The notes under the pieces were generated by a model, which was not told where the DNA came from, did not search any database, and saw nothing but the letters and a program-made list of their open reading frames with translations. Position numbers and translations under genes: made by a program. Below, piece by piece: positions 1 to 64,000 of a stretch of DNA of 64,000 bases. Each line of letters starts with the position of its first letter. Position 1 is the first letter of the stretch. Source of the stretch: an uncultured Aquabacterium sp. (GTDB lineage Bacteria > Pseudomonadota > Gammaproteobacteria > Burkholderiales > Burkholderiaceae_C); contig NZ_CAJYGK010000160.1 of NCBI RefSeq assembly GCF_913773725.1, positions 1 to 64,000 of the forward strand. Direction: 5' to 3'.

Positions 1-56
1 TCGGCCTGCCGCAGGAACCCAATGATCTGTTCCTCGCTGAATCTGCTCTTCTTCAT
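1..56 (-). CDS. IS3-family transposase OrfA, N-terminal 18 codons only
   Basis: Minus-strand translation from the ATG at 56 gives MKKSRFSEEQIIGFLRQA. This is the typical N-terminus of the helix-turn-helix OrfA protein of IS3-family (IS407-type) elements, which binds the element ends and is joined to the DDE domain of OrfB by frameshifting. An in-frame ATG lies three codons upstream (65), but the AGGAG sits only a base or two before that ATG. It is about ten bases before the ATG at 56, so 56 is preferred. The rest lies beyond the window. Confidence 0.75.
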   Translation of the reverse strand, partial: MKKSRFSEEQIIGFLRQA

Positions 57-127
57 GTCCGTCATTCTCCTGGTGGTTGACGGACTTCACTAACTTAAGA
101 CTGGTACGGCTGGTGGGGGGCAGGTCA
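1..127 (-). mobile_element. Terminal part of an IS3-family insertion sequence, cut by the window edge
   Basis: The first 127 bases look like one end of an insertion sequence. They hold the start of a transposase OrfA reading leftwards. About 60 bases further out is a C-rich terminus which, read on the minus strand, begins TGACCTGCCCCCC. IS3-family elements end in 5'-TG...CA-3', which fits. I place the element boundary at 127. The next bases (agag) could be part of a target duplication, but the other end is outside the window, so this cannot be tested. Confidence 0.7.
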
Positions 128-402
128 AGAGCATTGTCCCAAAGCGATCGGGGCCAGTGTGACCCCAATAAGGGCGAGTCGCTGTCATTGCAGGCAAGGT
201 ACAAGACGATCCCATGCTAAGCACTTCTACATCAAGCCCGATGAGTTCGCCAAGCTGCCGGTACTAAGGCAGCCTGCGGACTGGGCCGGGGTGCTTGCGG
301 CCGCGCAGACAGTCCTTTCTTCAAGTCCTATTGCTTTGTTGTCTCGCTCCTGCCCGGAGGAGCTCTGTTGGGCCCGGCCCCTGAGCTGATCTGTCAAAGA
401 TG
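128..402. other. Intergenic stretch between the IS end and the T6SS lipoprotein gene; no recognised gene
   Basis: A 76-codon plus-strand frame (159-389) crosses this stretch, but it has no ribosome-binding site and its product resembles no family I know. No hairpin with a T-run is evident. Because the IS end abuts it, this may be decayed remains of whatever followed the T6SS lipoprotein gene. Confidence 0.4.
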
Positions 403-912
403 TCAATACTTAAAATCGGCTCCCAGCTTGAAGCGATAGAAGTAAGTTGTATCCCAGAGAATCAGCTCGTTCTTGCCGCGATAGATTGAAGAGCCTTGTA
501 AGAGCTTGCATGGCGATTCGTCGATCTGCTTGGTGGACTGCTTGATCGTGAGCTCGTCTTTCCAGTCAACTATGGCTGTCTTCAATTTGTTTGAAAGAAA
601 TGCGTCGAGACTTTTTCGTCCGCCCATGTCGTCTATCAAGTCAGCGAGCAAACGGTCCATCTTGAAAGGTTTGATCTTTTCAATCTGGTAATCGCACCAT
701 TCGCCGTTGAAGACAATTTTCTCGCTGCTGACAGTAATGGCTGCCACGTCGGCTGTGCGATTCGCCGGATTTTCGAGATAGGGGTGAATGGTTGCCGGAG
801 GCTTGATGGGGGCTGCGATATGAGTAAGCCAATATGTCTGCTCAGCTTGCGATTGGCAGCCCGTCATAAGGTAAAAGAAAGCAACCGCAAGCGGCTTGTA
901 AAAGCAATTCAT
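403..912 (-). CDS. Small lipoprotein, probable immunity protein of the adjacent T6SS effector
   Basis: 169 residues. The N-terminus is a short hydrophobic signal ending in an atypical lipobox (LMTGC), so the mature protein is probably lipid-anchored and faces the periplasm. The mature part has only two further cysteines (in EWCDY and SPCKL), possibly a disulfide. I recognise no named family. The gene starts 9 bases after the stop of the peptidoglycan-hydrolase gene and is the third gene of a vgrG-effector-lipoprotein series. In T6SS islands, immunity proteins against periplasm-acting effectors sit in this position and carry export signals. Base composition is clearly AT-richer than the window average, as for the effector. 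The immunity role is inferred from position, compartment and composition, not from homology. Confidence 0.6.
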   Translation of the reverse strand: MNCFYKPLAVAFFYLMTGCQSQAEQTYWLTHIAAPIKPPATIHPYLENPANRTADVAAITVSSEKIVFNGEWCDYQIEKIKPFKMDRLLADLIDDMGGRKSLDAFLSNKLKTAIVDWKDELTIKQSTKQIDESPCKLLQGSSIYRGKNELILWDTTYFYRFKLGADFKY

Positions 913-921
913 TTGCTGTTC

Positions 922-2646
922 TCAGTGCGTGGAGTCGTAGTTGGCCCGTAAAAACATTGCGTTTTCCTGCTGCCGTCGGATGGTTAAGCCCTTGTTTCCG
1001 TTGTTTGTGATGTCGAGGAACTCGACGGCTGCTTCACTGTACTGAAGAGCGTTGACCTTCCTGCACAAATTTGGTGCTTTACGGATGAGGTCTCCGATGT
1101 TGAAGGCGAGCGAACACAGCGCATCGAACTCATGCTGAAGAAGAGGGGCTGTAATCGCTCGCTTGACGATGTTCTCATGTTTTCGTCTGTCTTCTTCAAA
1201 GAGTTCTTGCGCAGCCTCTTTTGTGATGCTTGTGCCAATTTTTATATTCTGACTGGCACACGACGTTTTCCCGCCGGTGAGGTGCCCCCAACCCACGGTG
1301 CAGTATCCGAGGTGGTCTTCATAGTATGCGAGTCGCAGCTTCTCATAATCCTTGATGAAGGCTTCCCCAGCCTCGGAAAGGCGAAGGCTGGTTGCCGGCT
1401 TCCGCTCCCCCGCGTCCGCTTTAGCGAGGCTCGGGGCTCCCTCTTTGAAGGTGTTTAGATAGCCCTCTTGAAGAATTGCCAACGGGTCGACTAAGTCGGA
1501 CCTTCTCGAGTATTCGCCACCTGCGGATAAATTGTCTGCATTGTCCAATCCTGCTTTCCCGCTGAACAGCTCAAAGTGAAGCATCGACACATTTTTGTTC
1601 CGTGTCACCACGATTTTTTTGCCGCTGCCGTCTCGGAGGATTCCTGTCTTTCCGATGACCTCGCCTTGAGCAACGCGGTCCCCCTTTTTCAGTCTGATGG
1701 ATTTTGGATCAAGTTCGCCATATCGCACAATGAACTCTCGTCCATCAGTGGTGGTGTGTCTGATGCTCACCTGATCGGTTGCGCAGTAAAAAGGGGAAAC
1801 TCTAAGCACGATGCCGGCTGCGATGGAGTAGACCTCGGTTAGGTCGACTGCATACAAGTCCCGTCCAGCATGACGCCGTATTCCTCCACCTTGCCTTTTT
1901 CGGGTGGCGCCGAAGCAGGCTGCATTGGGGGAGTGGATTTTACGCCAGTCATTCCAGGAGAAACTGCCGCCCGGTTCATTGAGCGGCTTGACGCTGAACG
2001 GGAATATCACTGCGGATTGCTCGGACGGCAAAGTCATTACCGGCTTGCCCTCCACATTGGTTTGATTCCTCGGGGTCGTACTTTGGCCCGTCGTGGTTGT
2101 CGGTGCCTTCTTGGCATCTATCGCCGAATGCGGAGGGGTGCCGACCGGCTTTGCATGCGGCTGAGGTTGCGTGCTACGGTTCTTGACAGGTGGGACTTTC
2201 AGGATTTGCCCAATGGAAAGAGCGTCCTTGTTCTGAATTTCATTGATCTTTGCAAGATAGTCGACGCCGATGTCGTACGCCTTTGCTATCCGGGAAAGTG
2301 TGTCTCCCTTTTTGACCACATACGTGCCCCGCAAGTAGAGACCCGGCGCTCCGGCGGGTTCTGCCGCAACCTTTGTCTTGATTTTGGGGCTCACCAACTT
2401 GATCGCCATGTCGTCCAGCCCTGCGAAGAACTTAGCGACCGGTTTCATCTGTTTGGTGACCCAGTGCTCGACGTGAACCACAAGATCTCGGCCTTGAGCA
2501 GAGGTGAACTCCAGAACACCAGATGCGTTGGTCGAAGCTCTGTGCCATACTCTGTCCGCTGATCGGATTTCTACCTGCAGCCCCTTGATAGGCTGATCCA
2601 GTATGTCCACCAGCAGTAACCTGACTTTGCTCTTGTTCGTTTCCAT
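922..2646 (-). CDS. Putative T6SS cargo effector: LysM, M23 peptidase-like and GH24 lysozyme domains
   Basis: 574 residues from the ATG at 2646 (the in-frame TTG at 2655 is less likely). Order of domains: a beta-rich N-terminal segment (about 10-90) resembling carboxypeptidase-regulatory folds; LysM (about 107-153, GTYVVKKGDTLSRIA); a Thr/Pro/Gln-rich linker; an M23-like metallopeptidase region (about 250-370) with H259-x3-D263 and LHFE at 356-359; and a C-terminal GH24 lysozyme domain with the catalytic spacing E435-x8-D444-x5-T450. The predicted action is cutting both peptide and glycan parts of peptidoglycan. There is no signal peptide, which fits delivery by the VgrG encoded 60 bases upstream. 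The M23 HxH motif reads MLH (M355), so peptidase activity is uncertain. The gene is AT-richer than its surroundings, a sign of transfer. Confidence 0.75.
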   Translation of the reverse strand: METNKSKVRLLLVDILDQPIKGLQVEIRSADRVWHRASTNASGVLEFTSAQGRDLVVHVEHWVTKQMKPVAKFFAGLDDMAIKLVSPKIKTKVAAEPAGAPGLYLRGTYVVKKGDTLSRIAKAYDIGVDYLAKINEIQNKDALSIGQILKVPPVKNRSTQPQPHAKPVGTPPHSAIDAKKAPTTTTGQSTTPRNQTNVEGKPVMTLPSEQSAVIFPFSVKPLNEPGGSFSWNDWRKIHSPNAACFGATRKRQGGGIRRHAGRDLYAVDLTEVYSIAAGIVLRVSPFYCATDQVSIRHTTTDGREFIVRYGELDPKSIRLKKGDRVAQGEVIGKTGILRDGSGKKIVVTRNKNVSMLHFELFSGKAGLDNADNLSAGGEYSRRSDLVDPLAILQEGYLNTFKEGAPSLAKADAGERKPATSLRLSEAGEAFIKDYEKLRLAYYEDHLGYCTVGWGHLTGGKTSCASQNIKIGTSITKEAAQELFEEDRRKHENIVKRAITAPLLQHEFDALCSLAFNIGDLIRKAPNLCRKVNALQYSEAAVEFLDITNNGNKGLTIRRQQENAMFLRANYDSTH

Positions 2647-2706
2647 GATTTTCAAGCGGCAGTTGCGAGTTCTCAGGCGCCCGTAAAGGCTTCTGGATAC
2701 CTACGT

Positions 2707-5700
2707 TCAGGCAATATCAGTGTCCACGTCGTCTTCTTCGGCGTGGTGCAACTCTCCGGTGTTGCTTCGGTAATCGCCATCGTCGCCGATCACTGCCCAC
2801 GCGCCGTCAGATCCCACCAGTACTTCAAATACCTCTGCAGCTTCGCGAGCCATTCTTGGGGTCTTGCCTGAAGACGATTCCACTTTGCCGTAGCTGACGC
2901 TTCCATCCGCGAACTTGGCCGTGAACTCCAGGTTGTCGGTCGGCTTGTTGAAGAACACGTCATGCACGTCCAGCGCAGCACTGAAGGCCGGTGTATGCGT
3001 CATAGGCAGTGTCAGCACCCCTGGCTTGGCCAAACGCAGACTGGCGCTGGCACTCCCCCCCGACGTCAACTCCTTCATCGCCGCCTTGAACTGCGCCATC
3101 CCGCTCGTGCCGATCTCGATGTTGCCGCCGTCGATCTTCACGTAGCCCCCGCCACCATTGAGCACGATGCGCGAGGGCGCCGAGATCACCACATCTGCCG
3201 AGGTGCTCTGCACGTCGACCGCCTTCAGCGCTGTCAGCGAAAACGCGCCGCTCTGCGCCTGCACGCTCACGTTGCCGCTGGCTGCATGCAGCTTCATGCC
3301 GACGTCCTTCACGGCGCGCTGTTCGTTCTTTGCTTCGCCGCGGGTGAACAGGCTGATGCCGGCTTTCACGGCCCAGGCCTGATGGCGCTGGGCGAGCAGG
3401 TTGGTGTCTTGCGCGGCGCTCAGTGTGGTGTGCTGGCCGGCGCTCAGCACCGTATGGGCCGGCGTCATGCCGGCGATGTCTCCGGCGGCGCTGGCCACCA
3501 GATCCGGTCGCTCGGTGACGGGGATGCTGCCGTGCCCGCCGCCAATGGGCACCACCTCGCCCGACGCGCCATCGGCTTCGCTGCCCTGGCCGTTGCCTTC
3601 CGTGCCTTTCAAGCTTTGCACCGTGGCCTGCAGGGCCTGGTGCGCCGGCAGTTTGTCGGCGTCGGCCTCGTTGGGCAGGTTGGCCAGGTGGGTGCGCGCG
3701 TTCGCGGCCAGCGATCGCACCAACTGAGCGTGGCTCGTGAGTTGAGCCTGTGCCTCGCGTGTGTCCATCGGGCGGGCCTGCGCACTGGTGCCGCCAGCGC
3801 GCGCAAAGCTCGACAGGTGCAGCCCCGAGGCGGCGCGCAAGGCGCCCTGCGCCAGGGTGTGCAACTCCAGCCCGTGCCCGCGGTGGGCCAGGCGCTGGTT
3901 GTCATGCTGTTGCAGCAGGTGGCCGATCTGCAGCCAGGTCTGGTTCTGGGTGGTGTGCGCCAGCAACCGCCCCTGCCCGGGCGTGTCGTCCAGCACGAGC
4001 TGGTTGTGACCGCCGCCGCCGGCCTGCGAGGCGTCCAGCGCCTGGCTCTTGAAGCCGCTCAGCGTCGCGGTGTGGGCGTGGCCCTCCAGTTCGCCGGCCT
4101 GCTGGCTGCCAGGGAACCACGCCGGTGCGTTGCCGGTGGCCGTGGCGCTGCCTGCAGCCATCTGGTTGCCCTGCGCATCGTCGGTGCCCTGGCCGTTGTA
4201 GGCTGCGCCCACCACCACCGGGCGGTCGATGTCGCCTTCAACGAAGCCGACGATGACCTCCTGGCCCAGGCGGGGAATGAAGACGCTGCCCCAGTTCTGA
4301 CCGGACCAGTCCTGCGCCACGCGCACCCAGGTGCCGGAGGCGTCGGAGGCGGGCGCGTTGTCGTCGGCGGGGGCACTGAGGCGGTGGCTGCTCTGGGCAC
4401 CGCGCTGCCAGTGGAACTGCACCTTGATGCGGCCGTCACGGTCGGTGTGCACCGGCTCGCCCAAACCCACCACCACGGCCGTCTGGGCCCCGTGCACCAC
4501 GGGCCGTGGGTGCAGCAGGCGGCCATCGACACCACGCAGGGGGGCACGCACGGGCACGCTGTGGCGCTGGGCCGTCAGCCGGGCGCGGTACAGCGGCGCA
4601 TCGGAGGCGTTTGCCTGCCCTTCGCCGCCCCCTGCGGCAGCCAGGGCGCCCAGCACGGCATCGCCCAGCAGGCGCTTCAATCCGGCCTGGGCGTCGGCCC
4701 CGAGGTTGTTGCGGGCCTCGTGCACCACGCCCAGCACCACGAACTGGTTCTCGGTGCTGCCGGTGCTCAGAAAGCCGGCATCGTGCTCGGCGTGCTCCTG
4801 CAGCGTGAAGGTGGTGGCCGGCGCCAGCGTGCGCACCGTGCCTTCGCCCACGAAGCGCTTGCGGGCAGCATCCAGCGATTGCATCTGCACCTGCGCGCGC
4901 CGTTCGGCCTGCGCGGGCGTTTCATAGGCGTAGGCGCCCGGCTGGTCGGCGTGGGCCAGGTCGAAAGGTTGGTCGTGGCCGGCCTCGCTGCTGGCACTGG
5001 CGCGGTGGTTGGCCACGGCCCGGTAGTCGAAGCTGGCGGTGTGCAGCGCGGCCGGGCCGACGCGGCGCACCCCGTGCCAGCGTGTGAGGCTGTCTTCCTT
5101 GAGCACGGCGCTGGCCTGGGTGAAGCGCACGCGCGGCTGGGCGTTGGGGCGGAAGGCCTCGTTGTGGTCGGCGATCACCAGGGTGTGGCGGCCCAGGTGA
5201 GGCAGGTCTGTGGGGCGCCCTTCGTGCTCGAACCAGGTGAACAGGCCTTCCTCAGCCCACAGGCGTTGCAGGAAGGCGAGGTCGGTTTCGTTGAACTGCA
5301 CACACAGCGAGCGGCGGGCGTAGACGCTGCGGTCTGCCAGGTCGAAGCGCCACGCAGGCATCAGCGTGCCCTGTGCAGCGTAGTCGGCCAGCACCGCTTC
5401 GGTGATGTCGAGCACGCTCATGTCCTGGAACACCCAGGCGTCGGTGCGGTGCCCCAGGAAGGCCAGCCAGGGTTCGATGCGCAGGCGGTAGCGGGCGTAG
5501 CCGCCATCGGCGCCCAGCAGTTCGAAGGCGGTGACGTGGCCGTGGAAGGGGCGCAGCGTGTCGGCCGTCAGCATTTCCAGCAGCACGGGCTGGCCCAGCA
5601 GATCGACGGGCGCCAGGTCAGCCTGCGTGCTGAGCGCCAGCAGGTCGATGCACTGTCCGGTCTGGGGGGGCACCTCAGCCTGATGGCCGATGCCGGAGGT

Positions 5701-5943
5701 GCCGGCGCGGTGCGAGGTGGGCGCGTGGTCGAGCGTGTCGGGCAGCAAGGCGGCCCCCGGGCCGATGCCTTCGTGGATGCGCACGCGTTCGGCCAGAAGC
5801 GTCTCGGGGCCCAGCGGGGTGTGCAGACGCAGCAGCCGGGTGTGCTGGTTGGGGCCGAAGGCGCTCAGCTCGGCCAGCAGGCCGCCGAGCGCGCGGCGCG
5901 CAGCGTCACCCAGGGCATGCTGGATGCCGGAATGGTCGGTCAT
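2707..5943 (-). CDS. vgrG: Type VI secretion spike protein VgrG with C-terminal extension
   Basis: 1078 residues from the ATG at 5943, preceded by AGGGA. Longer upstream starts give implausible Arg-rich N-termini. The protein follows the VgrG plan: gp27-like base (about 30-400), a gp5-like OB fold containing HTDRDGRIKVQFHWQRG and GSVFIPRLGQEVIVGFVEGD, a beta-helical DUF2345 needle region (VVISAPSRIVLNGGGGYVKI), then a further 120 or so residues ending DDVDTDIA. The extension is not enzymatic as far as I can see and probably docks the effector encoded next. VgrG trimers cap the Hcp tube and are fired into target cells. There are no other T6SS structural genes in the window, so this is likely an orphan vgrG island served by a T6SS encoded elsewhere. 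Confidence 0.93.
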   Translation of the reverse strand: MTDHSGIQHALGDAARRALGGLLAELSAFGPNQHTRLLRLHTPLGPETLLAERVRIHEGIGPGAALLPDTLDHAPTSHRAGTSGIGHQAEVPPQTGQCIDLLALSTQADLAPVDLLGQPVLLEMLTADTLRPFHGHVTAFELLGADGGYARYRLRIEPWLAFLGHRTDAWVFQDMSVLDITEAVLADYAAQGTLMPAWRFDLADRSVYARRSLCVQFNETDLAFLQRLWAEEGLFTWFEHEGRPTDLPHLGRHTLVIADHNEAFRPNAQPRVRFTQASAVLKEDSLTRWHGVRRVGPAALHTASFDYRAVANHRASASSEAGHDQPFDLAHADQPGAYAYETPAQAERRAQVQMQSLDAARKRFVGEGTVRTLAPATTFTLQEHAEHDAGFLSTGSTENQFVVLGVVHEARNNLGADAQAGLKRLLGDAVLGALAAAGGGEGQANASDAPLYRARLTAQRHSVPVRAPLRGVDGRLLHPRPVVHGAQTAVVVGLGEPVHTDRDGRIKVQFHWQRGAQSSHRLSAPADDNAPASDASGTWVRVAQDWSGQNWGSVFIPRLGQEVIVGFVEGDIDRPVVVGAAYNGQGTDDAQGNQMAAGSATATGNAPAWFPGSQQAGELEGHAHTATLSGFKSQALDASQAGGGGHNQLVLDDTPGQGRLLAHTTQNQTWLQIGHLLQQHDNQRLAHRGHGLELHTLAQGALRAASGLHLSSFARAGGTSAQARPMDTREAQAQLTSHAQLVRSLAANARTHLANLPNEADADKLPAHQALQATVQSLKGTEGNGQGSEADGASGEVVPIGGGHGSIPVTERPDLVASAAGDIAGMTPAHTVLSAGQHTTLSAAQDTNLLAQRHQAWAVKAGISLFTRGEAKNEQRAVKDVGMKLHAASGNVSVQAQSGAFSLTALKAVDVQSTSADVVISAPSRIVLNGGGGYVKIDGGNIEIGTSGMAQFKAAMKELTSGGSASASLRLAKPGVLTLPMTHTPAFSAALDVHDVFFNKPTDNLEFTAKFADGSVSYGKVESSSGKTPRMAREAAEVFEVLVGSDGAWAVIGDDGDYRSNTGELHHAEEDDVDTDIA

Positions 5944-6176
5944 GGTCGTCCCTGATGTGTCGGGCGCCCGTGTGCGGATGCACGGGCGCGCTGTATGGGG
6001 GCGACGGTATCGCAAAAGCCCGGCCGTCACGCGGCACGACCCCCGTCTGGGGGCGCCCGCTGCACCGGAAAAGTGCAAGCGTTTGTGTCCGGTGTGACGA
6101 GGTCTGGAATGGCGCGTGCTTGACACCCCTGGCCGCTTTGGCAAACTGGTTTCAGCGCCGTACACACCGAGGACCC

Positions 6177-7544
6177 ATGCAAGGCAAGTTACCGGGCAGT
6201 TTCAGCGAACTGGAGCACTGGCTCAACGAGCGGCGCGTGACCGAGATCGAATGCCTCGTCCCCGACCTGACGGGGGTGGCCCGCGGCAAGATCCTGCCGC
6301 GTCAGAAGTTCACCGAAGACCGCGGAATGCGGCTGCCGGAGGGCATCGTGGCCATCGGCGTGACGGGTGAGTTTCCGGCCAGCGGGCCGTACTACGACGT
6401 CATCACCCCGACCGACCGCGACATGCACCTGCAGCCGGATCCGGCGACGGTGCGCATCGTGCCGTGGGCGTCCGATCCGACCGCGCAGGTCATCCACGAT
6501 TGCTTCGACCGCGAGGGCAACCTCATTCCGTATGCGCCGCGTTCGGTGCTGCGGCGGGTGTGTCAGCTGTATGCGGACCGGGGCTGGTCGCCCGTGGTGG
6601 CGCCCGAGCTGGAGTTCTACCTGATCGAGCGGTCAACCGATCCCAACATGCCGCTGAGGCCGCCCCGGGGGCGCAGCGGTCGGGCCGAAACCTCGCGGCA
6701 GGCCTACTCCATCGACGCGGTCAACGAGTTCGATCCGCTGTTCGAGGACATCTACGACTACTGCGAGAAGATGGAGTTGAACGTGGACACGCTGATCCAC
6801 GAGGTGGGCGCGGGTCAGATGGAGATCAACTTCTTCCACGACCACCCGCTGGGCCTGGCCGACGAGGTGTTCTTCTTCAAGCGCACGATCCGCGAGGCGG
6901 CGCTGCGCCACGAGATGTACGCCACCTTCATGGCCAAGCCCATGGCCAACGAGCCGGGCAGCGCCATGCATGTGCACCAGAGCGTGGTCGACACGGCCAC
7001 CGGGCAGAACATCTTCAGCAACCCGGACGGCAGCCCGTCGAAGGCGTTCTACTGGTTCATCGGGGGGCTGCAGCGCTATGTGCCCGCGGCCATGGCGCTG
7101 ATGGCGCCCTACGTGAACAGCTACCGGCGCCTGGTGCGCGCCACGGCCGCGCCCATCAACATCCAGTGGGGCGCGGACAACCGCACCGTGGGCTTCCGTT
7201 CGCCCGTGGCCACCCCCGCTTCGCGGCGCATCGAGAACCGCGTCATCGGGGCCGATGCCAACCCGTATGTGGCGCTGGCGGCCACGCTGGCCTGTGGCTA
7301 CCTCGGCATGGTCAAGCAGATCGAGCCGTCGCCGGAATGCCGGGGTGACGCCTATCTCGGGGACTATGGCCTGCCCCGCAGTCTGGGTGAGGCGCTGGCC
7401 CTGCTGCGCGACGAAGCCGACCTGGCCGAGGTGCTGGGACACGAGTTCGTCACGGTCTACACCGAGATCAAGGAAGTCGAGTACGCGGAATTCATGAAGG
7501 TGATCTCGCCCTGGGAGCGTGAACACCTGCTGCTGCACGTGTGA
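6177..7544 (+). CDS. puuA: Glutamate-putrescine ligase (gamma-glutamylputrescine synthetase)
   Basis: 455 residues, glutamine-synthetase fold. PuuA joins glutamate to putrescine using ATP, the first step of the glutamylated putrescine route. Seen: the Glu-rich metal site (APELEFYL, GAGQMEINFF), the ATP-binding stretch KPMANEPGSAMHVHQS, and NRTVGFRSP. The protein lacks the adenylylation features of housekeeping GlnA and is shorter. The start at 6177 follows GAGG; an in-frame extension upstream has no support. It is the first gene of a unit continuing with potFGHI 190 bases downstream, which makes a polyamine substrate the natural reading. A TTGACA at 6120-6125 could be a -35 element, but no good -10 follows it. 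Confidence 0.88.
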   Translation: MQGKLPGSFSELEHWLNERRVTEIECLVPDLTGVARGKILPRQKFTEDRGMRLPEGIVAIGVTGEFPASGPYYDVITPTDRDMHLQPDPATVRIVPWASDPTAQVIHDCFDREGNLIPYAPRSVLRRVCQLYADRGWSPVVAPELEFYLIERSTDPNMPLRPPRGRSGRAETSRQAYSIDAVNEFDPLFEDIYDYCEKMELNVDTLIHEVGAGQMEINFFHDHPLGLADEVFFFKRTIREAALRHEMYATFMAKPMANEPGSAMHVHQSVVDTATGQNIFSNPDGSPSKAFYWFIGGLQRYVPAAMALMAPYVNSYRRLVRATAAPINIQWGADNRTVGFRSPVATPASRRIENRVIGADANPYVALAATLACGYLGMVKQIEPSPECRGDAYLGDYGLPRSLGEALALLRDEADLAEVLGHEFVTVYTEIKEVEYAEFMKVISPWEREHLLLHV

Positions 7545-7733
7545 GCCGACCGACGCCGGCTGCTGCGCCGGCCTGCTTCTTGCAGGACCCGTGGCGTGGC
7601 TGCCGGGGTGCGGCGGCGACGGTCGGTGCGGCATGGGCGCCACAGCGGCACGTCACAATTTCAGTTTGAGGACCCGCCCCGAGTCGGGGCACACACGACA
7701 TTGTTCGCCCCCGTTGGGCTGGAGATGACGACC

Positions 7734-8858
7734 ATGCGTTTGAAGACGAGTGCGATGCCTTCCTGGGGCAAGCTGATGAGCTGTCTGGGGCTGAGCCTGG
7801 CGGTGGCTTTCGGGGCCCACGCCGAGGAAGAGAAGGTGCTCAACATCTACAACTGGTCGAACTACATCGCGCCGGACACGATTGCCAACTTCGAGAAGGA
7901 GACCGGCATCAAGGTCCGCTACGACGTGTTCGACAACAACGAGATCGTGCACGCCAAGCTGGTGGCCGGCAAGACGGGCTATGACATCGTCGTGCCCTCG
8001 TCGTACTGGGCCAAGCTGCAGGCCGATGGCGGGCTGCTGCAGAAAATCGACAAGAGCAAGATCCCGAACTGGAAGAACCTCGATCCGGCCATCCTCGCGC
8101 AGCTGGGGCGGCTCGACCCGGGCAACCAGTACATGGTCAACTGGATGTGGGGCTACACCACGGTCGGCATCAACGTGGACAAGGTCAAGGCCGCACTGGG
8201 CAGCACGCCCATGCCCGACAACGCCTGGGACCTGATCTTCAAGCCGGAGTACATCAGCAAGCTCAAGAGCTGTGGCGTGTCCTTCCTGGATTCGCCCACC
8301 GAGGTGATCCCGGCGGCGCTGCACTACCTGGGCAAGCCGGCGTACTCGAAGAACATCGCCGACTACCAGGCCGTGCCGCCGCTGCTGAAGACCATCCGCC
8401 CGTACGTGACGCTGTTCAGCTCGAGCGGTTACATCAATGACCTGGCCAACGGGCAGCTGTGCGCGGTGTTCGGCTACTCGGGCGACATCAACATCGCCAA
8501 GAACCGCGCGATCGAAGGCAAGACGGGCCAGAACATCCAGACGCTGACGCCCAAGACCGGCGGCGTGATCTTCATGGATTCGATGGTGATCCCGGCCGAT
8601 GCGCCGCACCCCGACAACGCCCACAAGTGGATCAACTACATCCTGCGTCCCGAGGTGCATGCGGGCCTGAGCAACAAGGTGTTCTACGCCAACCCCAACC
8701 TCGCGTCGCGCAAGTTCATCAAGCCCGAAGTGGCCAATGACCCGGCGGTGTTCCCGCCCGAGGCCGAGATGAAGAAGATGGCGCAGCCCGAGGCGCTGAA
8801 CAACGACATCCGCCGCCAGATGACGCGCATCTACACGTCCTTCAAGACCGGCCTGTAA
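7734..8858 (+). CDS. potF: Periplasmic polyamine-binding protein of an ABC transporter (PotF/SpuD type)
   Basis: 374 residues with a Sec signal peptide cut after GAHA. The mature protein starts with VLNIYNWSNYIAPDTI, the hallmark opening of PotF/PotD/SpuD-type polyamine receptors, and continues with YDVFDNNE and KTGYDIVVPSS. It would bind putrescine or a longer polyamine in the periplasm and pass it to the PotH/PotI channel. I chose the ATG at 7734 because GGAG lies nine bases before it; the in-frame ATG at 7725 directly touches that GGAG. The potG gene follows after 8 bases. Substrate preference (putrescine or spermidine) cannot be told from sequence alone. Confidence 0.9.
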   Translation: MRLKTSAMPSWGKLMSCLGLSLAVAFGAHAEEEKVLNIYNWSNYIAPDTIANFEKETGIKVRYDVFDNNEIVHAKLVAGKTGYDIVVPSSYWAKLQADGGLLQKIDKSKIPNWKNLDPAILAQLGRLDPGNQYMVNWMWGYTTVGINVDKVKAALGSTPMPDNAWDLIFKPEYISKLKSCGVSFLDSPTEVIPAALHYLGKPAYSKNIADYQAVPPLLKTIRPYVTLFSSSGYINDLANGQLCAVFGYSGDINIAKNRAIEGKTGQNIQTLTPKTGGVIFMDSMVIPADAPHPDNAHKWINYILRPEVHAGLSNKVFYANPNLASRKFIKPEVANDPAVFPPEAEMKKMAQPEALNNDIRRQMTRIYTSFKTGL

Positions 8859-8866
8859 AGAACACG

Positions 8867-10000
8867 ATGAACAGCAGGACAGGGGAGGGCTACCTGGTCA
8901 TCGACCGGGTGGTGAAGGACTTCGTGAGCCCGGACGGCGGCAGCTTCCGGGCGGTGGACAACGTGTCGCTGTCGATCCGGCAGGGTGAGATCTTTGCCTT
9001 GCTGGGCTCGAGCGGCTGCGGCAAGACGACGCTGCTGCGGATGCTGGCGGGCTTCGATGCGCCCACATCGGGGCGCTTGATGCTGGGCGGTCAGGATCTG
9101 GCCGGGCTTGCGCCGTACGAGCGGCCGATCAACATGATGTTCCAGAGCTATGCGCTGTTTCCGCACCTCAGCGTGTGGGACAACATCGCGTTCGGCTTGA
9201 AGCGCGAAGGCATGCCGCGCGCCCAGATGGCCGAGCGGGTGGAGGCCATGTTGAAGCTGGTGCAGCTGACGAAGTTCGCGCAGCGCAAGCCGCACCAGCT
9301 GTCCGGCGGGCAGCAGCAGCGGGTGGCGCTGGCGCGCAGCCTGGCCAAGCAGCCCAAGCTGCTGTTGCTGGACGAGCCGCTGGGCGCGCTCGACAAGAAG
9401 CTGCGCGAAGAGACGCAGATCGAGCTGGTCAACATCATCGAGTCGGTGGGCGTGACCTGCGTGATGGTGACGCACGACCAGGAAGAGGCCATGACCATGG
9501 CCAGCCGCATCGGCATCATGAGCGAGGGCCACATCCTGCAGGTGGGCTCGCCGCACGAGGTGTATGAGACGCCGTCGACGCGCTTCGTGGCCGACTTCAT
9601 CGGCAACGTCAACCTGATGGACGGCACGCTGGTGGTGGACGAGGCCGACCACTGCGAGGTGGCCTGCGCCGACGTGCGGCACTTCGTGGGCCACGGCATC
9701 ACGGGCCACGAGGGCATGGCGGTGACGGTGGCGCTGCGCCCCGAGAAGATCCGCATCGGCAAGCGGCCACCCGAGCCCCAGGCCGGCGAGCCCGCGGGGC
9801 CGTTGAACATGGTCAAGGGCACGGTGAAGGACATTGTGTACTTCGGCGACAGCACGGTGTACCACCTGGCCCTGCCCAGCGGGGCCGTGCTGAAGGTGAG
9901 CCAGGGCAACACGCAGCGCCACGTCGACGACGCGCTGACCTGGGGCGACGAAGCCCATGCCAGCTGGGCCCCGTCGGCCCAGGTGGTGCTGACGCAGTAA
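8867..10000 (+). CDS. potG: Polyamine ABC transporter ATP-binding subunit
   Basis: 377 residues. Walker A GSSGCGKTT, Q-loop MFQSYALFPH, ABC signature LSGGQQQRVALARSL and Walker B LLLLDEPLGALD are all intact, followed by the switch His in VMVTHDQEEAMTMA. The C-terminal third (from about 270) is the TOBE-type regulatory domain usual in PotA/PotG. It powers import by the PotF-PotH-PotI complex from the cytoplasmic face. The gene lies 8 bases after potF and 10 bases before potH, so the four genes are surely cotranscribed. The ribosome-binding site is weak, suggesting coupling to potF translation. Confidence 0.92.
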   Translation: MNSRTGEGYLVIDRVVKDFVSPDGGSFRAVDNVSLSIRQGEIFALLGSSGCGKTTLLRMLAGFDAPTSGRLMLGGQDLAGLAPYERPINMMFQSYALFPHLSVWDNIAFGLKREGMPRAQMAERVEAMLKLVQLTKFAQRKPHQLSGGQQQRVALARSLAKQPKLLLLDEPLGALDKKLREETQIELVNIIESVGVTCVMVTHDQEEAMTMASRIGIMSEGHILQVGSPHEVYETPSTRFVADFIGNVNLMDGTLVVDEADHCEVACADVRHFVGHGITGHEGMAVTVALRPEKIRIGKRPPEPQAGEPAGPLNMVKGTVKDIVYFGDSTVYHLALPSGAVLKVSQGNTQRHVDDALTWGDEAHASWAPSAQVVLTQ

Positions 10001-10010
10001 GGCGAAGGCG

Positions 10011-10931
10011 ATGGCCCATCACCCCAAGCTGAACTGGCGGGACCGCACGCTGATCGGCGTGCCGTATGCGTGGCTGCTGGTGTTCTTCCTGCTGCCCTTT
10101 CTGATCGTGATGAAGATCAGCGTCTCCGAGATGGAGGTGGTGAGCTTCAAGGACCTGATCACCTGGAAGGACGGCGTGCTGCAGCTGAGCCTGAAGCTGG
10201 GCAATTACCTGTTCATCACGCAGGACGAGCTGTACTTCCTGACCTACCTGAACAGCCTGAAGTACGCCGCGATCACGACCGTGCTGTGTCTGGCCATCGG
10301 CTACCCCTTTGCCTACTTCATGGCGCGGGCGGACCGCAGCGTGCAGCCGGCGCTGGTGATGGCCGTGATGCTGCCGTTCTGGACCAGCTTTCTGCTGCGC
10401 GTGTATGCGTGGAAAGGCCTGCTGGGCGAGGGCGGCTGGGCCGCGATGGCGCTCAATGCGGTGCACGCCGACCAGCTGCTGATGGCGCTGGGCCTGATCC
10501 CCGGGCCCGGGCAGTATCTGAACACGGCGTTCTCGCTGGTGCTGGGCATGGTCTACACCTACCTGCCGTTCATGATCCTGCCGCTGTACGCCAACCTGTC
10601 GAAGATGGACCTGCGGCTGCTGGAGGCGGCCTACGACCTGGGCGCCACGCCGTGGGTCGCGTTCTGGAAGGTGACGGTGCCGCTGTCGCGCGCGGGCATC
10701 GTGGCGGGCTCGATGCTGGTGTTCATCCCGTGCGTGGGCGAGTTCGTGATCCCCGAGCTGTTGGGCGGGCCGCAGACGCTGATGATTGGCCGCGTGCTGT
10801 GGGACGAGTTCTTTGCGAACAACGACTGGCCCATGGCCTCGAGCGTGGCGGTGGTGATGATCCTGCTGATCATCGTGCCGCTGGCGTGGTTCAACAAGGT
10901 GCAGGCCGAAGCGCAGGAGGGCGGGCGATGA
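10011..10931 (+). CDS. potH: Polyamine ABC transporter permease PotH
   Basis: 306 residues with about six membrane segments, starting near residues 17-35. The EAA-type loop that contacts the ATPase is visible as EAAYDLGATPWVAFWKVTVP. A long periplasmic stretch between the first two membrane segments (about 40-80) is typical of PotH/PotB. It is one half of the transmembrane channel for polyamine uptake. Its stop overlaps the potI start (ATGA at 10928-10931), so the two permeases are translationally coupled. Confidence 0.92.
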   Translation: MAHHPKLNWRDRTLIGVPYAWLLVFFLLPFLIVMKISVSEMEVVSFKDLITWKDGVLQLSLKLGNYLFITQDELYFLTYLNSLKYAAITTVLCLAIGYPFAYFMARADRSVQPALVMAVMLPFWTSFLLRVYAWKGLLGEGGWAAMALNAVHADQLLMALGLIPGPGQYLNTAFSLVLGMVYTYLPFMILPLYANLSKMDLRLLEAAYDLGATPWVAFWKVTVPLSRAGIVAGSMLVFIPCVGEFVIPELLGGPQTLMIGRVLWDEFFANNDWPMASSVAVVMILLIIVPLAWFNKVQAEAQEGGR

Positions 10932-11782
10932 GCGAGGGGCTGCCGTCTTACCTGCGCCGGGGCCGCTGGGTGTCGCGCACCTGGCTTGCGCTGGGCTTCG
11001 CGTTTCTGTACCTGCCCATCGTGATGCTGGTGGTGTTTGCGTTCAACGCGTCGCCGCTGCCCTCGGTGTGGGGTGGCTTCACGCTGAGCTGGTTCAGCAA
11101 GCTGGCCGACGATACCGAGATCCTGCAGGGGCTGTGGCTGTCGCTGCGCATCGCTTTCTTCACGGCCTGCGCGGCGGTGGTGCTGGGCACGCTGGCCGCA
11201 CTGGCGCTGGTGCGTTTCAAGCGCTTTGGCGGGCGCACGCTGATGGTGGGCATGATCAACGCGCCGCTGGTGATGCCCGAGGTCATCGTCGGGCTGTCGC
11301 TGCTGCTGATGCTGGTGTCGCTGCAGCGCTGGCTGGGCTTTCCCGAGCGCGGCATGGTGACGATCTGGCTGGGCCACCTGCTGGTGGGGCTGGCCTATGC
11401 CACGGTGGTGATCCAGGCGCGGCTGCAGACGCTGAACCCGCAACTGGAAGAGGCCGCACTCAACCTGGGTGCGCGGCCGGCGCAGGTGTTCTTTCTGGTC
11501 ACGCTGCCGATGATCGCGCAGTCGCTGGCCTCGGCGTTCCTGCTGACCTTCACGCTGTCGCTCGACGACGTGGTGCTGGCGGCCTTCCTGTCGGGCCCGG
11601 GCTCGACCACGATGCCGCTGGTGATCTTCTCGCGTGCGCGGCTGGGGGTCGACCCGAGCGTGAACGCGGTGGCCACGGTGGTGATTGCCGTGGTGGCGCT
11701 GGCGGTGGTGGGCGGCAGCTATGCGCTGGCCCGTGCCGAGCGGCGACGGCAGCAGGACATGGCGAAGGCGGCCCACGGCTGA
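10928..11782 (+). CDS. potI: Polyamine ABC transporter permease PotI
   Basis: 284 residues with six predicted membrane segments; EAA loop EAALNLGARPAQVFFLVTLP. It is the second half of the inner-membrane channel with PotH. The start at 10928 overlaps the potH stop; in-frame extensions upstream lie inside potH and are rejected. LSLDDVVLAAFLSGPGSTTMP near the end is the usual PotI/PotC block. It closes the uptake operon; a porin gene begins 84 bases later with its own good ribosome-binding site. Confidence 0.92.
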   Translation: MSEGLPSYLRRGRWVSRTWLALGFAFLYLPIVMLVVFAFNASPLPSVWGGFTLSWFSKLADDTEILQGLWLSLRIAFFTACAAVVLGTLAALALVRFKRFGGRTLMVGMINAPLVMPEVIVGLSLLLMLVSLQRWLGFPERGMVTIWLGHLLVGLAYATVVIQARLQTLNPQLEEAALNLGARPAQVFFLVTLPMIAQSLASAFLLTFTLSLDDVVLAAFLSGPGSTTMPLVIFSRARLGVDPSVNAVATVVIAVVALAVVGGSYALARAERRRQQDMAKAAHG

Positions 11783-11866
11783 GGCGGGCCGCCGCGCATC
11801 CCTTTCCGGCAAGACAAGCACAACCGATTGCAACGACACCCGCAACGACATCAGGAGCCCAGCCCC

Positions 11867-13294
11867 ATGAACACCGTGTCCTCATCCCCTGCGGCCCGTC
11901 CCGCCCGCGCCTGGCCGGCTGCCACCGCGCTGGCGGTGGCCCTGGCGGCGGCCTTTCCGCTGCCGGCGGCCGCGCAGTCGAACGCCGAGTTGCTGCAGGA
12001 GCTCAAGGCCTTGAAGGCGCGCATGGCCGAGCTGGAAAAGAAGCTCGAGGCGCAGGAGACGAAGCAGGCTGAGGCGGCTGCGGCCGCGCCGGCCCCGGGC
12101 ATGACGCCCGAGCAGCTGCAGGACTTCAACCGCATCGCCGTGAAGGCCGAGGCGCTGGAGGACTCGCGCGACATGCTGGGCTTCAAGAGCCTGAAGATCG
12201 GCGGCTACATGGACCCGACCTGGATCTTCAACCAGCGGCAGCACCGCGCGGGCTTCCAGTTCCTCAACCCGGTGGACGAGGGGGGCTACTACTACGACAC
12301 GTCCTACATCGGCACGGTGGCGCTCGACATCGTCAAGGAGACCGACAGCGGTGCGCGCTGGCGCCTGACGCTGGTGCCCCAGCGCAGTACGCAGGCGGTG
12401 TCGGAAGGCACGAGCTCGCCGGTGCAGGAGGCCTCGGTGTCGGTGCCCATCACCGACCTGCAGACGCGCTTCATCGCGGGGCATCTGCCCGACTGGTCGG
12501 GCTACGAGATGCTGCAGCCCACGCTCAACAAGTTCGTGACGCACAACCTGCTGTTCGACACCACGCTGCCGGCGTCCTACACCGGGGCGGGCTTCGAGAT
12601 CCTGCGCGGCAAGTGGCTGACCAAGGCCGTGGTGGCCAACATGGCGGCCAGCCGCCGGCAGCCGAACGAGAAGACGCCCGTGTTTGCCTACCGGGTGGAC
12701 TACGCGAAGGGCGAGTTCCAGGGCTTTGGCTTCGCGGGGATTCATGGGCGGGCGGCGAACTTCTCTGAAGGCGGCGGGCTGGATGCCGACGGTCAAGTGA
12801 TTCGCCAGCGCGACTCCCGCGTGGACACCTTCGAGTTCGATGCCTACTTCATCCGTGGTGACTGGACGCTGCAGGGGCAACTGTCGGCGGGCCGCCAGCT
12901 GAAGGCGTCCGTCACACCCGCAGAGGATGGCACGCTGCGTGATGCCTACTGGACCGGCTTGTCCGCGCTGGCGGCGTACAAGCTCGAGCCTTGGCTGGAG
13001 ATTGCCGCCCGTGCCGACTACATCTGGAACGGCAAGAACGGCGGCGGGTTGCTGACCTATGCGGTCGCCGACCCGTACAACGGCATCGGTCCGGCGCAAG
13101 GCGGCGATCCGAACAAGGGCGTCGACCGTGGCGCCCTCAGCCTCGGCCTGAACTACGCCTTCAACCTCAACACGCTGTTCAAGTTCGAGTACCGGTACGA
13201 CTGGGCCAGCGGCCCGGTGTTCCTCGACACCCGGTCCAACGACTACAAGAAGTCCAACCAGCTGTTCGGCACGTCGGTGGTCGTCAGTTTCTGA
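11867..13294 (+). CDS. Putative outer-membrane porin (DUF3138-like)
   Basis: 475 residues. A signal peptide is cut near AAAQS, then comes a short coiled coil (LLQELKALKARMAELEKKLEAQE), as in several trimeric porins. The remainder is a long run of amphipathic beta strands ending NQLFGTSVVVSF; the terminal Phe is typical of outer-membrane barrels. It resembles the DUF3138 family of Burkholderiales, but I hold that label loosely. AGGAG precedes the ATG by nine bases. Its place directly after potFGHI suggests that it carries polyamines or related solutes across the outer membrane; this is inferred from context only. Confidence 0.7.
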   Translation: MNTVSSSPAARPARAWPAATALAVALAAAFPLPAAAQSNAELLQELKALKARMAELEKKLEAQETKQAEAAAAAPAPGMTPEQLQDFNRIAVKAEALEDSRDMLGFKSLKIGGYMDPTWIFNQRQHRAGFQFLNPVDEGGYYYDTSYIGTVALDIVKETDSGARWRLTLVPQRSTQAVSEGTSSPVQEASVSVPITDLQTRFIAGHLPDWSGYEMLQPTLNKFVTHNLLFDTTLPASYTGAGFEILRGKWLTKAVVANMAASRRQPNEKTPVFAYRVDYAKGEFQGFGFAGIHGRAANFSEGGGLDADGQVIRQRDSRVDTFEFDAYFIRGDWTLQGQLSAGRQLKASVTPAEDGTLRDAYWTGLSALAAYKLEPWLEIAARADYIWNGKNGGGLLTYAVADPYNGIGPAQGGDPNKGVDRGALSLGLNYAFNLNTLFKFEYRYDWASGPVFLDTRSNDYKKSNQLFGTSVVVSF

Positions 13295-13421
13295 GCACTC
13301 CGGCACAGGACGGGGCCGGCGGGTTCAAGTCTGGCGCACCTTGACCGATGTCTAGGCGGCAGCCTGACCGGTGGCGCGTGTGCGCTGGCCGGGGCGTGTG
13401 GCTGCACCTTCCGGAGTGTGT

Positions 13422-15248
13422 ATGTCACGACTGTCCATCGGCCAGCGTCTGGCCCTGGGTTTCGCCCTTGTCCTGTTTCTTTGCGTCCTGACCACGGGAA
13501 TCGGCCTGTGGCGTCTGCATGAGACGGCCCGTGAGACGGCCGGCATGATGGAGACCCCGCTGGCCAAGGAGCGTCTCGTCAGCGACTGGTATGCCAACGT
13601 GAACGCCGGCGTGCGCCGTACGGCCGCGATCGCCCGCAGCAGCGATCCGTCGCTGGTGGCGTTCTTTGCCGAGGACGTGGCCGAAGCGAGCAAGGCGTCC
13701 AGCCACTACCAGAAGTCGATCGAGGCCCTGCTGTCCAACCCGCGTGAGCGCCAGGTCTTCGACGAGGTGGCGGCCCATCGCAAGCAGTTCATCACCGTGC
13801 GCGACCGCATTGCCGAGCACAAGAAGGCCGGCCGCGTCGAGGAGGCGGGCACGGACCTGAACCAGCACTTCATGCCGGCCGCCAAGGCCTACCTGGGTGG
13901 CATGCAGGCCCTGCAGTCGCTGCAGCGCGAGGAAATCGACCGCCGCGCCAAGGACATCGCCACGCTGAATGCCGCCAGCGCGCGGCTGCTGTGGGCCCTG
14001 GGCGTGCTGACGCTGCTGTTGGGCGGGGCCGTGTCCTGGCTGATCACCCGCAGCATCACCGCGCCGCTGCACGAGGCCGTGAAGGCCGCCCAGCGTGTGG
14101 CCGCCGGCGACCTGACCGGACGGCTGGACACCACCCGCACCGATGAGACCGGTGTGCTGCTGCGCGCCTTGCACGACATGCAGGCGCGGCTGGTGGAGGT
14201 GGTGGGCCGCGTGCGGGGGAACGCCGAAAGCGTGGCCACGGCCAGCTCCGAGATCGCTCACGGCAACCTGGACCTGAGCCAGCGCACCGAAACCCAGGCC
14301 GCCGCGCTGCAGCAGACCGCAGCCACCATGGACCAGCTCAGCAGCACCGTGCGGCACAACGCCGACAACGCCAGCCAGGCCAACCAGCTGGCGTCGGGTG
14401 CGTCGAGCGTGGCCCAGCGTGGCGGCGAGGTGGTCGGCCAGGTGGTGGACACCATGCGCGGCATCCAGCAGAGCTCGGGCAAGATCGGCGACATCATCTC
14501 GGTGATCGACGGCATCGCCTTCCAGACCAACATCCTGGCCCTGAATGCCGCGGTGGAAGCCGCGCGGGCCGGCGTGCAGGGACGCGGCTTTGCCGTGGTG
14601 GCCGGCGAGGTGCGCGCGCTGGCGCAGCGCAGTGCCAGCGCCGCCCGCGAAATCAAGACCCTGATCACCGACAGCATCAGCCAGGTCGAGCAGGGCACGA
14701 CCCTGGTGGATCAGGCTGGCCAGACCATGACGGAGATCGTCGACGCGATCCGGCGCGTCAGCGACATCGTGGCCGAGATCAGCGCCGCCAGCACCGAGCA
14801 GAGCTCGGGCGTGAGCCAGGTGGGTCAGGCCGTCAACCAGATGGACCAGGCCACGCAGCAGAACGCCGCGCTGGTCGAGGAAAGCGCGGCCGCGGCCGAG
14901 AGCCTGAAGCAGCAGGCCCGGCAGCTGGTCGAGGCCGTGGCCGTGTTCCGGCTGGATGGCATGGCGGCGGGGGCCCCGGTGGCGGCCACGCCTGCGCTGC
15001 GCGCCACGCCCGCTCCGATGGCGCCGGCGGCCCCGCGCGAGGCGGCGATGAAGCCGATGGCCCGTCCTGCGATGGCGGCGTCGACACAGACGGCCGCGCC
15101 CGCCGCGAGCCGCGCGCCGGCACGGGTGACGACCTCCGCCGCACCGGCTGCGCCGAAGCCTGCCACGGAGGTGCACGCCCCGGCCCACACCCCTGCCCAG
15201 GCGCCTGCCCGGCCCGCCACGGTCGCGGACGACTGGGAAACGTTCTGA
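13422..15248 (+). CDS. Methyl-accepting chemotaxis protein with C-terminal DWETF tether
   Basis: 608 residues. TM1 at about 9-30, a periplasmic four-helix-bundle-type sensor (about 31-187), TM2 (about 188-210), HAMP (about 211-263), then the long methylation/signalling coiled coil with the conserved hairpin tip ([20 protein letters not shown]). A 110-residue Ala/Pro-rich linker ends in DDWETF, matching the NWETF-type pentapeptide that binds CheR and CheB in high-abundance receptors. The ATG at 13422 follows GGAG. The ligand is unknown. The location between polyamine uptake genes and puuC suggests a polyamine or amine signal, but the sensor type is generic, so that is a guess. Confidence 0.92.
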
Positions 15249-15267
15249 AGCCGACGCGCCAGGGCGC

Positions 15268-15438
15268 TCAGACGCCCAGGCGGTCGCGCAGGTCGTAGTA
15301 CAGCGCGCCCAGCGCCGTGAACGGCACCCGGAACAGCCGCCCGCCCGGGAAGGGCAGGTGCGGCAGGCTGGCGAAGGCGTCGAAGCGCTCGGCCTGGCCG
15401 CGGATGGCCTCGCTCCGCACGCGCCCGATGCCGCCTGC
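15268..15438 (-). pseudogene. puuB: Remnant of puuB (gamma-glutamylputrescine oxidase): C-terminal 56 codons
   Basis: Minus-strand reading just after the parA stop codon gives a peptide containing RGQAERFDAFASLPHLPF, then PGGRLFRVPFTALGALYY and the ending DLRDRLGV before TGA at 15270. From memory, this matches the extreme C-terminus of E. coli PuuB/OrdL, whose tail likewise ends LRDRLGV, almost residue for residue. The remaining 370 or so residues, including the FAD-binding N-terminus, are absent, and nothing similar lies upstream of parA. The remnant has no start codon or ribosome-binding site and lies in the same frame as parA. The break falls near the GRLIAELLRG segment of PuuB. The relic sits between puuA-pot and puuC, where a working puuB would be expected. 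Confidence 0.85.
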
Positions 15439-16059
15439 TCAGGGGGCCGTCAGCCAGTCCTGCAGCGGGGCCCACTGGCCCAGGTCTTTCTCGACCCGGT
15501 TGGCCGGCACATCCCACAGGCTGAGGCCGTGTGCGGCCAGGTGGGCGTAGTTCTGCGTGTCGCGCAGCAGCGTGACCAGCGGCACGTCGATCGTGGCCAG
15601 GAACTCGCACAGGTGCTCTGTGGCCTTGGTGTGGTCCTTGATGCGGTTGCCCACCACGCCCACCTGCTTGCCCTCCGCGCGGCCTTTCTTGGCCAGGGCC
15701 GTCAGGAAGTCCTGGGTGGCGTAGATGTCGAACACGCTGGCCTGCAGCGGCACGATGACCTTGTCGGCCAGCTTCATCACGGCATCCAGCCCCTTGCCGT
15801 GCAGGCCGGCCGGGGTGTCGAGCACCACGTGGGTCGTGCCCTTGGGCGGGCGCGCGATGTGGTCTTCGCTGATGTCCCAGGTGACGACACGCGGCAGGTG
15901 CGCCGGGCGCAGCCTGAGCCACAGCCGCGAGGACTGCTGGCGGTCGACATCGCCCAGCATGACCGCGTGCCCCTGGCGCGCGAACCAGCCCGCGATGTTG
16001 CTCGACAGCGTGGATTTGCCCACGCCCCCTTTGGGATTGGCGACCACGATCACCGGCAT
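15439..16059 (-). CDS. Orphan ParA-family ATPase
   Basis: 206 residues. It has the deviant Walker A motif KGGVGKST at residues 10-17 and the rest of the MinD/ParA fold (VVLDTPAGLHG as the Walker B region). It is short, like the single-domain ParA proteins that position plasmids, chemoreceptor arrays or other cargo, and has no N-terminal DNA-binding domain. No ParB gene is nearby, so the cargo is unknown. The gene is divergent from puuC. Its stop codon directly abuts the in-frame relic of puuB, so it arrived there together with loss of most of puuB. It may also be a general orphan ATPase of Burkholderiales chromosomes. Confidence 0.85.
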   Translation of the reverse strand: MPVIVVANPKGGVGKSTLSSNIAGWFARQGHAVMLGDVDRQQSSRLWLRLRPAHLPRVVTWDISEDHIARPPKGTTHVVLDTPAGLHGKGLDAVMKLADKVIVPLQASVFDIYATQDFLTALAKKGRAEGKQVGVVGNRIKDHTKATEHLCEFLATIDVPLVTLLRDTQNYAHLAAHGLSLWDVPANRVEKDLGQWAPLQDWLTAP

Positions 16060-16173
16060 GACGTTCCTCCTGCATCAACCGGACCATTGTGGCGCAGGCG
16101 GCGTGGCCTTGTCGTGACGGTCTCGCCGGGCCGGGCGGGGATTGGCTAGAGTAGGGGGACAGGAGGATGCCCG

Positions 16174-17724
16174 ATGACCGAACCCACCTTGCCCCCCGCT
16201 TCCCACCCCGCCGCGAGCGCCACCGCCGGCCTGTGGCGAGACCGGGCCGATGCCCTCCTGGCCGAAGGTCGGCTGGACGGCCGGGCCTTCATCGGCGGGC
16301 AGCGCGTCGCCGCCGTGGACGGCCAGACCTTTGCCTGCCACTCTCCGATCGACGGGCGCAAGCTCCTGGATGTGACGCGGGGCCAGCAGGCCGATGTGGA
16401 TGCGGCGGTGCGTGCCGCGCGCCAGGCTTTCGAGGACGGCCGCTGGTCGCGCAAGGCGCCAGCCGTGCGCAAGCGCATCCTGCTGCGCTTTGCCGAGCTG
16501 ATCACGCAGCACAAGGACGAGCTGGCGCTGCTCGAGACGCTGGACATGGGCAAGCCCATCCAGTACAGCCTGAGCGTGGACGTGCCGGCCGCGGCCCGCT
16601 GCATCGCCTGGTACGCCGAGGCCATCGACAAGGTGTACGACGAGATCGCGCCGACGCCGGCGAACGCGCTGGCGCTGATTCAGCGCGAGCCCGTGGGCGT
16701 GGTGGGCGCCATCGTGCCCTGGAACTACCCGATGATCATGGCTGCGTGGAAGCTGGGGCCGGCGCTGGCATGTGGCAACAGCGTGGTGCTCAAGCCGTCC
16801 GAGAAGTCGCCGCTGACGGCGCTGCGCCTGGCCGAGCTGGCGCTGAAGGCCGGTGTGCCCGAGGGCGTGTTCAACGTCGTGCCGGGCTATGGGCACGAGG
16901 CCGGCGAGGCGCTGGCGCTGCACATGGATGTCGATGCCCTCGGCTTCACGGGGTCGACCCGCGTGGGCCGCAAGATGCTCGAGTACGCGGGCCGCAGCAA
17001 CCTCAAGCGCGTGTTCAACGAACTGGGCGGCAAGTCGGCCGTGCTGCTGTTCGACGACTTCGATGACCTGGACCGGGCCGCCGCGACGGTGGCGGGCAGC
17101 CTGTTCTTCAACCAGGGCGAGTCGTGCAACGCGCCGTCGCGCCTGCTGGTGCACGCGTCCATTGCCGATGCGGTGGTCGAGCGCATCGTCGCGCTCACGC
17201 CGAAGTTCCAGCCGGCCGATCCGCTGTCGACGGGCACCGTCATGGGGGCACTGGTCGACGAGGGGCAGCTGAACACGGTGCTGCGCTACATCGAGCAAGG
17301 GAACGCGCAGGGCGCGCGGTTGCTGGCCGGCGGCCGCCAGGCGCGTGCCGACACGGGCGGGTTCTACGTCGAGCCCACGGTGTTCGATGGCGTGCGCAAC
17401 GACATGACGATCGCGCAGGAAGAGATTTTCGGGCCGGTGCTCAGCGTGGTCCGTTTCGAGGACGAGGCTCAGGCGGTGAGCCTGGCGAATGCGTCCAGCT
17501 ACGGCCTGCAGGCCAGCGTGTGGAGCCGCAGCCTGGACCGCGCCCACCGCGTCGCACGCGCGCTGCGTGCGGGCACGGTGCACGTCAACCAGTACGACGA
17601 CGACGACATCACGGTGCCGTTCGGGGGGGTGAAGCAATCCGGCAATGGCCGCGACAAGTCGCTGCACGCGCTGGAAAAGTACACCGAGTTGAAGACGACC
17701 TGGATCCGGCTGGACGGGGCCTGA
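16174..17724 (+). CDS. puuC: Gamma-glutamyl-gamma-aminobutyraldehyde dehydrogenase
   Basis: 516 residues, aldehyde dehydrogenase superfamily. PuuC oxidises the aldehyde produced by PuuB to gamma-glutamyl-GABA with NAD(P). Seen: IVPWNYPMIMAAWKLGPAL, the nucleotide-binding KPSEKSP, FTGSTRVG, the general-base Glu in ELGGKS and the nucleophile C318 in NQGESCNAPS. The tail GRDKSLHALEKYTELKTTWI is characteristic of the PuuC subgroup. AGGAGG precedes the start by about seven bases. Neighbours are parA (divergent) and the puuB relic. It may still serve amine or other aldehyde oxidation if another oxidase supplies substrate. Confidence 0.88.
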   Translation: MTEPTLPPASHPAASATAGLWRDRADALLAEGRLDGRAFIGGQRVAAVDGQTFACHSPIDGRKLLDVTRGQQADVDAAVRAARQAFEDGRWSRKAPAVRKRILLRFAELITQHKDELALLETLDMGKPIQYSLSVDVPAAARCIAWYAEAIDKVYDEIAPTPANALALIQREPVGVVGAIVPWNYPMIMAAWKLGPALACGNSVVLKPSEKSPLTALRLAELALKAGVPEGVFNVVPGYGHEAGEALALHMDVDALGFTGSTRVGRKMLEYAGRSNLKRVFNELGGKSAVLLFDDFDDLDRAAATVAGSLFFNQGESCNAPSRLLVHASIADAVVERIVALTPKFQPADPLSTGTVMGALVDEGQLNTVLRYIEQGNAQGARLLAGGRQARADTGGFYVEPTVFDGVRNDMTIAQEEIFGPVLSVVRFEDEAQAVSLANASSYGLQASVWSRSLDRAHRVARALRAGTVHVNQYDDDDITVPFGGVKQSGNGRDKSLHALEKYTELKTTWIRLDGA

Positions 17725-17763
17725 GTCAGTGGGCTTGAGTCAGCGGGCCTGAGTCAGCGCGCG
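17722..17763. repeat. Three tandem copies of a 14-bp unit at a convergent gene junction
   Basis: Units TGAGTCAGTGGGCT, TGAGTCAGCGGGCC and TGAGTCAGCGCGCG follow one another without gaps. The first supplies the puuC stop codon (TGA at 17722), and the third contains the stop of the minus-strand peptidase gene (17754-17756). It looks like a local tandem duplication of the junction. Function, if any, is unknown. Confidence 0.8.
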
Positions 17764-18707
17764 GCCTCGGCCTGCGCCGCGGTGGCGCGGGCTGCGTCGA
17801 GCCAGACGGGCTCGGCCTCGGTGGCGCGCCGCACGGCCTGGCGGGCGGCCTCGCGCGCGCCCGTCGGGTTGCCGCGTTGCAGGCGCACGCCGGCCAGGTT
17901 GTTCCAGGCGGCTGCGCTGTCGGTGCGCGCGGCCAGCTGCGCGAAGGCCGCTTCGGCGGCGGCCAGGTCGCCCTGGGCCACCAGGCTGTTGCCCAGGCCC
18001 ATGCCGATCACCGTGTCGTCCGGCCAGCGGGCGGACGCCGTCTGCCAGGCCAGAGTGGCCCGCGCGGGGGGCGCCAACCGGCTGAAACCCAGCAGCGCAT
18101 CGCGCGTGGCGGCCACCTCTGTGGTGGCCGGCAGGGTGTCGGGTGGCAGGGCCACGAAGGCCCAGTGGCGTGAGCGGGCCCAGGTGTGCTCGAAGGTGGT
18201 CAGGGTCATGCGCGCCTCGCGGGTCTCGCCCGAGCGCAGCAGCACCTCGCCGCCCGGCAGGTCGTAGCCCACCACCACGGCGTAGTGCCACATCGGCATG
18301 ATGGGCAGGCTCAGGTTCAGCAGCACGCCCACGGGGTGGCCGGCCGCCACCTCGCGCAGCACGGCCACCAGCCGTGGCGGTAGCACGGTGGGCACGACGT
18401 CGTGCCTGCGGCCGGCGGCCAGCATCTCGAGCTGCAGGCTGCCGCCGCGTTCCGGCACAAAGACGGCTTGGCTGAGTGCCTCGGGCGCGACCGGGCGGCC
18501 CGCAGCACCCAGCAGCGTGGCGAGCACGGCCGGGCCGCATTGCAGGGCGGTCTGCGGGTGAAAGGGCGTGTCGGTGAGGTTCACCCGCGCCGGCAGGTCG
18601 GCCGGCGGCTGTGCGCGCAGGGCCTGCGACTGCGGGGCGCCGGAGCCGACGAGCGCGGCGCAGCCGGGCAGCAGGGGCAAGCCCCCTACCAGCCCGGCGG
18701 TCAGCAC
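17754..18707 (-). CDS. PA2778-like C39-family cysteine peptidase lipoprotein with TPR-like tail
   Basis: About 317 residues from a GTG at 18707. The start is uncertain: the frame stays open upstream and an N-terminus beginning LNPLRRTVLTAG (CTG at 18728, touching the previous stop) would give a fuller signal peptide. The lipobox LLPGC marks a lipoprotein. The N-terminal half is a C39-like papain fold with the nucleophile in LQCGPAVLATLL and the His in MWHYAVVVGYD. The C-terminal 130 residues are Ala-rich helical repeats of TPR type. It pairs with the small PA2779-type protein encoded just upstream, a conserved two-gene arrangement of unknown function. A peptidase acting in the periplasm is the likely role. 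Confidence 0.8.
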   Translation of the reverse strand: MLTAGLVGGLPLLPGCAALVGSGAPQSQALRAQPPADLPARVNLTDTPFHPQTALQCGPAVLATLLGAAGRPVAPEALSQAVFVPERGGSLQLEMLAAGRRHDVVPTVLPPRLVAVLREVAAGHPVGVLLNLSLPIMPMWHYAVVVGYDLPGGEVLLRSGETREARMTLTTFEHTWARSRHWAFVALPPDTLPATTEVAATRDALLGFSRLAPPARATLAWQTASARWPDDTVIGMGLGNSLVAQGDLAAAEAAFAQLAARTDSAAAWNNLAGVRLQRGNPTGAREAARQAVRRATEAEPVWLDAARATAAQAEAAR

Positions 18708-18724
18708 GGTGCGTCGAAGCGGGT

Positions 18725-19126
18725 TCAGCGGATCGAGCGGGTGAAGGGGAACACCTTGGTGAAGCCGAGGATGTCGGTCACCAGCAGCACGAGGAAGATG
18801 AACACGACGGTGCCCAGCACGTCGCCGGCGCCGGCAGGGGCGTGTTCCAGCGTGTCGGCCAGGTGGGCGACTTCGGCGTCGGTCAGCGATGCGACACGGG
18901 CGCGGGCGTCGTCCAGGTTCACGCCCTTGGCGGCCAGGGCTTCGGCCACATCGGCACGCTCCAGCGTGGCCAGCACCTCGGCGCGGCGCTGGCTGGCTTC
19001 GGCCTGCGTGACCTGGCCGGCCACCGCCTCGGTGGCGATCATGCCCGCGTGCGCGGCCTGGAGGCCGGCGGTGTGGCTCAGGGCGGCGGCCACCACCCAG
19101 GCGACGAGTTTCATCTTGCGGTTCAT
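18725..19126 (-). CDS. PA2779-family small exported membrane protein
   Basis: 133 residues. A signal peptide ends near AAHAG. A helical middle (about 35-95) is rich in Ala, Glu and Arg and contains the repeated phrase ADVAEALAAKGVNLDDARARV. One C-terminal membrane segment (VLGTVVFIFLVLLVTDILG) is followed by FPFTRSIR. The ATG at 19126 follows AAGGA. The next gene encodes a C39-like peptidase and starts at or just past this stop codon. The constant pairing of these two families suggests that this protein is the substrate or partner of the peptidase; that is an inference. Confidence 0.8.
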   Translation of the reverse strand: MNRKMKLVAWVVAAALSHTAGLQAAHAGMIATEAVAGQVTQAEASQRRAEVLATLERADVAEALAAKGVNLDDARARVASLTDAEVAHLADTLEHAPAGAGDVLGTVVFIFLVLLVTDILGFTKVFPFTRSIR

Positions 19127-19243
19127 GGGTACATCCTTGAGTTGTTGTCGCCAAAGCATACCGCTGCCCTCCGGGGATGCAACAGGTCGATCGGTAAGCA
19201 AGCGTGAACGACCGTCCCGCGTTTTTGCGCTCAAAATCGGGTC

Positions 19244-19627
19244 ATGTCTGCCTTGCCTGTTCTGGATGTCGTCTGCCTGTGCGCTGCGTGGTGTGGCACC
19301 TGCCGCGAGTACGAGGCCGTGTTTGCCGAGCTGAAACAGGGGGCACCCGGGCACCGCTATCGCTGGATCGACATCGAGGACGAGGCCGACCTGGTTGGCG
19401 ACGTCGATGTGGAAACCTTCCCGACCCTGATGGTGGCCTGGCAGGGCCGCGTGCTGTTTGCGGGCCCCGTGCTGCCGCGCCTGGGGGACGTGCAGCGCCT
19501 GCTGGCGGTGCAGTCCGAGCGGGTGGCGGCATGGCAGGCGCGTGGGGAGACCCCGGCGCAGCCGGCGCTCGGTGTGCCCGAGGACCAGGCCCGGGCCTAT
19601 GTGTCCCTGGCGCACCAGCTGCGTTGA
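19244..19627 (+). CDS. Thioredoxin-like protein
   Basis: 127 residues. The redox motif WCGTC (C17 and C20) follows an early beta strand, and the cis-proline region is FPTLMVAWQGR, so the thioredoxin fold is clear. There is no signal peptide, so it acts in the cytoplasm. Compared with Trx1 the first strands are shortened, and a Gln/Ala-rich C-terminal helix (about 88-127) is added. Two additional cysteines (C11, C13) lie just ahead of the active site. The substrate is unknown. It is transcribed alone between two minus-strand genes. Confidence 0.82.
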   Translation: MSALPVLDVVCLCAAWCGTCREYEAVFAELKQGAPGHRYRWIDIEDEADLVGDVDVETFPTLMVAWQGRVLFAGPVLPRLGDVQRLLAVQSERVAAWQARGETPAQPALGVPEDQARAYVSLAHQLR

Positions 19628-19654
19628 CGGGCGCGGAGGGGTGCCGGGGGCCGC

Positions 19655-22078
19655 TCACAACATGGCGGCGAACTCGGTGTGCAGCGGTTCATGCCGGATG
19701 TCCGGCGGCGTCCAGTGCCCTAGCCAGGACAGAAAGTCGCCGGCTGGCATGGGTTTGGCGATGAAGTAGCCCTGGGCCTCGTCGCAGGCCAGGCCCTCCA
19801 GGATCTTCCAGGACTGGGCGCTCTCCAGGCCTTCGGCCACCACCCGCAGGCCCAGGTTGTGGGCCAGGTCGATGGTCGAGCGCACGATCTTGGCGTCCTG
19901 CACGTCGTTTTCCATGTTCATGACGAAGGACTTGTCGATCTTGAGCTCATCGACTGGCAGGCGCTTGAGGTAGGCCAGCGACGAGTAACCCGTGCCGAAG
20001 TCGTCGATCGACAGCTTCAGGCCCATCTGGTGCAGGCGCTCGAGCGTGCCCAGGGCGCGCTGCGGATCGTCCATGATCGCGCTTTCGGTGATCTCGAGCA
20101 CCAGCCGCGACGGGTCGGTGGCGTGGCGCTGCAACAGGGTCTCGACCTTGGCCGGCAGGTCCTGGTCCATCAGGTCGCGGGTGGAGAGGTTGACGGCCAG
20201 CTTCAGGGCCAGCCCGTGCTCGGCCAGGGTCTGGCTGAAGCGCGCCACCTCAGCCAGCACCCACATGCTGAGCACTCGGATGAAGCCGGTCTGTTCGGCA
20301 AAGGGGATGAAGCGCATCGGCGGCACCATGCCGCGCTCGGGGTGCTCCCAGCGCATCAGGGCTTCGGCGCCCACGACCTGGCCGGTGCGCAGGTCGATCT
20401 TCGGCTGCAGGAACAGTCGCAGCTGATGGTGGTCGACGGCATGACGCAGCTCGCCCAGCAGGGTCAGCGAGGCCTCGCTGCCGGAGTCCAGCCCGGCGTG
20501 GTAGGCGATCACCCCCGCCTGCTTCTGCTTGGCAGCGTACATCGCGACCTCGGCCCGGGCCAGCAGCACGTCGGCGTCCTCGCCGTGATCCGGCGCGACC
20601 ACCAGGCCGATGCCGGCACCCAGGTCGATCCGGTGATCGTCCAGGGCCACCGGCATTTCGAGCGTGCCGAGCAGGGCCTGCGCCACTGAATGGGCCTCGG
20701 CGGCGCCGGTCTCGGGCAGCAGGATGGCGAACTCGTCGCCGCCCAGCCGGGCGAGCACGGCGCCGGGCGTGGCTGGCATGGCATGGCGCAGCCGATCGGC
20801 CACCGCCCGCAGCAGACGGTCACCCACGCGGTGGCCCAGCACGTCGTTGACGTGCTTGAAGCGATCGAGGTCGAGCATCAGCACGGCACAGGGCGCCGTG
20901 CCGCCCGCCCGTGCCAGCAGGGCCGCGCGCAGATCCAGGCGGAATTGCGCCCGGTTCGGCAGGTCGGTCAGCGGGTCTTCGTAGGCCAGGCGCCGGACTT
21001 CGCGGGCGCGTGTCTGCAGGGCCACGCGCATCGTTTCGAACGACTGCGCGAGTTCACCGATCTCGTCGTGGCTGGGCAGGGCCACGGTGGTGTCGTAGTC
21101 GCCCTCCTCCAGTCGGCGCGCCGAGCGTGACAGCAGGCGCAGCGGGGTCGTGATGTAGCGGGCCGTGATGGCGCTGCCCACGGCAAACACCACCACGCCC
21201 AGCAGCGACAGGACCAGCAGGATGCGCTGCAGGGCCCGATGCGGGGCGAGGGCCTCGTCGACGGAGCGCAGCAACAAGGCCGTGACGGGGGGATGGCCCT
21301 CGCTGCCGGGAAGGGCCACGGCGCGGGTGTCGAGCTCGGTGCCGCTCAGGAAGACCGCGTGATGGCGTTCGCCGCGTTGCGGGTCGAAGTCCTGGCGATC
21401 GGGCCGCCATGACGCGCCCAGCTGAGCCCACTCGTTCTGCGGACGGGTGGACAGCATGGTGTGCCACTGGGTGCCCGGCTGGGCCTGCATGAGTGCCGCA
21501 TCCAGCCCGGACAGGCTGCGCAGGTCCTGCAGCAGACTCTCGCCTACCGCGAAGGCCATTCCCACCCAGCCGATGACGCCGGTGGCCTTCACCGGCACGG
21601 CCACGATCTGATAGGGCAGGCCGTCGATGACCTCGAACAGGTGAGCCTGTGTGCGGCCTTCGTGTCCCCGGCGTGCATAGTGCGCCATGGCCTGTACGAA
21701 CCGGGCGCCCCGCGGATCGGTGGCGGCGACGAGCCGAAAGTCGGCGTCGGTGTAGGCGGCCATGGCAGCGTCCACCCGTCCGGCGCTGTTGTCCAGCGCG
21801 GACTGGACCGTGGCCGCATCTCCGCTGGCAATGGCCGCGCGGAACCCGAAATCCGAGGCGAGGACCCGGGTGGCCTGGCTGAGGTTGACGTTGTTCTGTT
21901 CGAGCAGGCGTTGCAGCACCCGCTCGCCCGTCTGCAGGTCGGCGAGGATCTGGCTGCGCGCGATGCCTTCAATGTGGTAGCGGATGAACCACCAGGTTCC
22001 TCCCTGGATGACCAGGAGGAGACCGAGAAAGACCACGACGATGCGCGCCTGCAGGCTGTGGGCAAGAAAGGTGCGCAT
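19655..22078 (-). CDS. Membrane-bound GGDEF-EAL protein (c-di-GMP synthesis and breakdown)
   Basis: 807 residues. TM1 (about 10-32), a 250-residue periplasmic sensor of double-Cache/CHASE type, TM2 (about 285-305), HAMP (about 305-360), GGDEF domain with intact motif G446-G447-D448-E449-F450, and an EAL domain with E572-A573-L574 in GAEALMRWEHP. DFGTGYSSLAYLKRLP and the later EGLE motif are also intact, so both cyclase and phosphodiesterase activities are possible. Which one dominates cannot be told by eye. The external signal is unknown. A short possible reading frame ends 22 bases upstream of its start. Confidence 0.93.
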   Translation of the reverse strand: MRTFLAHSLQARIVVVFLGLLLVIQGGTWWFIRYHIEGIARSQILADLQTGERVLQRLLEQNNVNLSQATRVLASDFGFRAAIASGDAATVQSALDNSAGRVDAAMAAYTDADFRLVAATDPRGARFVQAMAHYARRGHEGRTQAHLFEVIDGLPYQIVAVPVKATGVIGWVGMAFAVGESLLQDLRSLSGLDAALMQAQPGTQWHTMLSTRPQNEWAQLGASWRPDRQDFDPQRGERHHAVFLSGTELDTRAVALPGSEGHPPVTALLLRSVDEALAPHRALQRILLVLSLLGVVVFAVGSAITARYITTPLRLLSRSARRLEEGDYDTTVALPSHDEIGELAQSFETMRVALQTRAREVRRLAYEDPLTDLPNRAQFRLDLRAALLARAGGTAPCAVLMLDLDRFKHVNDVLGHRVGDRLLRAVADRLRHAMPATPGAVLARLGGDEFAILLPETGAAEAHSVAQALLGTLEMPVALDDHRIDLGAGIGLVVAPDHGEDADVLLARAEVAMYAAKQKQAGVIAYHAGLDSGSEASLTLLGELRHAVDHHQLRLFLQPKIDLRTGQVVGAEALMRWEHPERGMVPPMRFIPFAEQTGFIRVLSMWVLAEVARFSQTLAEHGLALKLAVNLSTRDLMDQDLPAKVETLLQRHATDPSRLVLEITESAIMDDPQRALGTLERLHQMGLKLSIDDFGTGYSSLAYLKRLPVDELKIDKSFVMNMENDVQDAKIVRSTIDLAHNLGLRVVAEGLESAQSWKILEGLACDEAQGYFIAKPMPAGDFLSWLGHWTPPDIRHEPLHTEFAAML

Positions 22079-22099
22079 GAGGGGCGAGACCGACGACGT

Positions 22100-22300
22100 T
22101 CAGGACGTGCGGCCACCTCCGCGTCGGCCGGGCGGAGGCATGGGGCGCTGTGTGTCGTGGCGAACCCAGATGGCCATGGCCTGGTCCAGCCAGTGGCCGG
22201 CGTGGTCGGTGGGGGCCGGCACCGGGACGTCCGCACCATGCGGGGCACGGCTTTGGGCGGTACCGGGCGGCAGAGGTGGACTGGGATTGCGGGTGACCAT
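22100..22300 (-). CDS. Possible small protein upstream of the GGDEF-EAL gene
   Basis: 66 codons. The N-terminal half is Pro-rich and low in complexity; the C-terminal half (DHAGHWLDQAMAIWVRHDTQ) looks more protein-like. It reads in the same direction as the GGDEF-EAL gene and ends 22 bases before its start. No family recognised and no clear ribosome-binding site. The rest of the 22079-22418 interval shows nothing I can identify. Confidence 0.3.
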   Translation of the reverse strand: MVTRNPSPPLPPGTAQSRAPHGADVPVPAPTDHAGHWLDQAMAIWVRHDTQRPMPPPGRRGGGRTS

Positions 22301-22418
22301 GATGCGGCGGGGCGGGTTTGCGTTGAGTCGCTCTCGTGTTATCGGTCATCGTCGTCCATCCTTGACATCGGCAAGACCCGTAACAAGGCGTGCAAACCGG
22401 CCCTGTTCGTGCCAAAGC

Positions 22419-23768
22419 TCACGCCGCAGCGCGCTCCGGAATCGTCTGCTGCAGCTTCTCGTCGAGCCGCCCCAGGAAGCGGCGCACGTCGGCCGGATCG
22501 ACCTCGTCGTTCTGGTGGATCACCGTGAGCAGCTGACGGCCTTGCAGGCTCAGCGCCCCGATGAGCAGGGCGGTGCTGACGGTGGCGGGCCAGAACTCGG
22601 TGACGCGCAGGGTCGCGTCCTTCGGATTGATGAATTCCGCTGGCCCGAGGTTGGTCAGGTGGCAGCTGACCGGGGCAAAGCGCTGGCGCCGCTTGGCCTG
22701 CACGATGAGGTGGCTGTAGAGGCGTCGACCCATCAGCGGCAGCCACTCGTACACGGTCAGCGGCAGGGCGTGGTCGCGGCGCTCGTAGCGGGCCAGCTGC
22801 TGTCTGACCTGGGTGTCGAGGTCGGCGATCTGTGCGGTCAGGTCGGGTTGAGGCCGCCCATGCACGACGAAGGAATGGACATGGTTGCCGATCTCGGGGG
22901 ACTGCCCGGCCGGGAAGTGGCGACGCAGGTCGACCGACAGGCGGATGGCGGCCCGGGCCTTGGGGTCGCCCGCGGCGTCTTCCAGAAAGACCTCGGCCAC
23001 CAGGGCCAGCAGCAGCGTGTTGACGGTGGTGCCCTGGGCCTTGGCCAGCGCCTTGAGGGCATCGGCCGGCACGCTCAGGGCGTGGTGGTGCACGGTGCTC
23101 GTGGTGAAGCGTGGCGAGGACCGGCGCGCCAGCGTCAGCACGCGTGTGCCGGCACGCTCGCGGGCGTCGGCGCGGGCCTGTTTGAGGAACCGCGCGATGC
23201 TGCCGGGCCAGTGCCACCAGGCCTTGGGCCGCACGGCCGGCGCCATCGACGCGCTCTGCAGCGGCATGGCGGCAATGGGCTGGCCGTTGAGCCGGGCGAC
23301 CAAGGCCGCGATGAACTGCACCATCGAGCGGCCGTCTCCGATGATGTGGTGTGCCGAAAACGCCAGTACCGGCTGCGTGGGGTGGGGCAGCAGCCGGGCG
23401 CGCCAGGGCAGCCCGCGCTCCATGGGCATCGGGTCGTTCAGCAGCCGGGTGTGCCAGGCCTGGAGGGCCGTGCGCGAGGTCGGGTCCACATCGCCCTGCA
23501 CCTGGAAGGCATCGTCGAGCAGGGCGTCGATGTGGGCGTCGTCAGGCAGGATGCGCAGCGCGTGGCTGAACCGCGTGGGCTCGACCACGCCGCGCAGACG
23601 GGGGCAGGCGCTGGTCAGCTCCCGCAGCGCCTGGCGCACCGTGGCGGCCTCCAGCGGGCCCTGGAAGCGCAGCACATAGGGCTGGTGGATGGAGCCCAGG
23701 TAGCCCTCGCACGCCCAGTAAAGGTGTTCGGAGCGGTTCAAGGCCTGAAGGTCGTCGGCATGGCTCAC
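22419..23768 (-). CDS. HXXXD acyltransferase of the condensation-domain superfamily
   Basis: 449 residues from a GTG at 23768, preceded by AGGA nine bases upstream. The catalytic motif HHIIGDG fits the HHxxxDG signature of NRPS condensation domains, PapA acyltransferases and bacterial wax-ester synthases. The C-terminal block (SCHLTNLGPAEF, then TEFWPATVSTALLIGALS) corresponds to the second half of such V-shaped enzymes. Length is right for a stand-alone two-lobed transferase. It lacks the N-terminal P-L-H segment usual in WS/DGAT, so I would not call it a wax synthase. No NRPS or PKS genes are near; donor and acceptor are unknown. Confidence 0.72.
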   Translation of the reverse strand: MSHADDLQALNRSEHLYWACEGYLGSIHQPYVLRFQGPLEAATVRQALRELTSACPRLRGVVEPTRFSHALRILPDDAHIDALLDDAFQVQGDVDPTSRTALQAWHTRLLNDPMPMERGLPWRARLLPHPTQPVLAFSAHHIIGDGRSMVQFIAALVARLNGQPIAAMPLQSASMAPAVRPKAWWHWPGSIARFLKQARADARERAGTRVLTLARRSSPRFTTSTVHHHALSVPADALKALAKAQGTTVNTLLLALVAEVFLEDAAGDPKARAAIRLSVDLRRHFPAGQSPEIGNHVHSFVVHGRPQPDLTAQIADLDTQVRQQLARYERRDHALPLTVYEWLPLMGRRLYSHLIVQAKRRQRFAPVSCHLTNLGPAEFINPKDATLRVTEFWPATVSTALLIGALSLQGRQLLTVIHQNDEVDPADVRRFLGRLDEKLQQTIPERAAA

Positions 23769-23908
23769 GGCGGTACATCCTGGATCGCGGTCTGTCGGTT
23801 CCGCGTTTGACGCGGTGCGATCCACTGTAGCCAGCCGGTTCCCCCGGGCCTCTGAGGGGTTTCCTTGTCCGACACCCCGGGCTTGAGGGGGGCGTCGGGG
23901 CGTGTGGC

Positions 23909-24979
23909 TCAGACCCGCGCGGGCGTGGCCACCACCTTGCTCAGCTGCTGAGCCAGACGGCGCAGGGCGTCCCACGGGTCTTCCGGCCACTGCGGGTGCC
24001 GCAGGCCTTTGACGATGCCGTCGACGATGCTGGCGTTGGCCACCAGGCGGGCCAGCGTGCCCAGACGGGCTTTGGGCAGGATGCGTTCGAACAGGCGCTC
24101 GCGCGGGCCCCACACGCGCTGCTCGCGCAGCACCATGGGCAGTGGCTTGCCCCCGTCGAGCGCCTGGCGGGCGCGGTACAGCGCGAGGATGTCTTCGGCC
24201 AGGGCCCAGTGCACCAGCACGGCGGCTTCGCCCTCGGCCTGCAGGCCGTCGATCATGCGCAGCGTGCGCTGCAGCTGGCCGGACAGCACGGCCTCGCTGA
24301 GTTTGAACACGTTGAAGCGGGCCACGTCGACCACGGCCTCTTCGATCTGTTCGATGGTCAGCACGCCGGGCGGGTGCAGCAGGCCGAGCTTGACGATCTC
24401 CTGGTGGGCAGCCAGCAGGTTGCCCTCGACGCGGTCGGCGAAAAAGGCCAGCGTGCGCTGCCCGGCCTCACCGGGTTCGACCTGCTGGCCCTGGGCGGCC
24501 AGTCGCTGCGCGATCCACACGGGCAGCTGGGCCCGCTCGATCGGGTCGCACCGCAGCGTGACCCCGATGCCATCGAGCGCCGAGAACCAGGCGCTGCTCT
24601 GCTGGGTCTTGTCCAGCCGGGGCAGCGTCACCAGGGTGACGACGGCGTCGTTGCCAGCCGCGGTGTCGCAGTACTGCTGCAGCGCCTGCGAGCCGTCCTT
24701 GCCGGGCTTGCCCGAGGGAATGCGCACCTCGATGAACTGGCGGTCGCCGAACAGCGACATCTCGCTGGCCGCACCCAGCAGCCCCGACCAGTCGAAGTGT
24801 GCGCCCGCCACCGTGTGGACCTGGCGCTCGGTGTGGCCAGCGGCCCGGGCCGCGGCGCGGATGGCGTCCCCGGCTTCCTGCACCAGCAGGGGCTCGTCGC
24901 CGTACAGGGTGTAGACGGGCTTGAGCGTGCCACCGCATTTCTGCAGGTGGCTGGCGAGCTGGTCGTGGCGCAGTTGCAT
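23909..24979 (-). CDS. holA: DNA polymerase III delta subunit
   Basis: 356 residues. HolA opens the beta sliding clamp within the clamp loader. The N-terminal domain shows PVYTLYGDEPLLVQEA, then IRIPSGK-type and LVTLPRLDKTQQ segments; the helical C-terminal domain ends LRRLAQQLSKVV. Length is close to the family norm (about 340-350). Order leuS-lptE-holA on the minus strand is conserved across many proteobacteria. The gene starts 23 bases after the lptE stop. Confidence 0.93.
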   Translation of the reverse strand: MQLRHDQLASHLQKCGGTLKPVYTLYGDEPLLVQEAGDAIRAAARAAGHTERQVHTVAGAHFDWSGLLGAASEMSLFGDRQFIEVRIPSGKPGKDGSQALQQYCDTAAGNDAVVTLVTLPRLDKTQQSSAWFSALDGIGVTLRCDPIERAQLPVWIAQRLAAQGQQVEPGEAGQRTLAFFADRVEGNLLAAHQEIVKLGLLHPPGVLTIEQIEEAVVDVARFNVFKLSEAVLSGQLQRTLRMIDGLQAEGEAAVLVHWALAEDILALYRARQALDGGKPLPMVLREQRVWGPRERLFERILPKARLGTLARLVANASIVDGIVKGLRHPQWPEDPWDALRRLAQQLSKVVATPARV

Positions 24980-25002
24980 GGCGCAGCGGGGCAGCCGGCG
25001 GC

Positions 25003-25721
25003 TCAGCGCGCGCTGTCGCGGGCTGGGGCCCGGGGCGTCGGCACGCGGCGATCCGGCTCGGCTTCCAGGTCGATCACGGCCGGTGCCGCATCCGGCTGGG
25101 GCGGCGAGGGCAGGTCGGCCGGCGTGATGGCCGACAGGCGCCGCAGCACCTGGTTGACGATGTCGGTCTGCATGGCGCGCTGCAGCGCCGCCGACTCGTC
25201 CTGCTTGGCCAGCGCGTCCTTCTCGTTGTAGGTCAGGTCGTTGGACATCGAGATGTCGCTGGGGGGCACGAGCACGGTGCCGTCACCCCGTCGCACCTGA
25301 AAGCGCAGCTTGATGCGCGCGGTCATGCCGCGCACCTGGCCATAGCGGGTGGTCGAGCTGACCACCATGTCGCGCGTGTCGCTCAGGGCCTCGAACACGA
25401 GGTGGCTGGTCGGCACGCTGGTGCTGGACGCCTGCCGGGTCGCTTCGAGCGAGCTGCCCACCACCCGCACGCCGGTGTTCTCGAGTGCGCGGGCCAGTTC
25501 GGTCGCCAGCTGCGAGGTCGGCGCGAAGCCGGTGAGCTGGATGGTCTGGAAGGCCATGCCGTACTGGCCGCGCATGCGGAAGCCGCAACCCGAGAGGGCG
25601 AGACCAGCCAGGCTCAGGCTCAGGGTGTGAGCCAGCCAGCGGCGACGGTCTGCGTGCGGCAGCGCCTGTCGGGCTGGGCGGTCGAAGGGGGCGGCTGGCG
25701 CCGCAGCCGTATCGCGTTTCA

Positions 25722-25722
<1 letters not shown>
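25003..25722 (-). CDS. lptE: LPS-assembly lipoprotein LptE
   Basis: 239 residues. The long N-terminus (Arg-rich, then a hydrophobic segment) ends in lipobox ALSGC, followed by GFRMRGQ, the classic LptE/RlpB opening. LptE plugs the LptD barrel and helps place lipopolysaccharide at the outer-membrane surface. The C-terminal tail (about 205-239) is Pro/Asp-rich and probably disordered. Its ATG overlaps the leuS stop by one base (TGATG), so translation is coupled to leuS. Confidence 0.92.
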
Positions 25723-28646
<2,924 letters not shown>

Positions 28647-28671
28647 TCACCCGTTGGATGTCCGTTTCACC

Positions 28672-29334
28672 ATGACCCAAGCCGCCCCCGTTCGCCATTT
28701 CACGCGCACCTTTCTGTCCGGCATGCTGGCGGCCCTGCCCATGCTGGCCACGGTGCTGATCTTCACCTGGCTGGCGCAGTGGCTCTACGGGTGGCTGGGG
28801 CCGCAGAGCCTGATCGGCGGGGTGTTTGTCCAGTTGGGCCTGGGCCTCTCCGAATCCCGGTGGGTGGGATACGCCCTGGGCGTGCTCATCATCGCGGGGG
28901 CCATCTATGCCCTGGGTCTGCTGGTCGAGGCACAGCTGCAGGCCGGCCTGGCCCGTGTGGTCAACCTGGTGCTCGGGCGCATTCCGCTGGTGCGCAACGT
29001 CTACGATCTCGTCCACCGGTTCGTCGACATCCTCGGGCAGCGCGACGAGGATGGGCTCAAGTCCATGAGTGCCGTCTGGGTCACCTTCGGCGGGCCGGGT
29101 GGCGTCAAGGTGCTGGGCTTGCTGTCCACGCCCGAGCCGGTGACGCTCGACGGTCTGCCCTATGTGGCGGTGATCGTGCCCACGGCCCCGGTGCCGGTGG
29201 GGGGCGGCCTGCTCTATGTGCCGCAGGCTTGCGTCGTGCCGGCGGACGTCGGCATGGAGGCGGTCACCAGCATCTACGTGTCGATGGGGGTGACGTCGGG
29301 ACAGCACCTCGGGCGCAGCCAGACGGTGGGTTGA
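28672..29334 (+). CDS. DUF502 family inner-membrane protein
   Basis: 220 residues. Two membrane segments (about 14-36 and 61-84) are followed by the family block RIPLVRNVYDLVHRFVDILG and a soluble domain containing VTFGGPGGVKVLGLLS and VPVGGGLLYVPQ. DUF502 proteins are conserved in proteobacteria and lack an established function. The gene is divergent from leuS and convergent with the GST gene. The start at 28672 was chosen because the hydrophobic segment begins shortly after it. Confidence 0.88.
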   Translation: MTQAAPVRHFTRTFLSGMLAALPMLATVLIFTWLAQWLYGWLGPQSLIGGVFVQLGLGLSESRWVGYALGVLIIAGAIYALGLLVEAQLQAGLARVVNLVLGRIPLVRNVYDLVHRFVDILGQRDEDGLKSMSAVWVTFGGPGGVKVLGLLSTPEPVTLDGLPYVAVIVPTAPVPVGGGLLYVPQACVVPADVGMEAVTSIYVSMGVTSGQHLGRSQTVG

Positions 29335-29362
29335 GCCGCCATCTGGCCCTACGCCCTGACGA

Positions 29363-29382
29363 CCGCCCGGAGCGACGGGCGG
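29363..29382. terminator. GC-rich hairpin between convergent genes, possible terminator
   Basis: CCGCCCG (29363-29369), a 6-base loop, then CGGGCGG (29376-29382). It sits between the DUF502 stop and the GST stop. There is no T-run on either strand, so any termination would not be classic intrinsic termination. Confidence 0.3.
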
Positions 29383-29392
29383 CGGCTGCGGG

Positions 29393-29998
29393 TCAGGCCA
29401 GCCCTTCGGCCTTCAAGGTGCGCTGCACCGCCGGGCGTGCGCCCACACGGGCCTGGAAGGCCTGCAGCTGGGGCCAGGGCGTGAGGTCGAGCTTGATGAC
29501 CCGGGCCCAGCTCAGCACCACGAACAGGTAGATGTCGGCCACGCTGTAGCCTTCGGGCAGCAGGTATTCGCGGCCGGCCAGCTCGGTGTTGACGTAACCC
29601 AGGCGTTGTTTCAGGTTGGCCTGGGCGGCGGCCTTCATGTCGGGCGTCGAGTCGGGCTTGAAGAAGGGCGTGAAGCTCTTGTGGAGCTCGGTGCCGATGA
29701 AGGTCAGCCAGCGCTGCAGCTGGTAGCGCGCCAGGGTGCCGTTGGCGGGGGCCAGCTGCCGGTCGGGCACCTGGTCGGCCAGGAACTGGATGATGGCCGG
29801 CCCTTCGGTCAGCAGCACGCCGTTGTCCAGCTCCAGGGCCGGCACGTAGCCCTTGGGGTTGACCGCGCTGTAATCGGCGCCGGTGGCCGTGATCTTGGTG
29901 CGCAGGTCGACCTGCTCGGTGTTGTATGCCGGGCCGGACTCTTCCAGCACGATGTGGGGCGACAGCGAACAGACGCCGGGGGAGAAGTACAGTTTCAA
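29393..29998 (-). CDS. Glutathione S-transferase (beta class)
   Basis: 201 residues. The N-terminal thioredoxin-like domain starts MKLYFSPGVCSLSPHIVLEE; C10 in SPGVCSLSPH corresponds to the cysteine used by bacterial beta-class GSTs. GYVPALELDNG and LTEGPAIIQFLAD form the glutathione site. The helical C-terminal domain includes the SVADIYLFVVLSW capping motif. A cytosolic detoxifying or redox role is expected; the natural substrate is unknown. It stands alone, 66 bases upstream of the alpha/beta hydrolase stop. Confidence 0.9.
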   Translation of the reverse strand: MKLYFSPGVCSLSPHIVLEESGPAYNTEQVDLRTKITATGADYSAVNPKGYVPALELDNGVLLTEGPAIIQFLADQVPDRQLAPANGTLARYQLQRWLTFIGTELHKSFTPFFKPDSTPDMKAAAQANLKQRLGYVNTELAGREYLLPEGYSVADIYLFVVLSWARVIKLDLTPWPQLQAFQARVGARPAVQRTLKAEGLA

Positions 29999-30064
29999 GG
30001 ACGGCCCCTCAGGGGAAGAAAGCAGCCGGGATTGTGTGCCGGGCGCGCTATCCCCGTGGGTACG

Positions 30065-30997
30065 TCAGGCCTTTGCGCGGTAGGGCGCCGCCTGCCGCTG
30101 TTGCCGCTCGATGCGGCGCACATAGCCCCGCACCAGCCGGGCAAACAGCGCGGGCTGCTGCAGCGGCAGCCAGTGGCCGGCGTCCACCTCGACCCGGTGC
30201 AACTGCGGCACCCAGCGTGCCAGGTGGGCCGGGTCGCTCAAGGCCGGGCCGACAAAGCGGTCGCGCAGCGGCACGATGACCTGCACCGGGGCGTGCGCGT
30301 GGCGGTCGCCCGGCCCCAGCAGCCGGGGCAGCATGTTGGCGCGGTACAGCCGCATGCCGCGCACGCCGTCGGCGGTCTGCCCGGGGCGCGGCTCGGCCGG
30401 CGTGCGTTCCAGCCACTTCAGCCAGCGCGCCCAGTGCGGCCCCAGCACGGTGTGCCACATCACCGTGGGCAGCAGGGGCAGGTGGAAGAAGCCGATGTAC
30501 CACGAGCGCAGTCCCTGCATCAGGTACTGGCCCAGGTTGTGTGGGGTGGGGCGGCGGAGCCGGTCGCGCATCCAGTGGCCGGCATGATCGAGACAAGGGC
30601 CGGAACAGCTGGTGTACGAGGCGATGCGGCCGCGCAGGGTGGGATCGGTCACGGCCTCCCAGCCCTGGATCGAGCCCCAGTCGTGGGCCACGAGGTGGAC
30701 CGGCCGGTCGGGACTGAGGGCGTCGATCACCGCGCGCAGATCGGCCACCAGCCGGGGCAGCTGGTAGTCGGCCGTGCGCGCCGGCACGAACGAGGCGCCG
30801 GCACCGCGCACGTCGTAGGCCACGACCTGCCACTGATCGGCCAGCAGCGGCGCGATCCGGGCCCAGATGCCGCTGTGGTCCGGGTAGCCGTGGATGAAGA
30901 CGATGGTGCTGCGACCGGGTGAACCCCATTGCTGCACGGCCAGCGGGCCGTCGGGACCGTCGACCAGGCGGGCGCGGGGGATGAGGGTGGCGGACAT
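30065..30997 (-). CDS. Alpha/beta hydrolase, epoxide-hydrolase or dehalogenase-like
   Basis: 310 residues. Oxyanion region FIHGYPDHSGIW, nucleophile elbow VAHDWGS (Asp nucleophile, as in epoxide hydrolases and haloalkane dehalogenases rather than Ser esterases) and catalytic His in VEVDAGHWLPLQQP. The helical cap (about 135-215) includes two Trp-rich segments. No signal peptide. The substrate cannot be read from sequence; an Asp nucleophile makes hydrolysis of an epoxide or similar electrophile the best guess. Confidence 0.82.
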   Translation of the reverse strand: MSATLIPRARLVDGPDGPLAVQQWGSPGRSTIVFIHGYPDHSGIWARIAPLLADQWQVVAYDVRGAGASFVPARTADYQLPRLVADLRAVIDALSPDRPVHLVAHDWGSIQGWEAVTDPTLRGRIASYTSCSGPCLDHAGHWMRDRLRRPTPHNLGQYLMQGLRSWYIGFFHLPLLPTVMWHTVLGPHWARWLKWLERTPAEPRPGQTADGVRGMRLYRANMLPRLLGPGDRHAHAPVQVIVPLRDRFVGPALSDPAHLARWVPQLHRVEVDAGHWLPLQQPALFARLVRGYVRRIERQQRQAAPYRAKA

Positions 30998-31127
30998 GGA
31001 CGTGACCTCGCAGGGCGGGGGCTGCAGGGACGCAGCAGAGGGAGCTTCATCTTAGAAAGGCTCCTTGCCGGTGTGAGGTCGTGCGGACGACGTCCGGGGT
31101 GCTTGGACGACGTCTGGCGTCTTCCGC

Positions 31128-31559
31128 TCAGGGGCCGGCCTGCTGGGCCGACGCCGGCAGGCCGAACACGTGGTCGAACACCCAGTTGAAGCAGAAGGTG
31201 TAGACGAGGAAGAGCGCCACCAGGCCCAGGTCGGCCAGGAGGGCGGCCCACCAGCCCATGTCCAGCGCCCAGGCGATCAGCGGCAGCGTCATCAGCACCA
31301 GCCCGCCCTCGAAGCCGATGGCGTGCAGCGCGCGCCGCCTCGGGGTCCGGCGCCGGTCGACCTGCCGGCGCTCCCAGGCTTCGAACAGGGTGTTGTAGAC
31401 CAGGTTCCAGCTCACGGCGATCACCGAGCACGCGATGGCGAACGGGCCGGTGTCACCCAGGCCTTTGCCGGCGATCGGTTGCATGATCACGGCCAGCATG
31501 GCGATGGCCACGGCTTCGTACAGGGTGGCGTGCACCACTTTGCGTTTGATGCCCTGCAT
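31128..31559 (-). CDS. PACE-family multidrug efflux transporter
   Basis: 143 residues with four membrane segments arranged as two related halves, each carrying the bacterial transmembrane pair motif (RKVVHATLYEAVAI at the start, then RRRALHAIGFEGGLVLM). The conserved acidic residue in TM1 (Glu in TLYEAV) and the N-W-x-Y-N motif in WNLVYNTLFEAWE match PACE proteins such as AceI, which export chlorhexidine and diamines in exchange for protons. Given the polyamine locus elsewhere in the window, an amine export role is conceivable. The gene begins 19 bases past the glpR-like stop and follows it on the same strand. Confidence 0.85.
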   Translation of the reverse strand: MQGIKRKVVHATLYEAVAIAMLAVIMQPIAGKGLGDTGPFAIACSVIAVSWNLVYNTLFEAWERRQVDRRRTPRRRALHAIGFEGGLVLMTLPLIAWALDMGWWAALLADLGLVALFLVYTFCFNWVFDHVFGLPASAQQAGP

Positions 31560-31578
31560 GGGTCGTCTCCAGCGGGCG

Positions 31579-32403
31579 TCAGGACGCGATGGTCAGGGCC
31601 ACGTCCCAGTCCTGGAGCAATTGCGCGAAGGGCGGAGGCGGCAGGGCCTCGGTGAACACACGCCGCATGTGCCGCAGGTGGCCCACGCGTGCCAGCGCCG
31701 TCTGGCTGAACTTGCTGACGTCGGCCACCAGCCAGGCCGCGCGCGATTGCGCGAGCATCACTTGGCTGACGGGCAGTTCGCGCTGGTCGCGGTCGCGCAG
31801 GCTGCCATCCGGGTCGATGCCCAGCGTGGTCTGGATGGCGATGTCCACCTTGAACTGCTTGAGGAAGTCGACGGTGCTGTCGCCTTCGAGCGCGCTGTCG
31901 CGGTGGCGCAGTGTGCCGCCGGCCACGTGCACCTTGCAGTCGCTGTGCTCATTGAGCAACTGGGCCACGTGCAGGTTGTGGGTGACCACCGTCAGCCCCG
32001 GCTTGTGGAGCAGCTCGCGGGCCACGGCCTCGACCGTGGTGCCCACGCCGAGCATCAGGGTGGCGCCGTCCGGGATGGCCCCCGCGACGGAGCGCGCGAT
32101 GCGGGCCTTGGCATCGGCCTGCATGGCCTGGCGTTCTTTCCAGGCCCCGATGCGCGCGGGTTCCCGTGGCAGGCTCACGCCGCCATGAAAACGCTGCAGC
32201 AGGCCCGCATCCGCGAGCCGCTGCACATCGCGGCGCACCGTTTGCATCGTCACGTCCAGCCGCTGTGCCAGACGCTCCACCGACACCGCACCGCGCGCCC
32301 GCACCTCTTCCAGCAGAGAAAGCTGCCGGGGATTGGGGCTCCATGGTGTCTGCGGGCGGGTGGTCGGTTCCTCCGTGTGATGTGTTGTGTTTTCCGCGTT
32401 CAT
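31579..32403 (-). CDS. glpR: DeoR/GlpR-family transcriptional regulator
   Basis: 274 residues from the ATG at 32403. The N-terminal winged helix (about 25-75) reads RGAVSVERLAQRLDVTMQTV, then RRDVQRLADAG and LLQRFHGG. The C-terminal DeoR sensor domain has the usual LMLGVGTTVEAVA and ADVSKFSQTALARV blocks. It is divergent from a glpD gene 110 bases away, as expected for a repressor of glycerol-3-phosphate catabolism; GlpR repressors respond to glycerol-3-phosphate. The first 20 residues are polar and family-atypical; a later start is possible but unsupported. Confidence 0.85.
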   Translation of the reverse strand: MNAENTTHHTEEPTTRPQTPWSPNPRQLSLLEEVRARGAVSVERLAQRLDVTMQTVRRDVQRLADAGLLQRFHGGVSLPREPARIGAWKERQAMQADAKARIARSVAGAIPDGATLMLGVGTTVEAVARELLHKPGLTVVTHNLHVAQLLNEHSDCKVHVAGGTLRHRDSALEGDSTVDFLKQFKVDIAIQTTLGIDPDGSLRDRDQRELPVSQVMLAQSRAAWLVADVSKFSQTALARVGHLRHMRRVFTEALPPPPFAQLLQDWDVALTIAS

Positions 32404-32415
32404 CTTTCCGAGGGT

Positions 32416-32432
32416 ATCCGAAAAGATCCGAA
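32416..32432. promoter_or_regulatory. Candidate operator in the glpR-glpD intergenic region
   Basis: Two copies of ATCCGAA start exactly 10 bases apart (32416 and 32426), so they lie on the same face of the helix. They sit just upstream of the glpR start in an A-rich patch within GC-rich DNA. This is where a DeoR-family repressor controlling the divergent pair could bind. No experimental pattern for this exact site is known to me. Confidence 0.35.
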
Positions 32433-32512
32433 CACAAAAGAAGACAAACGCGCGTTCCAGGGGCTTGAGGCTGTCGTTCAATGGCAGGGTCGCCGCTGCC
32501 TGTCCGCCCATC

Positions 32513-34168
32513 ATGTCGATGCTGTCTTCGCCCGCCGTGCTGCCCGATGAAACCGTGGACCACCATGCCGACGTGCTCGTGGTGGGCGGCGGGCTGCACG
32601 GCTGTGCCATTGCACGCGACCTGGCGGGGCGCGGCTGGCGGGTGCTGCTGTGTGAACAGGACGACCTGGCTGCCCACGCGTCGGGGGCCACCGGCAAGCT
32701 GGTGCATGGGGGCCTGCGTGAACTGGCGCGGCTGGACCTGGGCGGGGTGAAGCGGGCGCTGCTGGAGCGCCACCGGCTGTTGCATGCCGCCCCGCATCTG
32801 CTGTCGCCAGTCCGGCTGGTGATGCCGCACGACGACGGCATGCGCACGGCGTCCCTGATCCGCCTGGGCCTGTGGTGGCACGACCAGCTTGCCGCCGACA
32901 GCGGCCTGGCGCCCAGCGAGGCCGTGGGGCTGCGCCGATCCCGGCTGGGCGCGCTGCTGCAGCCTGGGTGGTCCCGCGCGTTCGTCTACACCGAGGTGAT
33001 GGCCGACGACACGCGGCTGGCCGTGCTGTGCGCCCGCGATGCTGCCGAACAGGGGGCGCTGGTGCTGACCCGCACCCGCTGCGAGCAGGCTGTGCCGCGA
33101 GAAGGGGGCTGGCGGGCCACGCTGGCCCGACGCGATCCTGCCGCGGGGCAGGTGGTGCGGCGTCTGCAGGTGCAGGCGCGGGTCGTCGTGAACGCGGCGG
33201 GAGCCTGGGCGCCGGGTGTGCTCGGCGACGTGCTGGGCCTTGCGCCTGCCGCCGGCGCGCTGCAGAACGGCGAGCCTGCGGGCTGGAGCTGGCAGCGGAG
33301 CACCCACATGGTCGTGCCCCGTTGCAGCGACCCGGACCATGGCTGCGTCTTCCATACGCGGTCGGGGCGCTTCGTCTTCGCGCTGCCCTATGAGCGGCAT
33401 TTCACCCTCATCGGAGCCGTCGAGCACGCTCACCAAGGCGCCCTGGATGTGGCGGCGTCTGCGCAGGACATCGGCTTGCTCTGCGAGGAGGTGGGGCGTT
33501 ACCTGATCCGCCCGCCCCGCCCCGAGGACGTGGTGTGGGCTTATGCGGGCCTGCGCGGATCGCCGCAGCGTTCACGCCGTGGCGAAGAGGGTGCCCTGGG
33601 CCGTCATCTGCTGCAGGCTCAGGTGCGCCCTGCACCCGTGCTCACGGTCTGGGGGGGCACGCTGTCGTCGTTCCGGTTGCTGGCGGAGCAGGCGGCTGAC
33701 CAGGTCGGCGACCTGCTGGGTGAGCGGCGACTGGCCTGGACGGCCGAGGCCGCGCTGCCCGGGGGACTGCTGGGCGAGCTGCTGGACAAGCGGGTGTCGC
33801 CCGAACTGGACATGCTGGCGTTCCAGTCACGCCTGCGCCAGCGCCATCCCTGGCTGGACCTGCCCTTGCTGCGCCGCTGGACGCGGGCCTATGGCAGCCG
33901 GGTGCTGCGCCTGCTGGACGGGGTGCGGGGCCGAGGCGACCTGGGCGCCGAGGTGCTGCCCGATCTGTTCGAGGCCGAGCTCTACCACCTGCGCCGCCAG
34001 GAATGGGCGATGACGGCCGAGGACGTGCTGTGGTGGCGCAGCAAGCTGGGCCTGCATGCCACGCCCGCGCAGCGCGAGGCCCTGGCAGACTGGTTCGCGC
34101 GCCAGCATTGCGGCACCGGGCAGGCCGACATGGTCTGGCTGCACGGCGCGACCGGCACGGCGGGCTGA
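32513..34168 (+). CDS. glpD: Aerobic glycerol-3-phosphate dehydrogenase
   Basis: 551 residues. FAD-binding N-terminus DVLVVGGGLHGCAIARDLAG, then SGATGKLVHGGLRELARLD corresponding to the glycerophosphate-site signature SSKLIHGGLRYLE in GlpD, altered here at several positions. FVFALPYERHFTLIGAVEH and WAYAGLRGSPQ fit the family, and the C-terminal helical domain runs to about 535. It oxidises sn-glycerol-3-phosphate to DHAP and passes electrons to quinone at the inner membrane. Divergent from the GlpR-type repressor. The Ser-to-Ala/Gly change in the signature makes it a divergent member. Confidence 0.87.
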   Translation: MSMLSSPAVLPDETVDHHADVLVVGGGLHGCAIARDLAGRGWRVLLCEQDDLAAHASGATGKLVHGGLRELARLDLGGVKRALLERHRLLHAAPHLLSPVRLVMPHDDGMRTASLIRLGLWWHDQLAADSGLAPSEAVGLRRSRLGALLQPGWSRAFVYTEVMADDTRLAVLCARDAAEQGALVLTRTRCEQAVPREGGWRATLARRDPAAGQVVRRLQVQARVVVNAAGAWAPGVLGDVLGLAPAAGALQNGEPAGWSWQRSTHMVVPRCSDPDHGCVFHTRSGRFVFALPYERHFTLIGAVEHAHQGALDVAASAQDIGLLCEEVGRYLIRPPRPEDVVWAYAGLRGSPQRSRRGEEGALGRHLLQAQVRPAPVLTVWGGTLSSFRLLAEQAADQVGDLLGERRLAWTAEAALPGGLLGELLDKRVSPELDMLAFQSRLRQRHPWLDLPLLRRWTRAYGSRVLRLLDGVRGRGDLGAEVLPDLFEAELYHLRRQEWAMTAEDVLWWRSKLGLHATPAQREALADWFARQHCGTGQADMVWLHGATGTAG

Positions 34169-34190
34169 GCCGCGGCGTGCCGGCATGGGG

Positions 34191-35174
34191 TCAGTCTTCG
34201 CCGCGGGGCATCAGGCAGTGGCCGCGGGCCTGGGCCACGGGTCGCTGCGGGTCATCCTGCCAGATGTTGACCTGGACCAGGGCCACGCGGTTGCCCTGCC
34301 GCACGGTTGTGCCCTGCACGAAGGTGTCGACCGGCTTGGCCGAGCGCAGGTAGGCGATGGCGAAGTCGACCCCGCGCGGCACGCCCTGCAGGCCCGGGTT
34401 GGTGGCCACCAGGTGCAGGATCATCCCCGTTTCACCGAAGCCGGCCAGCACGCCGCCGTGCAGTGCCGGCAGGATGGGGTTGCCGATCAGATCGGGCTTG
34501 AAGGGCAGTCGGAACACCGGGCCTGCGTCCACCTGTGGCTGCTGGTGCACGTTCAGGAAGTCCACATAGGGCGAGCGGCCCGGCGGGATGGCCAGGGTCT
34601 CCGGCAGATCGGCCGGGGTGCTCTGGAAGACCTGGCTGGGTTCGATGCTCACCGGTGCGCTGAGCGAGGCCGCGGCCTGGTCGGGGCTCATGGGCGCCGC
34701 GGCGGTGGGTGCCGAGCCGGCTCGTTCCTGGCGCCGGGTGTTGGCCGTGGCGCGCATGAAGGTCGCGTTCACCATGGCCACCGGTTCGGCCCGGCCCGGC
34801 TGGAACAGCTCGCCGCGGACGAAGGCCACGCTGCGCGACACACGGTGGCACTCGGCGCGGCAGACGATCTCCTGGTTGGCCAGCGCGGGGCGCAGGTAGT
34901 CCATGCGCAGGTCCAGCGTGGCAAAGGGCTCGATCTCGGTCAGCGCGGTGCCGACGGCCACGCCGCACGCGGTGTCTGCCAGCACGCTGAGCACACCCGG
35001 GTGAATCAGGCCGCGTTCGGTGTCGCCGGTCCAGGTGTCGCGTGCCGGCAGACCGAGGCCGGCCCGGCCTTCGCCGACTTCGGTGACGTACATGCCGGAG
35101 GCCCGGGCATAGGGGATGCCCTTGATGAACGCCTCCACCCATTGCAGGCGACCATTGTTCGAAAAGATGTCCAT
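34191..35174 (-). CDS. Double-hotdog acyl-CoA thioesterase (PaaI-like)
   Basis: 327 residues made of two hotdog domains joined by an Ala/Pro linker (about 145-195). Domain 1 carries GLIHPGVLSVLADTACGVAVG, the helix and catalytic region of PaaI-type thioesterases; domain 2 carries PALHGGVLAGFGETGMI, the equivalent segment. Each half also has the following strand (LDLRMDYLRPA, VDFAIAYLRSA). The enzyme probably hydrolyses acyl- or aryl-CoA thioesters. Tandem fusion of two PaaI-like domains replaces the usual dimer. The gene is convergent with glpD. Confidence 0.88.
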   Translation of the reverse strand: MDIFSNNGRLQWVEAFIKGIPYARASGMYVTEVGEGRAGLGLPARDTWTGDTERGLIHPGVLSVLADTACGVAVGTALTEIEPFATLDLRMDYLRPALANQEIVCRAECHRVSRSVAFVRGELFQPGRAEPVAMVNATFMRATANTRRQERAGSAPTAAAPMSPDQAAASLSAPVSIEPSQVFQSTPADLPETLAIPPGRSPYVDFLNVHQQPQVDAGPVFRLPFKPDLIGNPILPALHGGVLAGFGETGMILHLVATNPGLQGVPRGVDFAIAYLRSAKPVDTFVQGTTVRQGNRVALVQVNIWQDDPQRPVAQARGHCLMPRGED

Positions 35175-35283
35175 GGGCCGAGATTGTCCACAGCCTGCAT
35201 GCCCACTTCTCGCGCCGGCTTGTAAAAGGTAATCCGGCTTTCCGACCCGGTAAGCGCCGTGTGTGCCCGGCTGGCGTATCCGG

Positions 35284-35862
35284 TCAGCGCCGCGGCTGCA
35301 GGTCGATCGCCAGCCCCGTGTCCGTCACGCGCAGCCCGCTCACCTCGTAGCCCATGCGGTCGGCGGTGCGCAGGTCCTCGGGCTTGAACTGGTGGATCAC
35401 CTGATCCTCCAGGCGGTCCTCCGCCAACCAGGCGCCCAGCCGGGTCAGCTGGTGGCGGGCCGCGGCGGGCAGGCCGGACAGCTGGATGTCTTCCACGCGC
35501 ACCTGGCTCAGCCGCACGCTCAGGTCCTGCGGCTCGTAGCGCAGCCCGAAGCTCATGGCCACCTTGCCCGTGTAGGCCTGGCCCATCAGCAGGTCACGCG
35601 CCTGCAGCGGCACCGCGGCCAGCACGCGGTTGTCCTGGGGTTGCAGTGTCAGCTCGGGCAGGCCGGCCTGCACGTCCAGCAGGTTGAGCAGGCGCCGTGT
35701 GGTCGGGAAGCGCTTGCCCAGCTTGCTCAGCAGCTCTTCTCGTGTGATGACGACCGTACGCGGCCCGAACAGGCGGGCGCAGGCCCCCAGCGCCAGGGTG
35801 GCGGGCAGCACGGTGGCCAGGCGCAGCAGGTGACGACGGGGCGGGGTGGGGGCGTGGTGCAT
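35284..35862 (-). CDS. DUF1439 lipoprotein
   Basis: 192 residues. An Arg-rich N-terminus and hydrophobic segment end in lipobox ALGAC, followed by a compact alpha/beta domain with ITREELLSKLGKRFP and QVRVEDIQLSGLP, as in DUF1439 proteins (E. coli YceB type). Likely a periplasm-facing lipoprotein of unknown function with a lipid-binding-like fold. It starts six bases after the PIN-gene stop, so the two genes are cotranscribed. Confidence 0.85.
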   Translation of the reverse strand: MHHAPTPPRRHLLRLATVLPATLALGACARLFGPRTVVITREELLSKLGKRFPTTRRLLNLLDVQAGLPELTLQPQDNRVLAAVPLQARDLLMGQAYTGKVAMSFGLRYEPQDLSVRLSQVRVEDIQLSGLPAAARHQLTRLGAWLAEDRLEDQVIHQFKPEDLRTADRMGYEVSGLRVTDTGLAIDLQPRR

Positions 35863-35868
35863 GGGCGG

Positions 35869-36342
35869 TCAGACGGTGGACGAGGTGACGACAGGGGCCA
35901 TGCCGGGGCGCAGGCAGGCGCCGTGCCGGCCGACCCAGTCCTGCAGGCTCAGCACCTCCAGGCCGGTGCGCTTGCGCGCGCGCGAGGCCAGCTTCAGCAG
36001 CGCTGCGTCCTTGGTGAACAGCCAGGTGGCGCCCACATGCAGGGCCAGGTCGATGAAGACCTGGTCATCCGGGTCCTTGCAGCGCAGCGGGCCGCGCGGC
36101 GGCTCGGCCACCATCTCGGCGTGTGCGAACACCGTGGTGGTCCAGGCCGGGTCGGGCTGCCAGCGGGCAAAGGCGCTGCGCGGCCACACGTGATGCCACT
36201 CGGTTTCCATCGCGGGGGTGGCGAGCCAGCGCAGCGTGCCGGCGGCCAGCGCCGCGGCCACGGGCAGGGCGGCCGGGTCCTTGAACACCCGCCAGTCGAG
36301 CAGGGCGTTGGTGTCGAGGATGGCGATCGGGGCGCCGTTCAT
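35869..36342 (-). CDS. PIN-domain protein, putative toxin-type ribonuclease
   Basis: 157 residues from the ATG at 36342 (MNGAPIAILDTNALLDWRVF). The acidic PIN active-site residues are visible: D in ILDTNALLD, E in AMETEWHHV, D in KDPDDQVFIDLAL and D in TKDAALLKLA. This subgroup is often annotated as a toxin component, but I see no antitoxin gene beside it; upstream is mnmA and downstream the DUF1439 gene. It may be a housekeeping nuclease rather than a TA toxin. Confidence 0.82.
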   Translation of the reverse strand: MNGAPIAILDTNALLDWRVFKDPAALPVAAALAAGTLRWLATPAMETEWHHVWPRSAFARWQPDPAWTTTVFAHAEMVAEPPRGPLRCKDPDDQVFIDLALHVGATWLFTKDAALLKLASRARKRTGLEVLSLQDWVGRHGACLRPGMAPVVTSSTV

Positions 36343-36385
36343 CGTGTGATCCGGCTGAGGCCCGGGCGGGCGCTTGCGCTGCGGT

Positions 36386-37525
36386 TCATGCCGCGCTCGC
36401 GATGACGCCGCCGCCCAGGCACACATCGCCCTGGTACAGCACGGCCGATTGCCCCGGCGTGACCGCCCATTGCGCCTCGGGGAAACGCAGCGCGATCCGG
36501 CTGGTGCTGGCGTCCGTGACCTCGCACGGTGCGTCGGCCTGGCGGTAGCGCGTCTTGGCGCCCACGCCGGCCTCGCCGACTTGCGGCCCGCGGCCGTCGA
36601 CCCAGCTCAGGTCGTCGGCCACCAGCGTGTGCTGCTGCAGCCACGGGTGGTCATGGCCTTGCACCACGTACAGCGTGTTCTTTTCAAGGTCCTTGCGCGC
36701 CACGAACCAGGGCTCGTGCTCGCCGCCGCCCCGCGGGGCGCCCTTGTCCTTCACGCCCCCGATGCCGATGCCCTTGCGCTGCCCCAGCGTGTAGAAGCTC
36801 AGGCCCACGTGCTCGCCCAGCTTGCGGCCGCGGTCGTCCTGGATGGGCCCGGGCGTGTTGCTCAGATAGCGGTTGAGGAACTCGCGGAACGGCCGCTCAC
36901 CGATGAAGCAGATGCCGGTCGAGTCCTTCTTCTTGGCGTTGGGCAGCCCGATCTCGGCCGCGATGCGGCGCACCTCGGTCTTGGGCAGCTCGCCCACGGG
37001 GAACATCGTCTTGCTCAGCTGCGCCTGGTTCAGCCGGTGCAGGAAGTAACTCTGGTCCTTCAGCGGGTCCAGCCCCTTGAGCAGTTCATAGCGCAGGCCC
37101 TGCTGGTGCGCGAACGCGGCATCCGGCACGGCCCGCACCCGCGCGTAGTGGCCGGTGGCGATCTTCTCGGCGCCCAGCCGCATCGCGTGGTCCAGAAAGG
37201 CCTTGAACTTGATCTCGGCGTTGCACAGCACATCCGGGTTGGGCGTGCGCCCGGCCTGGTACTCGCGCAGGAACTCGGCGAACACGCGGTCCTTGTAGTC
37301 GGCCGCGAAGTTCACGTGCTCGATCTCGATGCCGATCACGTCGGCCACCGAGGCGGCATCCAGGAAGTCCTGGCGCGACGAGCAGTATTCGCTGTCGTCG
37401 TCGTCTTCCCAGTTCTTCATGAAGATGCCGATGACCTCGTGGCCCTGCTGCTTCAACAGCCAGGCGGTGACAGCGGAATCGACCCCGCCGCTGAGGCCGA
37501 CGACCACGCGTTGCTTGGAACTCAT
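36386..37525 (-). CDS. mnmA: tRNA-specific 2-thiouridylase MnmA
   Basis: 379 residues. PP-loop [18 protein letters not shown], the catalytic cysteine in [13 protein letters not shown] and the second cysteine in [13 protein letters not shown] are all present, with [20 protein letters not shown] in the central domain. It thiolates U34 of Lys, Glu and Gln tRNAs using persulfide sulfur. The insertion [13 protein letters not shown] near the N-terminus is usual. It lies 76 bases after the nudJ stop on the same strand, the same order as in enterobacteria. Confidence 0.96.
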
Positions 37526-37601
37526 GCAATGACCAATGGCAACAGCCGCCTCGCGGGCGGCTGATTCAGGAAAAGAACGGCGAGGCCAGCCGGGCCCGGC
37601 G

Positions 37602-38156
37602 TCAGACCTCGCGGTGGTGGGCCGGCGCGCGGAACACGCTGTCGTGCACCGTCAGGATCTCGAGAGGATACCGCTGACCGGCCAGGTACGCTTCGATGCA
37701 CTCGAGCACCAGCGGGCTGCGGTGGCGTTCGGGGCAGGCCCGGATCTCGTCGGCCGTCATCCACACGGTGCGCACGATGCCGTCGTCCAGTTCCAGCAGC
37801 GGATCGGCTTCCGAGACCGAACCGAAGAAGGCCAGGCGCAGGTAGGTGATGTCCTCGCCGGTGCGGGTGCGCCGGAAGCGGGACATGTACATGCCCAGGA
37901 AGCCCTCTGGCGTGAAGCGGCGGCCGGTTTCTTCCAGGGCCTCGCGCACGCAGGCATCAATCGGGGATTCGCCCGGGTCGAGGTGACCTGCCGGGTTGTT
38001 CAGCAGCAGCCCGTCGGAGGTGTCTTCCTCGACCAGCAGGAAGCGACCCTCGTGCTCGATCACGGCCGCCACGGTGACGTTGGGCTTCCACCGCACCTTC
38101 GGCGCGTGGACCGGCTCGGACAGCGGCGCCGCCGCCAGGATGTCTGCGGTGTTCAT
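37602..38156 (-). CDS. nudJ: NUDIX hydrolase, NudJ-like
   Basis: 184 residues. Complete Nudix box beginning [20 protein letters not shown] (G-x5-E-x7-REUxEExGU), with a preceding strand [19 protein letters not shown]. NudJ acts on nucleoside di- or triphosphates and on the thiamine precursor HMP-PP. Adjacency to mnmA is conserved with E. coli nudJ-mnmA and supports the name. The ATG at 38156 is preferred to a much longer unsupported upstream frame; no strong ribosome-binding site is visible. Confidence 0.88.
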
Positions 38157-38321
38157 GGAGGCAGAATTATCCGTCAAGCCCGTGTCAAACGTGTGGCAAA
38201 CCGCCTGATGTCCCACCGAATGAGCGGGAGGTTTGACGCGCATCACACCCTGTAACTGACAACAGTCGTCCCCAGAATGAGGGTGTTCCCGGCCCAAAAT
38301 CGAACGACCGTGCGGCGCCGG

Positions 38322-38345
38322 GGCGCCCAGGGACGTCTGGGCGCC
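38322..38345 (+). promoter_or_regulatory. Strong hairpin in the pntAA upstream region
   Basis: GGCGCCCAG and CTGGGCGCC form a perfect 9-bp stem around a 6-base loop, 85 bases before the pntAA start. No T-run follows, so it is not a standard intrinsic terminator. It could be an operator dyad or, if transcription starts upstream, a leader structure. The 38157-38430 interval shows nothing else clear apart from the AGGAG before pntAA. Confidence 0.4.
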
Positions 38346-38430
38346 ACAAACCTTGTGTATGCTGACACGTTTGGTAAAGACCAGTGAAGCCGTCCGTGCC
38401 CGCGGGCGGTCTGACCAGTAGGAGACTCGA

Positions 38431-39546
38431 ATGCTGATTGGCGTGCCCCTGGAAACGCTCGCGGGTGAGACCCGCGTGGCGGTGACCCCCGAGACCGTCA
38501 AGAAACTGAAGGCCCAGGGTCACACCCTGAAGGTGCAATCGGGCGCCGGCGTGGCCGCCAGCGTGACCGACGAGGCCTATGTGGCCGCCGGAGCCGAGAT
38601 CACCGACGCCGCCGGCGCGCTGGGTGCCGACATGGTGCTCAAGGTGCGCAGCCCCTCGGCCGAAGAGCGCGCGCTGATGAAGCCGGGCGCCGTGCTGGTC
38701 GGCATGCTCAACCCGTTCGACAAGGACGGCCTGCAGGCCCTGACCGACGCGAAGCTGACCGCCTTTGCGCTGGAAGCCGCGCCGCGCACCACCCGTGCGC
38801 AGAGCATGGACGTGCTGTCCTCGCAGGCCAACATCGCCGGCTACAAGGCCGTGATGATCGCCGCCGACAAGTACCAGCGCCTGTTCCCGATGCTGATGAC
38901 CGCCGCCGGCACCATCAAGGCCGCCCGCGTCGTCATCCTGGGCGTGGGCGTGGCTGGTCTGCAGGCCATCGCCACGGCCAAGCGCCTGGGCGCGGTCATC
39001 GAAGCCTCGGACGTGCGCCCCTCGGTGAAGGAGCAGGTCGAGTCGCTGGGTGCCAAGTTCATCGACGTGCCGTACGAAACGGCCGAAGAGAAGGAAGCCG
39101 CCGAAGGTGTCGGCGGTTACGCCCGCCCGATGCCGCAATCGTGGCTGGACCGCCAGAAGGCCGAAGTGGCCAAGCGCGTGGCCCAGGCCGACGTCGTCAT
39201 CACCACCGCCCTGATCCCCGGCCGCGCCGCCCCCGTGCTGGTGACCGAAGAGATGGTCAAGTCCATGAAGCCGGGTTCGGTCATCGTCGACCTGGCCGCA
39301 CCGGCCGGCGGCAACTGCCCGCTGACCGAAGCGGGCAAGACGGTGGTCAAGCACGGCGTCACGCTGGTGGGCGAGACCAACCTGCCCGCGCTGGTGGCCG
39401 CCGACTCGTCGTCGCTGTACGCGCGCAACGTGCTCGATTTCCTCAAGCTCGTCTTCAACAAGGAAGGCCAGTTCCACGTCGACCTCGAAGACGACATCGT
39501 CAAGGCATGCCTGATGTGCCGCGACGGTCAGCTGCTGCGCGCTTGA
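38431..39546 (+). CDS. pntAA: NAD(P) transhydrogenase subunit alpha, part 1 (soluble NAD domain)
   Basis: 371 residues. Domain I of proton-translocating transhydrogenase: [20 protein letters not shown], then [20 protein letters not shown], the [23 protein letters not shown] block and the NAD Rossmann motif [20 protein letters not shown]. It binds NAD(H) on the cytoplasmic side and exchanges hydride with the NADP domain of PntB. AGGAG precedes the ATG by about eight bases. The membrane part of alpha is encoded separately (pntAB), and a panD gene intervenes, an unusual arrangement. Confidence 0.96.
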
Positions 39547-39586
39547 GCAGTTCCCGACAAGCGCATTTCCCGAGAGATTGAAGACC

Positions 39587-39952
39587 ATGCAACGCGTCAT
39601 GCTGCGTGCCAAGCTGCACCGAGCCACCGTCACCGAAGCCATCCTGGATTACGAAGGGTCGTGCGGCATCGATGAAGACCTGATGGACGCCGCCGACATG
39701 AAGGAGTTCGAGTACATCGAGCTCTACAACGTCAACAACGGCGAGCGCTTTTCCACTTACATCATCAAGGCGCCGCGTGGCTCGGGCACGATCTCGCTGA
39801 ATGGCGCGGCGGCCCGCAAGGCCACCGTGGGCGACCTGCTCATCATCTGCACCTACGCCCCGATGAACGAGGGCGAGGTGGCGAGCTACAAGCCCAAGGT
39901 CGTGCTGCTGGACGCCGGCAACAAGATCAAGGAAATCCGCAAGTTCGACTGA
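39587..39952 (+). CDS. panD: Aspartate 1-decarboxylase
   Basis: 121 residues, normal length. PanD makes beta-alanine for pantothenate and CoA. It self-cleaves at Gly24-Ser25, visible in [13 protein letters not shown], to create the pyruvoyl cofactor. K9 and the ENGxRF-type stretch ([11 protein letters not shown]) and [15 protein letters not shown] are conserved. The ATG at 39587 begins MQRVML; an in-frame TTG three codons earlier is less likely. The gene sits between pntAA (40 bases upstream) and pntAB (49 bases downstream) and should be cotranscribed with the transhydrogenase. Confidence 0.95.
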
Positions 39953-40001
39953 TCGGCGCGCCCCGATTTCTTCAACTTCCCCCTGCCCAGGAGACAACGC
40001 G

Positions 40002-40310
40002 ATGGAAGCCATTTCCCACGTCGTCATCAACCTGACCATTTTCGTGTTGGCCATCTATGTGGGCTATCACGTGGTCTGGAACGTGACCCCCGCCCTGCAC
40101 ACGCCGCTGATGGCCGTGACCAACGCCGTGTCGGCCATCGTCATCGTGGGCGCCATGCTGGCCGCTGCGCTGACGGTGACCACGCTGGGCAAGGTCATGG
40201 GTGTGCTGGCCGTCGCGCTGGCGGCGGTCAACGTGTTCGGGGGCTTCCTCGTCACCCGCCGCATGCTCGAGATGTTCAAGAAGAAAGACAAGAAGGCAGG
40301 AGGCAAGTAA
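40002..40310 (+). CDS. pntAB: NAD(P) transhydrogenase subunit alpha, part 2 (membrane)
   Basis: 102 residues with three membrane segments (about 5-27, 36-57 and 60-82) and a Lys-rich cytoplasmic tail (KKKDKKAGGK). HTPLMAVTNAVSAIVIVGAM is the family signature. With PntB it forms the proton channel. Its TAA stop is immediately followed by the pntB ATG. AGGAG lies ahead of the start. Confidence 0.95.
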   Translation: MEAISHVVINLTIFVLAIYVGYHVVWNVTPALHTPLMAVTNAVSAIVIVGAMLAAALTVTTLGKVMGVLAVALAAVNVFGGFLVTRRMLEMFKKKDKKAGGK

Positions 40311-41765
40311 ATGGGCATGAACCTGATCGCCCTGCTGTACCTGGTCGCCTCGGTGTTCTTCATCCAGGCGCTCAAAGGCCTGAGCCATCCCACCACCTCG
40401 ATCCGCGGCAACGTGTTCGGCATGACCGGCATGACGATCGCCGTGCTGACCACGATCGGCCTGATCCACGGTCAGGCTCAGGCACTGAGCCTGAACTTCG
40501 GTGAAGGCATCGGCTACGTGCTGGCCGGCCTGGTGATCGGCGGCGGCGCCGGCGCCATCATGGCCAAGCGCGTCGAGATGACCAAGATGCCCGAGCTGGT
40601 CGCGTTCATGCACAGCATGATCGGCCTGGCCGCCGTGTTCATTGCCGTGGCCGTGGTGGCCGAGCCCTACGCCTTCCAGATCGCTGCCAAGCCCATTGGC
40701 GATGCGCTGGCCGAGATTCCGGTGGGCAACCGTCTGGAGCTGGCGCTGGGTGCCGCCATCGGCGCCATCACCTTCTCGGGCTCGGTGATCGCGTTCGGCA
40801 AGCTGAGCGGCAAGTACAAGTTCCGCCTGTTCCAGGGTGCGCCGGTCATCTTCAAGGGCCAGCACATGCTGAACCTGGTGCTGGGCCTGGTGGCGCTGGC
40901 GCTGATCGGCGGCTTCATGGCCACGCAGCGCATGGACCTGTTCGTTGCGCTGATCGTGCTGAGCTTCATCCTGGGCGTGCTCATCATCATCCCGATCGGC
41001 GGCGCCGACATGCCGGTGGTGGTGTCCATGCTCAACAGCTACTCGGGCTGGGCGGCCGCCGGCATCGGCTTCTCGCTGAACAACCCGATGCTGATCATTG
41101 CCGGTTCGCTGGTGGGCTCGTCGGGCGCGATCCTGAGCTACATCATGTGCAAGGCCATGAACCGCTCGTTCTTCAACGTGATCCTGGGCGGCTTTGGTGG
41201 CGACGCCGGCGCGGCCGCCGCGGGGGGCGCGCAGCAGCAGCGCAGCGTCAAGAGCGGCTCGGCCGACGACGCCGCCTTCGTGCTGGGCAATGCCGAGACC
41301 GTGGTGATCGTGCCGGGTTACGGCCTGGCCGTGGCCCGCGCGCAGCACGCCGTGAAGGAACTGGCCGCCAAGCTGACGGAAAAGGGCATCAGCGTGAAGT
41401 ACGCCATCCACCCGGTGGCGGGCCGGATGCCCGGTCACATGAACGTGCTGCTGGCCGAGGCCGAAGTGCCGTACGACCAGGTCTTCGAGATGGAAGACAT
41501 CAACGGCGAGTTCGGTCAGGCCGACGTGGCCATCATCCTGGGCGCCAACGACGTGGTGAACCCGGCGGCGCACGTCAAGGGCAGCCCGATCTACGGCATG
41601 CCCATTCTGGAGGCCTACAAGGCCAAGACTATCATCGTCAACAAGCGTTCGATGGCCTCCGGCTACGCCGGACTGGACAACGAGCTGTTCTACATGGACA
41701 AGACCATGATGGTGTTCGGCGACGCCAAGAAGGTGGTCGAGGACATGGTCAAGGCCGTGGAGTGA
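40311..41765 (+). CDS. pntB: NAD(P) transhydrogenase subunit beta
   Basis: 484 residues. About eight membrane segments cover residues 5-285; GMTGMTIAV and PELVAFMHSMIGLAAV are conserved channel segments. The soluble NADP-binding domain III (about 310-484) shows VVIVPGYGLAVARAQHAV and HPVAGRMPGHMNVLLAEA. The complete enzyme uses the proton gradient to make NADPH from NADH. A strong intrinsic terminator follows 45 bases after the stop, marking the operon end. Confidence 0.96.
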   Translation: MGMNLIALLYLVASVFFIQALKGLSHPTTSIRGNVFGMTGMTIAVLTTIGLIHGQAQALSLNFGEGIGYVLAGLVIGGGAGAIMAKRVEMTKMPELVAFMHSMIGLAAVFIAVAVVAEPYAFQIAAKPIGDALAEIPVGNRLELALGAAIGAITFSGSVIAFGKLSGKYKFRLFQGAPVIFKGQHMLNLVLGLVALALIGGFMATQRMDLFVALIVLSFILGVLIIIPIGGADMPVVVSMLNSYSGWAAAGIGFSLNNPMLIIAGSLVGSSGAILSYIMCKAMNRSFFNVILGGFGGDAGAAAAGGAQQQRSVKSGSADDAAFVLGNAETVVIVPGYGLAVARAQHAVKELAAKLTEKGISVKYAIHPVAGRMPGHMNVLLAEAEVPYDQVFEMEDINGEFGQADVAIILGANDVVNPAAHVKGSPIYGMPILEAYKAKTIIVNKRSMASGYAGLDNELFYMDKTMMVFGDAKKVVEDMVKAVE

Positions 41766-41809
41766 CCCTGGGTACGGGGGCGCCTGCCGGTGCCCCGTGC
41801 CGACGCCGG

Positions 41810-41834
41810 AACCGGGCCCTGTGCCCGGTTTTTT
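41810..41834 (+). terminator. Intrinsic terminator after pntB
   Basis: AACCGGGC (41810-41817) pairs with GCCCGGTT (41823-41830) around a 5-base loop, followed by TTTT. A perfect 8-bp stem and T-run on the plus strand make this a convincing end of the pnt operon. Confidence 0.88.
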
Positions 41835-41969
41835 CATGAGGGCGTGGCAGGGTGCGCAGCGCGAGGCCCGCTGCGGTCGTGTCGCGGGTTCTTCCTGAGC
41901 CGGCCGCGCCCGGCCTTGTGGGATGCTTTGCCGCTCAAGAAGTACGCATCCCTCAGGAGAACCACTTCG

Positions 41970-42536
41970 GTGGCACGTTTTACGAAGACGGCGCTAGGCC
42001 GTGCAGAGATCACGGCGCGCAAGCTCGCGCTGGATCGCCCCACCCGCAACCTGTTGCTCATCATCGACCCCAGCCGCGAGGGGGCCGCCTGGCTCCAGCT
42101 CGTCAATGGGGTGGAGGCGGGCGCGCTCGAGGCCTTGCTGGCTGCCGGCCTGATCGAGCCGGCGCCCGATCAGGCCTCACTGGAGCGCCCGGGAGGGCGG
42201 CCGGATCGTGCGCTGCGCGCCGAGCGCCCGGAACGCCCCGAGCCCGCCGCGCGTGCCGGTGCCGCCCTGGCCGCCGAGGCGGACGCCCCGGTCTCGGTGG
42301 CCCCGCCGGCCGGCACGACCCACCTCGATGACGCGGCGCTGTACGAGCGCCTTCAGGGGGTGATCAAGAGCCAGTTCGGGCTGGTCCAGGGCTATCGCCT
42401 GGTGTTGCAGATCGAGCGGGACTCGGAAGGGCCGGCCTTGCGTGCCGCGGCGCGCCGTGTCATCGACATGGTGCGCGAGCAGCGCGGCGAGGAGGCCGCG
42501 GCCTCGGTGGCCTGGACGCTGGGCATGGACGCCTGA
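41970..42536 (+). CDS. Hypothetical protein with helical N- and C-terminal parts
   Basis: 188 residues from a GTG at 41970 with AGGAG eleven bases upstream. The N-terminus (ARFTKTALGRAEITARKLAL, then DRPTRNLLLIIDPSR) resembles regulators that start with a short basic helix. The middle (about 65-110) is Ala/Pro/Arg-rich and probably unstructured. The C-terminal 70 residues (LYERLQGVIKSQFGLVQGYR) are amphipathic. I recognise no family. It lies alone after the pnt terminator. Confidence 0.65.
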   Translation: MARFTKTALGRAEITARKLALDRPTRNLLLIIDPSREGAAWLQLVNGVEAGALEALLAAGLIEPAPDQASLERPGGRPDRALRAERPERPEPAARAGAALAAEADAPVSVAPPAGTTHLDDAALYERLQGVIKSQFGLVQGYRLVLQIERDSEGPALRAAARRVIDMVREQRGEEAAASVAWTLGMDA

Positions 42537-42560
42537 TGCCTGCCCAGCGTCCGGCCCCGT

Positions 42561-43178
42561 TCAGGGCGCCGGCTGGGATGCGGCCGCGGTGATGGCGGCG
42601 GGTGCGACCAATGGGGCCGGTGACGGCGCAGGTGCTGCCGGGCCGGGGGCGGGGCAGCCCTGACCCTGGCGCAGGCCCTTGAGGTAGGCGCGCCGCATGG
42701 CGCCGGCCGTGATGGCGGCGCTCACCTTGCGGCTGTGGCGCTCGGCACCGGACAGCTTGCGCAGCCAGCTGCGAAACGGCACGAAGCCCTCCACCGTCCG
42801 GCGCACGGCCGACACCGAGGCGTCTTCGGCCATGTCGACGCCGCGCTCCAGCAGCGCCGGATCGCTGCCGTCACGGGGTGCGTCGACGTCCGGGCCCAGT
42901 GCATCGTCGAGGGCATGCACCATGTCGTTCAGGTGGACGCAGGTCACGTCCGTCGGCAGGGCGTAGGGGCCAGCGACGGCCTCCTGCAGCGCCGCCGGAA
43001 TCTCGGTGCGGACCAGGTTCAGGTCACCCAGGGGCGTCATGGCGGCATGGCCCATGCGGGTGGTGACGTCGGCGTCCTTGGCCCGCTTGCTGTTGGTGTC
43101 CGGGCCGCGCGGCGCGGCGCAGCCGCTCAGCAGGAGGGCGGCGCAGGCCAGGACGAGAAGACGGCGGGGAGCAGGCAT
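42561..43178 (-). CDS. Hypothetical lipoprotein
   Basis: 205 residues from the ATG at 43178 (MPAPRRLLVLACAALLLSGC). A clear signal peptide with lipobox LLSGC is followed by a mostly helical domain containing VTCVHLNDMVHALDDALGP and RSWLRKLSGAERHSRKVSAA, and an Ala/Pro-rich tail. The C-terminal helix with many basic residues might contact membrane or peptidoglycan. Function unknown. An upstream ATG at 43208 would put ten polar residues ahead of the signal and is less likely. Confidence 0.72.
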   Translation of the reverse strand: MPAPRRLLVLACAALLLSGCAAPRGPDTNSKRAKDADVTTRMGHAAMTPLGDLNLVRTEIPAALQEAVAGPYALPTDVTCVHLNDMVHALDDALGPDVDAPRDGSDPALLERGVDMAEDASVSAVRRTVEGFVPFRSWLRKLSGAERHSRKVSAAITAGAMRRAYLKGLRQGQGCPAPGPAAPAPSPAPLVAPAAITAAASQPAP

Positions 43179-43344
43179 GTCGGTCGGTGTGAGGGGATGG
43201 CCGATCATGCCGCGACGCGGTCGGTTCAGGGAGGTGACTCACCCGAGGGAGGGTGGCGTGCGCGTGATCCGTGCCACGCCAGGGCGACGTGGCTGCGACA
43301 ATCGGGCCCGGCGGGCTGCCAGAGGCGGCCTTCCTGTTTGCCTC

Positions 43345-44097
43345 ATGCCCGATTTCAACGCGTTCGACATCCCCGATCCCACTGTGCCCGCCGCCGACTC
43401 TCCGAGTGACGAGGCGCCGCCTCGCGCCCGGCCCGCACGCCGCGCGCCTCGCCAGTCCAGGGCGCGCCGGCTCACGGAGCAGGTGTTGAACGCGACCGCC
43501 GAGGTGCTGGTGCGGCGCGGCCATGCGGGGCTGAGCACCAACAGCGTGGCGGCGCAGGCCGGCGTCAGCGTCGGGGCCCTCTACCAGTATTTCCCTGACA
43601 AGGCGGCGCTGCTGGCGGCGGTGCGTGAGCGCCACGCCCGCGCCATGGGGCAGGCGCTGCTTGCAGCCTGGGCCGATGCGGCCCCGACGCGGCTGGACAC
43701 CGCCGTCCAGGCGCTGGTGCGGGGCCTGTTCGCAGCACACGCACTGGAGCCGACCTTGCATGACCGGCTCGAGCAGGACGGGCCTCTGGTGGTCACGCTG
43801 CCATCGCACCCGGACGGGGTGGTGTGTCGGGTGCCGTGCGAGGCCAGCGCGCTGATGGCGCCCGGCGCGGTGTGGGCGTTCTGGCGGCAGCGGCTGCAGC
43901 GCCATGAGGCCCAGTTCGGGGTGGCGGAGCCGGCTCTGGCGGTCTGGGTGGCCTTGCAGATGGCCGATGGGCTGGCCCATGCGGCTTGGGTCGGCGCCAG
44001 CCGGGCGCCCTTGCCGTTCGCGGTCGATGCGCTGGAGCAGGCCGCCGTGCAGGCGGTCTGTGCCTACCTGGCGGGTCCTTCCGGGCACGGCCGCTGA
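43345..44097 (+). CDS. TetR-family transcriptional regulator
   Basis: 250 residues. After a 45-residue Pro/Arg/Asp-rich leader, the helix-turn-helix is clear: ATAEVLVRRGHAGLSTNSVA, then AQAGVSVGALYQYFPDKAAL. The C-terminal ligand domain is Ala-rich. The gene converges on almA, ending 39 bases from the almA stop, so it could regulate that monooxygenase. A candidate dyad overlaps the almA promoter, but a link between the two is unproven. Confidence 0.87.
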   Translation: MPDFNAFDIPDPTVPAADSPSDEAPPRARPARRAPRQSRARRLTEQVLNATAEVLVRRGHAGLSTNSVAAQAGVSVGALYQYFPDKAALLAAVRERHARAMGQALLAAWADAAPTRLDTAVQALVRGLFAAHALEPTLHDRLEQDGPLVVTLPSHPDGVVCRVPCEASALMAPGAVWAFWRQRLQRHEAQFGVAEPALAVWVALQMADGLAHAAWVGASRAPLPFAVDALEQAAVQAVCAYLAGPSGHGR

Positions 44098-44136
44098 GCC
44101 CGCGCCGGTGGGCGCGGGACCGGCGATCCGCCGGCG

Positions 44137-45630
44137 TCAGGCGGCCAGGCGGCTGGAGCGGCCTGCTTGCTGCCCTGCGGCGCTGGGCTTGCGGAAGGCC
44201 ATCACGCCGTCCTCGAGCTGGCCATTGCGCAGCTGGTCCATGTCGAGCGCGTAGTTCTGATAGAGCTTCCATGGGGCGCGGTCGGCACCCTTGGGCAGGT
44301 GGGCCTCTGCGCGCGCCACGTAGCCCGAGGTCATGTCCAGCAGCGGGGCCGGCCTGACGTTGGGGTCCTTGCGCTCGGGCACGGCGATGCGGGTGCCCGT
44401 CTTGTCCATGTGCTTGAGCAGGCGGCAGACGTACTCGGCGATCAGGTCGGCCTTCAGCGTCCACGAGGCGTTGGTGTAGCCCAGCGTGTTCGAGAAGTTG
44501 GGGATGTCGCTGAACATCAGGCCCTTGTACGAGATGTGCTGGTTCATTTCGATGTCGCGGCCGTCGACGCTGATGTTCATGCCGCCGAACAGGCGCAGGT
44601 TCAGGCCGGTGGCGGTGACGATGATGTCGGCCTCGAGCACCTGGCCCGACTTCAGCAGGATGCCGTTCTCGACGAAGCGGTCGATGTGGTCGGTCACCAC
44701 CGAGGCCTTGCCCTTGCGCAGCGCCTTGAACAGGTCGCCATTGGGGACGGCGCACAGACGCTGGTCCCACGGGTTGTAGGGCGGCGTGAAGTGCTTCATG
44801 TCGAAGTTCGGGCCGACCTGGGCCTTGACCTGCTTGAGCAGCAGCTTGCGCATGAAGTTCGGGTACCGGCGCGAGAGCTTGAAGATGCTCTGGGTGATGA
44901 AGTTGTTGCGGGCCCGGCTGATGTTGTAGACCGTCATGGCGGGCAGGAACTTCAGCAGAAAGCGCACCATCGGGTCGAACTGCGGCACCGAGATCACGTA
45001 GCTGGGCGTGCGCTGCAGCATGGTCACGTGGCCGGCCTTGTCCGTCATCGACGGAATCAGCGTGATGGCGGTGGCACCCGAGCCGATGACGACGACGCGC
45101 TTGCCGCTGTAGTCCAGCTTTTCAGGCCAGAACTGCGGGTGGATGATCTGGCCCTTGAAGGTCTCGCGGCCCTTGAACTCGGGCGTGAAGCCCTCTTCAT
45201 AGTTGTAGTAGCCCGAGCACATCATGAGCCAGTGGCAGCGCATCTGCACGGTCTCGCCCGAGGTCTTCTGAACGTCCAGCGTCCAGGTGGCGGTTTCGCT
45301 GGACCAGCTGGCCTTGACCACCTTGCTGCCGAAGCGGATGTGGCGGTCGATCTGGTTCTCGCGGGCGGTCTCGGCGATGTAGTTGCGGATGCGGTGCCCG
45401 TCGGCAATCACCTGCTTTTCGGTCCAGGGCTTGAAGTTGTAGCCCAGGGTGTACATGTCCGAGTCGGAGCGGATGCCGGGGTAGCGGAACAGATCCCAGG
45501 TGCCGCCGAGCGTGTCGCGTCCTTCGAGGATGGCGTAGGTCTTGTCGGGGCAGTGGTTTTGCAGGTGTCGGGCTGCACCGATGCCGGAAAGGCCGGCGCC
45601 GACGATCAGGACGTCAAAGTGTTCGGACAT
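44137..45630 (-). CDS. almA: AlmA-type flavin monooxygenase (long-chain alkane oxidation)
   Basis: 497 residues from the ATG at 45630, after AGGAG. FAD motif DVLIVGAGLSGIGAARHL, the Baeyer-Villiger-type block LGGTWDLFRYPGIRSDSDMY and the NADPH motif VVVIGSGATAITLIPSM. Later segments MKHFTPPYNPWDQRLCAVP and LLKSGQVLEADIIVTATGLN match, from memory, Acinetobacter AlmA closely. AlmA supports growth on very long n-alkanes. Other readings are a Baeyer-Villiger ketone oxygenase of the EthA type. The fatty-acid operon at 52405-58031 could take its products. Confidence 0.83.
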   Translation of the reverse strand: MSEHFDVLIVGAGLSGIGAARHLQNHCPDKTYAILEGRDTLGGTWDLFRYPGIRSDSDMYTLGYNFKPWTEKQVIADGHRIRNYIAETARENQIDRHIRFGSKVVKASWSSETATWTLDVQKTSGETVQMRCHWLMMCSGYYNYEEGFTPEFKGRETFKGQIIHPQFWPEKLDYSGKRVVVIGSGATAITLIPSMTDKAGHVTMLQRTPSYVISVPQFDPMVRFLLKFLPAMTVYNISRARNNFITQSIFKLSRRYPNFMRKLLLKQVKAQVGPNFDMKHFTPPYNPWDQRLCAVPNGDLFKALRKGKASVVTDHIDRFVENGILLKSGQVLEADIIVTATGLNLRLFGGMNISVDGRDIEMNQHISYKGLMFSDIPNFSNTLGYTNASWTLKADLIAEYVCRLLKHMDKTGTRIAVPERKDPNVRPAPLLDMTSGYVARAEAHLPKGADRAPWKLYQNYALDMDQLRNGQLEDGVMAFRKPSAAGQQAGRSSRLAA

Positions 45631-45755
45631 GCGGGGCTCCTGCGACACGGAGTCGGTGAGGGGAGGGCCGCTGCACGGCGGCCACCGCATGAACGAAAAG
45701 AGGGTGCGGGCCGGCTCGACAGCTGCCCCCGTTGGACGAGGACTTCGAGCCGGAC

Positions 45756-45783
45756 TCTATATTTGAAACGACACGTTGTCAAA
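45756..45783 (-). promoter_or_regulatory. Candidate almA promoter overlapped by a dyad
   Basis: On the minus strand, TTGACA (45777-45782) and TATAGA (45756-45761) are separated by 15 bases, slightly short of ideal, about 125 bases before the almA start. The same DNA holds the inverted repeat TTTGA (45762-45766) and TCAAA (45779-45783), plus an inner AACG/CGTT. A repressor bound there would block the promoter; a TetR-type protein is plausible. Confidence 0.5.
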
Positions 45784-45845
45784 ATGGGTGACCCGGGGGC
45801 AGGGATCATCACGCGACGCCACCGCCCTGCCTGCGGGGGCGGGTT

Positions 45846-46871
45846 TCACCTCAGGCCCATGAACATCTTCCAGCGCTTCTCGTTCTGGCGCTTGGCCTCG
45901 AACAGGGCCTGGTCGGCCTGGGCCAGCAGGGTGCGCACGCTCTCGATGTCGTCGTCGTAGGCGGCCATGCCGACCGAGATGCCCACGCCCACCGTGTCAC
46001 CCGAGCTCAGGGTGATCGGGCTGGCCACGGCGCGCACGATGCGCCGCGCGAGCACCTGGGCATCGTCGCGACCGCCATGGCGCATCACCACGCCGAACTC
46101 GTCGATGCCGAAGCGGGCGACCACGTCGCCGGTGCGCACCTGGGCCTGGATGCGTTCGGCCACGGCCCGCAGCACGTCGACCCCGGCGGCATGGCCGAAG
46201 CCGTCGTTGATCTCCTTGAAGCCGTCCAGGTCCATCACGAGCACGGTGAAGGGTTCGCCGCGGCGCATCGCGTGGGCCAGTTCCACGTTCAGGGCCTGGT
46301 CGAAGTGGGCGCGGTTGGCCAGTCCCGTGAGCGGATCGGTGATGGCCTGTCGCGCCAGGGTGCGGCGCTGCGCGTGGGCGTCGATGGCGTGCCAGGCGAG
46401 CCGCGCGACGTCGGCGAGGGCCTGACGCTGGCCTGCATCCAGCTGGCGGGCCTCCGGGCTGGCCACGGAGACCACGCCCAGCGCATGTCCGGCCTCGTCA
46501 TGGATGACGGCGCCGGCGTAGAAGCGCCACTCGGGGCAGGCCGTGCGAACCGGGTGCATCTGAAAACGGCTGTCGTCGCTCAGGTCGGGCACGCACAGCA
46601 GACCGCCCAGGGCTTGCGCGGTTTCTTCGGCCAGGCAGACCGACGCCGGCAGCTGGGCTGGCAGGGCGCCGACGCGGGCCTTGAACCACAGCCGGTCGCG
46701 GTCGAGCAGGCCGATGCCGGCCACGGGGGCGTCGCAGGCCTGCGCGGCCAGGCGGGCCAGGGCATCGAAGTCCGGTGACGGGGGCGTGTCCAGGATGGCT
46801 TGGTCGTGCAAGGCCTCCAGGCGTTCGGCTTCGGCCGGGCTCAGGGCGGTGTCAAGGGCAACGGTGGGCAT
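45846..46871 (-). CDS. GAF-GGDEF protein with degenerate GIDEF active site
   Basis: 341 residues from the ATG at 46871. The N-terminal GAF-like sensor (about 15-165) opens with ALHDQAILDTPPSPDFDALA, seen in many soluble GAF-GGDEF proteins. The GGDEF domain (about 178-340) retains DPLTGLANRAHFDQAL and DLDGFKEINDGFGH but has G255-I256-D257-E258-F259 at the active site. The inhibitory I-site R246-x2-D249 is intact at the standard five-residue spacing. Loss of the second Gly usually impairs GTP binding, so this may be a weak cyclase or a c-di-GMP receptor. Cytoplasmic; no partner gene is obvious. Confidence 0.87.
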   Translation of the reverse strand: MPTVALDTALSPAEAERLEALHDQAILDTPPSPDFDALARLAAQACDAPVAGIGLLDRDRLWFKARVGALPAQLPASVCLAEETAQALGGLLCVPDLSDDSRFQMHPVRTACPEWRFYAGAVIHDEAGHALGVVSVASPEARQLDAGQRQALADVARLAWHAIDAHAQRRTLARQAITDPLTGLANRAHFDQALNVELAHAMRRGEPFTVLVMDLDGFKEINDGFGHAAGVDVLRAVAERIQAQVRTGDVVARFGIDEFGVVMRHGGRDDAQVLARRIVRAVASPITLSSGDTVGVGISVGMAAYDDDIESVRTLLAQADQALFEAKRQNEKRWKMFMGLR

Positions 46872-46924
46872 GGCAGTCAGGCAGTCGGTGTCTGTCCGGC
46901 TTATCGGCCATGCGGCGCCGGAAC

Positions 46925-47788
46925 TCAAGTGGAAGCCACGCGGTCAGCGGGGCTGGCCCCTGCCGGGGCGTCCGGCGCCCACCGCGCCGGATCAAGGCGG
47001 TAGAAGCGCTGCAACTGTGCGTACAGCGCCGGGTCGTCCTCGGCAAGCCGCGCGGGCTGTTCGAAGAAGGCCTCGCTGGCAACGGCGAAGAACTCGCACG
47101 GGTCTGTCGCGCCGTACGGATCGAGCAGCGTGACGGTGTCGTCGCCCTGGTCGGCCGCCTCGACGAGGCGCCGGTAGGCTGCGCCCAGCACGGCTGCCCA
47201 GGCGTGTGGCGGCGTGTCCAGTTCCAGGTCGGTGCTCAGGCCGTGGGCGTCGTCGAGCTGGTGGGCGAACTCGTGGATGACCACGTTGTAGCCGTCGTCC
47301 GGCACGGCCGCGCTGTCCAGAATGTCGGCCCAGGACAGCACGACCTGGCCTTCGTGCCAGGACTCGCCGGCGCGGGCTTCCTCGCCGTCGAAGACCACGC
47401 CATCGCGGTCTTGGTGGCGCACCCGGACGAGGAAGGCGTCGGGGTAGAGCAGGATCTGGCGCACCCGGTCGTAATCGGTCTCGTCGCGGCCGAGGATGGG
47501 CAGGCAGGCCAGGGCCGCCACGGTGACGCGCATCTCTTCGGTGACCTCCAGGCCACGGCAGCCGATGAAGGCCTTGTCGGCCAGGAAGACGCGCATGCGG
47601 GCATGCAGGTCGGCCTGCAGGGCGGCAGGCAGCCGGGCGACGAGGGGGACGCGGCGCTGCAGCACACGCAGCCAGAACGGCGGCATGGGTTGAGCACGCA
47701 GGTGGCGGCGCTGCCGGGCGACCCACAGCGGGCGGCCGATCAGCACGATGAGCACCAGGGCGGTGAGGGCAAACAGCAGCAGGGGCAT
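46925..47788 (-). CDS. mtfA: MtfA-like M90 metallopeptidase
   Basis: 287 residues. An N-terminal hydrophobic segment (about 3-20) is followed by the M90 domain with zinc motif HEFAHQLDD, the downstream Glu in EFFAVASEAFFE, and conserved FIGCRGLEVTEEMRV. In E. coli, MtfA is a zinc peptidase that binds the Mlc repressor and so affects glucose transport. The membrane anchor and a missing PTS context here make that exact role uncertain. The gene is divergent from the ECF sigma gene. Confidence 0.88.
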   Translation of the reverse strand: MPLLLFALTALVLIVLIGRPLWVARQRRHLRAQPMPPFWLRVLQRRVPLVARLPAALQADLHARMRVFLADKAFIGCRGLEVTEEMRVTVAALACLPILGRDETDYDRVRQILLYPDAFLVRVRHQDRDGVVFDGEEARAGESWHEGQVVLSWADILDSAAVPDDGYNVVIHEFAHQLDDAHGLSTDLELDTPPHAWAAVLGAAYRRLVEAADQGDDTVTLLDPYGATDPCEFFAVASEAFFEQPARLAEDDPALYAQLQRFYRLDPARWAPDAPAGASPADRVAST

Positions 47789-47910
47789 GGCTTGTTCGGG
47801 ATGCTACCTGACGCCTCTTCACCCCGCGATCGGGGGGTGTCCGGCTGCATCCGGGGGCGCAGGGGCCGCGTAGCGACAACACCGTGCCCCCACCGAGCCG
47901 AAAGCCCGCC

Positions 47911-48489
47911 ATGCGCCCTGTCCTCATGTCCGAATCCTCCTTCGGTGCTGCCGTGTCAGGCGCCGATGACTTCGATTACGAGGCCGCGCTGGAGGCCTGC
48001 GCCCGGGGTGAGCGCTTCGCCCTGCAATCCATTTACGAGCGGGAGTGCCGCTGGCTGCTGGCGGTGGCCATGCGCATCGTGCGGGACCGCGATCTGGCGC
48101 ACGACGTGCTGCAGGAGGCGTTCCTGCAGATCTGGCAGCGGGCGGGGAGCTTCCAGCGAACGCTGGGTTCGGGCCGGGGCTGGATCTACACCGTGGTCCG
48201 GCATCGCGCGCTCGATGAGGTGCGCCGGCTGCGGACGGCCCCCGTGTCATCCGAGCCGGCCGACTTCGCCGACACCGTGCTGGAGGAGTCGGACGAAGGT
48301 CCGTTGGATGACCTGGCGCTGGACCGTTGTCTGGCTCAGCTGGATGCCACGCGTCGTCAGTGCGTGGTGGATGCCTATGTCGAAGGCTACACGCACGAGC
48401 AGATCGCCCGGCGCGTGGGGCGGCCGGTCGGCACGGTCAAATCGTGGATCCGGCGCAGCCTGGTGGCGCTGCGGGCCTGTCTGGCATGA
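47911..48489 (+). CDS. ECF-type RNA polymerase sigma factor
   Basis: 192 residues (start 47911; 47926 is an alternative). Region 2 includes RDRDLAHDVLQEAFLQIWQR, then SGRGWIYTVVRHRALDEVRR; region 4 is CVVDAYVEGYTHEQIARRVG, then RPVGTVKSWIRRSL. The gene is followed 11 bases later by an RskA-like anti-sigma gene, so its activity is controlled by sequestration at the membrane. This pair resembles SigK/RskA-type systems reacting to redox or envelope stress. Target promoters are unknown. Confidence 0.92.
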   Translation: MRPVLMSESSFGAAVSGADDFDYEAALEACARGERFALQSIYERECRWLLAVAMRIVRDRDLAHDVLQEAFLQIWQRAGSFQRTLGSGRGWIYTVVRHRALDEVRRLRTAPVSSEPADFADTVLEESDEGPLDDLALDRCLAQLDATRRQCVVDAYVEGYTHEQIARRVGRPVGTVKSWIRRSLVALRACLA

Positions 48490-48500
48490 AGGGGCGGACG

Positions 48501-49217
48501 ATGAACGAGCAGGTGGAACGCATTGCCGATGCCGGTGAGTACGTGCTGGGCACCCTGAGTGCGCCGGAGCGAGAGGCTTTCGAGCAGCGGCTGTCGGCCG
48601 ACCGGGCGCTGCAGGCGGAGGTCTATGGCTGGCAGGATCGATTGCTGGGCTTGCATGCCCATGTGCTGCCGATGGGGGTGCGCAGCGAGGTGTGGCCGCG
48701 CATCCTGCAACGGGTGGAGCGGACGGTGCCGGCTGCGGCGGGCGCACGGGCGGCCAACGACCCGAACTGGCGTTCGCTGCGCTTCTGGCGGTGGGCCGCG
48801 GGCTGCGGCGTGGCGGCGTCGCTGGTGCTGGGCAGCCTGTTGGGGCTGCAGCTTGTGCAGGAGCAAGAGGCCGCCGGGCCGCGCTACCTGGTCGTGCTCC
48901 AGGCGCCGGGTGAGCGCGAGGCAGGCTGGGTGGTGGAGGCCGTCGCCGGCGGGCGGGTGCGGCTGGTGCCCGTCGGCCGGACCCCGGCGCTGCCGCCCGG
49001 CAAGACGCTGCAGTTCTGGACCAAGCCGGAAGGTGCGGCCCGCCCGACCTCGCTCGGGCTGGTGTCCGCCGGGCAGGCGGTGGAGTGGCCGGCTGCGCAG
49101 TTGCCCGGGCTGGGAGCGCGCCAGCTGTTCGAGCTGACGCTGGAACCCGAAGGCGGTTCGCCGGTGGGGCGGCCGACCGGCCCCATCCTGTTTGTGGGAC
49201 GGGCGCTGACCTTGTAG
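48501..49217 (+). CDS. RskA-like anti-sigma factor
   Basis: 238 residues from the ATG at 48501, after AGGGG. The N-terminal part (DAGEYVLGTLSAPEREAFEQ) is the anti-sigma domain that holds the sigma factor. A single membrane segment (about 100-122, GCGVAASLVLGSLLGLQL) leads to a periplasmic domain with LVVLQAPGEREAGWVVEA and LPPGKTLQFWTKPE, typical of RskA. No zinc-binding HxxxCxxC motif is seen, so it is not a ZAS-type redox anti-sigma. Release probably needs regulated proteolysis. Confidence 0.88.
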   Translation: MNEQVERIADAGEYVLGTLSAPEREAFEQRLSADRALQAEVYGWQDRLLGLHAHVLPMGVRSEVWPRILQRVERTVPAAAGARAANDPNWRSLRFWRWAAGCGVAASLVLGSLLGLQLVQEQEAAGPRYLVVLQAPGEREAGWVVEAVAGGRVRLVPVGRTPALPPGKTLQFWTKPEGAARPTSLGLVSAGQAVEWPAAQLPGLGARQLFELTLEPEGGSPVGRPTGPILFVGRALTL

Positions 49218-49221
49218 TGGC

Positions 49222-49611
49222 TCAGGCGCCCAGCTGGCGCCAAAGCCACCAGCCGAACGCCGCTGCGCCTGCCAACCACACCAGGATGAACAGCGCGGCC
49301 ATGGCGGCCACGCGCGGCAGCCGATCGGTGAGGGCGTCCGCGCGGGCTCGGGCATCGGCCAGTACCGTCTCGGGCAACAGGCGCACGATCAGCCAGATGC
49401 CCAGCGGCACGAGGATCACGTCGTCCAGGTAACCCAGCACCGGAATGAAATCGGGGATCAGGTCGATCGGGCTGAGGGCGTAGGCGGTGACGGCCAGGGC
49501 CAGCAGCCGCACGCTCTTGGGGGTGCGCGGGTCACGGGCTGCGAACCACACCACCGCGACATCGCGCTTCATGCGGCGGGCCCAGGTGCGCAGGCGAGCG
49601 AACAGGCTCAT
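49222..49611 (-). CDS. YkvA-like DUF1232 membrane protein
   Basis: 129 residues. The DUF1232 motif [20 protein letters not shown], then [17 protein letters not shown], is unmistakable. A second hydrophobic segment ends the protein ([20 protein letters not shown]). Function unknown. Its start is 6 bases after the stop of the antiporter gene, so it is probably cotranscribed with that gene; it converges with the anti-sigma gene, only 4 bases apart. Confidence 0.88.
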
Positions 49612-49617
49612 GGCGGT

Positions 49618-51351
49618 TCAACTTCCGATGGGGGCGCCATGGGCGCGTGGGGATGTGGGCCGCATCCAGCTGCGCACCTGGGCGGCCATGCCGTCGGCCA
49701 GCGCGGCCGACGGGACGCACACGGTGCCCTGGGTGGCCTCGCGCAGCAGGGCCGCCTCGTCTTCGCTGGCGCCATGCAACAGGACCTGGATGGTCGGGTT
49801 CAGCTGGCGGGCGATGTCGACCATGCGGCGTGCGCGCAGCGTGTCGTCGCCTGTCACGAGCAGCACCGATGCACGGGCGATGTGCGCCTGGATCAACACG
49901 GCGGGGTCGGTCGGGTCGCCGGCCACCGCGGGCACCCCGTCACGCCGCAGTTGATCGACCACGGCCCGGTTGCCGTCCGCGACGACGAAGGGGACCTGAT
50001 CGGCATGCAGCAGGGCCGCAATCCGCTGGCCGATCTCACCGTGGTCGACCAGCACGACGTGGCCCGTGAGGCGGGCTGCATCGACGGTGGTGGGCAACTC
50101 GGCCAGCGGGTCGTCGCGGGCACCCAGGCGGCGGGCCAGGGCCGAGCGCTCGCCCAGCCATTCCCGCAGCGGCTCCAGCACCGCGAACAGCGCGGTGTTG
50201 AGCGCGATCGACAGCAAGGCCGCGCCCAGGATCAGGTCCTGCCCTTCCTTGGGCAGCAGTTGCAGCGACATGCCCAGGCCCGCCAGGATGAACGAGAACT
50301 CGCCGATCTGTGCCAGCCCCATGCCGACCGTCAGGGCCGTGCTGAGCGGGTAGCGCAGCAGCAGCACGAGGGCGACGGCTGCAAAGGTCTTGCCCACGAC
50401 GATGATGCCGACGGTGAGCGCCAGCTTGCCCGGTGAGGTCCACAGCACCGCCGGATCGAACAGCATGCCGACCGAGACGAAGAAGAGCGCGGTGAAGGCG
50501 TCGCGCAACGGAAGGGACTCGTCGGCGGCGCGGTGGCTGTAGGCCGACTCACGCATCATCATGCCGGCGAAGAAGGCGCCCAGCGCGAAGGACACGTCGA
50601 ACAGACGCGCTGCACCGTAGGCGACCCCCACCGCGCTGGCGACCACGCACAGCGTGAACAGCTCGCGCGAGCCCGTGCGTGCCACCCACCACAGCATGCG
50701 CGGGAACACCCGCCGGCCTACCACCAGCATGAGCGCGATGAAGCCGACCACTTTGGCCAGCGTCAGGGCAATGGTCGAGCCGAGGTCGGGCGGGGCGGCC
50801 GCGGAAGCGCTGTCGGCCGTCGCCGCCAGCATGGGTGCGAACGCTGGCAGCAGCACGAGCACCAGCACCATGACGAGGTCTTCGACGATGAGCCAGCCGA
50901 TCGCGATGCGCCCGTTGACGGTTTCGTCGAGCCCCCGGGTTTCCAGCGCCTTGAGCAACACCACGGTGCTGGCCACCGACAGGCACAGGCCGAAGACCAG
51001 CCCGGCGCCCACGGACCAGTCCCAGGCGTGGGCCGCCGCAAAGCCCAGCGCCACCGCGACGGCGATCTGCACGATGGCCCCCGGCACGGCCACCTTGCGC
51101 ACGGCCAGCAGCTCGGCCACCGAGAAGTGCAGGCCGACACCGAACATCAGCAGCATCACGCCGATCTCGGCCAGCTGGCTGGCCAGGTGCACGTCGGCCA
51201 CGAAGCCGGGTGTGGCCGGGCCGATGGCCACGCCGGCCAGCAGGTAACCGACCAGGGGCGGCACTTTCAGGCGCGAGGCGACAAAGCCCATTGCCAGGGC
51301 CAGGGCGAAGCCGGCGGCCAGCGTCGAGATCAGCGAGACGTCATGGAGCAT
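49618..51351 (-). CDS. Kef/YbaL-type monovalent cation:proton antiporter with TrkA-N domain
   Basis: 577 residues. Twelve or so membrane segments (about 5-395) carry CPA2 motifs such as GVGLHFSVAELLAVRKVAVP and LGAFFAGMMMRESAYSHRAA. The C-terminal RCK/TrkA-N domain (about 420-550) reads GHVVLVDHGEIGQRIAALLH; the usual GxGxxG is altered (DHGEIG), so nucleotide binding may be weakened. YbaL-type proteins have this design without KefF. The likely role is potassium or sodium exchange for protons. Confidence 0.9.
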   Translation of the reverse strand: MLHDVSLISTLAAGFALALAMGFVASRLKVPPLVGYLLAGVAIGPATPGFVADVHLASQLAEIGVMLLMFGVGLHFSVAELLAVRKVAVPGAIVQIAVAVALGFAAAHAWDWSVGAGLVFGLCLSVASTVVLLKALETRGLDETVNGRIAIGWLIVEDLVMVLVLVLLPAFAPMLAATADSASAAAPPDLGSTIALTLAKVVGFIALMLVVGRRVFPRMLWWVARTGSRELFTLCVVASAVGVAYGAARLFDVSFALGAFFAGMMMRESAYSHRAADESLPLRDAFTALFFVSVGMLFDPAVLWTSPGKLALTVGIIVVGKTFAAVALVLLLRYPLSTALTVGMGLAQIGEFSFILAGLGMSLQLLPKEGQDLILGAALLSIALNTALFAVLEPLREWLGERSALARRLGARDDPLAELPTTVDAARLTGHVVLVDHGEIGQRIAALLHADQVPFVVADGNRAVVDQLRRDGVPAVAGDPTDPAVLIQAHIARASVLLVTGDDTLRARRMVDIARQLNPTIQVLLHGASEDEAALLREATQGTVCVPSAALADGMAAQVRSWMRPTSPRAHGAPIGS

Positions 51352-51420
51352 GCGGTCCTTTCCTGTGCGTTTCCCGGTCCGTCGGGGCAGCGCCCCGGCT
51401 CATTCTAGGAACACCACGCG

Positions 51421-52113
51421 TCAGGTGGGGGAGGCCGTGTGCCCCGGCCGCTCATCCGGCATGGACATTGCCCGCCACAGGATGCCGAACAGCGCGTCGA
51501 ACTGGGCCACCAGCGGCTGCTGCTCGCCCCGCACGATGTGCATCAGCACCACGCGCCCCACGATGCCCATGAAGACGTCGAGCAGCACCTTGTGGGACAC
51601 CTGGTTGTTCAGCACCCCGCGCGCCTGCCCGTCCTTGAACACCCCCAGGAAGGCGCCCATCAGCTCGGGGCTTTCATAGACGCGGATGTGGCGGTGGCGC
51701 GAGACCGGCACAGCGGTGAACAGCAACAGCATCACCGCCGGATGCTTGTCCATGTAGTCGAGCGTGACCCAGCAGGTCTTGCGCAGCCGCTCGCGCGCGT
51801 CGTCGATGCCCTGCAGGTGGTCGATCATGCGCTCGGCCAACCGGCCCAGCATCACGTCGAGCATGGCGTAGACCAACACTTCCTTGCTGCCGAAGTACTT
51901 GTAGATGGTCTGCAGCGACACGTTGGCGGCCTTGGCGACGTCGAGCAGGCTCACCTCATGGAAGTCGCGCTGCGAGAACAGCGACAGCACCGCCTTCTCG
52001 ATGCGGCCCAGGGTTTCGGGGCGCATGCGGGCCAGGGCCGCTCGGCGGTCGTCCGCGTCGGACGGCGGGGAGGCGCGCCCGGTGTCGGGGGCAGCAGCGG
52101 CGGGGGACTTCAT
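51421..52113 (-). CDS. TetR-family regulator, divergent from the fatty-acid operon
   Basis: 230 residues from the ATG at 52113 (a GTG six codons upstream is possible). HTH: KAVLSLFSQRDFHEVSLLDV, then AKAANVSLQTIYKYFGSKEV. The ligand domain contains DKHPAVMLLLFTAVPVSRHR. The position facing an acyl-CoA dehydrogenase operon, with two palindromes in the 290-bp gap, suggests an acyl-CoA-responsive repressor of that operon and of itself. Ligand identity is an inference. Confidence 0.87.
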   Translation of the reverse strand: MKSPAAAAPDTGRASPPSDADDRRAALARMRPETLGRIEKAVLSLFSQRDFHEVSLLDVAKAANVSLQTIYKYFGSKEVLVYAMLDVMLGRLAERMIDHLQGIDDARERLRKTCWVTLDYMDKHPAVMLLLFTAVPVSRHRHIRVYESPELMGAFLGVFKDGQARGVLNNQVSHKVLLDVFMGIVGRVVLMHIVRGEQQPLVAQFDALFGILWRAMSMPDERPGHTASPT

Positions 52114-52253
52114 GGCAAGACGGCGTTCCACAACGGAAATTCATCTTACCAAATGAACGACTGTATGAAGAAAAAGGGGTTCTGCCTCTTGCCCAGCTCG
52201 TGGCAAGTCACCAAGATCGAAAGCCGACAGAAACCCGATTACAAAGGGATCGC

Positions 52254-52330
52254 CTGCGACACACGTGTCGCAGCGGCATCCCGACGCCCCCCCCCCCGTA
52301 CGCCGCCGAAAGATCGGTAATCAGGATTAC
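52254..52330. promoter_or_regulatory. Two operator-like dyads flanking a run of eleven C
   Basis: Dyad 1 (52254-52273): CTGCGACAC, two bases, GTGTCGCAG. Dyad 2 (52317-52330): GTAATC, two bases, GATTAC. Between them lies C11 (52287-52297). They sit between the TetR gene and the acyl-CoA dehydrogenase gene, where a TetR-type repressor would act. The rest of the gap (52114-52253) is relatively AT-rich and may hold the tetR promoter. Confidence 0.55.
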
Positions 52331-52404
52331 TGATCCTGCGCGACGGCCCTGCGGTGGGGGCCTGCACAACGCCGCCTTGCGCGGCCCGACCTTCAGGAGA
52401 CACC

Positions 52405-53559
52405 ATGACCATCGACTGCTTTGCCGCCCCGTGGATGACCGACGAACACCAGATGCTGCTCGACTCGGCCACCCGCTTCTTCACCGAGCAATGGGGGCCG
52501 CGTGACGAGGCCTGGCGCGCGCAGGGCATGATGGACCGCGCCGCCTGGCGCGAGGCGGGCGAGCAGGGCTTTCTGTGCGCCGGCATCCCCGAGGAGTACG
52601 GCGGTGGTGGTGGCGATTTCGGGCACGAGGCCGCGCTGATCCTGGCGCAGGGCGCGGCCGGCCAGAGCGGCTTTGGCGGCTCGCTGCATTCGGGTATCGT
52701 CGCGCCCTACATCCTGCATTACGGCACCGAGGAGCAGAAGCGCCGCTGGCTGCCTCGCCTGGCCACGGGCGAGCTGGTGGGCGCCATCGCGATGACCGAG
52801 CCGGGTACCGGATCGGACCTGCAGGGCGTGCGCACGCTGGCGCTGCGCGAGGGCGACACCTACCGCATCAACGGCAGCAAGACCTTCATCACCAACGGGC
52901 AGCTGGCCAACCTCGTCATCGTGGTCACCAAGACCAACAAGGACGAGGGCGCGCACGGCGTGTCGCTGATGGTGGTCGAGACCGACGAGGTGCGGGGCTT
53001 CCGCCGCGGGCGCAACCTCGACAAGCTGGGCATGGAGGCGCAGGACACCTCGGAGCTGTTCTTCGACGACATGGTGGTGCCGAAGGAAAACCTGCTGGGC
53101 GGCACCGAGGGGCAGGGCTTCTTCCAGCTGATGCAGGAACTGCCGCAGGAGCGCCTGATCGTGGCGCTGGCCGGCGTGGCCGCGATGCGGTTCGCGATGA
53201 AGGAGACGCTGGCCTACACCAAGGAGCGCAAGGCCTTCGGCAAGCCGGTGTTCAGCTTCCAGAACAGCCGCTTCAAGCTGGCCGAATGCCAGGCCATGCT
53301 GCTGGCCTGCCAGGCCATGACCGATGCGGCCGTGGTGGCCCACCTGCAGGGCAAGCTGGGCGTGGACCGTGCGGCGCTGCTGAAGTACTACGTGACCGAG
53401 CACCAGTTCAAGCTGGCCGACGAATGCCTGCAGCTGTTCGGCGGCTATGGCTACATGCGCGAGTACCCGATCGCCCGTGTGTGGGCCGATGCGCGCGTGC
53501 AGCGCATCTATGGCGGCACCAACGAAATCATGAAGGAACTGGCTTCCCGCTTCTTGTGA
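52405..53559 (+). CDS. Acyl-CoA dehydrogenase (long-chain type)
   Basis: 384 residues after AGGAG. FAD- and substrate-binding blocks [20 protein letters not shown] and [14 protein letters not shown] are intact. E249 in LPQERL sits where long-chain and isovaleryl enzymes carry the catalytic base, and the C-terminal [14 protein letters not shown] lacks the MCAD-type Glu. Hence a long- or branched-chain acyl-CoA dehydrogenase. It passes electrons to ETF. First gene of an operon with thiolase, FadB-like and CaiB-like genes; the start was chosen for its ribosome-binding site. Confidence 0.92.
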
Positions 53560-53620
53560 GGCGGTGCATCCGCCCGAGAGACCGAGTTCACCCACGAAAT
53601 TCTGGAGCCGAGGAACCCTC

Positions 53621-54826
53621 ATGACCGAAGCCTATGTTTACGACGCCGTGCGCACGCCGCGCGGCAAGGGCAAGAAGGACGGCAGCCTGCACCAGGCCAC
53701 GCCGGTGTGGTTGCTGCGCACGCTGCTGCAGGCGCTGGAACAGCGCAACCAGCTGGACACCCGTCTGGTCGATGACCTGGTGCTGGGCTGTGTGACGCCG
53801 GTGGGCGAGCAGGGCGCCGACATCGCGCGCACCGCCGTGCTCGATGCCGGCTGGGCCCAGACGGTGGCCGGCGTGACGCTGTCGCGCTTCTGTGCCTCGG
53901 GCCTCGAGGCGGTGAACCTGGCCGCCGCCAAGATCATGTCCGGCATGGAAGACATGGTCGTGGCCGGCGGCGTCGAATCGATGAGCCGCTGGCCCATGGG
54001 CAGCGACGGCGGCGCCTGGGTCATGGACCCGCGCATCAACACCGGCACGGCCTTCGTGCCGCAGGGCATCAGCGCCGACCTGATCGCCACGCTGGAAGGC
54101 TTCAGCCGCACCGAGCTCGACGCCTATGCCGCCGAATCCCACCGCCGTGCGGCCGCCGCGCAGGCCGAAGGGCGCTTTGCGAAGTCGGTCGTGCCCGTGC
54201 ACGATCTGAACGGCCTGCTGCTGCTCGACCGCGACGAGACCGTGCGCCCCGGTACCTCGGTCGAGACGCTGGCCAAGCTCAACCCGTCGTTCGAGATGAT
54301 GGGCCACATGGGCTTCGACGCCACCGCGCTGGACAAGTACACCACCCTCGAACAGATCCAGCACGTGCACCACGCCGGCAACTCGTCGGGCATCGTCGAT
54401 GGCGCGGCGCTGGTGCTGCTCGGCAGCAAGCAGGCCGGTGACAAGGCAGGCCTCAAGCCGCGCGCCCGCGTGCGCATGTGTGCCGTCATCGGCTCCGAGC
54501 CCACCATCATGCTGACCGGCCCCACGCCGGCCTGTCGCAAGGCGCTCGACAAGCTCGGCATGACGCCGGGCGACATCGACCTGTGGGAGATCAACGAGGC
54601 CTTTGCCACCGTGCCGATGAAGACGGCGCGCGACCTGGGCGTGCCGCTGGACCGCGTCAACGTCAACGGTGGCGCCATCGCGCTGGGCCACCCGCTGGGC
54701 GCCACCGGCGCCATCATCCTCGGCACCGCGCTGGATGAACTCGAGCGCACCGGCAAGGCCACCGCGCTGGCCACGCTGTGCATCGGTGCCGGCATGGGCA
54801 TCGCCACCGTCATCGAACGCGTCTGA
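53621..54826 (+). CDS. Acetyl-CoA acyltransferase (thiolase)
   Basis: 401 residues. Catalytic triad visible: C91 in [12 protein letters not shown], His in [16 protein letters not shown], and the second Cys in [10 protein letters not shown]. It catalyses the last step of beta-oxidation, cutting 3-ketoacyl-CoA. The N-terminus [20 protein letters not shown] is the form found in fadA-like proteins paired with multifunctional FadB-type partners. The ribosome-binding site GGAGCCGAGGAAC precedes it. Located between the dehydrogenase and the fadB-like gene. Confidence 0.93.
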
Positions 54827-54843
54827 ACGGAAAGGCTCATCAC

Positions 54844-56994
54844 ATGATCCAGAACAACGCCTTCACGCTCGAGGTGGACGCCGACGGCATCGGCCTCGTG
54901 ACCCTCGACATGCCGGACCGCGCGATGAACGTGCTCAACCCGGTGCTGCTCGAACCCTTTGCCCGGCTGGTGGACCAGCTGGAAACCGACGCCACGCTCA
55001 AGGGCCTGGTGCTGACCTCGGCCAAGCCGACCTTCGTGGTGGGCGCCGACATCGACCAGCTCGCCCAGATCTGCACGGCCGAAGAAGCCTTCGCGCTGTG
55101 CGAAGACCTCAAGCGCCTGCTGCGCCGCATGGAAACCTGTGGCAAGCCTGTGGTGGCCGCCCTCAACGGCACGGCGCTGGGCGGCGGCCTGGAGCTGGCG
55201 CTTGCCTGCCACGCCCGCATCGCGCTGGACGACCTGAAGCTGAAACTCGGCCTGCCCGAAGTGAAGCTGGGCCTGCTGCCGGGTGGCGGCGGCACGCAGC
55301 GTGTGCTGCGGCTGGTGGGCATTCAGAAGGCCATGGACCTCATCACCCAGGGCAAGGAACTGGGTGCCCGGAAAGCGCTGGAGATGGGCCTCGTCACGGC
55401 GCTGGCCGCCACCCGTGACGATCTGCTCGCCCAGGCCAGGGCCTGGTGTCGCGCCAACCCCAAGCCCACGCAGCCGTGGGACACCAAGGGCTTCCGCATC
55501 CCCGGTGGCGACAGCAAGAGCCCGGCGGTGGTGCAGGTGCTGGCCATTGCGCCCTCGATGGCGAATGCCAAGGCGCACGGCAACCATCCGGCGCTCACCC
55601 ACATCATGAGCTGCCTGTTCGAAGGCGGCCTGCTCGATTTCGACGCCGGCTGCCAGATCGAGTCGCGCTACTTCGCCGCCTGCGTCGTCTCGCAGACCAG
55701 CCGCAACCTGATCGGCACGCTGTGGCACCAGCTCAACGCCATCAAGAAGGGCCAGTCGCGCCCGGCCGGTCTGCCGGAGTCCACGGTGAAGAAGGTCGGC
55801 ATCCTCGGCGCCGGCATGATGGGCGCGGGCATTGCGTATGTGTCGGCCAAGGCCGGCATCGAGGTGGTGCTGCTGGACACCACGATCGAGCAGGCCGACA
55901 AGGGCAAGGCCTATTCGCAAGGCCTGCTGGACAAGGCCATCGCACGCGGCAAAAGCACGCCCGACAAGCGCGACGCGCTGCTGGCCCGCATCCAGCCCAC
56001 CACGCGGTATGAAGATCTGGCCGGCTGCGATCTGGTCATCGAAGCCGTGTTCGAAGACCGGGGCATCAAGGCCCGCTGCACGGAGCAGGCCGAGGCGGTG
56101 ATTCCGGCCACGGCGGTGTATGCGTCCAACACCTCGACGCTGCCCATCACCGGCCTGGCCGAGGCCAGTGTCCGGCCGGACCAGTTCATCGGCCTGCACT
56201 TCTTCTCGCCGGTCGACAAGATGCCGCTGGTCGAGATCATCGTGGGTGCGAAGACCAGCGACGCCACGCTCGCCCGCGGCTTCGACTATGTGCGCCAGAT
56301 CGGCAAGACGCCCATCGTGGTCAACGACCGACGCGGCTTCTACACCTCGCGCGTGTTCGCCACCTACATCATGGAGGGCATTGCGATGCTGGGCGAGGGC
56401 GTGCACCCGCGCTCGATCGAGGTGGCCGGGCTCAAGGCCGGCATGCCGATGCCGCCGCTGGCGCTGCAGGACGAGGTCTCGCTGAGCCTGTCGCTGCACA
56501 TTGCCGAGCAGACCCGCAAGGACCTGGAAGCCGAAGGCAAGCCGGTGCCCGTGCACCCGGCCCATGCGGTGCTGGTGAATGTGGGGGGCACGCATGGCCG
56601 CGTCGGCAAGAAGGCCAGCCAGGGCTTCTACGACTACAGCGGCAAGGACAAGCGCCTGTGGCCTGCGTTGACCACGCTGTACCCGCCGCGTGACGACCAG
56701 CCCGCTCAGGCCGAGCTGGTGGACCGGCTGCTCTACGCCCAGGCCAACGAAGCGGCACGCTGCTTCGAAGAGGGCGTGGTGCGCTCGGTGGCCGATGCCA
56801 ACATCGGCTCGATCTTCGGCTGGGGCTTTGCGCCGCACCACGGCGGCGCGCTGCAGTTCATCAACGCGGTGGGTCCGGCGCGCTTTGTCGAGCGGGCTCG
56901 GGAGCTGGCGCAGCGGTATGGCTCACGTTTTGAGCCTGCGGCCTGTGTGGTGCAGATGGCCGATGAGGGCCGCTTGTTCGAGGGCGCCGCATGA
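54844..56994 (+). CDS. FadB-like enoyl-CoA hydratase/3-hydroxyacyl-CoA dehydrogenase
   Basis: 716 residues. The N-terminal crotonase domain has the two catalytic Glu residues, E117 in LGGGLELAL and E139 in [15 protein letters not shown] linker (about 190-310) leads to the NAD-binding Rossmann fold [14 protein letters not shown] (from residue 319), with the catalytic His in [17 protein letters not shown], and the C-terminal helical domain. It carries out the two middle steps of beta-oxidation. FadB-type numbering has 20 residues between the Glu pair; here there are 22. The caiB-like gene overlaps its stop. Confidence 0.94.
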
Positions 56995-58031
56995 GCGCGA
57001 TGGCCGGGGCGGGCCTCGACACACTGCTCGACGGCCTGACGGTGGTCGACCTGAGCCGCAACCTGCCCGGGCCGTTCGGTTCGCGCATGCTGGCGGACCT
57101 GGGTGCAGAGGTCGTCAAGGTCGAGCCGCCCGAGGGCGACCCGGCCCGGGCGCTGCCACCCTTGTTCACCGCATTGAACGAGGGCAAGGCGTCCCGGCGT
57201 GTCGATTTCCGCTCGGCCGAAGACCTCGACGGCCTGCGCGATCTGCTCGCCACGGCCGATGTCATGCTCGACAGCTTTCGTCCCGGCGTGCTGGCCGGCA
57301 TGGGGCTGGACGCGGCCACGCTGCACGCGCGGAATCCGCGGCTGGTGATGGTGTCCATCACCGGGTACGGGCAGGACGGGCCCTGGGCGGGCAAGGCGGG
57401 ACACGACCTCAACTTCATGGCGCTGTCCGGCGTGCTGGATCAGACACGCGCTCCCACCGGTGAGCTCGCGCAGCCCAATGTGCAATGGGGGGATCTGGCG
57501 GGCGGTGCGTCAATGGCCGTCGTGGCGGTGCTGGCGGCGGTCTGGGCTGCGGGCCGCAGCGGCCGGGGGCGGCACGTCGACGTCAGCATGACGCATGCGC
57601 TGCATGCACACCTCGTGATGCCACGGGCGACCGGCACGCTGCTTGCTCCCGGCCTGGGTCGCCGCCCGGGACCGGGCGAGGACCTGCTCAATGGAGGCCT
57701 GCCTTGCTACCACGTCTACGCCACCGCCGATGGGCGGCACCTGGCCGTCGGTGCGTTGGAGCACAAGTTCTGGCGGGTCGCCTGCGATGTGTTCGAGCGG
57801 CCCGACTGGGTCGATCGCCACTGGCAGCGCGGCGCCTTCCCGGGATCGCCCGATTGCTCGGCCTTGCGCGCGGAGGTCGCTGACCTGATCGGGGCGCACA
57901 CGCTGGCCCACTGGTGCGCGCGTTTCGAGCAGGCCGACGCTTGCGTCACGCCCGTGCTGACGTTGGATGAAGCCAACTCCCACCCTGCGCTGGCGGGAGC
58001 GTCGAGCGCGATCTGGCGTTCTGTCCGCTGA
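56991..58031 (+). CDS. CoA-transferase family III protein, probable alpha-methylacyl-CoA racemase
   Basis: 346 residues; the ATG overlaps the fadB-like stop (ATGA). The family III opening LTVVDLSRNLPGPFGSRMLA, then DLGAEVVKVEPP, is followed by H138 in KAGHDLNFMALSG and D168 in VQWGDLAGG. These are 30 residues apart, the spacing of the His/Asp acid-base pair of bacterial AMACR (126/156). Racemising 2-methylacyl-CoA allows (R)-branched chains to enter beta-oxidation, so the operon may handle methyl-branched fatty acids or isoprenoids. An ordinary CoA transferase is the alternative. Confidence 0.83.
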   Translation: MSAMAGAGLDTLLDGLTVVDLSRNLPGPFGSRMLADLGAEVVKVEPPEGDPARALPPLFTALNEGKASRRVDFRSAEDLDGLRDLLATADVMLDSFRPGVLAGMGLDAATLHARNPRLVMVSITGYGQDGPWAGKAGHDLNFMALSGVLDQTRAPTGELAQPNVQWGDLAGGASMAVVAVLAAVWAAGRSGRGRHVDVSMTHALHAHLVMPRATGTLLAPGLGRRPGPGEDLLNGGLPCYHVYATADGRHLAVGALEHKFWRVACDVFERPDWVDRHWQRGAFPGSPDCSALRAEVADLIGAHTLAHWCARFEQADACVTPVLTLDEANSHPALAGASSAIWRSVR

Positions 58032-58058
58032 CACGCGGGGCGGCGGGCGGGGCCGCGC

Positions 58059-58847
58059 TCAGGCCGCGTCGGCGTCGGCGGGATGCGGGGTGCGCAGGTA
58101 CATCACGCCCTGGCGTTCCAGCAGCAGTCCTTCTCGGGCGAACGCAGCCATGGTGCGGCTCGCCGTCTCGGTGGTCAGCCCCAGCAAGGCCCCCATGTCG
58201 GCACGCGATGGCGCCATGAATCCGCCGTCGGGACGGTGGCGCGCGAGGTGCTGCAGCAGCCGTAGCACGCGTTCGCGCGCGGTGCCCGTCGACAGGCTGT
58301 CGATGACGAAGTCGGCCTGGTCCACGCTGGCCTTCCAGTGGTGCATCAGGCTGGCGTAGGCCTGGGGATCGTGATCCGCCCAGCGCAGCAGCGCCTGGCT
58401 GGGGGCCGAGCACAGGGCCGCATGGCCCACGGCCGCGGCATCGTGGCTGTAGGGTTCGTTCAGCAGCGACTCGAGCCCGAACACCTGACCCGGCCCCAGC
58501 AGCCGCATGATGCGGACGTGACCATTCGGATGCTGCCTTTGCAGCTTCACCGTGCCGTGCCGCACCACCTGCACCCGCAACCCCGGTTGTCCTTGTCGGG
58601 TGGCCAGCGTCCCCTGCGGCAGCGGGCGGTGGACCACAGCGGCGCGCACGGTGGCGGCCGTGGGGCTGTCGCCCAGGCGGGTGAACAGGCAGGTCGGCCG
58701 GTTTGCGCAGGTCGCGCAGCCCGGCATCGGGTCACGCAGGGCGCTGGGCAGCGCGCGCAGAGACGGCGGCAAGGCGGTCACGATGGGGGCTCCTGTGAGG
58801 CGGGTCGAGGCCGATGGCATCGGACCTCTCGGGCCGTAGTGGGCCAT
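58059..58847 (-). CDS. fnr: FNR-type oxygen-sensing regulator with 4Fe-4S cysteines
   Basis: 262 residues from the ATG at 58847 (other starts at 58877 GTG and 58820). Cysteines C44-x2-C47-x5-C53 and C146 reproduce the spacing of E. coli FNR (20, 23, 29, 122), including the 93-residue gap to the last. The cAMP-type beta roll and the HTH follow; the recognition helix TTETASRTMA retains the E-x2-SR of FNR, so TTGAT-N4-ATCAA-like sites are expected. In low oxygen the cluster would be intact and the protein dimeric. It converges on the fatty-acid operon. Confidence 0.9.
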   Translation of the reverse strand: MAHYGPRGPMPSASTRLTGAPIVTALPPSLRALPSALRDPMPGCATCANRPTCLFTRLGDSPTAATVRAAVVHRPLPQGTLATRQGQPGLRVQVVRHGTVKLQRQHPNGHVRIMRLLGPGQVFGLESLLNEPYSHDAAAVGHAALCSAPSQALLRWADHDPQAYASLMHHWKASVDQADFVIDSLSTGTARERVLRLLQHLARHRPDGGFMAPSRADMGALLGLTTETASRTMAAFAREGLLLERQGVMYLRTPHPADADAA

Positions 58848-59086
58848 GAAATCGGTGCGCGAACGAAGGTCTTTCACGCCGTTACGTGCTCGACCAAATC
58901 GTCACATCGGGCCGTCGTTTTGCATCCCCTGTGACACGGTTGCCGGCCCTTCATTCCCGGGGGGGCGAGGTCGCGGTTGCGGATTCGCAATGACATGGAA
59001 CAGGGTGCACCGCAGCATCAAAACGTGCGATCTGTCACCGGTCGCATGGCGTTGACCTTCAACCTTTTCCTAAACCGGGAGTCTTT

Positions 59087-59653
59087 ATGAAACTGTCTTC
59101 CTTGGCTGCGGCCGCCATCCTGTCCCTGACTGCTGTGGCCGCCTCGGCCGACACCCTCGTGGCCTATGAAGTGAACAAGGCAAGCGCCACGTTCACGAAT
59201 CCGGGCTACTTCATGCAGCGTTACGACTACTACCTCGATCCGGTGACCTTTCCGGACCAGCAGGCCGATGTGGGTTGGGCGTTCACCGAGCTGAAGTTCA
59301 AGGACGTCAAGGACATCGACTTCGCGTCGGTGCTGACGAACCTGGGCCATGCTGCGGTCAACTTCTACTCGCACACCGGCGCCCTGCTGTGGTCCGGTAC
59401 GCCCACTCCGGGTGCCGGCCCGGCCGACGGTCTGAGCGTCGACACCTTCTACACCCCGACCTCGCACTTCTATCTGACGATCGAAGGCTACGCCGTGGGC
59501 AAGGGACCGGGCGTGCTGGGTTCGTACTCGATGGAAATCACCGCTGCACCGGTGCCGGAACCCGAGTCGCTGGCCATGGCCCTCGGCGGCCTGGGTCTGG
59601 TCGGCGTGGCGCTGTTCAAGCGCCGCCGCGTGACGGACAACGCATCGGTCTGA
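59087..59653 (+). CDS. PEP-CTERM sorted exported protein
   Basis: 188 residues. A signal peptide is cut near ASA, followed by a beta-rich mature domain, then the sorting signal VPEPESLAMALGGLGLVGVA followed by LFKRRR: the PEP motif, one membrane helix and a basic tail. Exosortase processes such proteins and delivers them to the cell surface or exopolysaccharide. No exosortase gene is in the window. The mature domain resembles no family I know. An intrinsic terminator follows at 59767. Confidence 0.9.
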   Translation: MKLSSLAAAAILSLTAVAASADTLVAYEVNKASATFTNPGYFMQRYDYYLDPVTFPDQQADVGWAFTELKFKDVKDIDFASVLTNLGHAAVNFYSHTGALLWSGTPTPGAGPADGLSVDTFYTPTSHFYLTIEGYAVGKGPGVLGSYSMEITAAPVPEPESLAMALGGLGLVGVALFKRRRVTDNASV

Positions 59654-59766
59654 CGCCCCCCGCACAACCAGAGCCTGGGTGCGTGCCTGCTAAAGCATCG
59701 GCGGGCGCGCGCCCAAACCATCATCTCGCGCGGGCCTGAGGCAGGTTGGCGATGGGATGGTGACTG

Positions 59767-59803
59767 GCCTGCCACGGACTCGTTTCGTGGCAGGCATTTT
59801 TTC
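59767..59803 (+). terminator. Intrinsic terminator after the PEP-CTERM gene
   Basis: GCCTGCCACG (59767-59776) and CGTGGCAGGC (59786-59795) form a perfect 10-bp stem around a 9-base loop, followed by ATTTTTT. The T-run is on the plus strand only, so it ends the PEP-CTERM transcript, not the MerR one. The interval 59654-59766 holds nothing else I recognise. Confidence 0.88.
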
Positions 59804-59805
59804 GT

Positions 59806-60807
59806 TCAGCCGACCCGGCGTGCCTGGCGCCACGCTTCCAGCGTCCCGGCCAGGGTCGGGAGGTCGTTCACCACCGTCACACCGGGGATGGGGCGGCGCG
59901 CCAGCAGGGGGTGGCGTCCTCCCGCCCACAGGGCGACCGAGGCCGGCAGCTTGGCGCGCAGTTCAGGCAGCAGATCCTGAATCAGTGCGGCGGGCGCGGC
60001 CGGACTGAAACCCAGGGCCACCACATCGGCGCGGTGGGAAGCCGTCGAGTGCACGAGGTCCCACAACGGTGTTTGCGCACCGAGGTTGATGGGCTGTGCC
60101 TGCCAGGCGCTCAAGGCGGCCTCCACCGTCAGCAACCCCAGCGCATGCAGTTCGCCCGGCAGGGTGCTCAGCAGCACGCGGGGCGTGGCGGCCGGCGAGG
60201 GCTCCGGCAGCGCCATCAGGCCGCCCTGCAGCGCCTGCTGAACCAGCTGGCTGACCCAGTGCTCCTGAGCAATCTGAAAGCGGCCGCGCAGCCAGCCTTC
60301 TCCGACATGCTCCATCAAAGGGGTCGCCATGTCCGTCACGAAGGCCAGCAGGCCGGCGGTCGTCAGGCCGTGCCGCAGGTGGTGGCGCAGGCCGACGTGG
60401 TCATGGCGGTCCACCTTGTTCAGCGCCACGGTCAGCCAGGCGTCCTGTCTCGGGCCATGGCCCGAAGTCACGCCGGGCAGCCAGCGCACCGCCGCATCCG
60501 GCGAGGGGGCAGCGGGGTGGGGGGCAGACGGCCGGGTGAGGCCCTGGGCGTCTGCGCTGCGGTCGGCCAGCACCTGCAGATCATCGGTGGGCAAAGTCAC
60601 GATGCGCCCGGGGCGGTGCCCCACGTCCAGCAGCCGCTTGATCAGCCGCAGCCGCTCAATCTGGTCCATGGGGTAGCAGCGTTCACCCTGGCCATCGCGC
60701 ACCGGGTCGGGGAAGCCGTAGCGGCGCTCCCAGATGCGCAGCGTGTCCTTGCTCAGACCGGTGTCGCGTTCAACGGCCGCGATCGACATCATCAGGGGGC
60801 GGTTCAT
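59806..60807 (-). CDS. CarH/LitR-like MerR regulator with B12-binding domain
   Basis: 333 residues. The MerR HTH (about 5-75) reads SIAAVERDTGLSKDTLRIWE, then RRYGFPDP. The C-terminal half has the four-helix cap with W172-x9-E182-H183 (the WxxxxxxxxxEH motif) and the cobalamin motif E219-LH-x2-G224, whose H221 would be the lower cobalt ligand. These are the hallmarks of CarH-type photoreceptors, where adenosylcobalamin in the dark keeps a DNA-bound tetramer and light releases it. A non-light B12 sensor is possible. Divergent from the glutathione peroxidase and oxidoreductase genes, its likely targets. Confidence 0.88.
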   Translation of the reverse strand: MNRPLMMSIAAVERDTGLSKDTLRIWERRYGFPDPVRDGQGERCYPMDQIERLRLIKRLLDVGHRPGRIVTLPTDDLQVLADRSADAQGLTRPSAPHPAAPSPDAAVRWLPGVTSGHGPRQDAWLTVALNKVDRHDHVGLRHHLRHGLTTAGLLAFVTDMATPLMEHVGEGWLRGRFQIAQEHWVSQLVQQALQGGLMALPEPSPAATPRVLLSTLPGELHALGLLTVEAALSAWQAQPINLGAQTPLWDLVHSTASHRADVVALGFSPAAPAALIQDLLPELRAKLPASVALWAGGRHPLLARRPIPGVTVVNDLPTLAGTLEAWRQARRVG

Positions 60808-60901
60808 GAGGGCTGCATCCAGTTCCGGTCAGGCGGCGTACAAACAGGACATCCAAGGCTCGACAAACCGTGTGCAGTGCTCAGCGGGGCTGGACAGCGG
60901 G

Positions 60902-60930
60902 TTGCCGGGGGTTGGTCGCACGGCTAATAT
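60902..60930 (+). promoter_or_regulatory. Candidate promoter upstream of the glutathione peroxidase gene
   Basis: TTGCCG (60902-60907), a 17-base spacer and TAATAT (60925-60930), 43 bases before the ATG at 60974. It is an AT-rich patch in GC-rich DNA. A match to the vegetative consensus is only partial, and a stress sigma factor could be used instead. Confidence 0.4.
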
Positions 60931-60973
60931 AGGCCGAAGCGGTCATTTTGACCAAGACAAAAAGGACGACAAC

Positions 60974-61570
60974 ATGACGCCACGTGCTTTTCTGCCCATG
61001 CTGTGGATCGGGGTCTGCCTCACGGCGGCCCTGCCTGCACGCGCGACAGGCGTCGTGCAGCCCGGTGCTTCGGCGGCGCCCGCCTGTCCCGCCCTGCTGG
61101 ACAAGACCTTCCCGCGCCTGCAAGACGAGAAGCCGCAGTCCCTGTGCCAGTACGCCGGCCGGGTCGTGATGGTGGTCAACACGGCGAGTTACTGCGGCTT
61201 CACGTCGCAGTACAAGGGACTCGAGGCCCTGTACAGCCGCTACAAGGACCGCGGCCTGGTGGTGCTTGGCTTTCCGTCCAACGATTTCGGCAACCAGGAG
61301 CCGGGCTCGTCGAAGGACATCGCCGAGTTCTGCACCAATACGTACGGTGTGAAGTTCCCGATGTTCGCCAAGAGCCATGTGCGGGGCAGCGAGGCCAATC
61401 CGTTGCACAAGGAACTGATTGCCCTGAGCGGAACGACGCCCAAGTGGAACTTCTACAAGTACCTCGTGGGACGCGACGGGCGCACCGTGACCGCCTACAG
61501 CAGCATGACGTCTCCCGAGGACAAGGGTTTTGTCCAGGACATCGAGCGCCTGCTGAGTCAGGAGCGCTGA
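60974..61570 (+). CDS. Exported glutathione peroxidase
   Basis: 198 residues from the ATG at 60974 after AGGA. A Sec signal peptide (cut near ARATG) precedes the GPx fold: peroxidatic Cys in NTASYCGFTSQY, Gln in FPSNDFGNQEPGS and Trp in KWNFYKYLV, giving the Cys-Gln-Trp catalytic set. It reduces peroxides, here in the periplasm because of the signal. Cytoplasmic GPx lacks such a signal. Divergent from the B12-binding MerR gene and upstream of the FAD oxidoreductase gene; a peroxide- or photo-oxidation defence role fits. Confidence 0.9.
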   Translation: MTPRAFLPMLWIGVCLTAALPARATGVVQPGASAAPACPALLDKTFPRLQDEKPQSLCQYAGRVVMVVNTASYCGFTSQYKGLEALYSRYKDRGLVVLGFPSNDFGNQEPGSSKDIAEFCTNTYGVKFPMFAKSHVRGSEANPLHKELIALSGTTPKWNFYKYLVGRDGRTVTAYSSMTSPEDKGFVQDIERLLSQER

Positions 61571-61620
61571 CGCAGCCCCGCTCCCGCAAGGCCGCCACGC
61601 CAGTAGTGCGCACAAAATAT

Positions 61621-61649
61621 ACCAATCAGTTATAGTACGACCAATTGGT
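61621..61649 (+). promoter_or_regulatory. AT-rich operator/promoter candidate before the FAD oxidoreductase operon
   Basis: ACCAAT at 61621-61626 recurs at 61640 inside the perfect 10-bp palindrome ACCAATTGGT (61640-61649). The surrounding 61610-61665 stretch is strikingly AT-rich for this genome. It lies 60-90 bases before the oxidoreductase start, where a MerR/LitR-type repressor or an alternative sigma factor could act. Confidence 0.5.
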
Positions 61650-61708
61650 AATTTAATCGCCGGAGCGAGGGGTCGTTTCCCCGTGTCCAACGCCACACAA
61701 GGATCCTC

Positions 61709-63121
61709 ATGAAACGCATCGCCATCGTGGGTGCCGGCATCGCCGGCCTGGGCGCTGCCCACCGCCTCTCCCAGGCGCCCGGGGCGCGCCACATCACGCT
61801 GTTCGAGGCGGGGCGCCACTTCGGTGGTCATGCCAACACGGTCGATGTGACGCTGCCGGACACTGCGGGCCGCCCGGTCACCCATGGGGTGGACACCGGT
61901 TTTCTCGTCTTCAACGAGCGCACCTACCTCAACCTGATCCGGTTGTTTGGCGAGCTGAAGGTGGAGACCGCGCCCTCCGACATGTCGTTCTCGGTGCAGG
62001 TGCCCGAGGCTGCGCAGGGCCTGGCGGGCCTGCGTCCCGGTCTGGCGTGGTGCGGTTCGTCGCTCGACACGGTGTTCGCGCAGCGGCGCAACCTCGTGTC
62101 CCCGGCCTTCTGGCGCATGCTGTCCGACCTGTTGCGCTTCAACCGGCTCACGACCGCGCTGGCGCTGCAGGGCTCCGAAGCGGCGTTGCGCCAGCCCATC
62201 GGGGCGTTCCTGGACGAGAACCGTTTCGGCCCTGCTTTCCGCGAAGGCTACCTGTTGCCCATGGTGGCCTGCATCTGGTCATGCCCGGTGCAGCAGATGA
62301 TGCAGTTCCCCATTGCCACGCTGATCCGCTTCTGCCACAACCACGGCTTGCTGCAGGTGGTGAACCGGCCTCAGTGGTTCACGGTCAAAGGCGGATCGCG
62401 GCAGTATGTCCAGCGCATCCTCGAAGGCCTGGGCGATGCGCGCCTGGCCACGCCGGTGGAGCGCGTCACCCCGCTGGGTGAGAACGGCGCGGCAGGCGTG
62501 ATGGTGCATTCCGCCACGGGCAGCGAGCGATTCGACGAGGTGGTGCTGGCCTGCCATTCGGATCAGGCGCTGGCGCTGCTCGGCGCGGGGGCCACACCGG
62601 AAGAGCGCGCCGTACTGGGTGCCATCGGCTACCACCGCAACCGGGCCGTGCTGCACACCGACACCCGGATGCTGCCGCGCGAGCGCAAAGCCTGGGCGGC
62701 GTGGAACTACGAGCGGGCGGCCACCCTCGCAGACGAAGACCGCGGCGTGTGTCTGCACTACCTGATCAACCGCCTGCAGCCGCTGCCCTGGAGCCAGCCG
62801 GTCATCGTGTCGCTCAACCCCTTGCGCGAGCCGGATCCGGCACATGTGCTGGCCGAGTTCGATTACGCCCATCCCGTCTTCGATCAGGCCGCCATCGATG
62901 CGCAGGCCGCCCTGCCGGGTATCCAGGGCCGGCGCAGCCTGTGGTTCGCCGGCGCATGGGCCGGCTATGGCTTCCATGAGGATGGCCTGAAGGCCGGGAT
63001 GCATGCGGCGGCCAGTCTGCTGGCGCGCGAGGGCCTGACCGACCCTCTGGCAGCCAGCGCCCTGGCGGCAGCCTATCTTGCCGGGTCGGGGCAGCCCGCC
63101 TCGCGGGAGCGGGCGGCATGA
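61709..63121 (+). CDS. FAD-dependent amine-oxidase-like oxidoreductase
   Basis: 470 residues. FAD-binding motif RIAIVGAGIAGLGAAHRLSQ and FGGHANTVDV, like phytoene desaturases and flavin amine oxidases; later SLWFAGAWAGYGFHEDGLKA gives the C-terminal FAD contact. Members of this family next to DUF1365 and cyclopropane-fatty-acid-synthase genes recur in LitR or ChrR/RpoE regulons and take part in lipid modification. The direct substrate is unclear. Its stop overlaps the DUF1365 start. Confidence 0.88.
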   Translation: MKRIAIVGAGIAGLGAAHRLSQAPGARHITLFEAGRHFGGHANTVDVTLPDTAGRPVTHGVDTGFLVFNERTYLNLIRLFGELKVETAPSDMSFSVQVPEAAQGLAGLRPGLAWCGSSLDTVFAQRRNLVSPAFWRMLSDLLRFNRLTTALALQGSEAALRQPIGAFLDENRFGPAFREGYLLPMVACIWSCPVQQMMQFPIATLIRFCHNHGLLQVVNRPQWFTVKGGSRQYVQRILEGLGDARLATPVERVTPLGENGAAGVMVHSATGSERFDEVVLACHSDQALALLGAGATPEERAVLGAIGYHRNRAVLHTDTRMLPRERKAWAAWNYERAATLADEDRGVCLHYLINRLQPLPWSQPVIVSLNPLREPDPAHVLAEFDYAHPVFDQAAIDAQAALPGIQGRRSLWFAGAWAGYGFHEDGLKAGMHAAASLLAREGLTDPLAASALAAAYLAGSGQPASRERAA

Positions 63122-63966
63122 TGTCCGCTGGCCAGGTCGGTGACGTCGTCGGCATGGTGCGCCCGCTGATTGGCTTCGGGCAGGTGCGCCACACCCGCCT
63201 GCGTCCGGCGCGCCATGCCTTTGCCTACCCGAACTACTTCTGGATGTTGCCGCTGCGCGCGCTGGCTCGGCAACCCGATCCTGCCGTGCGGCGCAACGCC
63301 CCAGGTTGGCTCAGCTTCCACGATCGCGACCACGGCGATGGCCGCGACGACGCCCTCGCGTGGGTCGATGCGCTGCTGCGCGAGGCCGGCTTGTGGGACG
63401 AGGCACTGGCCCAGGGCGAGGTCTGGCTGCAGACCTACCCGCGCGTGCTCGGCTATGCCTTCAAGCCAGTGAGCTTCTGGTATGCGCACCGCGCCGACGG
63501 CGCCCTGCATGCCATCGTGGCCGAAGTCAACAACACCTTCGGCGAGCGTCACTGCTACCTGCTGCATGGCACCGAGCTTGGCTGGGGGCGTGAGCAGCGC
63601 GCGGTCAAGGTCTTCCACGTCTCGCCGTTCTGTGCGCTGCAGGGCGGCTACCGCTTTCGCTTCATGCGCACCGCCACGCGCCTGATCGCCCGCGTCGACC
63701 ACGACGACGAGGCCGGCCCCCTGATCCAGACGGCGCTGAGCGGGGCCCTCGAGCCGCTCACGCACCAGGCCGTGCGCCGCGCGATCTGGCGCTGGCCGCT
63801 GATGACCTGGGGCGTGATCGCCCGCATCCACTGGCAGGCCTTGAAGCTGTGGCTCAAGCGCGTGCCCTTCCACAGCAAGCCGCAGCAGCCGCCCGCCGAC
63901 TTCGTCTCCGGCCCGTTGACCCCGAGCCCGCTTGCACCGAGCCCCCAAGGACCGCGCACACCATGA
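63118..63966 (+). CDS. DUF1365 protein
   Basis: 282 residues. Family blocks GQVRHTRLRPARHAFAYPNY, then WLQTYPRVLGYAFKPVSFWY and EVNNTFGERHCYLL are clear, and the Pro-rich tail is variable. DUF1365 proteins are constant partners of the preceding FAD oxidoreductase and of cyclopropane-fatty-acid-synthase-like methyltransferases. The start overlaps the preceding stop (ATGATG; 63118 chosen). The next gene overlaps its stop. Confidence 0.88.
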   Translation: MMSAGQVGDVVGMVRPLIGFGQVRHTRLRPARHAFAYPNYFWMLPLRALARQPDPAVRRNAPGWLSFHDRDHGDGRDDALAWVDALLREAGLWDEALAQGEVWLQTYPRVLGYAFKPVSFWYAHRADGALHAIVAEVNNTFGERHCYLLHGTELGWGREQRAVKVFHVSPFCALQGGYRFRFMRTATRLIARVDHDDEAGPLIQTALSGALEPLTHQAVRRAIWRWPLMTWGVIARIHWQALKLWLKRVPFHSKPQQPPADFVSGPLTPSPLAPSPQGPRTP

Positions 63967-64000
63967 ACCGCACCACCACCATGGCGCCTTCCGCGTCGAC
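63963..64000 (+). CDS. Start of a further gene in the oxidoreductase operon (cut by the window edge)
   Basis: ATG at 63963 overlaps the DUF1365 stop (ATGA). Only MNRTTTMAPSAS is readable, too short to identify. From the usual order of these clusters, a cyclopropane-fatty-acid-synthase-like SAM methyltransferase would be expected; that is an inference. Confidence 0.55.
   Translation, partial: MNRTTTMAPSAS

Follow-up and report, generated by a model that had tools for sequence, protein, structure and literature searches.

The three adjacent genes at positions 403 to 5,943 of the window, which is the whole stretch of 64,000 nucleotides of Aquabacterium DNA that was analysed, form with high probability, as judged from their sequences, a type VI secretion system (T6SS) effector-immunity module. 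The 169-residue exported protein at one end of the locus is very probably the antidote of the adjacent hydrolase. The co-occurrence of the two proteins, the order of the genes, and a gradient of divergence along the locus support this reading, which the first-pass annotation had proposed. The locus contains the following features:

1 to 127, no strand assigned: terminal part of an IS3-family element, at the edge of the contig, with the 5' end of a minus-strand ORF, MKKSRFSEEQIIGFLRQA
403 to 912, minus strand: putative exported immunity protein of 169 residues, the short single-domain form of its family
856 to 912, minus strand: signal peptide with lipobox LMTGC, read from the sequence; Cys19 is mature residue 1
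922 to 2646, minus strand: candidate T6SS cargo effector of 574 residues, with a predicted Ig-like N-terminal domain, LysM, an M23 variant, and a GH24 lysozyme
964 to 1353, minus strand: GH24 lysozyme domain, Pfam match to residues 432-561, with E435, D444, and T450
1441 to 2031, minus strand: M23-variant domain, residues 206-402; H259, D263, and H357 are kept, and E311 and M355 occupy the expected positions of catalytic histidines
2191 to 2322, minus strand: LysM domain, residues 109-152 (Pfam PF01476, 54.2 bits)
2377 to 2646, minus strand: predicted all-strand N-terminal domain, effector residues 1-90, from the structure model
2707 to 5943, minus strand: vgrG, spike protein and presumed carrier of 1078 residues, from profile matches

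The minus strand carries all three genes in the order that had been described: vgrG, 60 bp, hydrolase, 9 bp, lipoprotein. The hydrolase extends over 922-2646 and starts 60 bp past vgrG, because the ATG at 2646 fits the 574-residue length of many of its relatives. The VgrG has profile matches to Phage_GPD (246 bits), T6SS_Vgr, DUF2345, and TIGR03361 (327 bits). It was rightly called an orphan: the single match of the genome to TssC (VipB), the T6SS core gene searched for, is located on contig C100 (450 bits), and two other vgrG matches are each on other contigs. TssC was found in both genomes of the genus that have the effector and the lipoprotein. The insertion sequence end reported next to the module is borne out, as bases 1-127 have matches among IS3-family elements of plasmids and at four other places in the same genome; however, it does not abut the module, because 275 bp lie between it and the lipoprotein stop codon. 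The GC content is low in the genes of the effector (53.6%) and the lipoprotein (48.0%) relative to the window (68.3%).

The hydrolase has Pfam matches to LysM (54.2 bits, in a 577-residue numbering of the protein), Peptidase_M23 (40.6 bits, above a cut-off of 28.7), and Phage_lysozyme (93.7 bits). Its first 90 residues have no Pfam match above the cut-off and are modelled as beta-strands 5-13, 24-29, 32-38, 44-50, 53-60, 67-75, and 79-85; residues 1-105 are 91.4% identical to their counterpart in the sister locus G012. By reading, the protein lacks a signal peptide, as had been claimed: the N-terminus is polar and contains no hydrophobic leader, and in the model a beta-strand begins at residue 5. 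The effector gene is positioned directly downstream of vgrG in the window, G012, L005, L006, L007, G458, and Paraburkholderia phymatum. The order of the N-terminal domains resembles, by description, that of Acinetobacter baumannii Tae17, which goes with VgrG17 and has an Ig-like domain (1-88) and a LysM domain (112-155, compared with 109-152 here) that both appear to be required for binding to the VgrG C-terminus (PMC11796386). Tae17 likewise has two wall-cutting domains, but by description these differ, one being a lytic transglycosylase and the other an amidase of Tae3 type (PMC11796386). By analogy with Tae17, residues 1-90 may be the loading domain.

The lysozyme domain retains the E-D-T catalytic triad of GH24, with E435 present in 81 of 81 relatives, D444 in 79 of 81, and T450 in 81 of 81, and its nearest folds are phage and prophage endolysins. 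The peptidase-like domain that had been noted has both an above-threshold M23 match and the M23 fold, but its active site is substituted. H259 and D263, each conserved in 102/102 relatives, correspond to the zinc ligands of the HxxxD motif, and H357 (101/101) to the last histidine of HxH. Glu311, found in 103/103 relatives, aligns with a histidine of the structures 2hsi, 6yj1, and 6jn1 and stands at the position of the YxHL histidine. Met355 (101/101 relatives of the subfamily) presumably stands at the first-histidine position of HxH, which is absent from the alignments with these three structures. Both the catalytic histidine of YxHL and the first histidine of HxH are thus replaced. These counts omit P0071-P0132, whose matches cover at most 33% of the query, mostly its LysM part. 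As judged from these residues, the domain belongs to a cross-phylum M23 subfamily with an altered active site.

The substituted site may be inactive. The M23-variant half could then be catalytically dead and have a scaffolding or activating role comparable to that of the EnvC LytM domain, with the lysozyme alone doing the killing; this is on balance unlikely. It would fit the replacement of the catalytic histidines by E311 and M355 in every relative with a residue there, the LytM domains of EnvC and DipM among the fold matches, and the observation that the endolysin domain of a Salmonella arizonae effector reduced growth on its own (PMC12992299, section 7). However, H259, D263, H297, E311, and H357 are invariant among the M23-variant relatives, and in Gilliamella and Helicobacter the domain terminates toxins with no detected GH24, the next gene looking exported in nearly all cases. 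Accordingly, the M23 variant is probably toxic by itself.

The 169-residue protein is predicted to reach the periplasm, as it has a hydrophobic leader and a lipobox. The window protein was aptly described as a lipoprotein, but lipidation is not a trait of its family: by a simple pattern count, which omitted the 114-residue fragment P0011, the lipobox occurs in 8 of 17 short relatives, and one of those lacking it has a doubtful start. The protein has no Pfam or NCBIfam match at E-values up to 1, and twelve relatives were found for it. Ten residues, P49, G70, C73, F83, G97, F105, C135, L138, Y159, and F161, are invariant in 17 aligned sequences including that of the window, and two of them are cysteines. 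The AlphaFold2 model has a pLDDT of 84.5. Neither Pfam nor NCBIfam contains the family, which in that sense is new, as had been proposed; NCBI, however, already labels 15 of 54 matches in Burkholderia and Paraburkholderia 'lysozyme inhibitor LprI family protein', on account of an additional C-terminal domain. When three Burkholderia relatives were scanned with PF07007 (LprI), two scored 18.5 bits (E about 0.003), below the 22-bit cut-off, and the third had no match. The LprI domain is absent from the window protein, which has no Pfam match at E-values up to 1.

The endolysin-like fold of the GH24 domain and the small lipoprotein encoded next to it would also suit a phage-type lysis cassette beside vgrG, in which an endolysin is accompanied by a spanin-like outer-membrane lipoprotein that promotes lysis. 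This arrangement is extremely improbable: the effector opens with a predicted Ig-like domain and LysM right after vgrG, the lipoprotein is a confidently modelled folded domain of 169 residues with two invariant cysteines, 9/17 short relatives (the one with the doubtful start included) have no lipobox, and the lipoprotein gene survives where the hydrolase has decayed.

The effector and lipoprotein families occur in the identical two of 42 genomes of the genus and are adjacent in both, and they are neighbours again in P. phymatum. Among 65 Burkholderia genomes, the effector is present in five (four full-length, one a 3' fragment) and the lipoprotein family in eight, including all five; the probability of this overlap is 6.8e-6 assuming independent genomes, which these are not. 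The lipoprotein family occupies 12 places in Burkholderia, of which four adjoin a full effector, four a degraded effector 3' end (one weak), two are extra copies at loci of these kinds, and two are without effector. Ten of the 12 are therefore at a live or decayed effector, or eight if the weak remnant in G465, of just 17 residues (E 0.008), is discounted. No effector remnant was found at the tandem pair of lipoprotein-family genes in G453:C2. Homologues of the lipoprotein are accordingly not found mostly away from such effectors, and in Burkholderia its gene persists beside decayed ones.

The order vgrG, effector, immunity gene recurs in L005, L006, L007, G458, and P. phymatum; in L006, a PAAR gene comes next (PF05488, E 6.5e-24). 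An exported-looking ORF of at least 130 residues lies directly downstream in 42 of 47 toxin-domain loci, compared with 107 of 229 control ORFs (130-360 residues), a crude test that nearly half of the controls pass. Partner genes were surveyed outside P0049 and P0052-P0063, the relatives from Caballeronia and of Acinetobacter type. The lipoprotein family was seen in two among 61 relatives, and a scan of genome contigs with lipoprotein alignment A1 gave 33 pattern matches, none of them confirmed. The order-wide effector search at E 1e-60, with no more than 3 candidates scored in any genome, found at least one of 399 genomes, the window's own being the one listed. Searched against plasmid records, the effector had one match, in P. 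phymatum, and the window lipoprotein none; the latter search was too weak to show absence, because it missed the family member on the P. phymatum plasmid.

This distribution bears on two further explanations. The hydrolase could be a housekeeping or apparatus peptidoglycan cutter, like TagX of Acinetobacter, with the lipoprotein as its regulator. M23 and lysozyme domains also act in wall remodelling, and TagX is a peptidoglycan hydrolase required for T6SS assembly (PMC5061870). However, the hydrolase has no signal peptide by reading, it occurs in two of 42 genomes of the genus, counted regardless of T6SS presence, and both it and the lipoprotein show low GC and steep divergence, which makes this role highly improbable. 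The lipoprotein could instead be a general inhibitor of lysozymes from elsewhere, located here by chance or convenience. The sub-threshold LprI-like domain of Burkholderia relatives (PF07007, E about 0.003) and the LprI name of 15/54 matches speak for it; but the window protein has no such domain, and its family follows this single effector, so that general inhibition is very unlikely. The lysis cassette, the housekeeping hydrolase, and the general inhibitor were each rejected on the evidence counted against them.

Divergence from the syntenic G012 locus increases towards the putative immunity gene: the identity is 98.5% for the glutamine synthetase-like flanking gene, 90.2% for VgrG, 74.3% for the hydrolase, and 39.0% for the lipoprotein.

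In the effector-immunity module, the effector, which has no export signal, would be loaded onto the VgrG spike, probably via its Ig-like domain, if Tae17 is a guide, and fired into the periplasm of a neighbouring cell. There, LysM would anchor it on peptidoglycan, the GH24 domain would cleave glycan strands, and the M23 variant, with zinc ligands kept and one catalytic histidine changed to glutamate, would attack a peptide or amide bond or help the lysozyme. The 169-residue protein would be exported into the periplasm of the producer, tethered to the membrane in this case by lipid, and as a small alpha/beta domain with a probable disulfide it would block the effector. It could quite conceivably block both domains, in the manner of TsiP with TseP; blockage of the M23 variant only is possible, and that of the lysozyme only is doubtful.

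T6SS effectors that combine M23 and lysozyme domains and have exported immunity proteins are already published from S. arizonae and Aeromonas veronii, and the module is therefore known in kind. The S. arizonae SPI-21 pair SARI_02625/SARI_02624 is backed by competition and co-expression; the endolysin domain of SARI_02625 slowed growth, and SARI_02624 gave partial rescue only (PMC12992299, section 7). As in the window, an M23-type domain is combined with an endolysin of the same E-9-D-6-T spacing (E890, D899, T905 compared with E435, D444, T450), and the immunity protein is Sec-exported and encoded after the toxin (PMC12992299). By the description there, SARI_02625 differs in a long N-terminus and a reported EF-hand, neither LysM nor an M23 substitution is mentioned in section 7 of that paper, and SARI_02624 has 276 residues compared with 169 (PMC12992299). 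The Trabulsiella relative L050 has 1032 residues, like SARI_02625, and its M23 (722-799) and lysozyme (890-1019) domains lie close to the 719-795 and 882-1024 published for SARI_02625; a Pfam scan of L050 shows no EF-hand. The A. veronii C4 pair Tse2/Tsi2 is backed by toxicity, co-expression, and mutant competition assays, and Tse2 is likened to the window effector by its description as M23 plus lysozyme-like (PMC11014884). L017, from A. sobria, is likely to be related to Tse2, on grounds of architecture only.

Other systems share fewer traits. TseP of A. dhakensis combines a zinc-dependent amidase with a lysozyme, and its single immunity protein TsiP blocks both; it is set apart by description, as its predicted zinc-site residues, H19, H23, H109, H339, and H359 among them, are placed differently and LysM and M23 are absent from the text of the paper (PMC11893102). 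TseP is not named among the 60 solved chains listed as structure matches. A. baumannii Tse4 (Tpe4) is alike in having LysM and M23, a position downstream of vgrG, two activities, and an immunity protein with a predicted signal peptide, but it differs by description in its 812-848 residues and in pairing a lytic transglycosylase with an endopeptidase (PMC5061870, PMC6833914, and PMC10433429). A LysM effector of Salmonella Dublin with a predicted LprI-domain immunity protein is a precedent for LprI in the Burkholderia relatives; that effector is of a 290-residue transglycosylase type (PMC8867033), and LprI is missing from the window protein. A literature search for a VgrG-linked T6SS effector combining M23, phage lysozyme, and LysM returned nothing, and none on Aquabacterium T6SS effectors was found, judged by titles. 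What is new is the immunity family, unmatched in both Pfam and NCBIfam, together with the altered M23 site, for which absence from print is not claimed.

Provisionally, the toxin partners of enterobacteria and flavobacteria resemble the 169-residue protein, in pooled profile comparisons only. The pooled N-terminal profile of enterobacterial, flavobacterial, and Gilliamella partners scored 34.6 (probability 55.6), whereas 100 column shuffles reached 16.5 at most, and the full-length pooled profile scored 27.6 (probability 11.3; shuffles at most 18.2). The enterobacterial group by itself scored 23.7, matched by 1 of 100 shuffles, and other comparisons gave 0.4 to 1.5. Tentatively, the cross-phylum M23 toxin subfamily might have an active site that works through Glu311 and is specific for a bond of its own, might have spread by swaps of delivery domains, and might be met by one ancient immunity domain, extended by lineage with LprI in Burkholderia and another C-terminal domain in Enterobacterales, Bacteroidota, and Gilliamella; the window protein would be its minimal form. 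If the reading as an effector-immunity module is right, a function falls to an immunity family that Pfam does not list, an immunity protein may grow by adding a lysozyme-inhibitor domain when its toxin has two blades, and an M23 subfamily so far labelled as plain M23 or a 'hybrid motif' domain would seem to have a rewired active site. Separately, and outside the counts given above, effector and lipoprotein matches on contigs of the same sizes (19536, 8236, 4834, 3411684, and 3890087) suggest further pairs.

The module is well supported as an ordinary kind of system, a predicted T6SS toxin with a putative immunity protein. Its genes lie on the minus strand:

2707-5943, minus strand, vgrG
922-2646, minus strand, predicted toxin of 574 aa with LysM, M23-variant and GH24 domains (the hydrolase)
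403-912, minus strand, exported lipoprotein of 169 aa, the putative immunity protein (the small protein)

Two parts of the system appear to be new. The first is the putative immunity family, which has no Pfam or NCBIfam name, as neither database gave a match. The second is an M23 subfamily whose catalytic centre carries substitutions, a change that was not met in the literature passages on related effectors.

The first-pass annotation had read the hydrolase and the small protein as an effector-immunity pair, and the search for a conserved pair supported this reading. In the genus Aquabacterium, both proteins are present in the same two of 42 genomes, the window's own (G000) and G012, and are adjacent in each (E up to 1e-40 for the hydrolase and 0.001 for the small protein). 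In the genus Burkholderia, the hydrolase is found in five of 65 genomes (four full, one a 3' fragment; E up to 1e-25), all of which are among the eight that encode the small-protein family. The full hydrolase adjoins four of the 12 Burkholderia small-protein places, with a gap of 20-25 bases from match to match, and the degraded 3' end of a hydrolase gene adjoins another four:

Genome G453, contig C3: remnant, 84% over 284 bases
Genome G471: remnant, 80% over 145 bases
Genome G492: remnant containing a stop, 51% over 41 residues
Genome G465: remnant of just 17 residues (E 0.008), which is weak on its own

Two further places are additional downstream copies at hydrolase or remnant loci (G442, G465), and the last two are a tandem pair on G453:C2, where no hydrolase remnant was detected. 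With the G465 case left out, eight of the 12 places are at hydrolase or remnant loci. At the remnant loci the small gene outlives the ruined toxin gene, a pattern expected of immunity genes. The order vgrG, hydrolase, small gene also occurs in the toxin loci L005, L006 (followed there by a PAAR gene) and L007, in G458, and in Paraburkholderia phymatum plasmid pBPHY01.

The identity between the window and the syntenic G012 locus is 90.2% for VgrG, 74.3% for the hydrolase and 39.0% for the small protein, and the fast divergence of the latter would fit an immunity role. Within the hydrolase it is 91.4% in residues 1-105, 83.6% in LysM, 68.0% in M23 and 73.8% in GH24; the conserved N-terminus is consistent with a putative loading role. 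The module is flanked at 6177-10000 by a glutamine synthetase-like gene, which also adjoins it in G012 (98.5% identical), and by putrescine/spermidine-type transporter genes, all named by reading the sequence.

Active-site residues were counted, gaps left out, in 106 sequences (47 loci, database relatives P0013-P0070 and the window's), of which 104 aligned and L048 and P0067 did not; a few are duplicates (e.g. P0013 of the window's, P0018 of L051). The M23 site is invariant: H259 (102/102), D263 (102/102), H297 (103/103), E311 (103/103), M355 (101/101) and H357 (101/101). The alignment partner of E311 in solved M23 enzymes is the histidine of the 'xHL' motif, and M355 presumably occupies the position of the first histidine of the HxH motif. 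Both sites were absent from the genome-scan patterns, so their constancy is not a product of the search words, with the caveat that the relatives were chosen by similarity. The uniform substitution, together with the retained zinc ligands, argues for an altered working site and not for decay; a non-catalytic role of the M23 variant is possible. Of the 106 sequences, 81 have a recognisable GH24 domain, with E in 81/81, D in 79/81 (Asn in two) and T in 81/81. The flavobacterial toxins L019 and L043 have Asn at the position of the catalytic Asp (D444 equivalent).

Scanning 84,980 species genomes yielded 46 toxin-family loci. Burkholderia toxins are full-length forms. Those of Enterobacterales, Aeromonas and Flavobacteria have residues about 205-574 joined to other N-termini, and in Gilliamella, Chryseobacterium and Helicobacter, among others, the M23 part occurs by itself or with different tails. 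At 42 of 47 loci (the 46 and L051), a crude test, which 107 of 229 control ORFs (130-360 aa, same loci, not all genes) also pass, detected an ORF of 130 aa or more that looks exported and starts from 23 bases before to 107 bases after the toxin stop. Inspection by eye of the test's misses identified such an ORF, with no ATG within reach, at L022, L023 and L050, and none at L039 and L048. In Yersinia vastinensis (L008), tandem toxin genes (979-4086 and 4982-8092) enclose an exported-looking gene (4094-4951). Two small exported-looking genes follow the M23-variant toxin in Helicobacter L046 (981-1469, 1512-1955) and L041 (7623-8102, 8248-8673); no lysozyme domain was detected in these toxins, and the downstream genes encode about 140-160 aa, compared with roughly 270-aa partners elsewhere.

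The downstream proteins of four toxin groups have a common C-terminal domain (hhalign 93.1-97.9), which the window protein lacks. Their pooled N-terminal profile scored 34.6 (probability 55.6), a value reached by 0 of 100 column shuffles (maximum 16.5), and the pooled full-length profile scored 27.6 (probability 11.3; column-shuffle maximum 18.2). There is thus a hint that their N-terminal domain is that of the window protein, which is provisional because the score of the enterobacterial group alone was matched by one of 100 shuffles and the other comparisons were at noise level (0.4 to 1.5).

Ten positions are invariant across 17 aligned small-protein sequences, the window's included; two are C73 and C135, which suggests a disulfide. 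A simple pattern detected a lipobox in eight of 17 short relatives (P0003, with an apparently misplaced start, and P0007, which starts short, were scored as lacking one) and in one of 46 long Burkholderia-type relatives, some with truncated starts. Since the lipobox is patchy, the common trait is export, not lipidation. The long relatives (about 267 aa) have an extra C-terminal LprI-like domain, which scored 18.5 bits in two of the three scanned, below the 22-bit Pfam cut-off; 15 of 54 small-protein matches have the NCBI name LprI family. The structure model has high confidence (pLDDT 84.5) and consists of a signal helix followed by strands with three helices; its fold matches are weak. A Salmonella Dublin study provides a precedent, with LprI predicted there to serve in T6SS immunity (PMC8867033).

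Known effectors were compared with the module through their published descriptions. Among these systems the closest is S. arizonae SARI_02625/02624, in which the toxin, like that of the window, combines M23-type and endolysin parts with an equally spaced E-D-T triad, and the partner is Sec-exported; competition and partial rescue are demonstrated, T6SS-dependent secretion not yet (PMC12992299). The effector of A. veronii Tse2/Tsi2 has both domain types, M23 and lysozyme (PMC11014884), and Tae17 would account for the Ig-like and LysM front of the window toxin (PMC11796386). Two effector domains can be blocked by a single immunity protein in TseP/TsiP (PMC11893102), and double-blade WHIX effectors require two (PMC12135965). 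Further M23 T6SS effectors have been reported (PMC5061870, PMC6833914, PMC10763514), as has Tse4, described in a review and other M23-effector papers.

The window's genome has two more vgrG matches (C53:129452-130456 and C91:6329-7393). Other copies or relatives of the IS3-family end seen at 1-127 of the window (74-100% identity) are located at:

contig C69, 1-127
contig C149, 4-128
contig C23, 421-544
contig C100, 110630-110711

Some of these border contig ends, so the IS3-family element may be a point where the assembly breaks.
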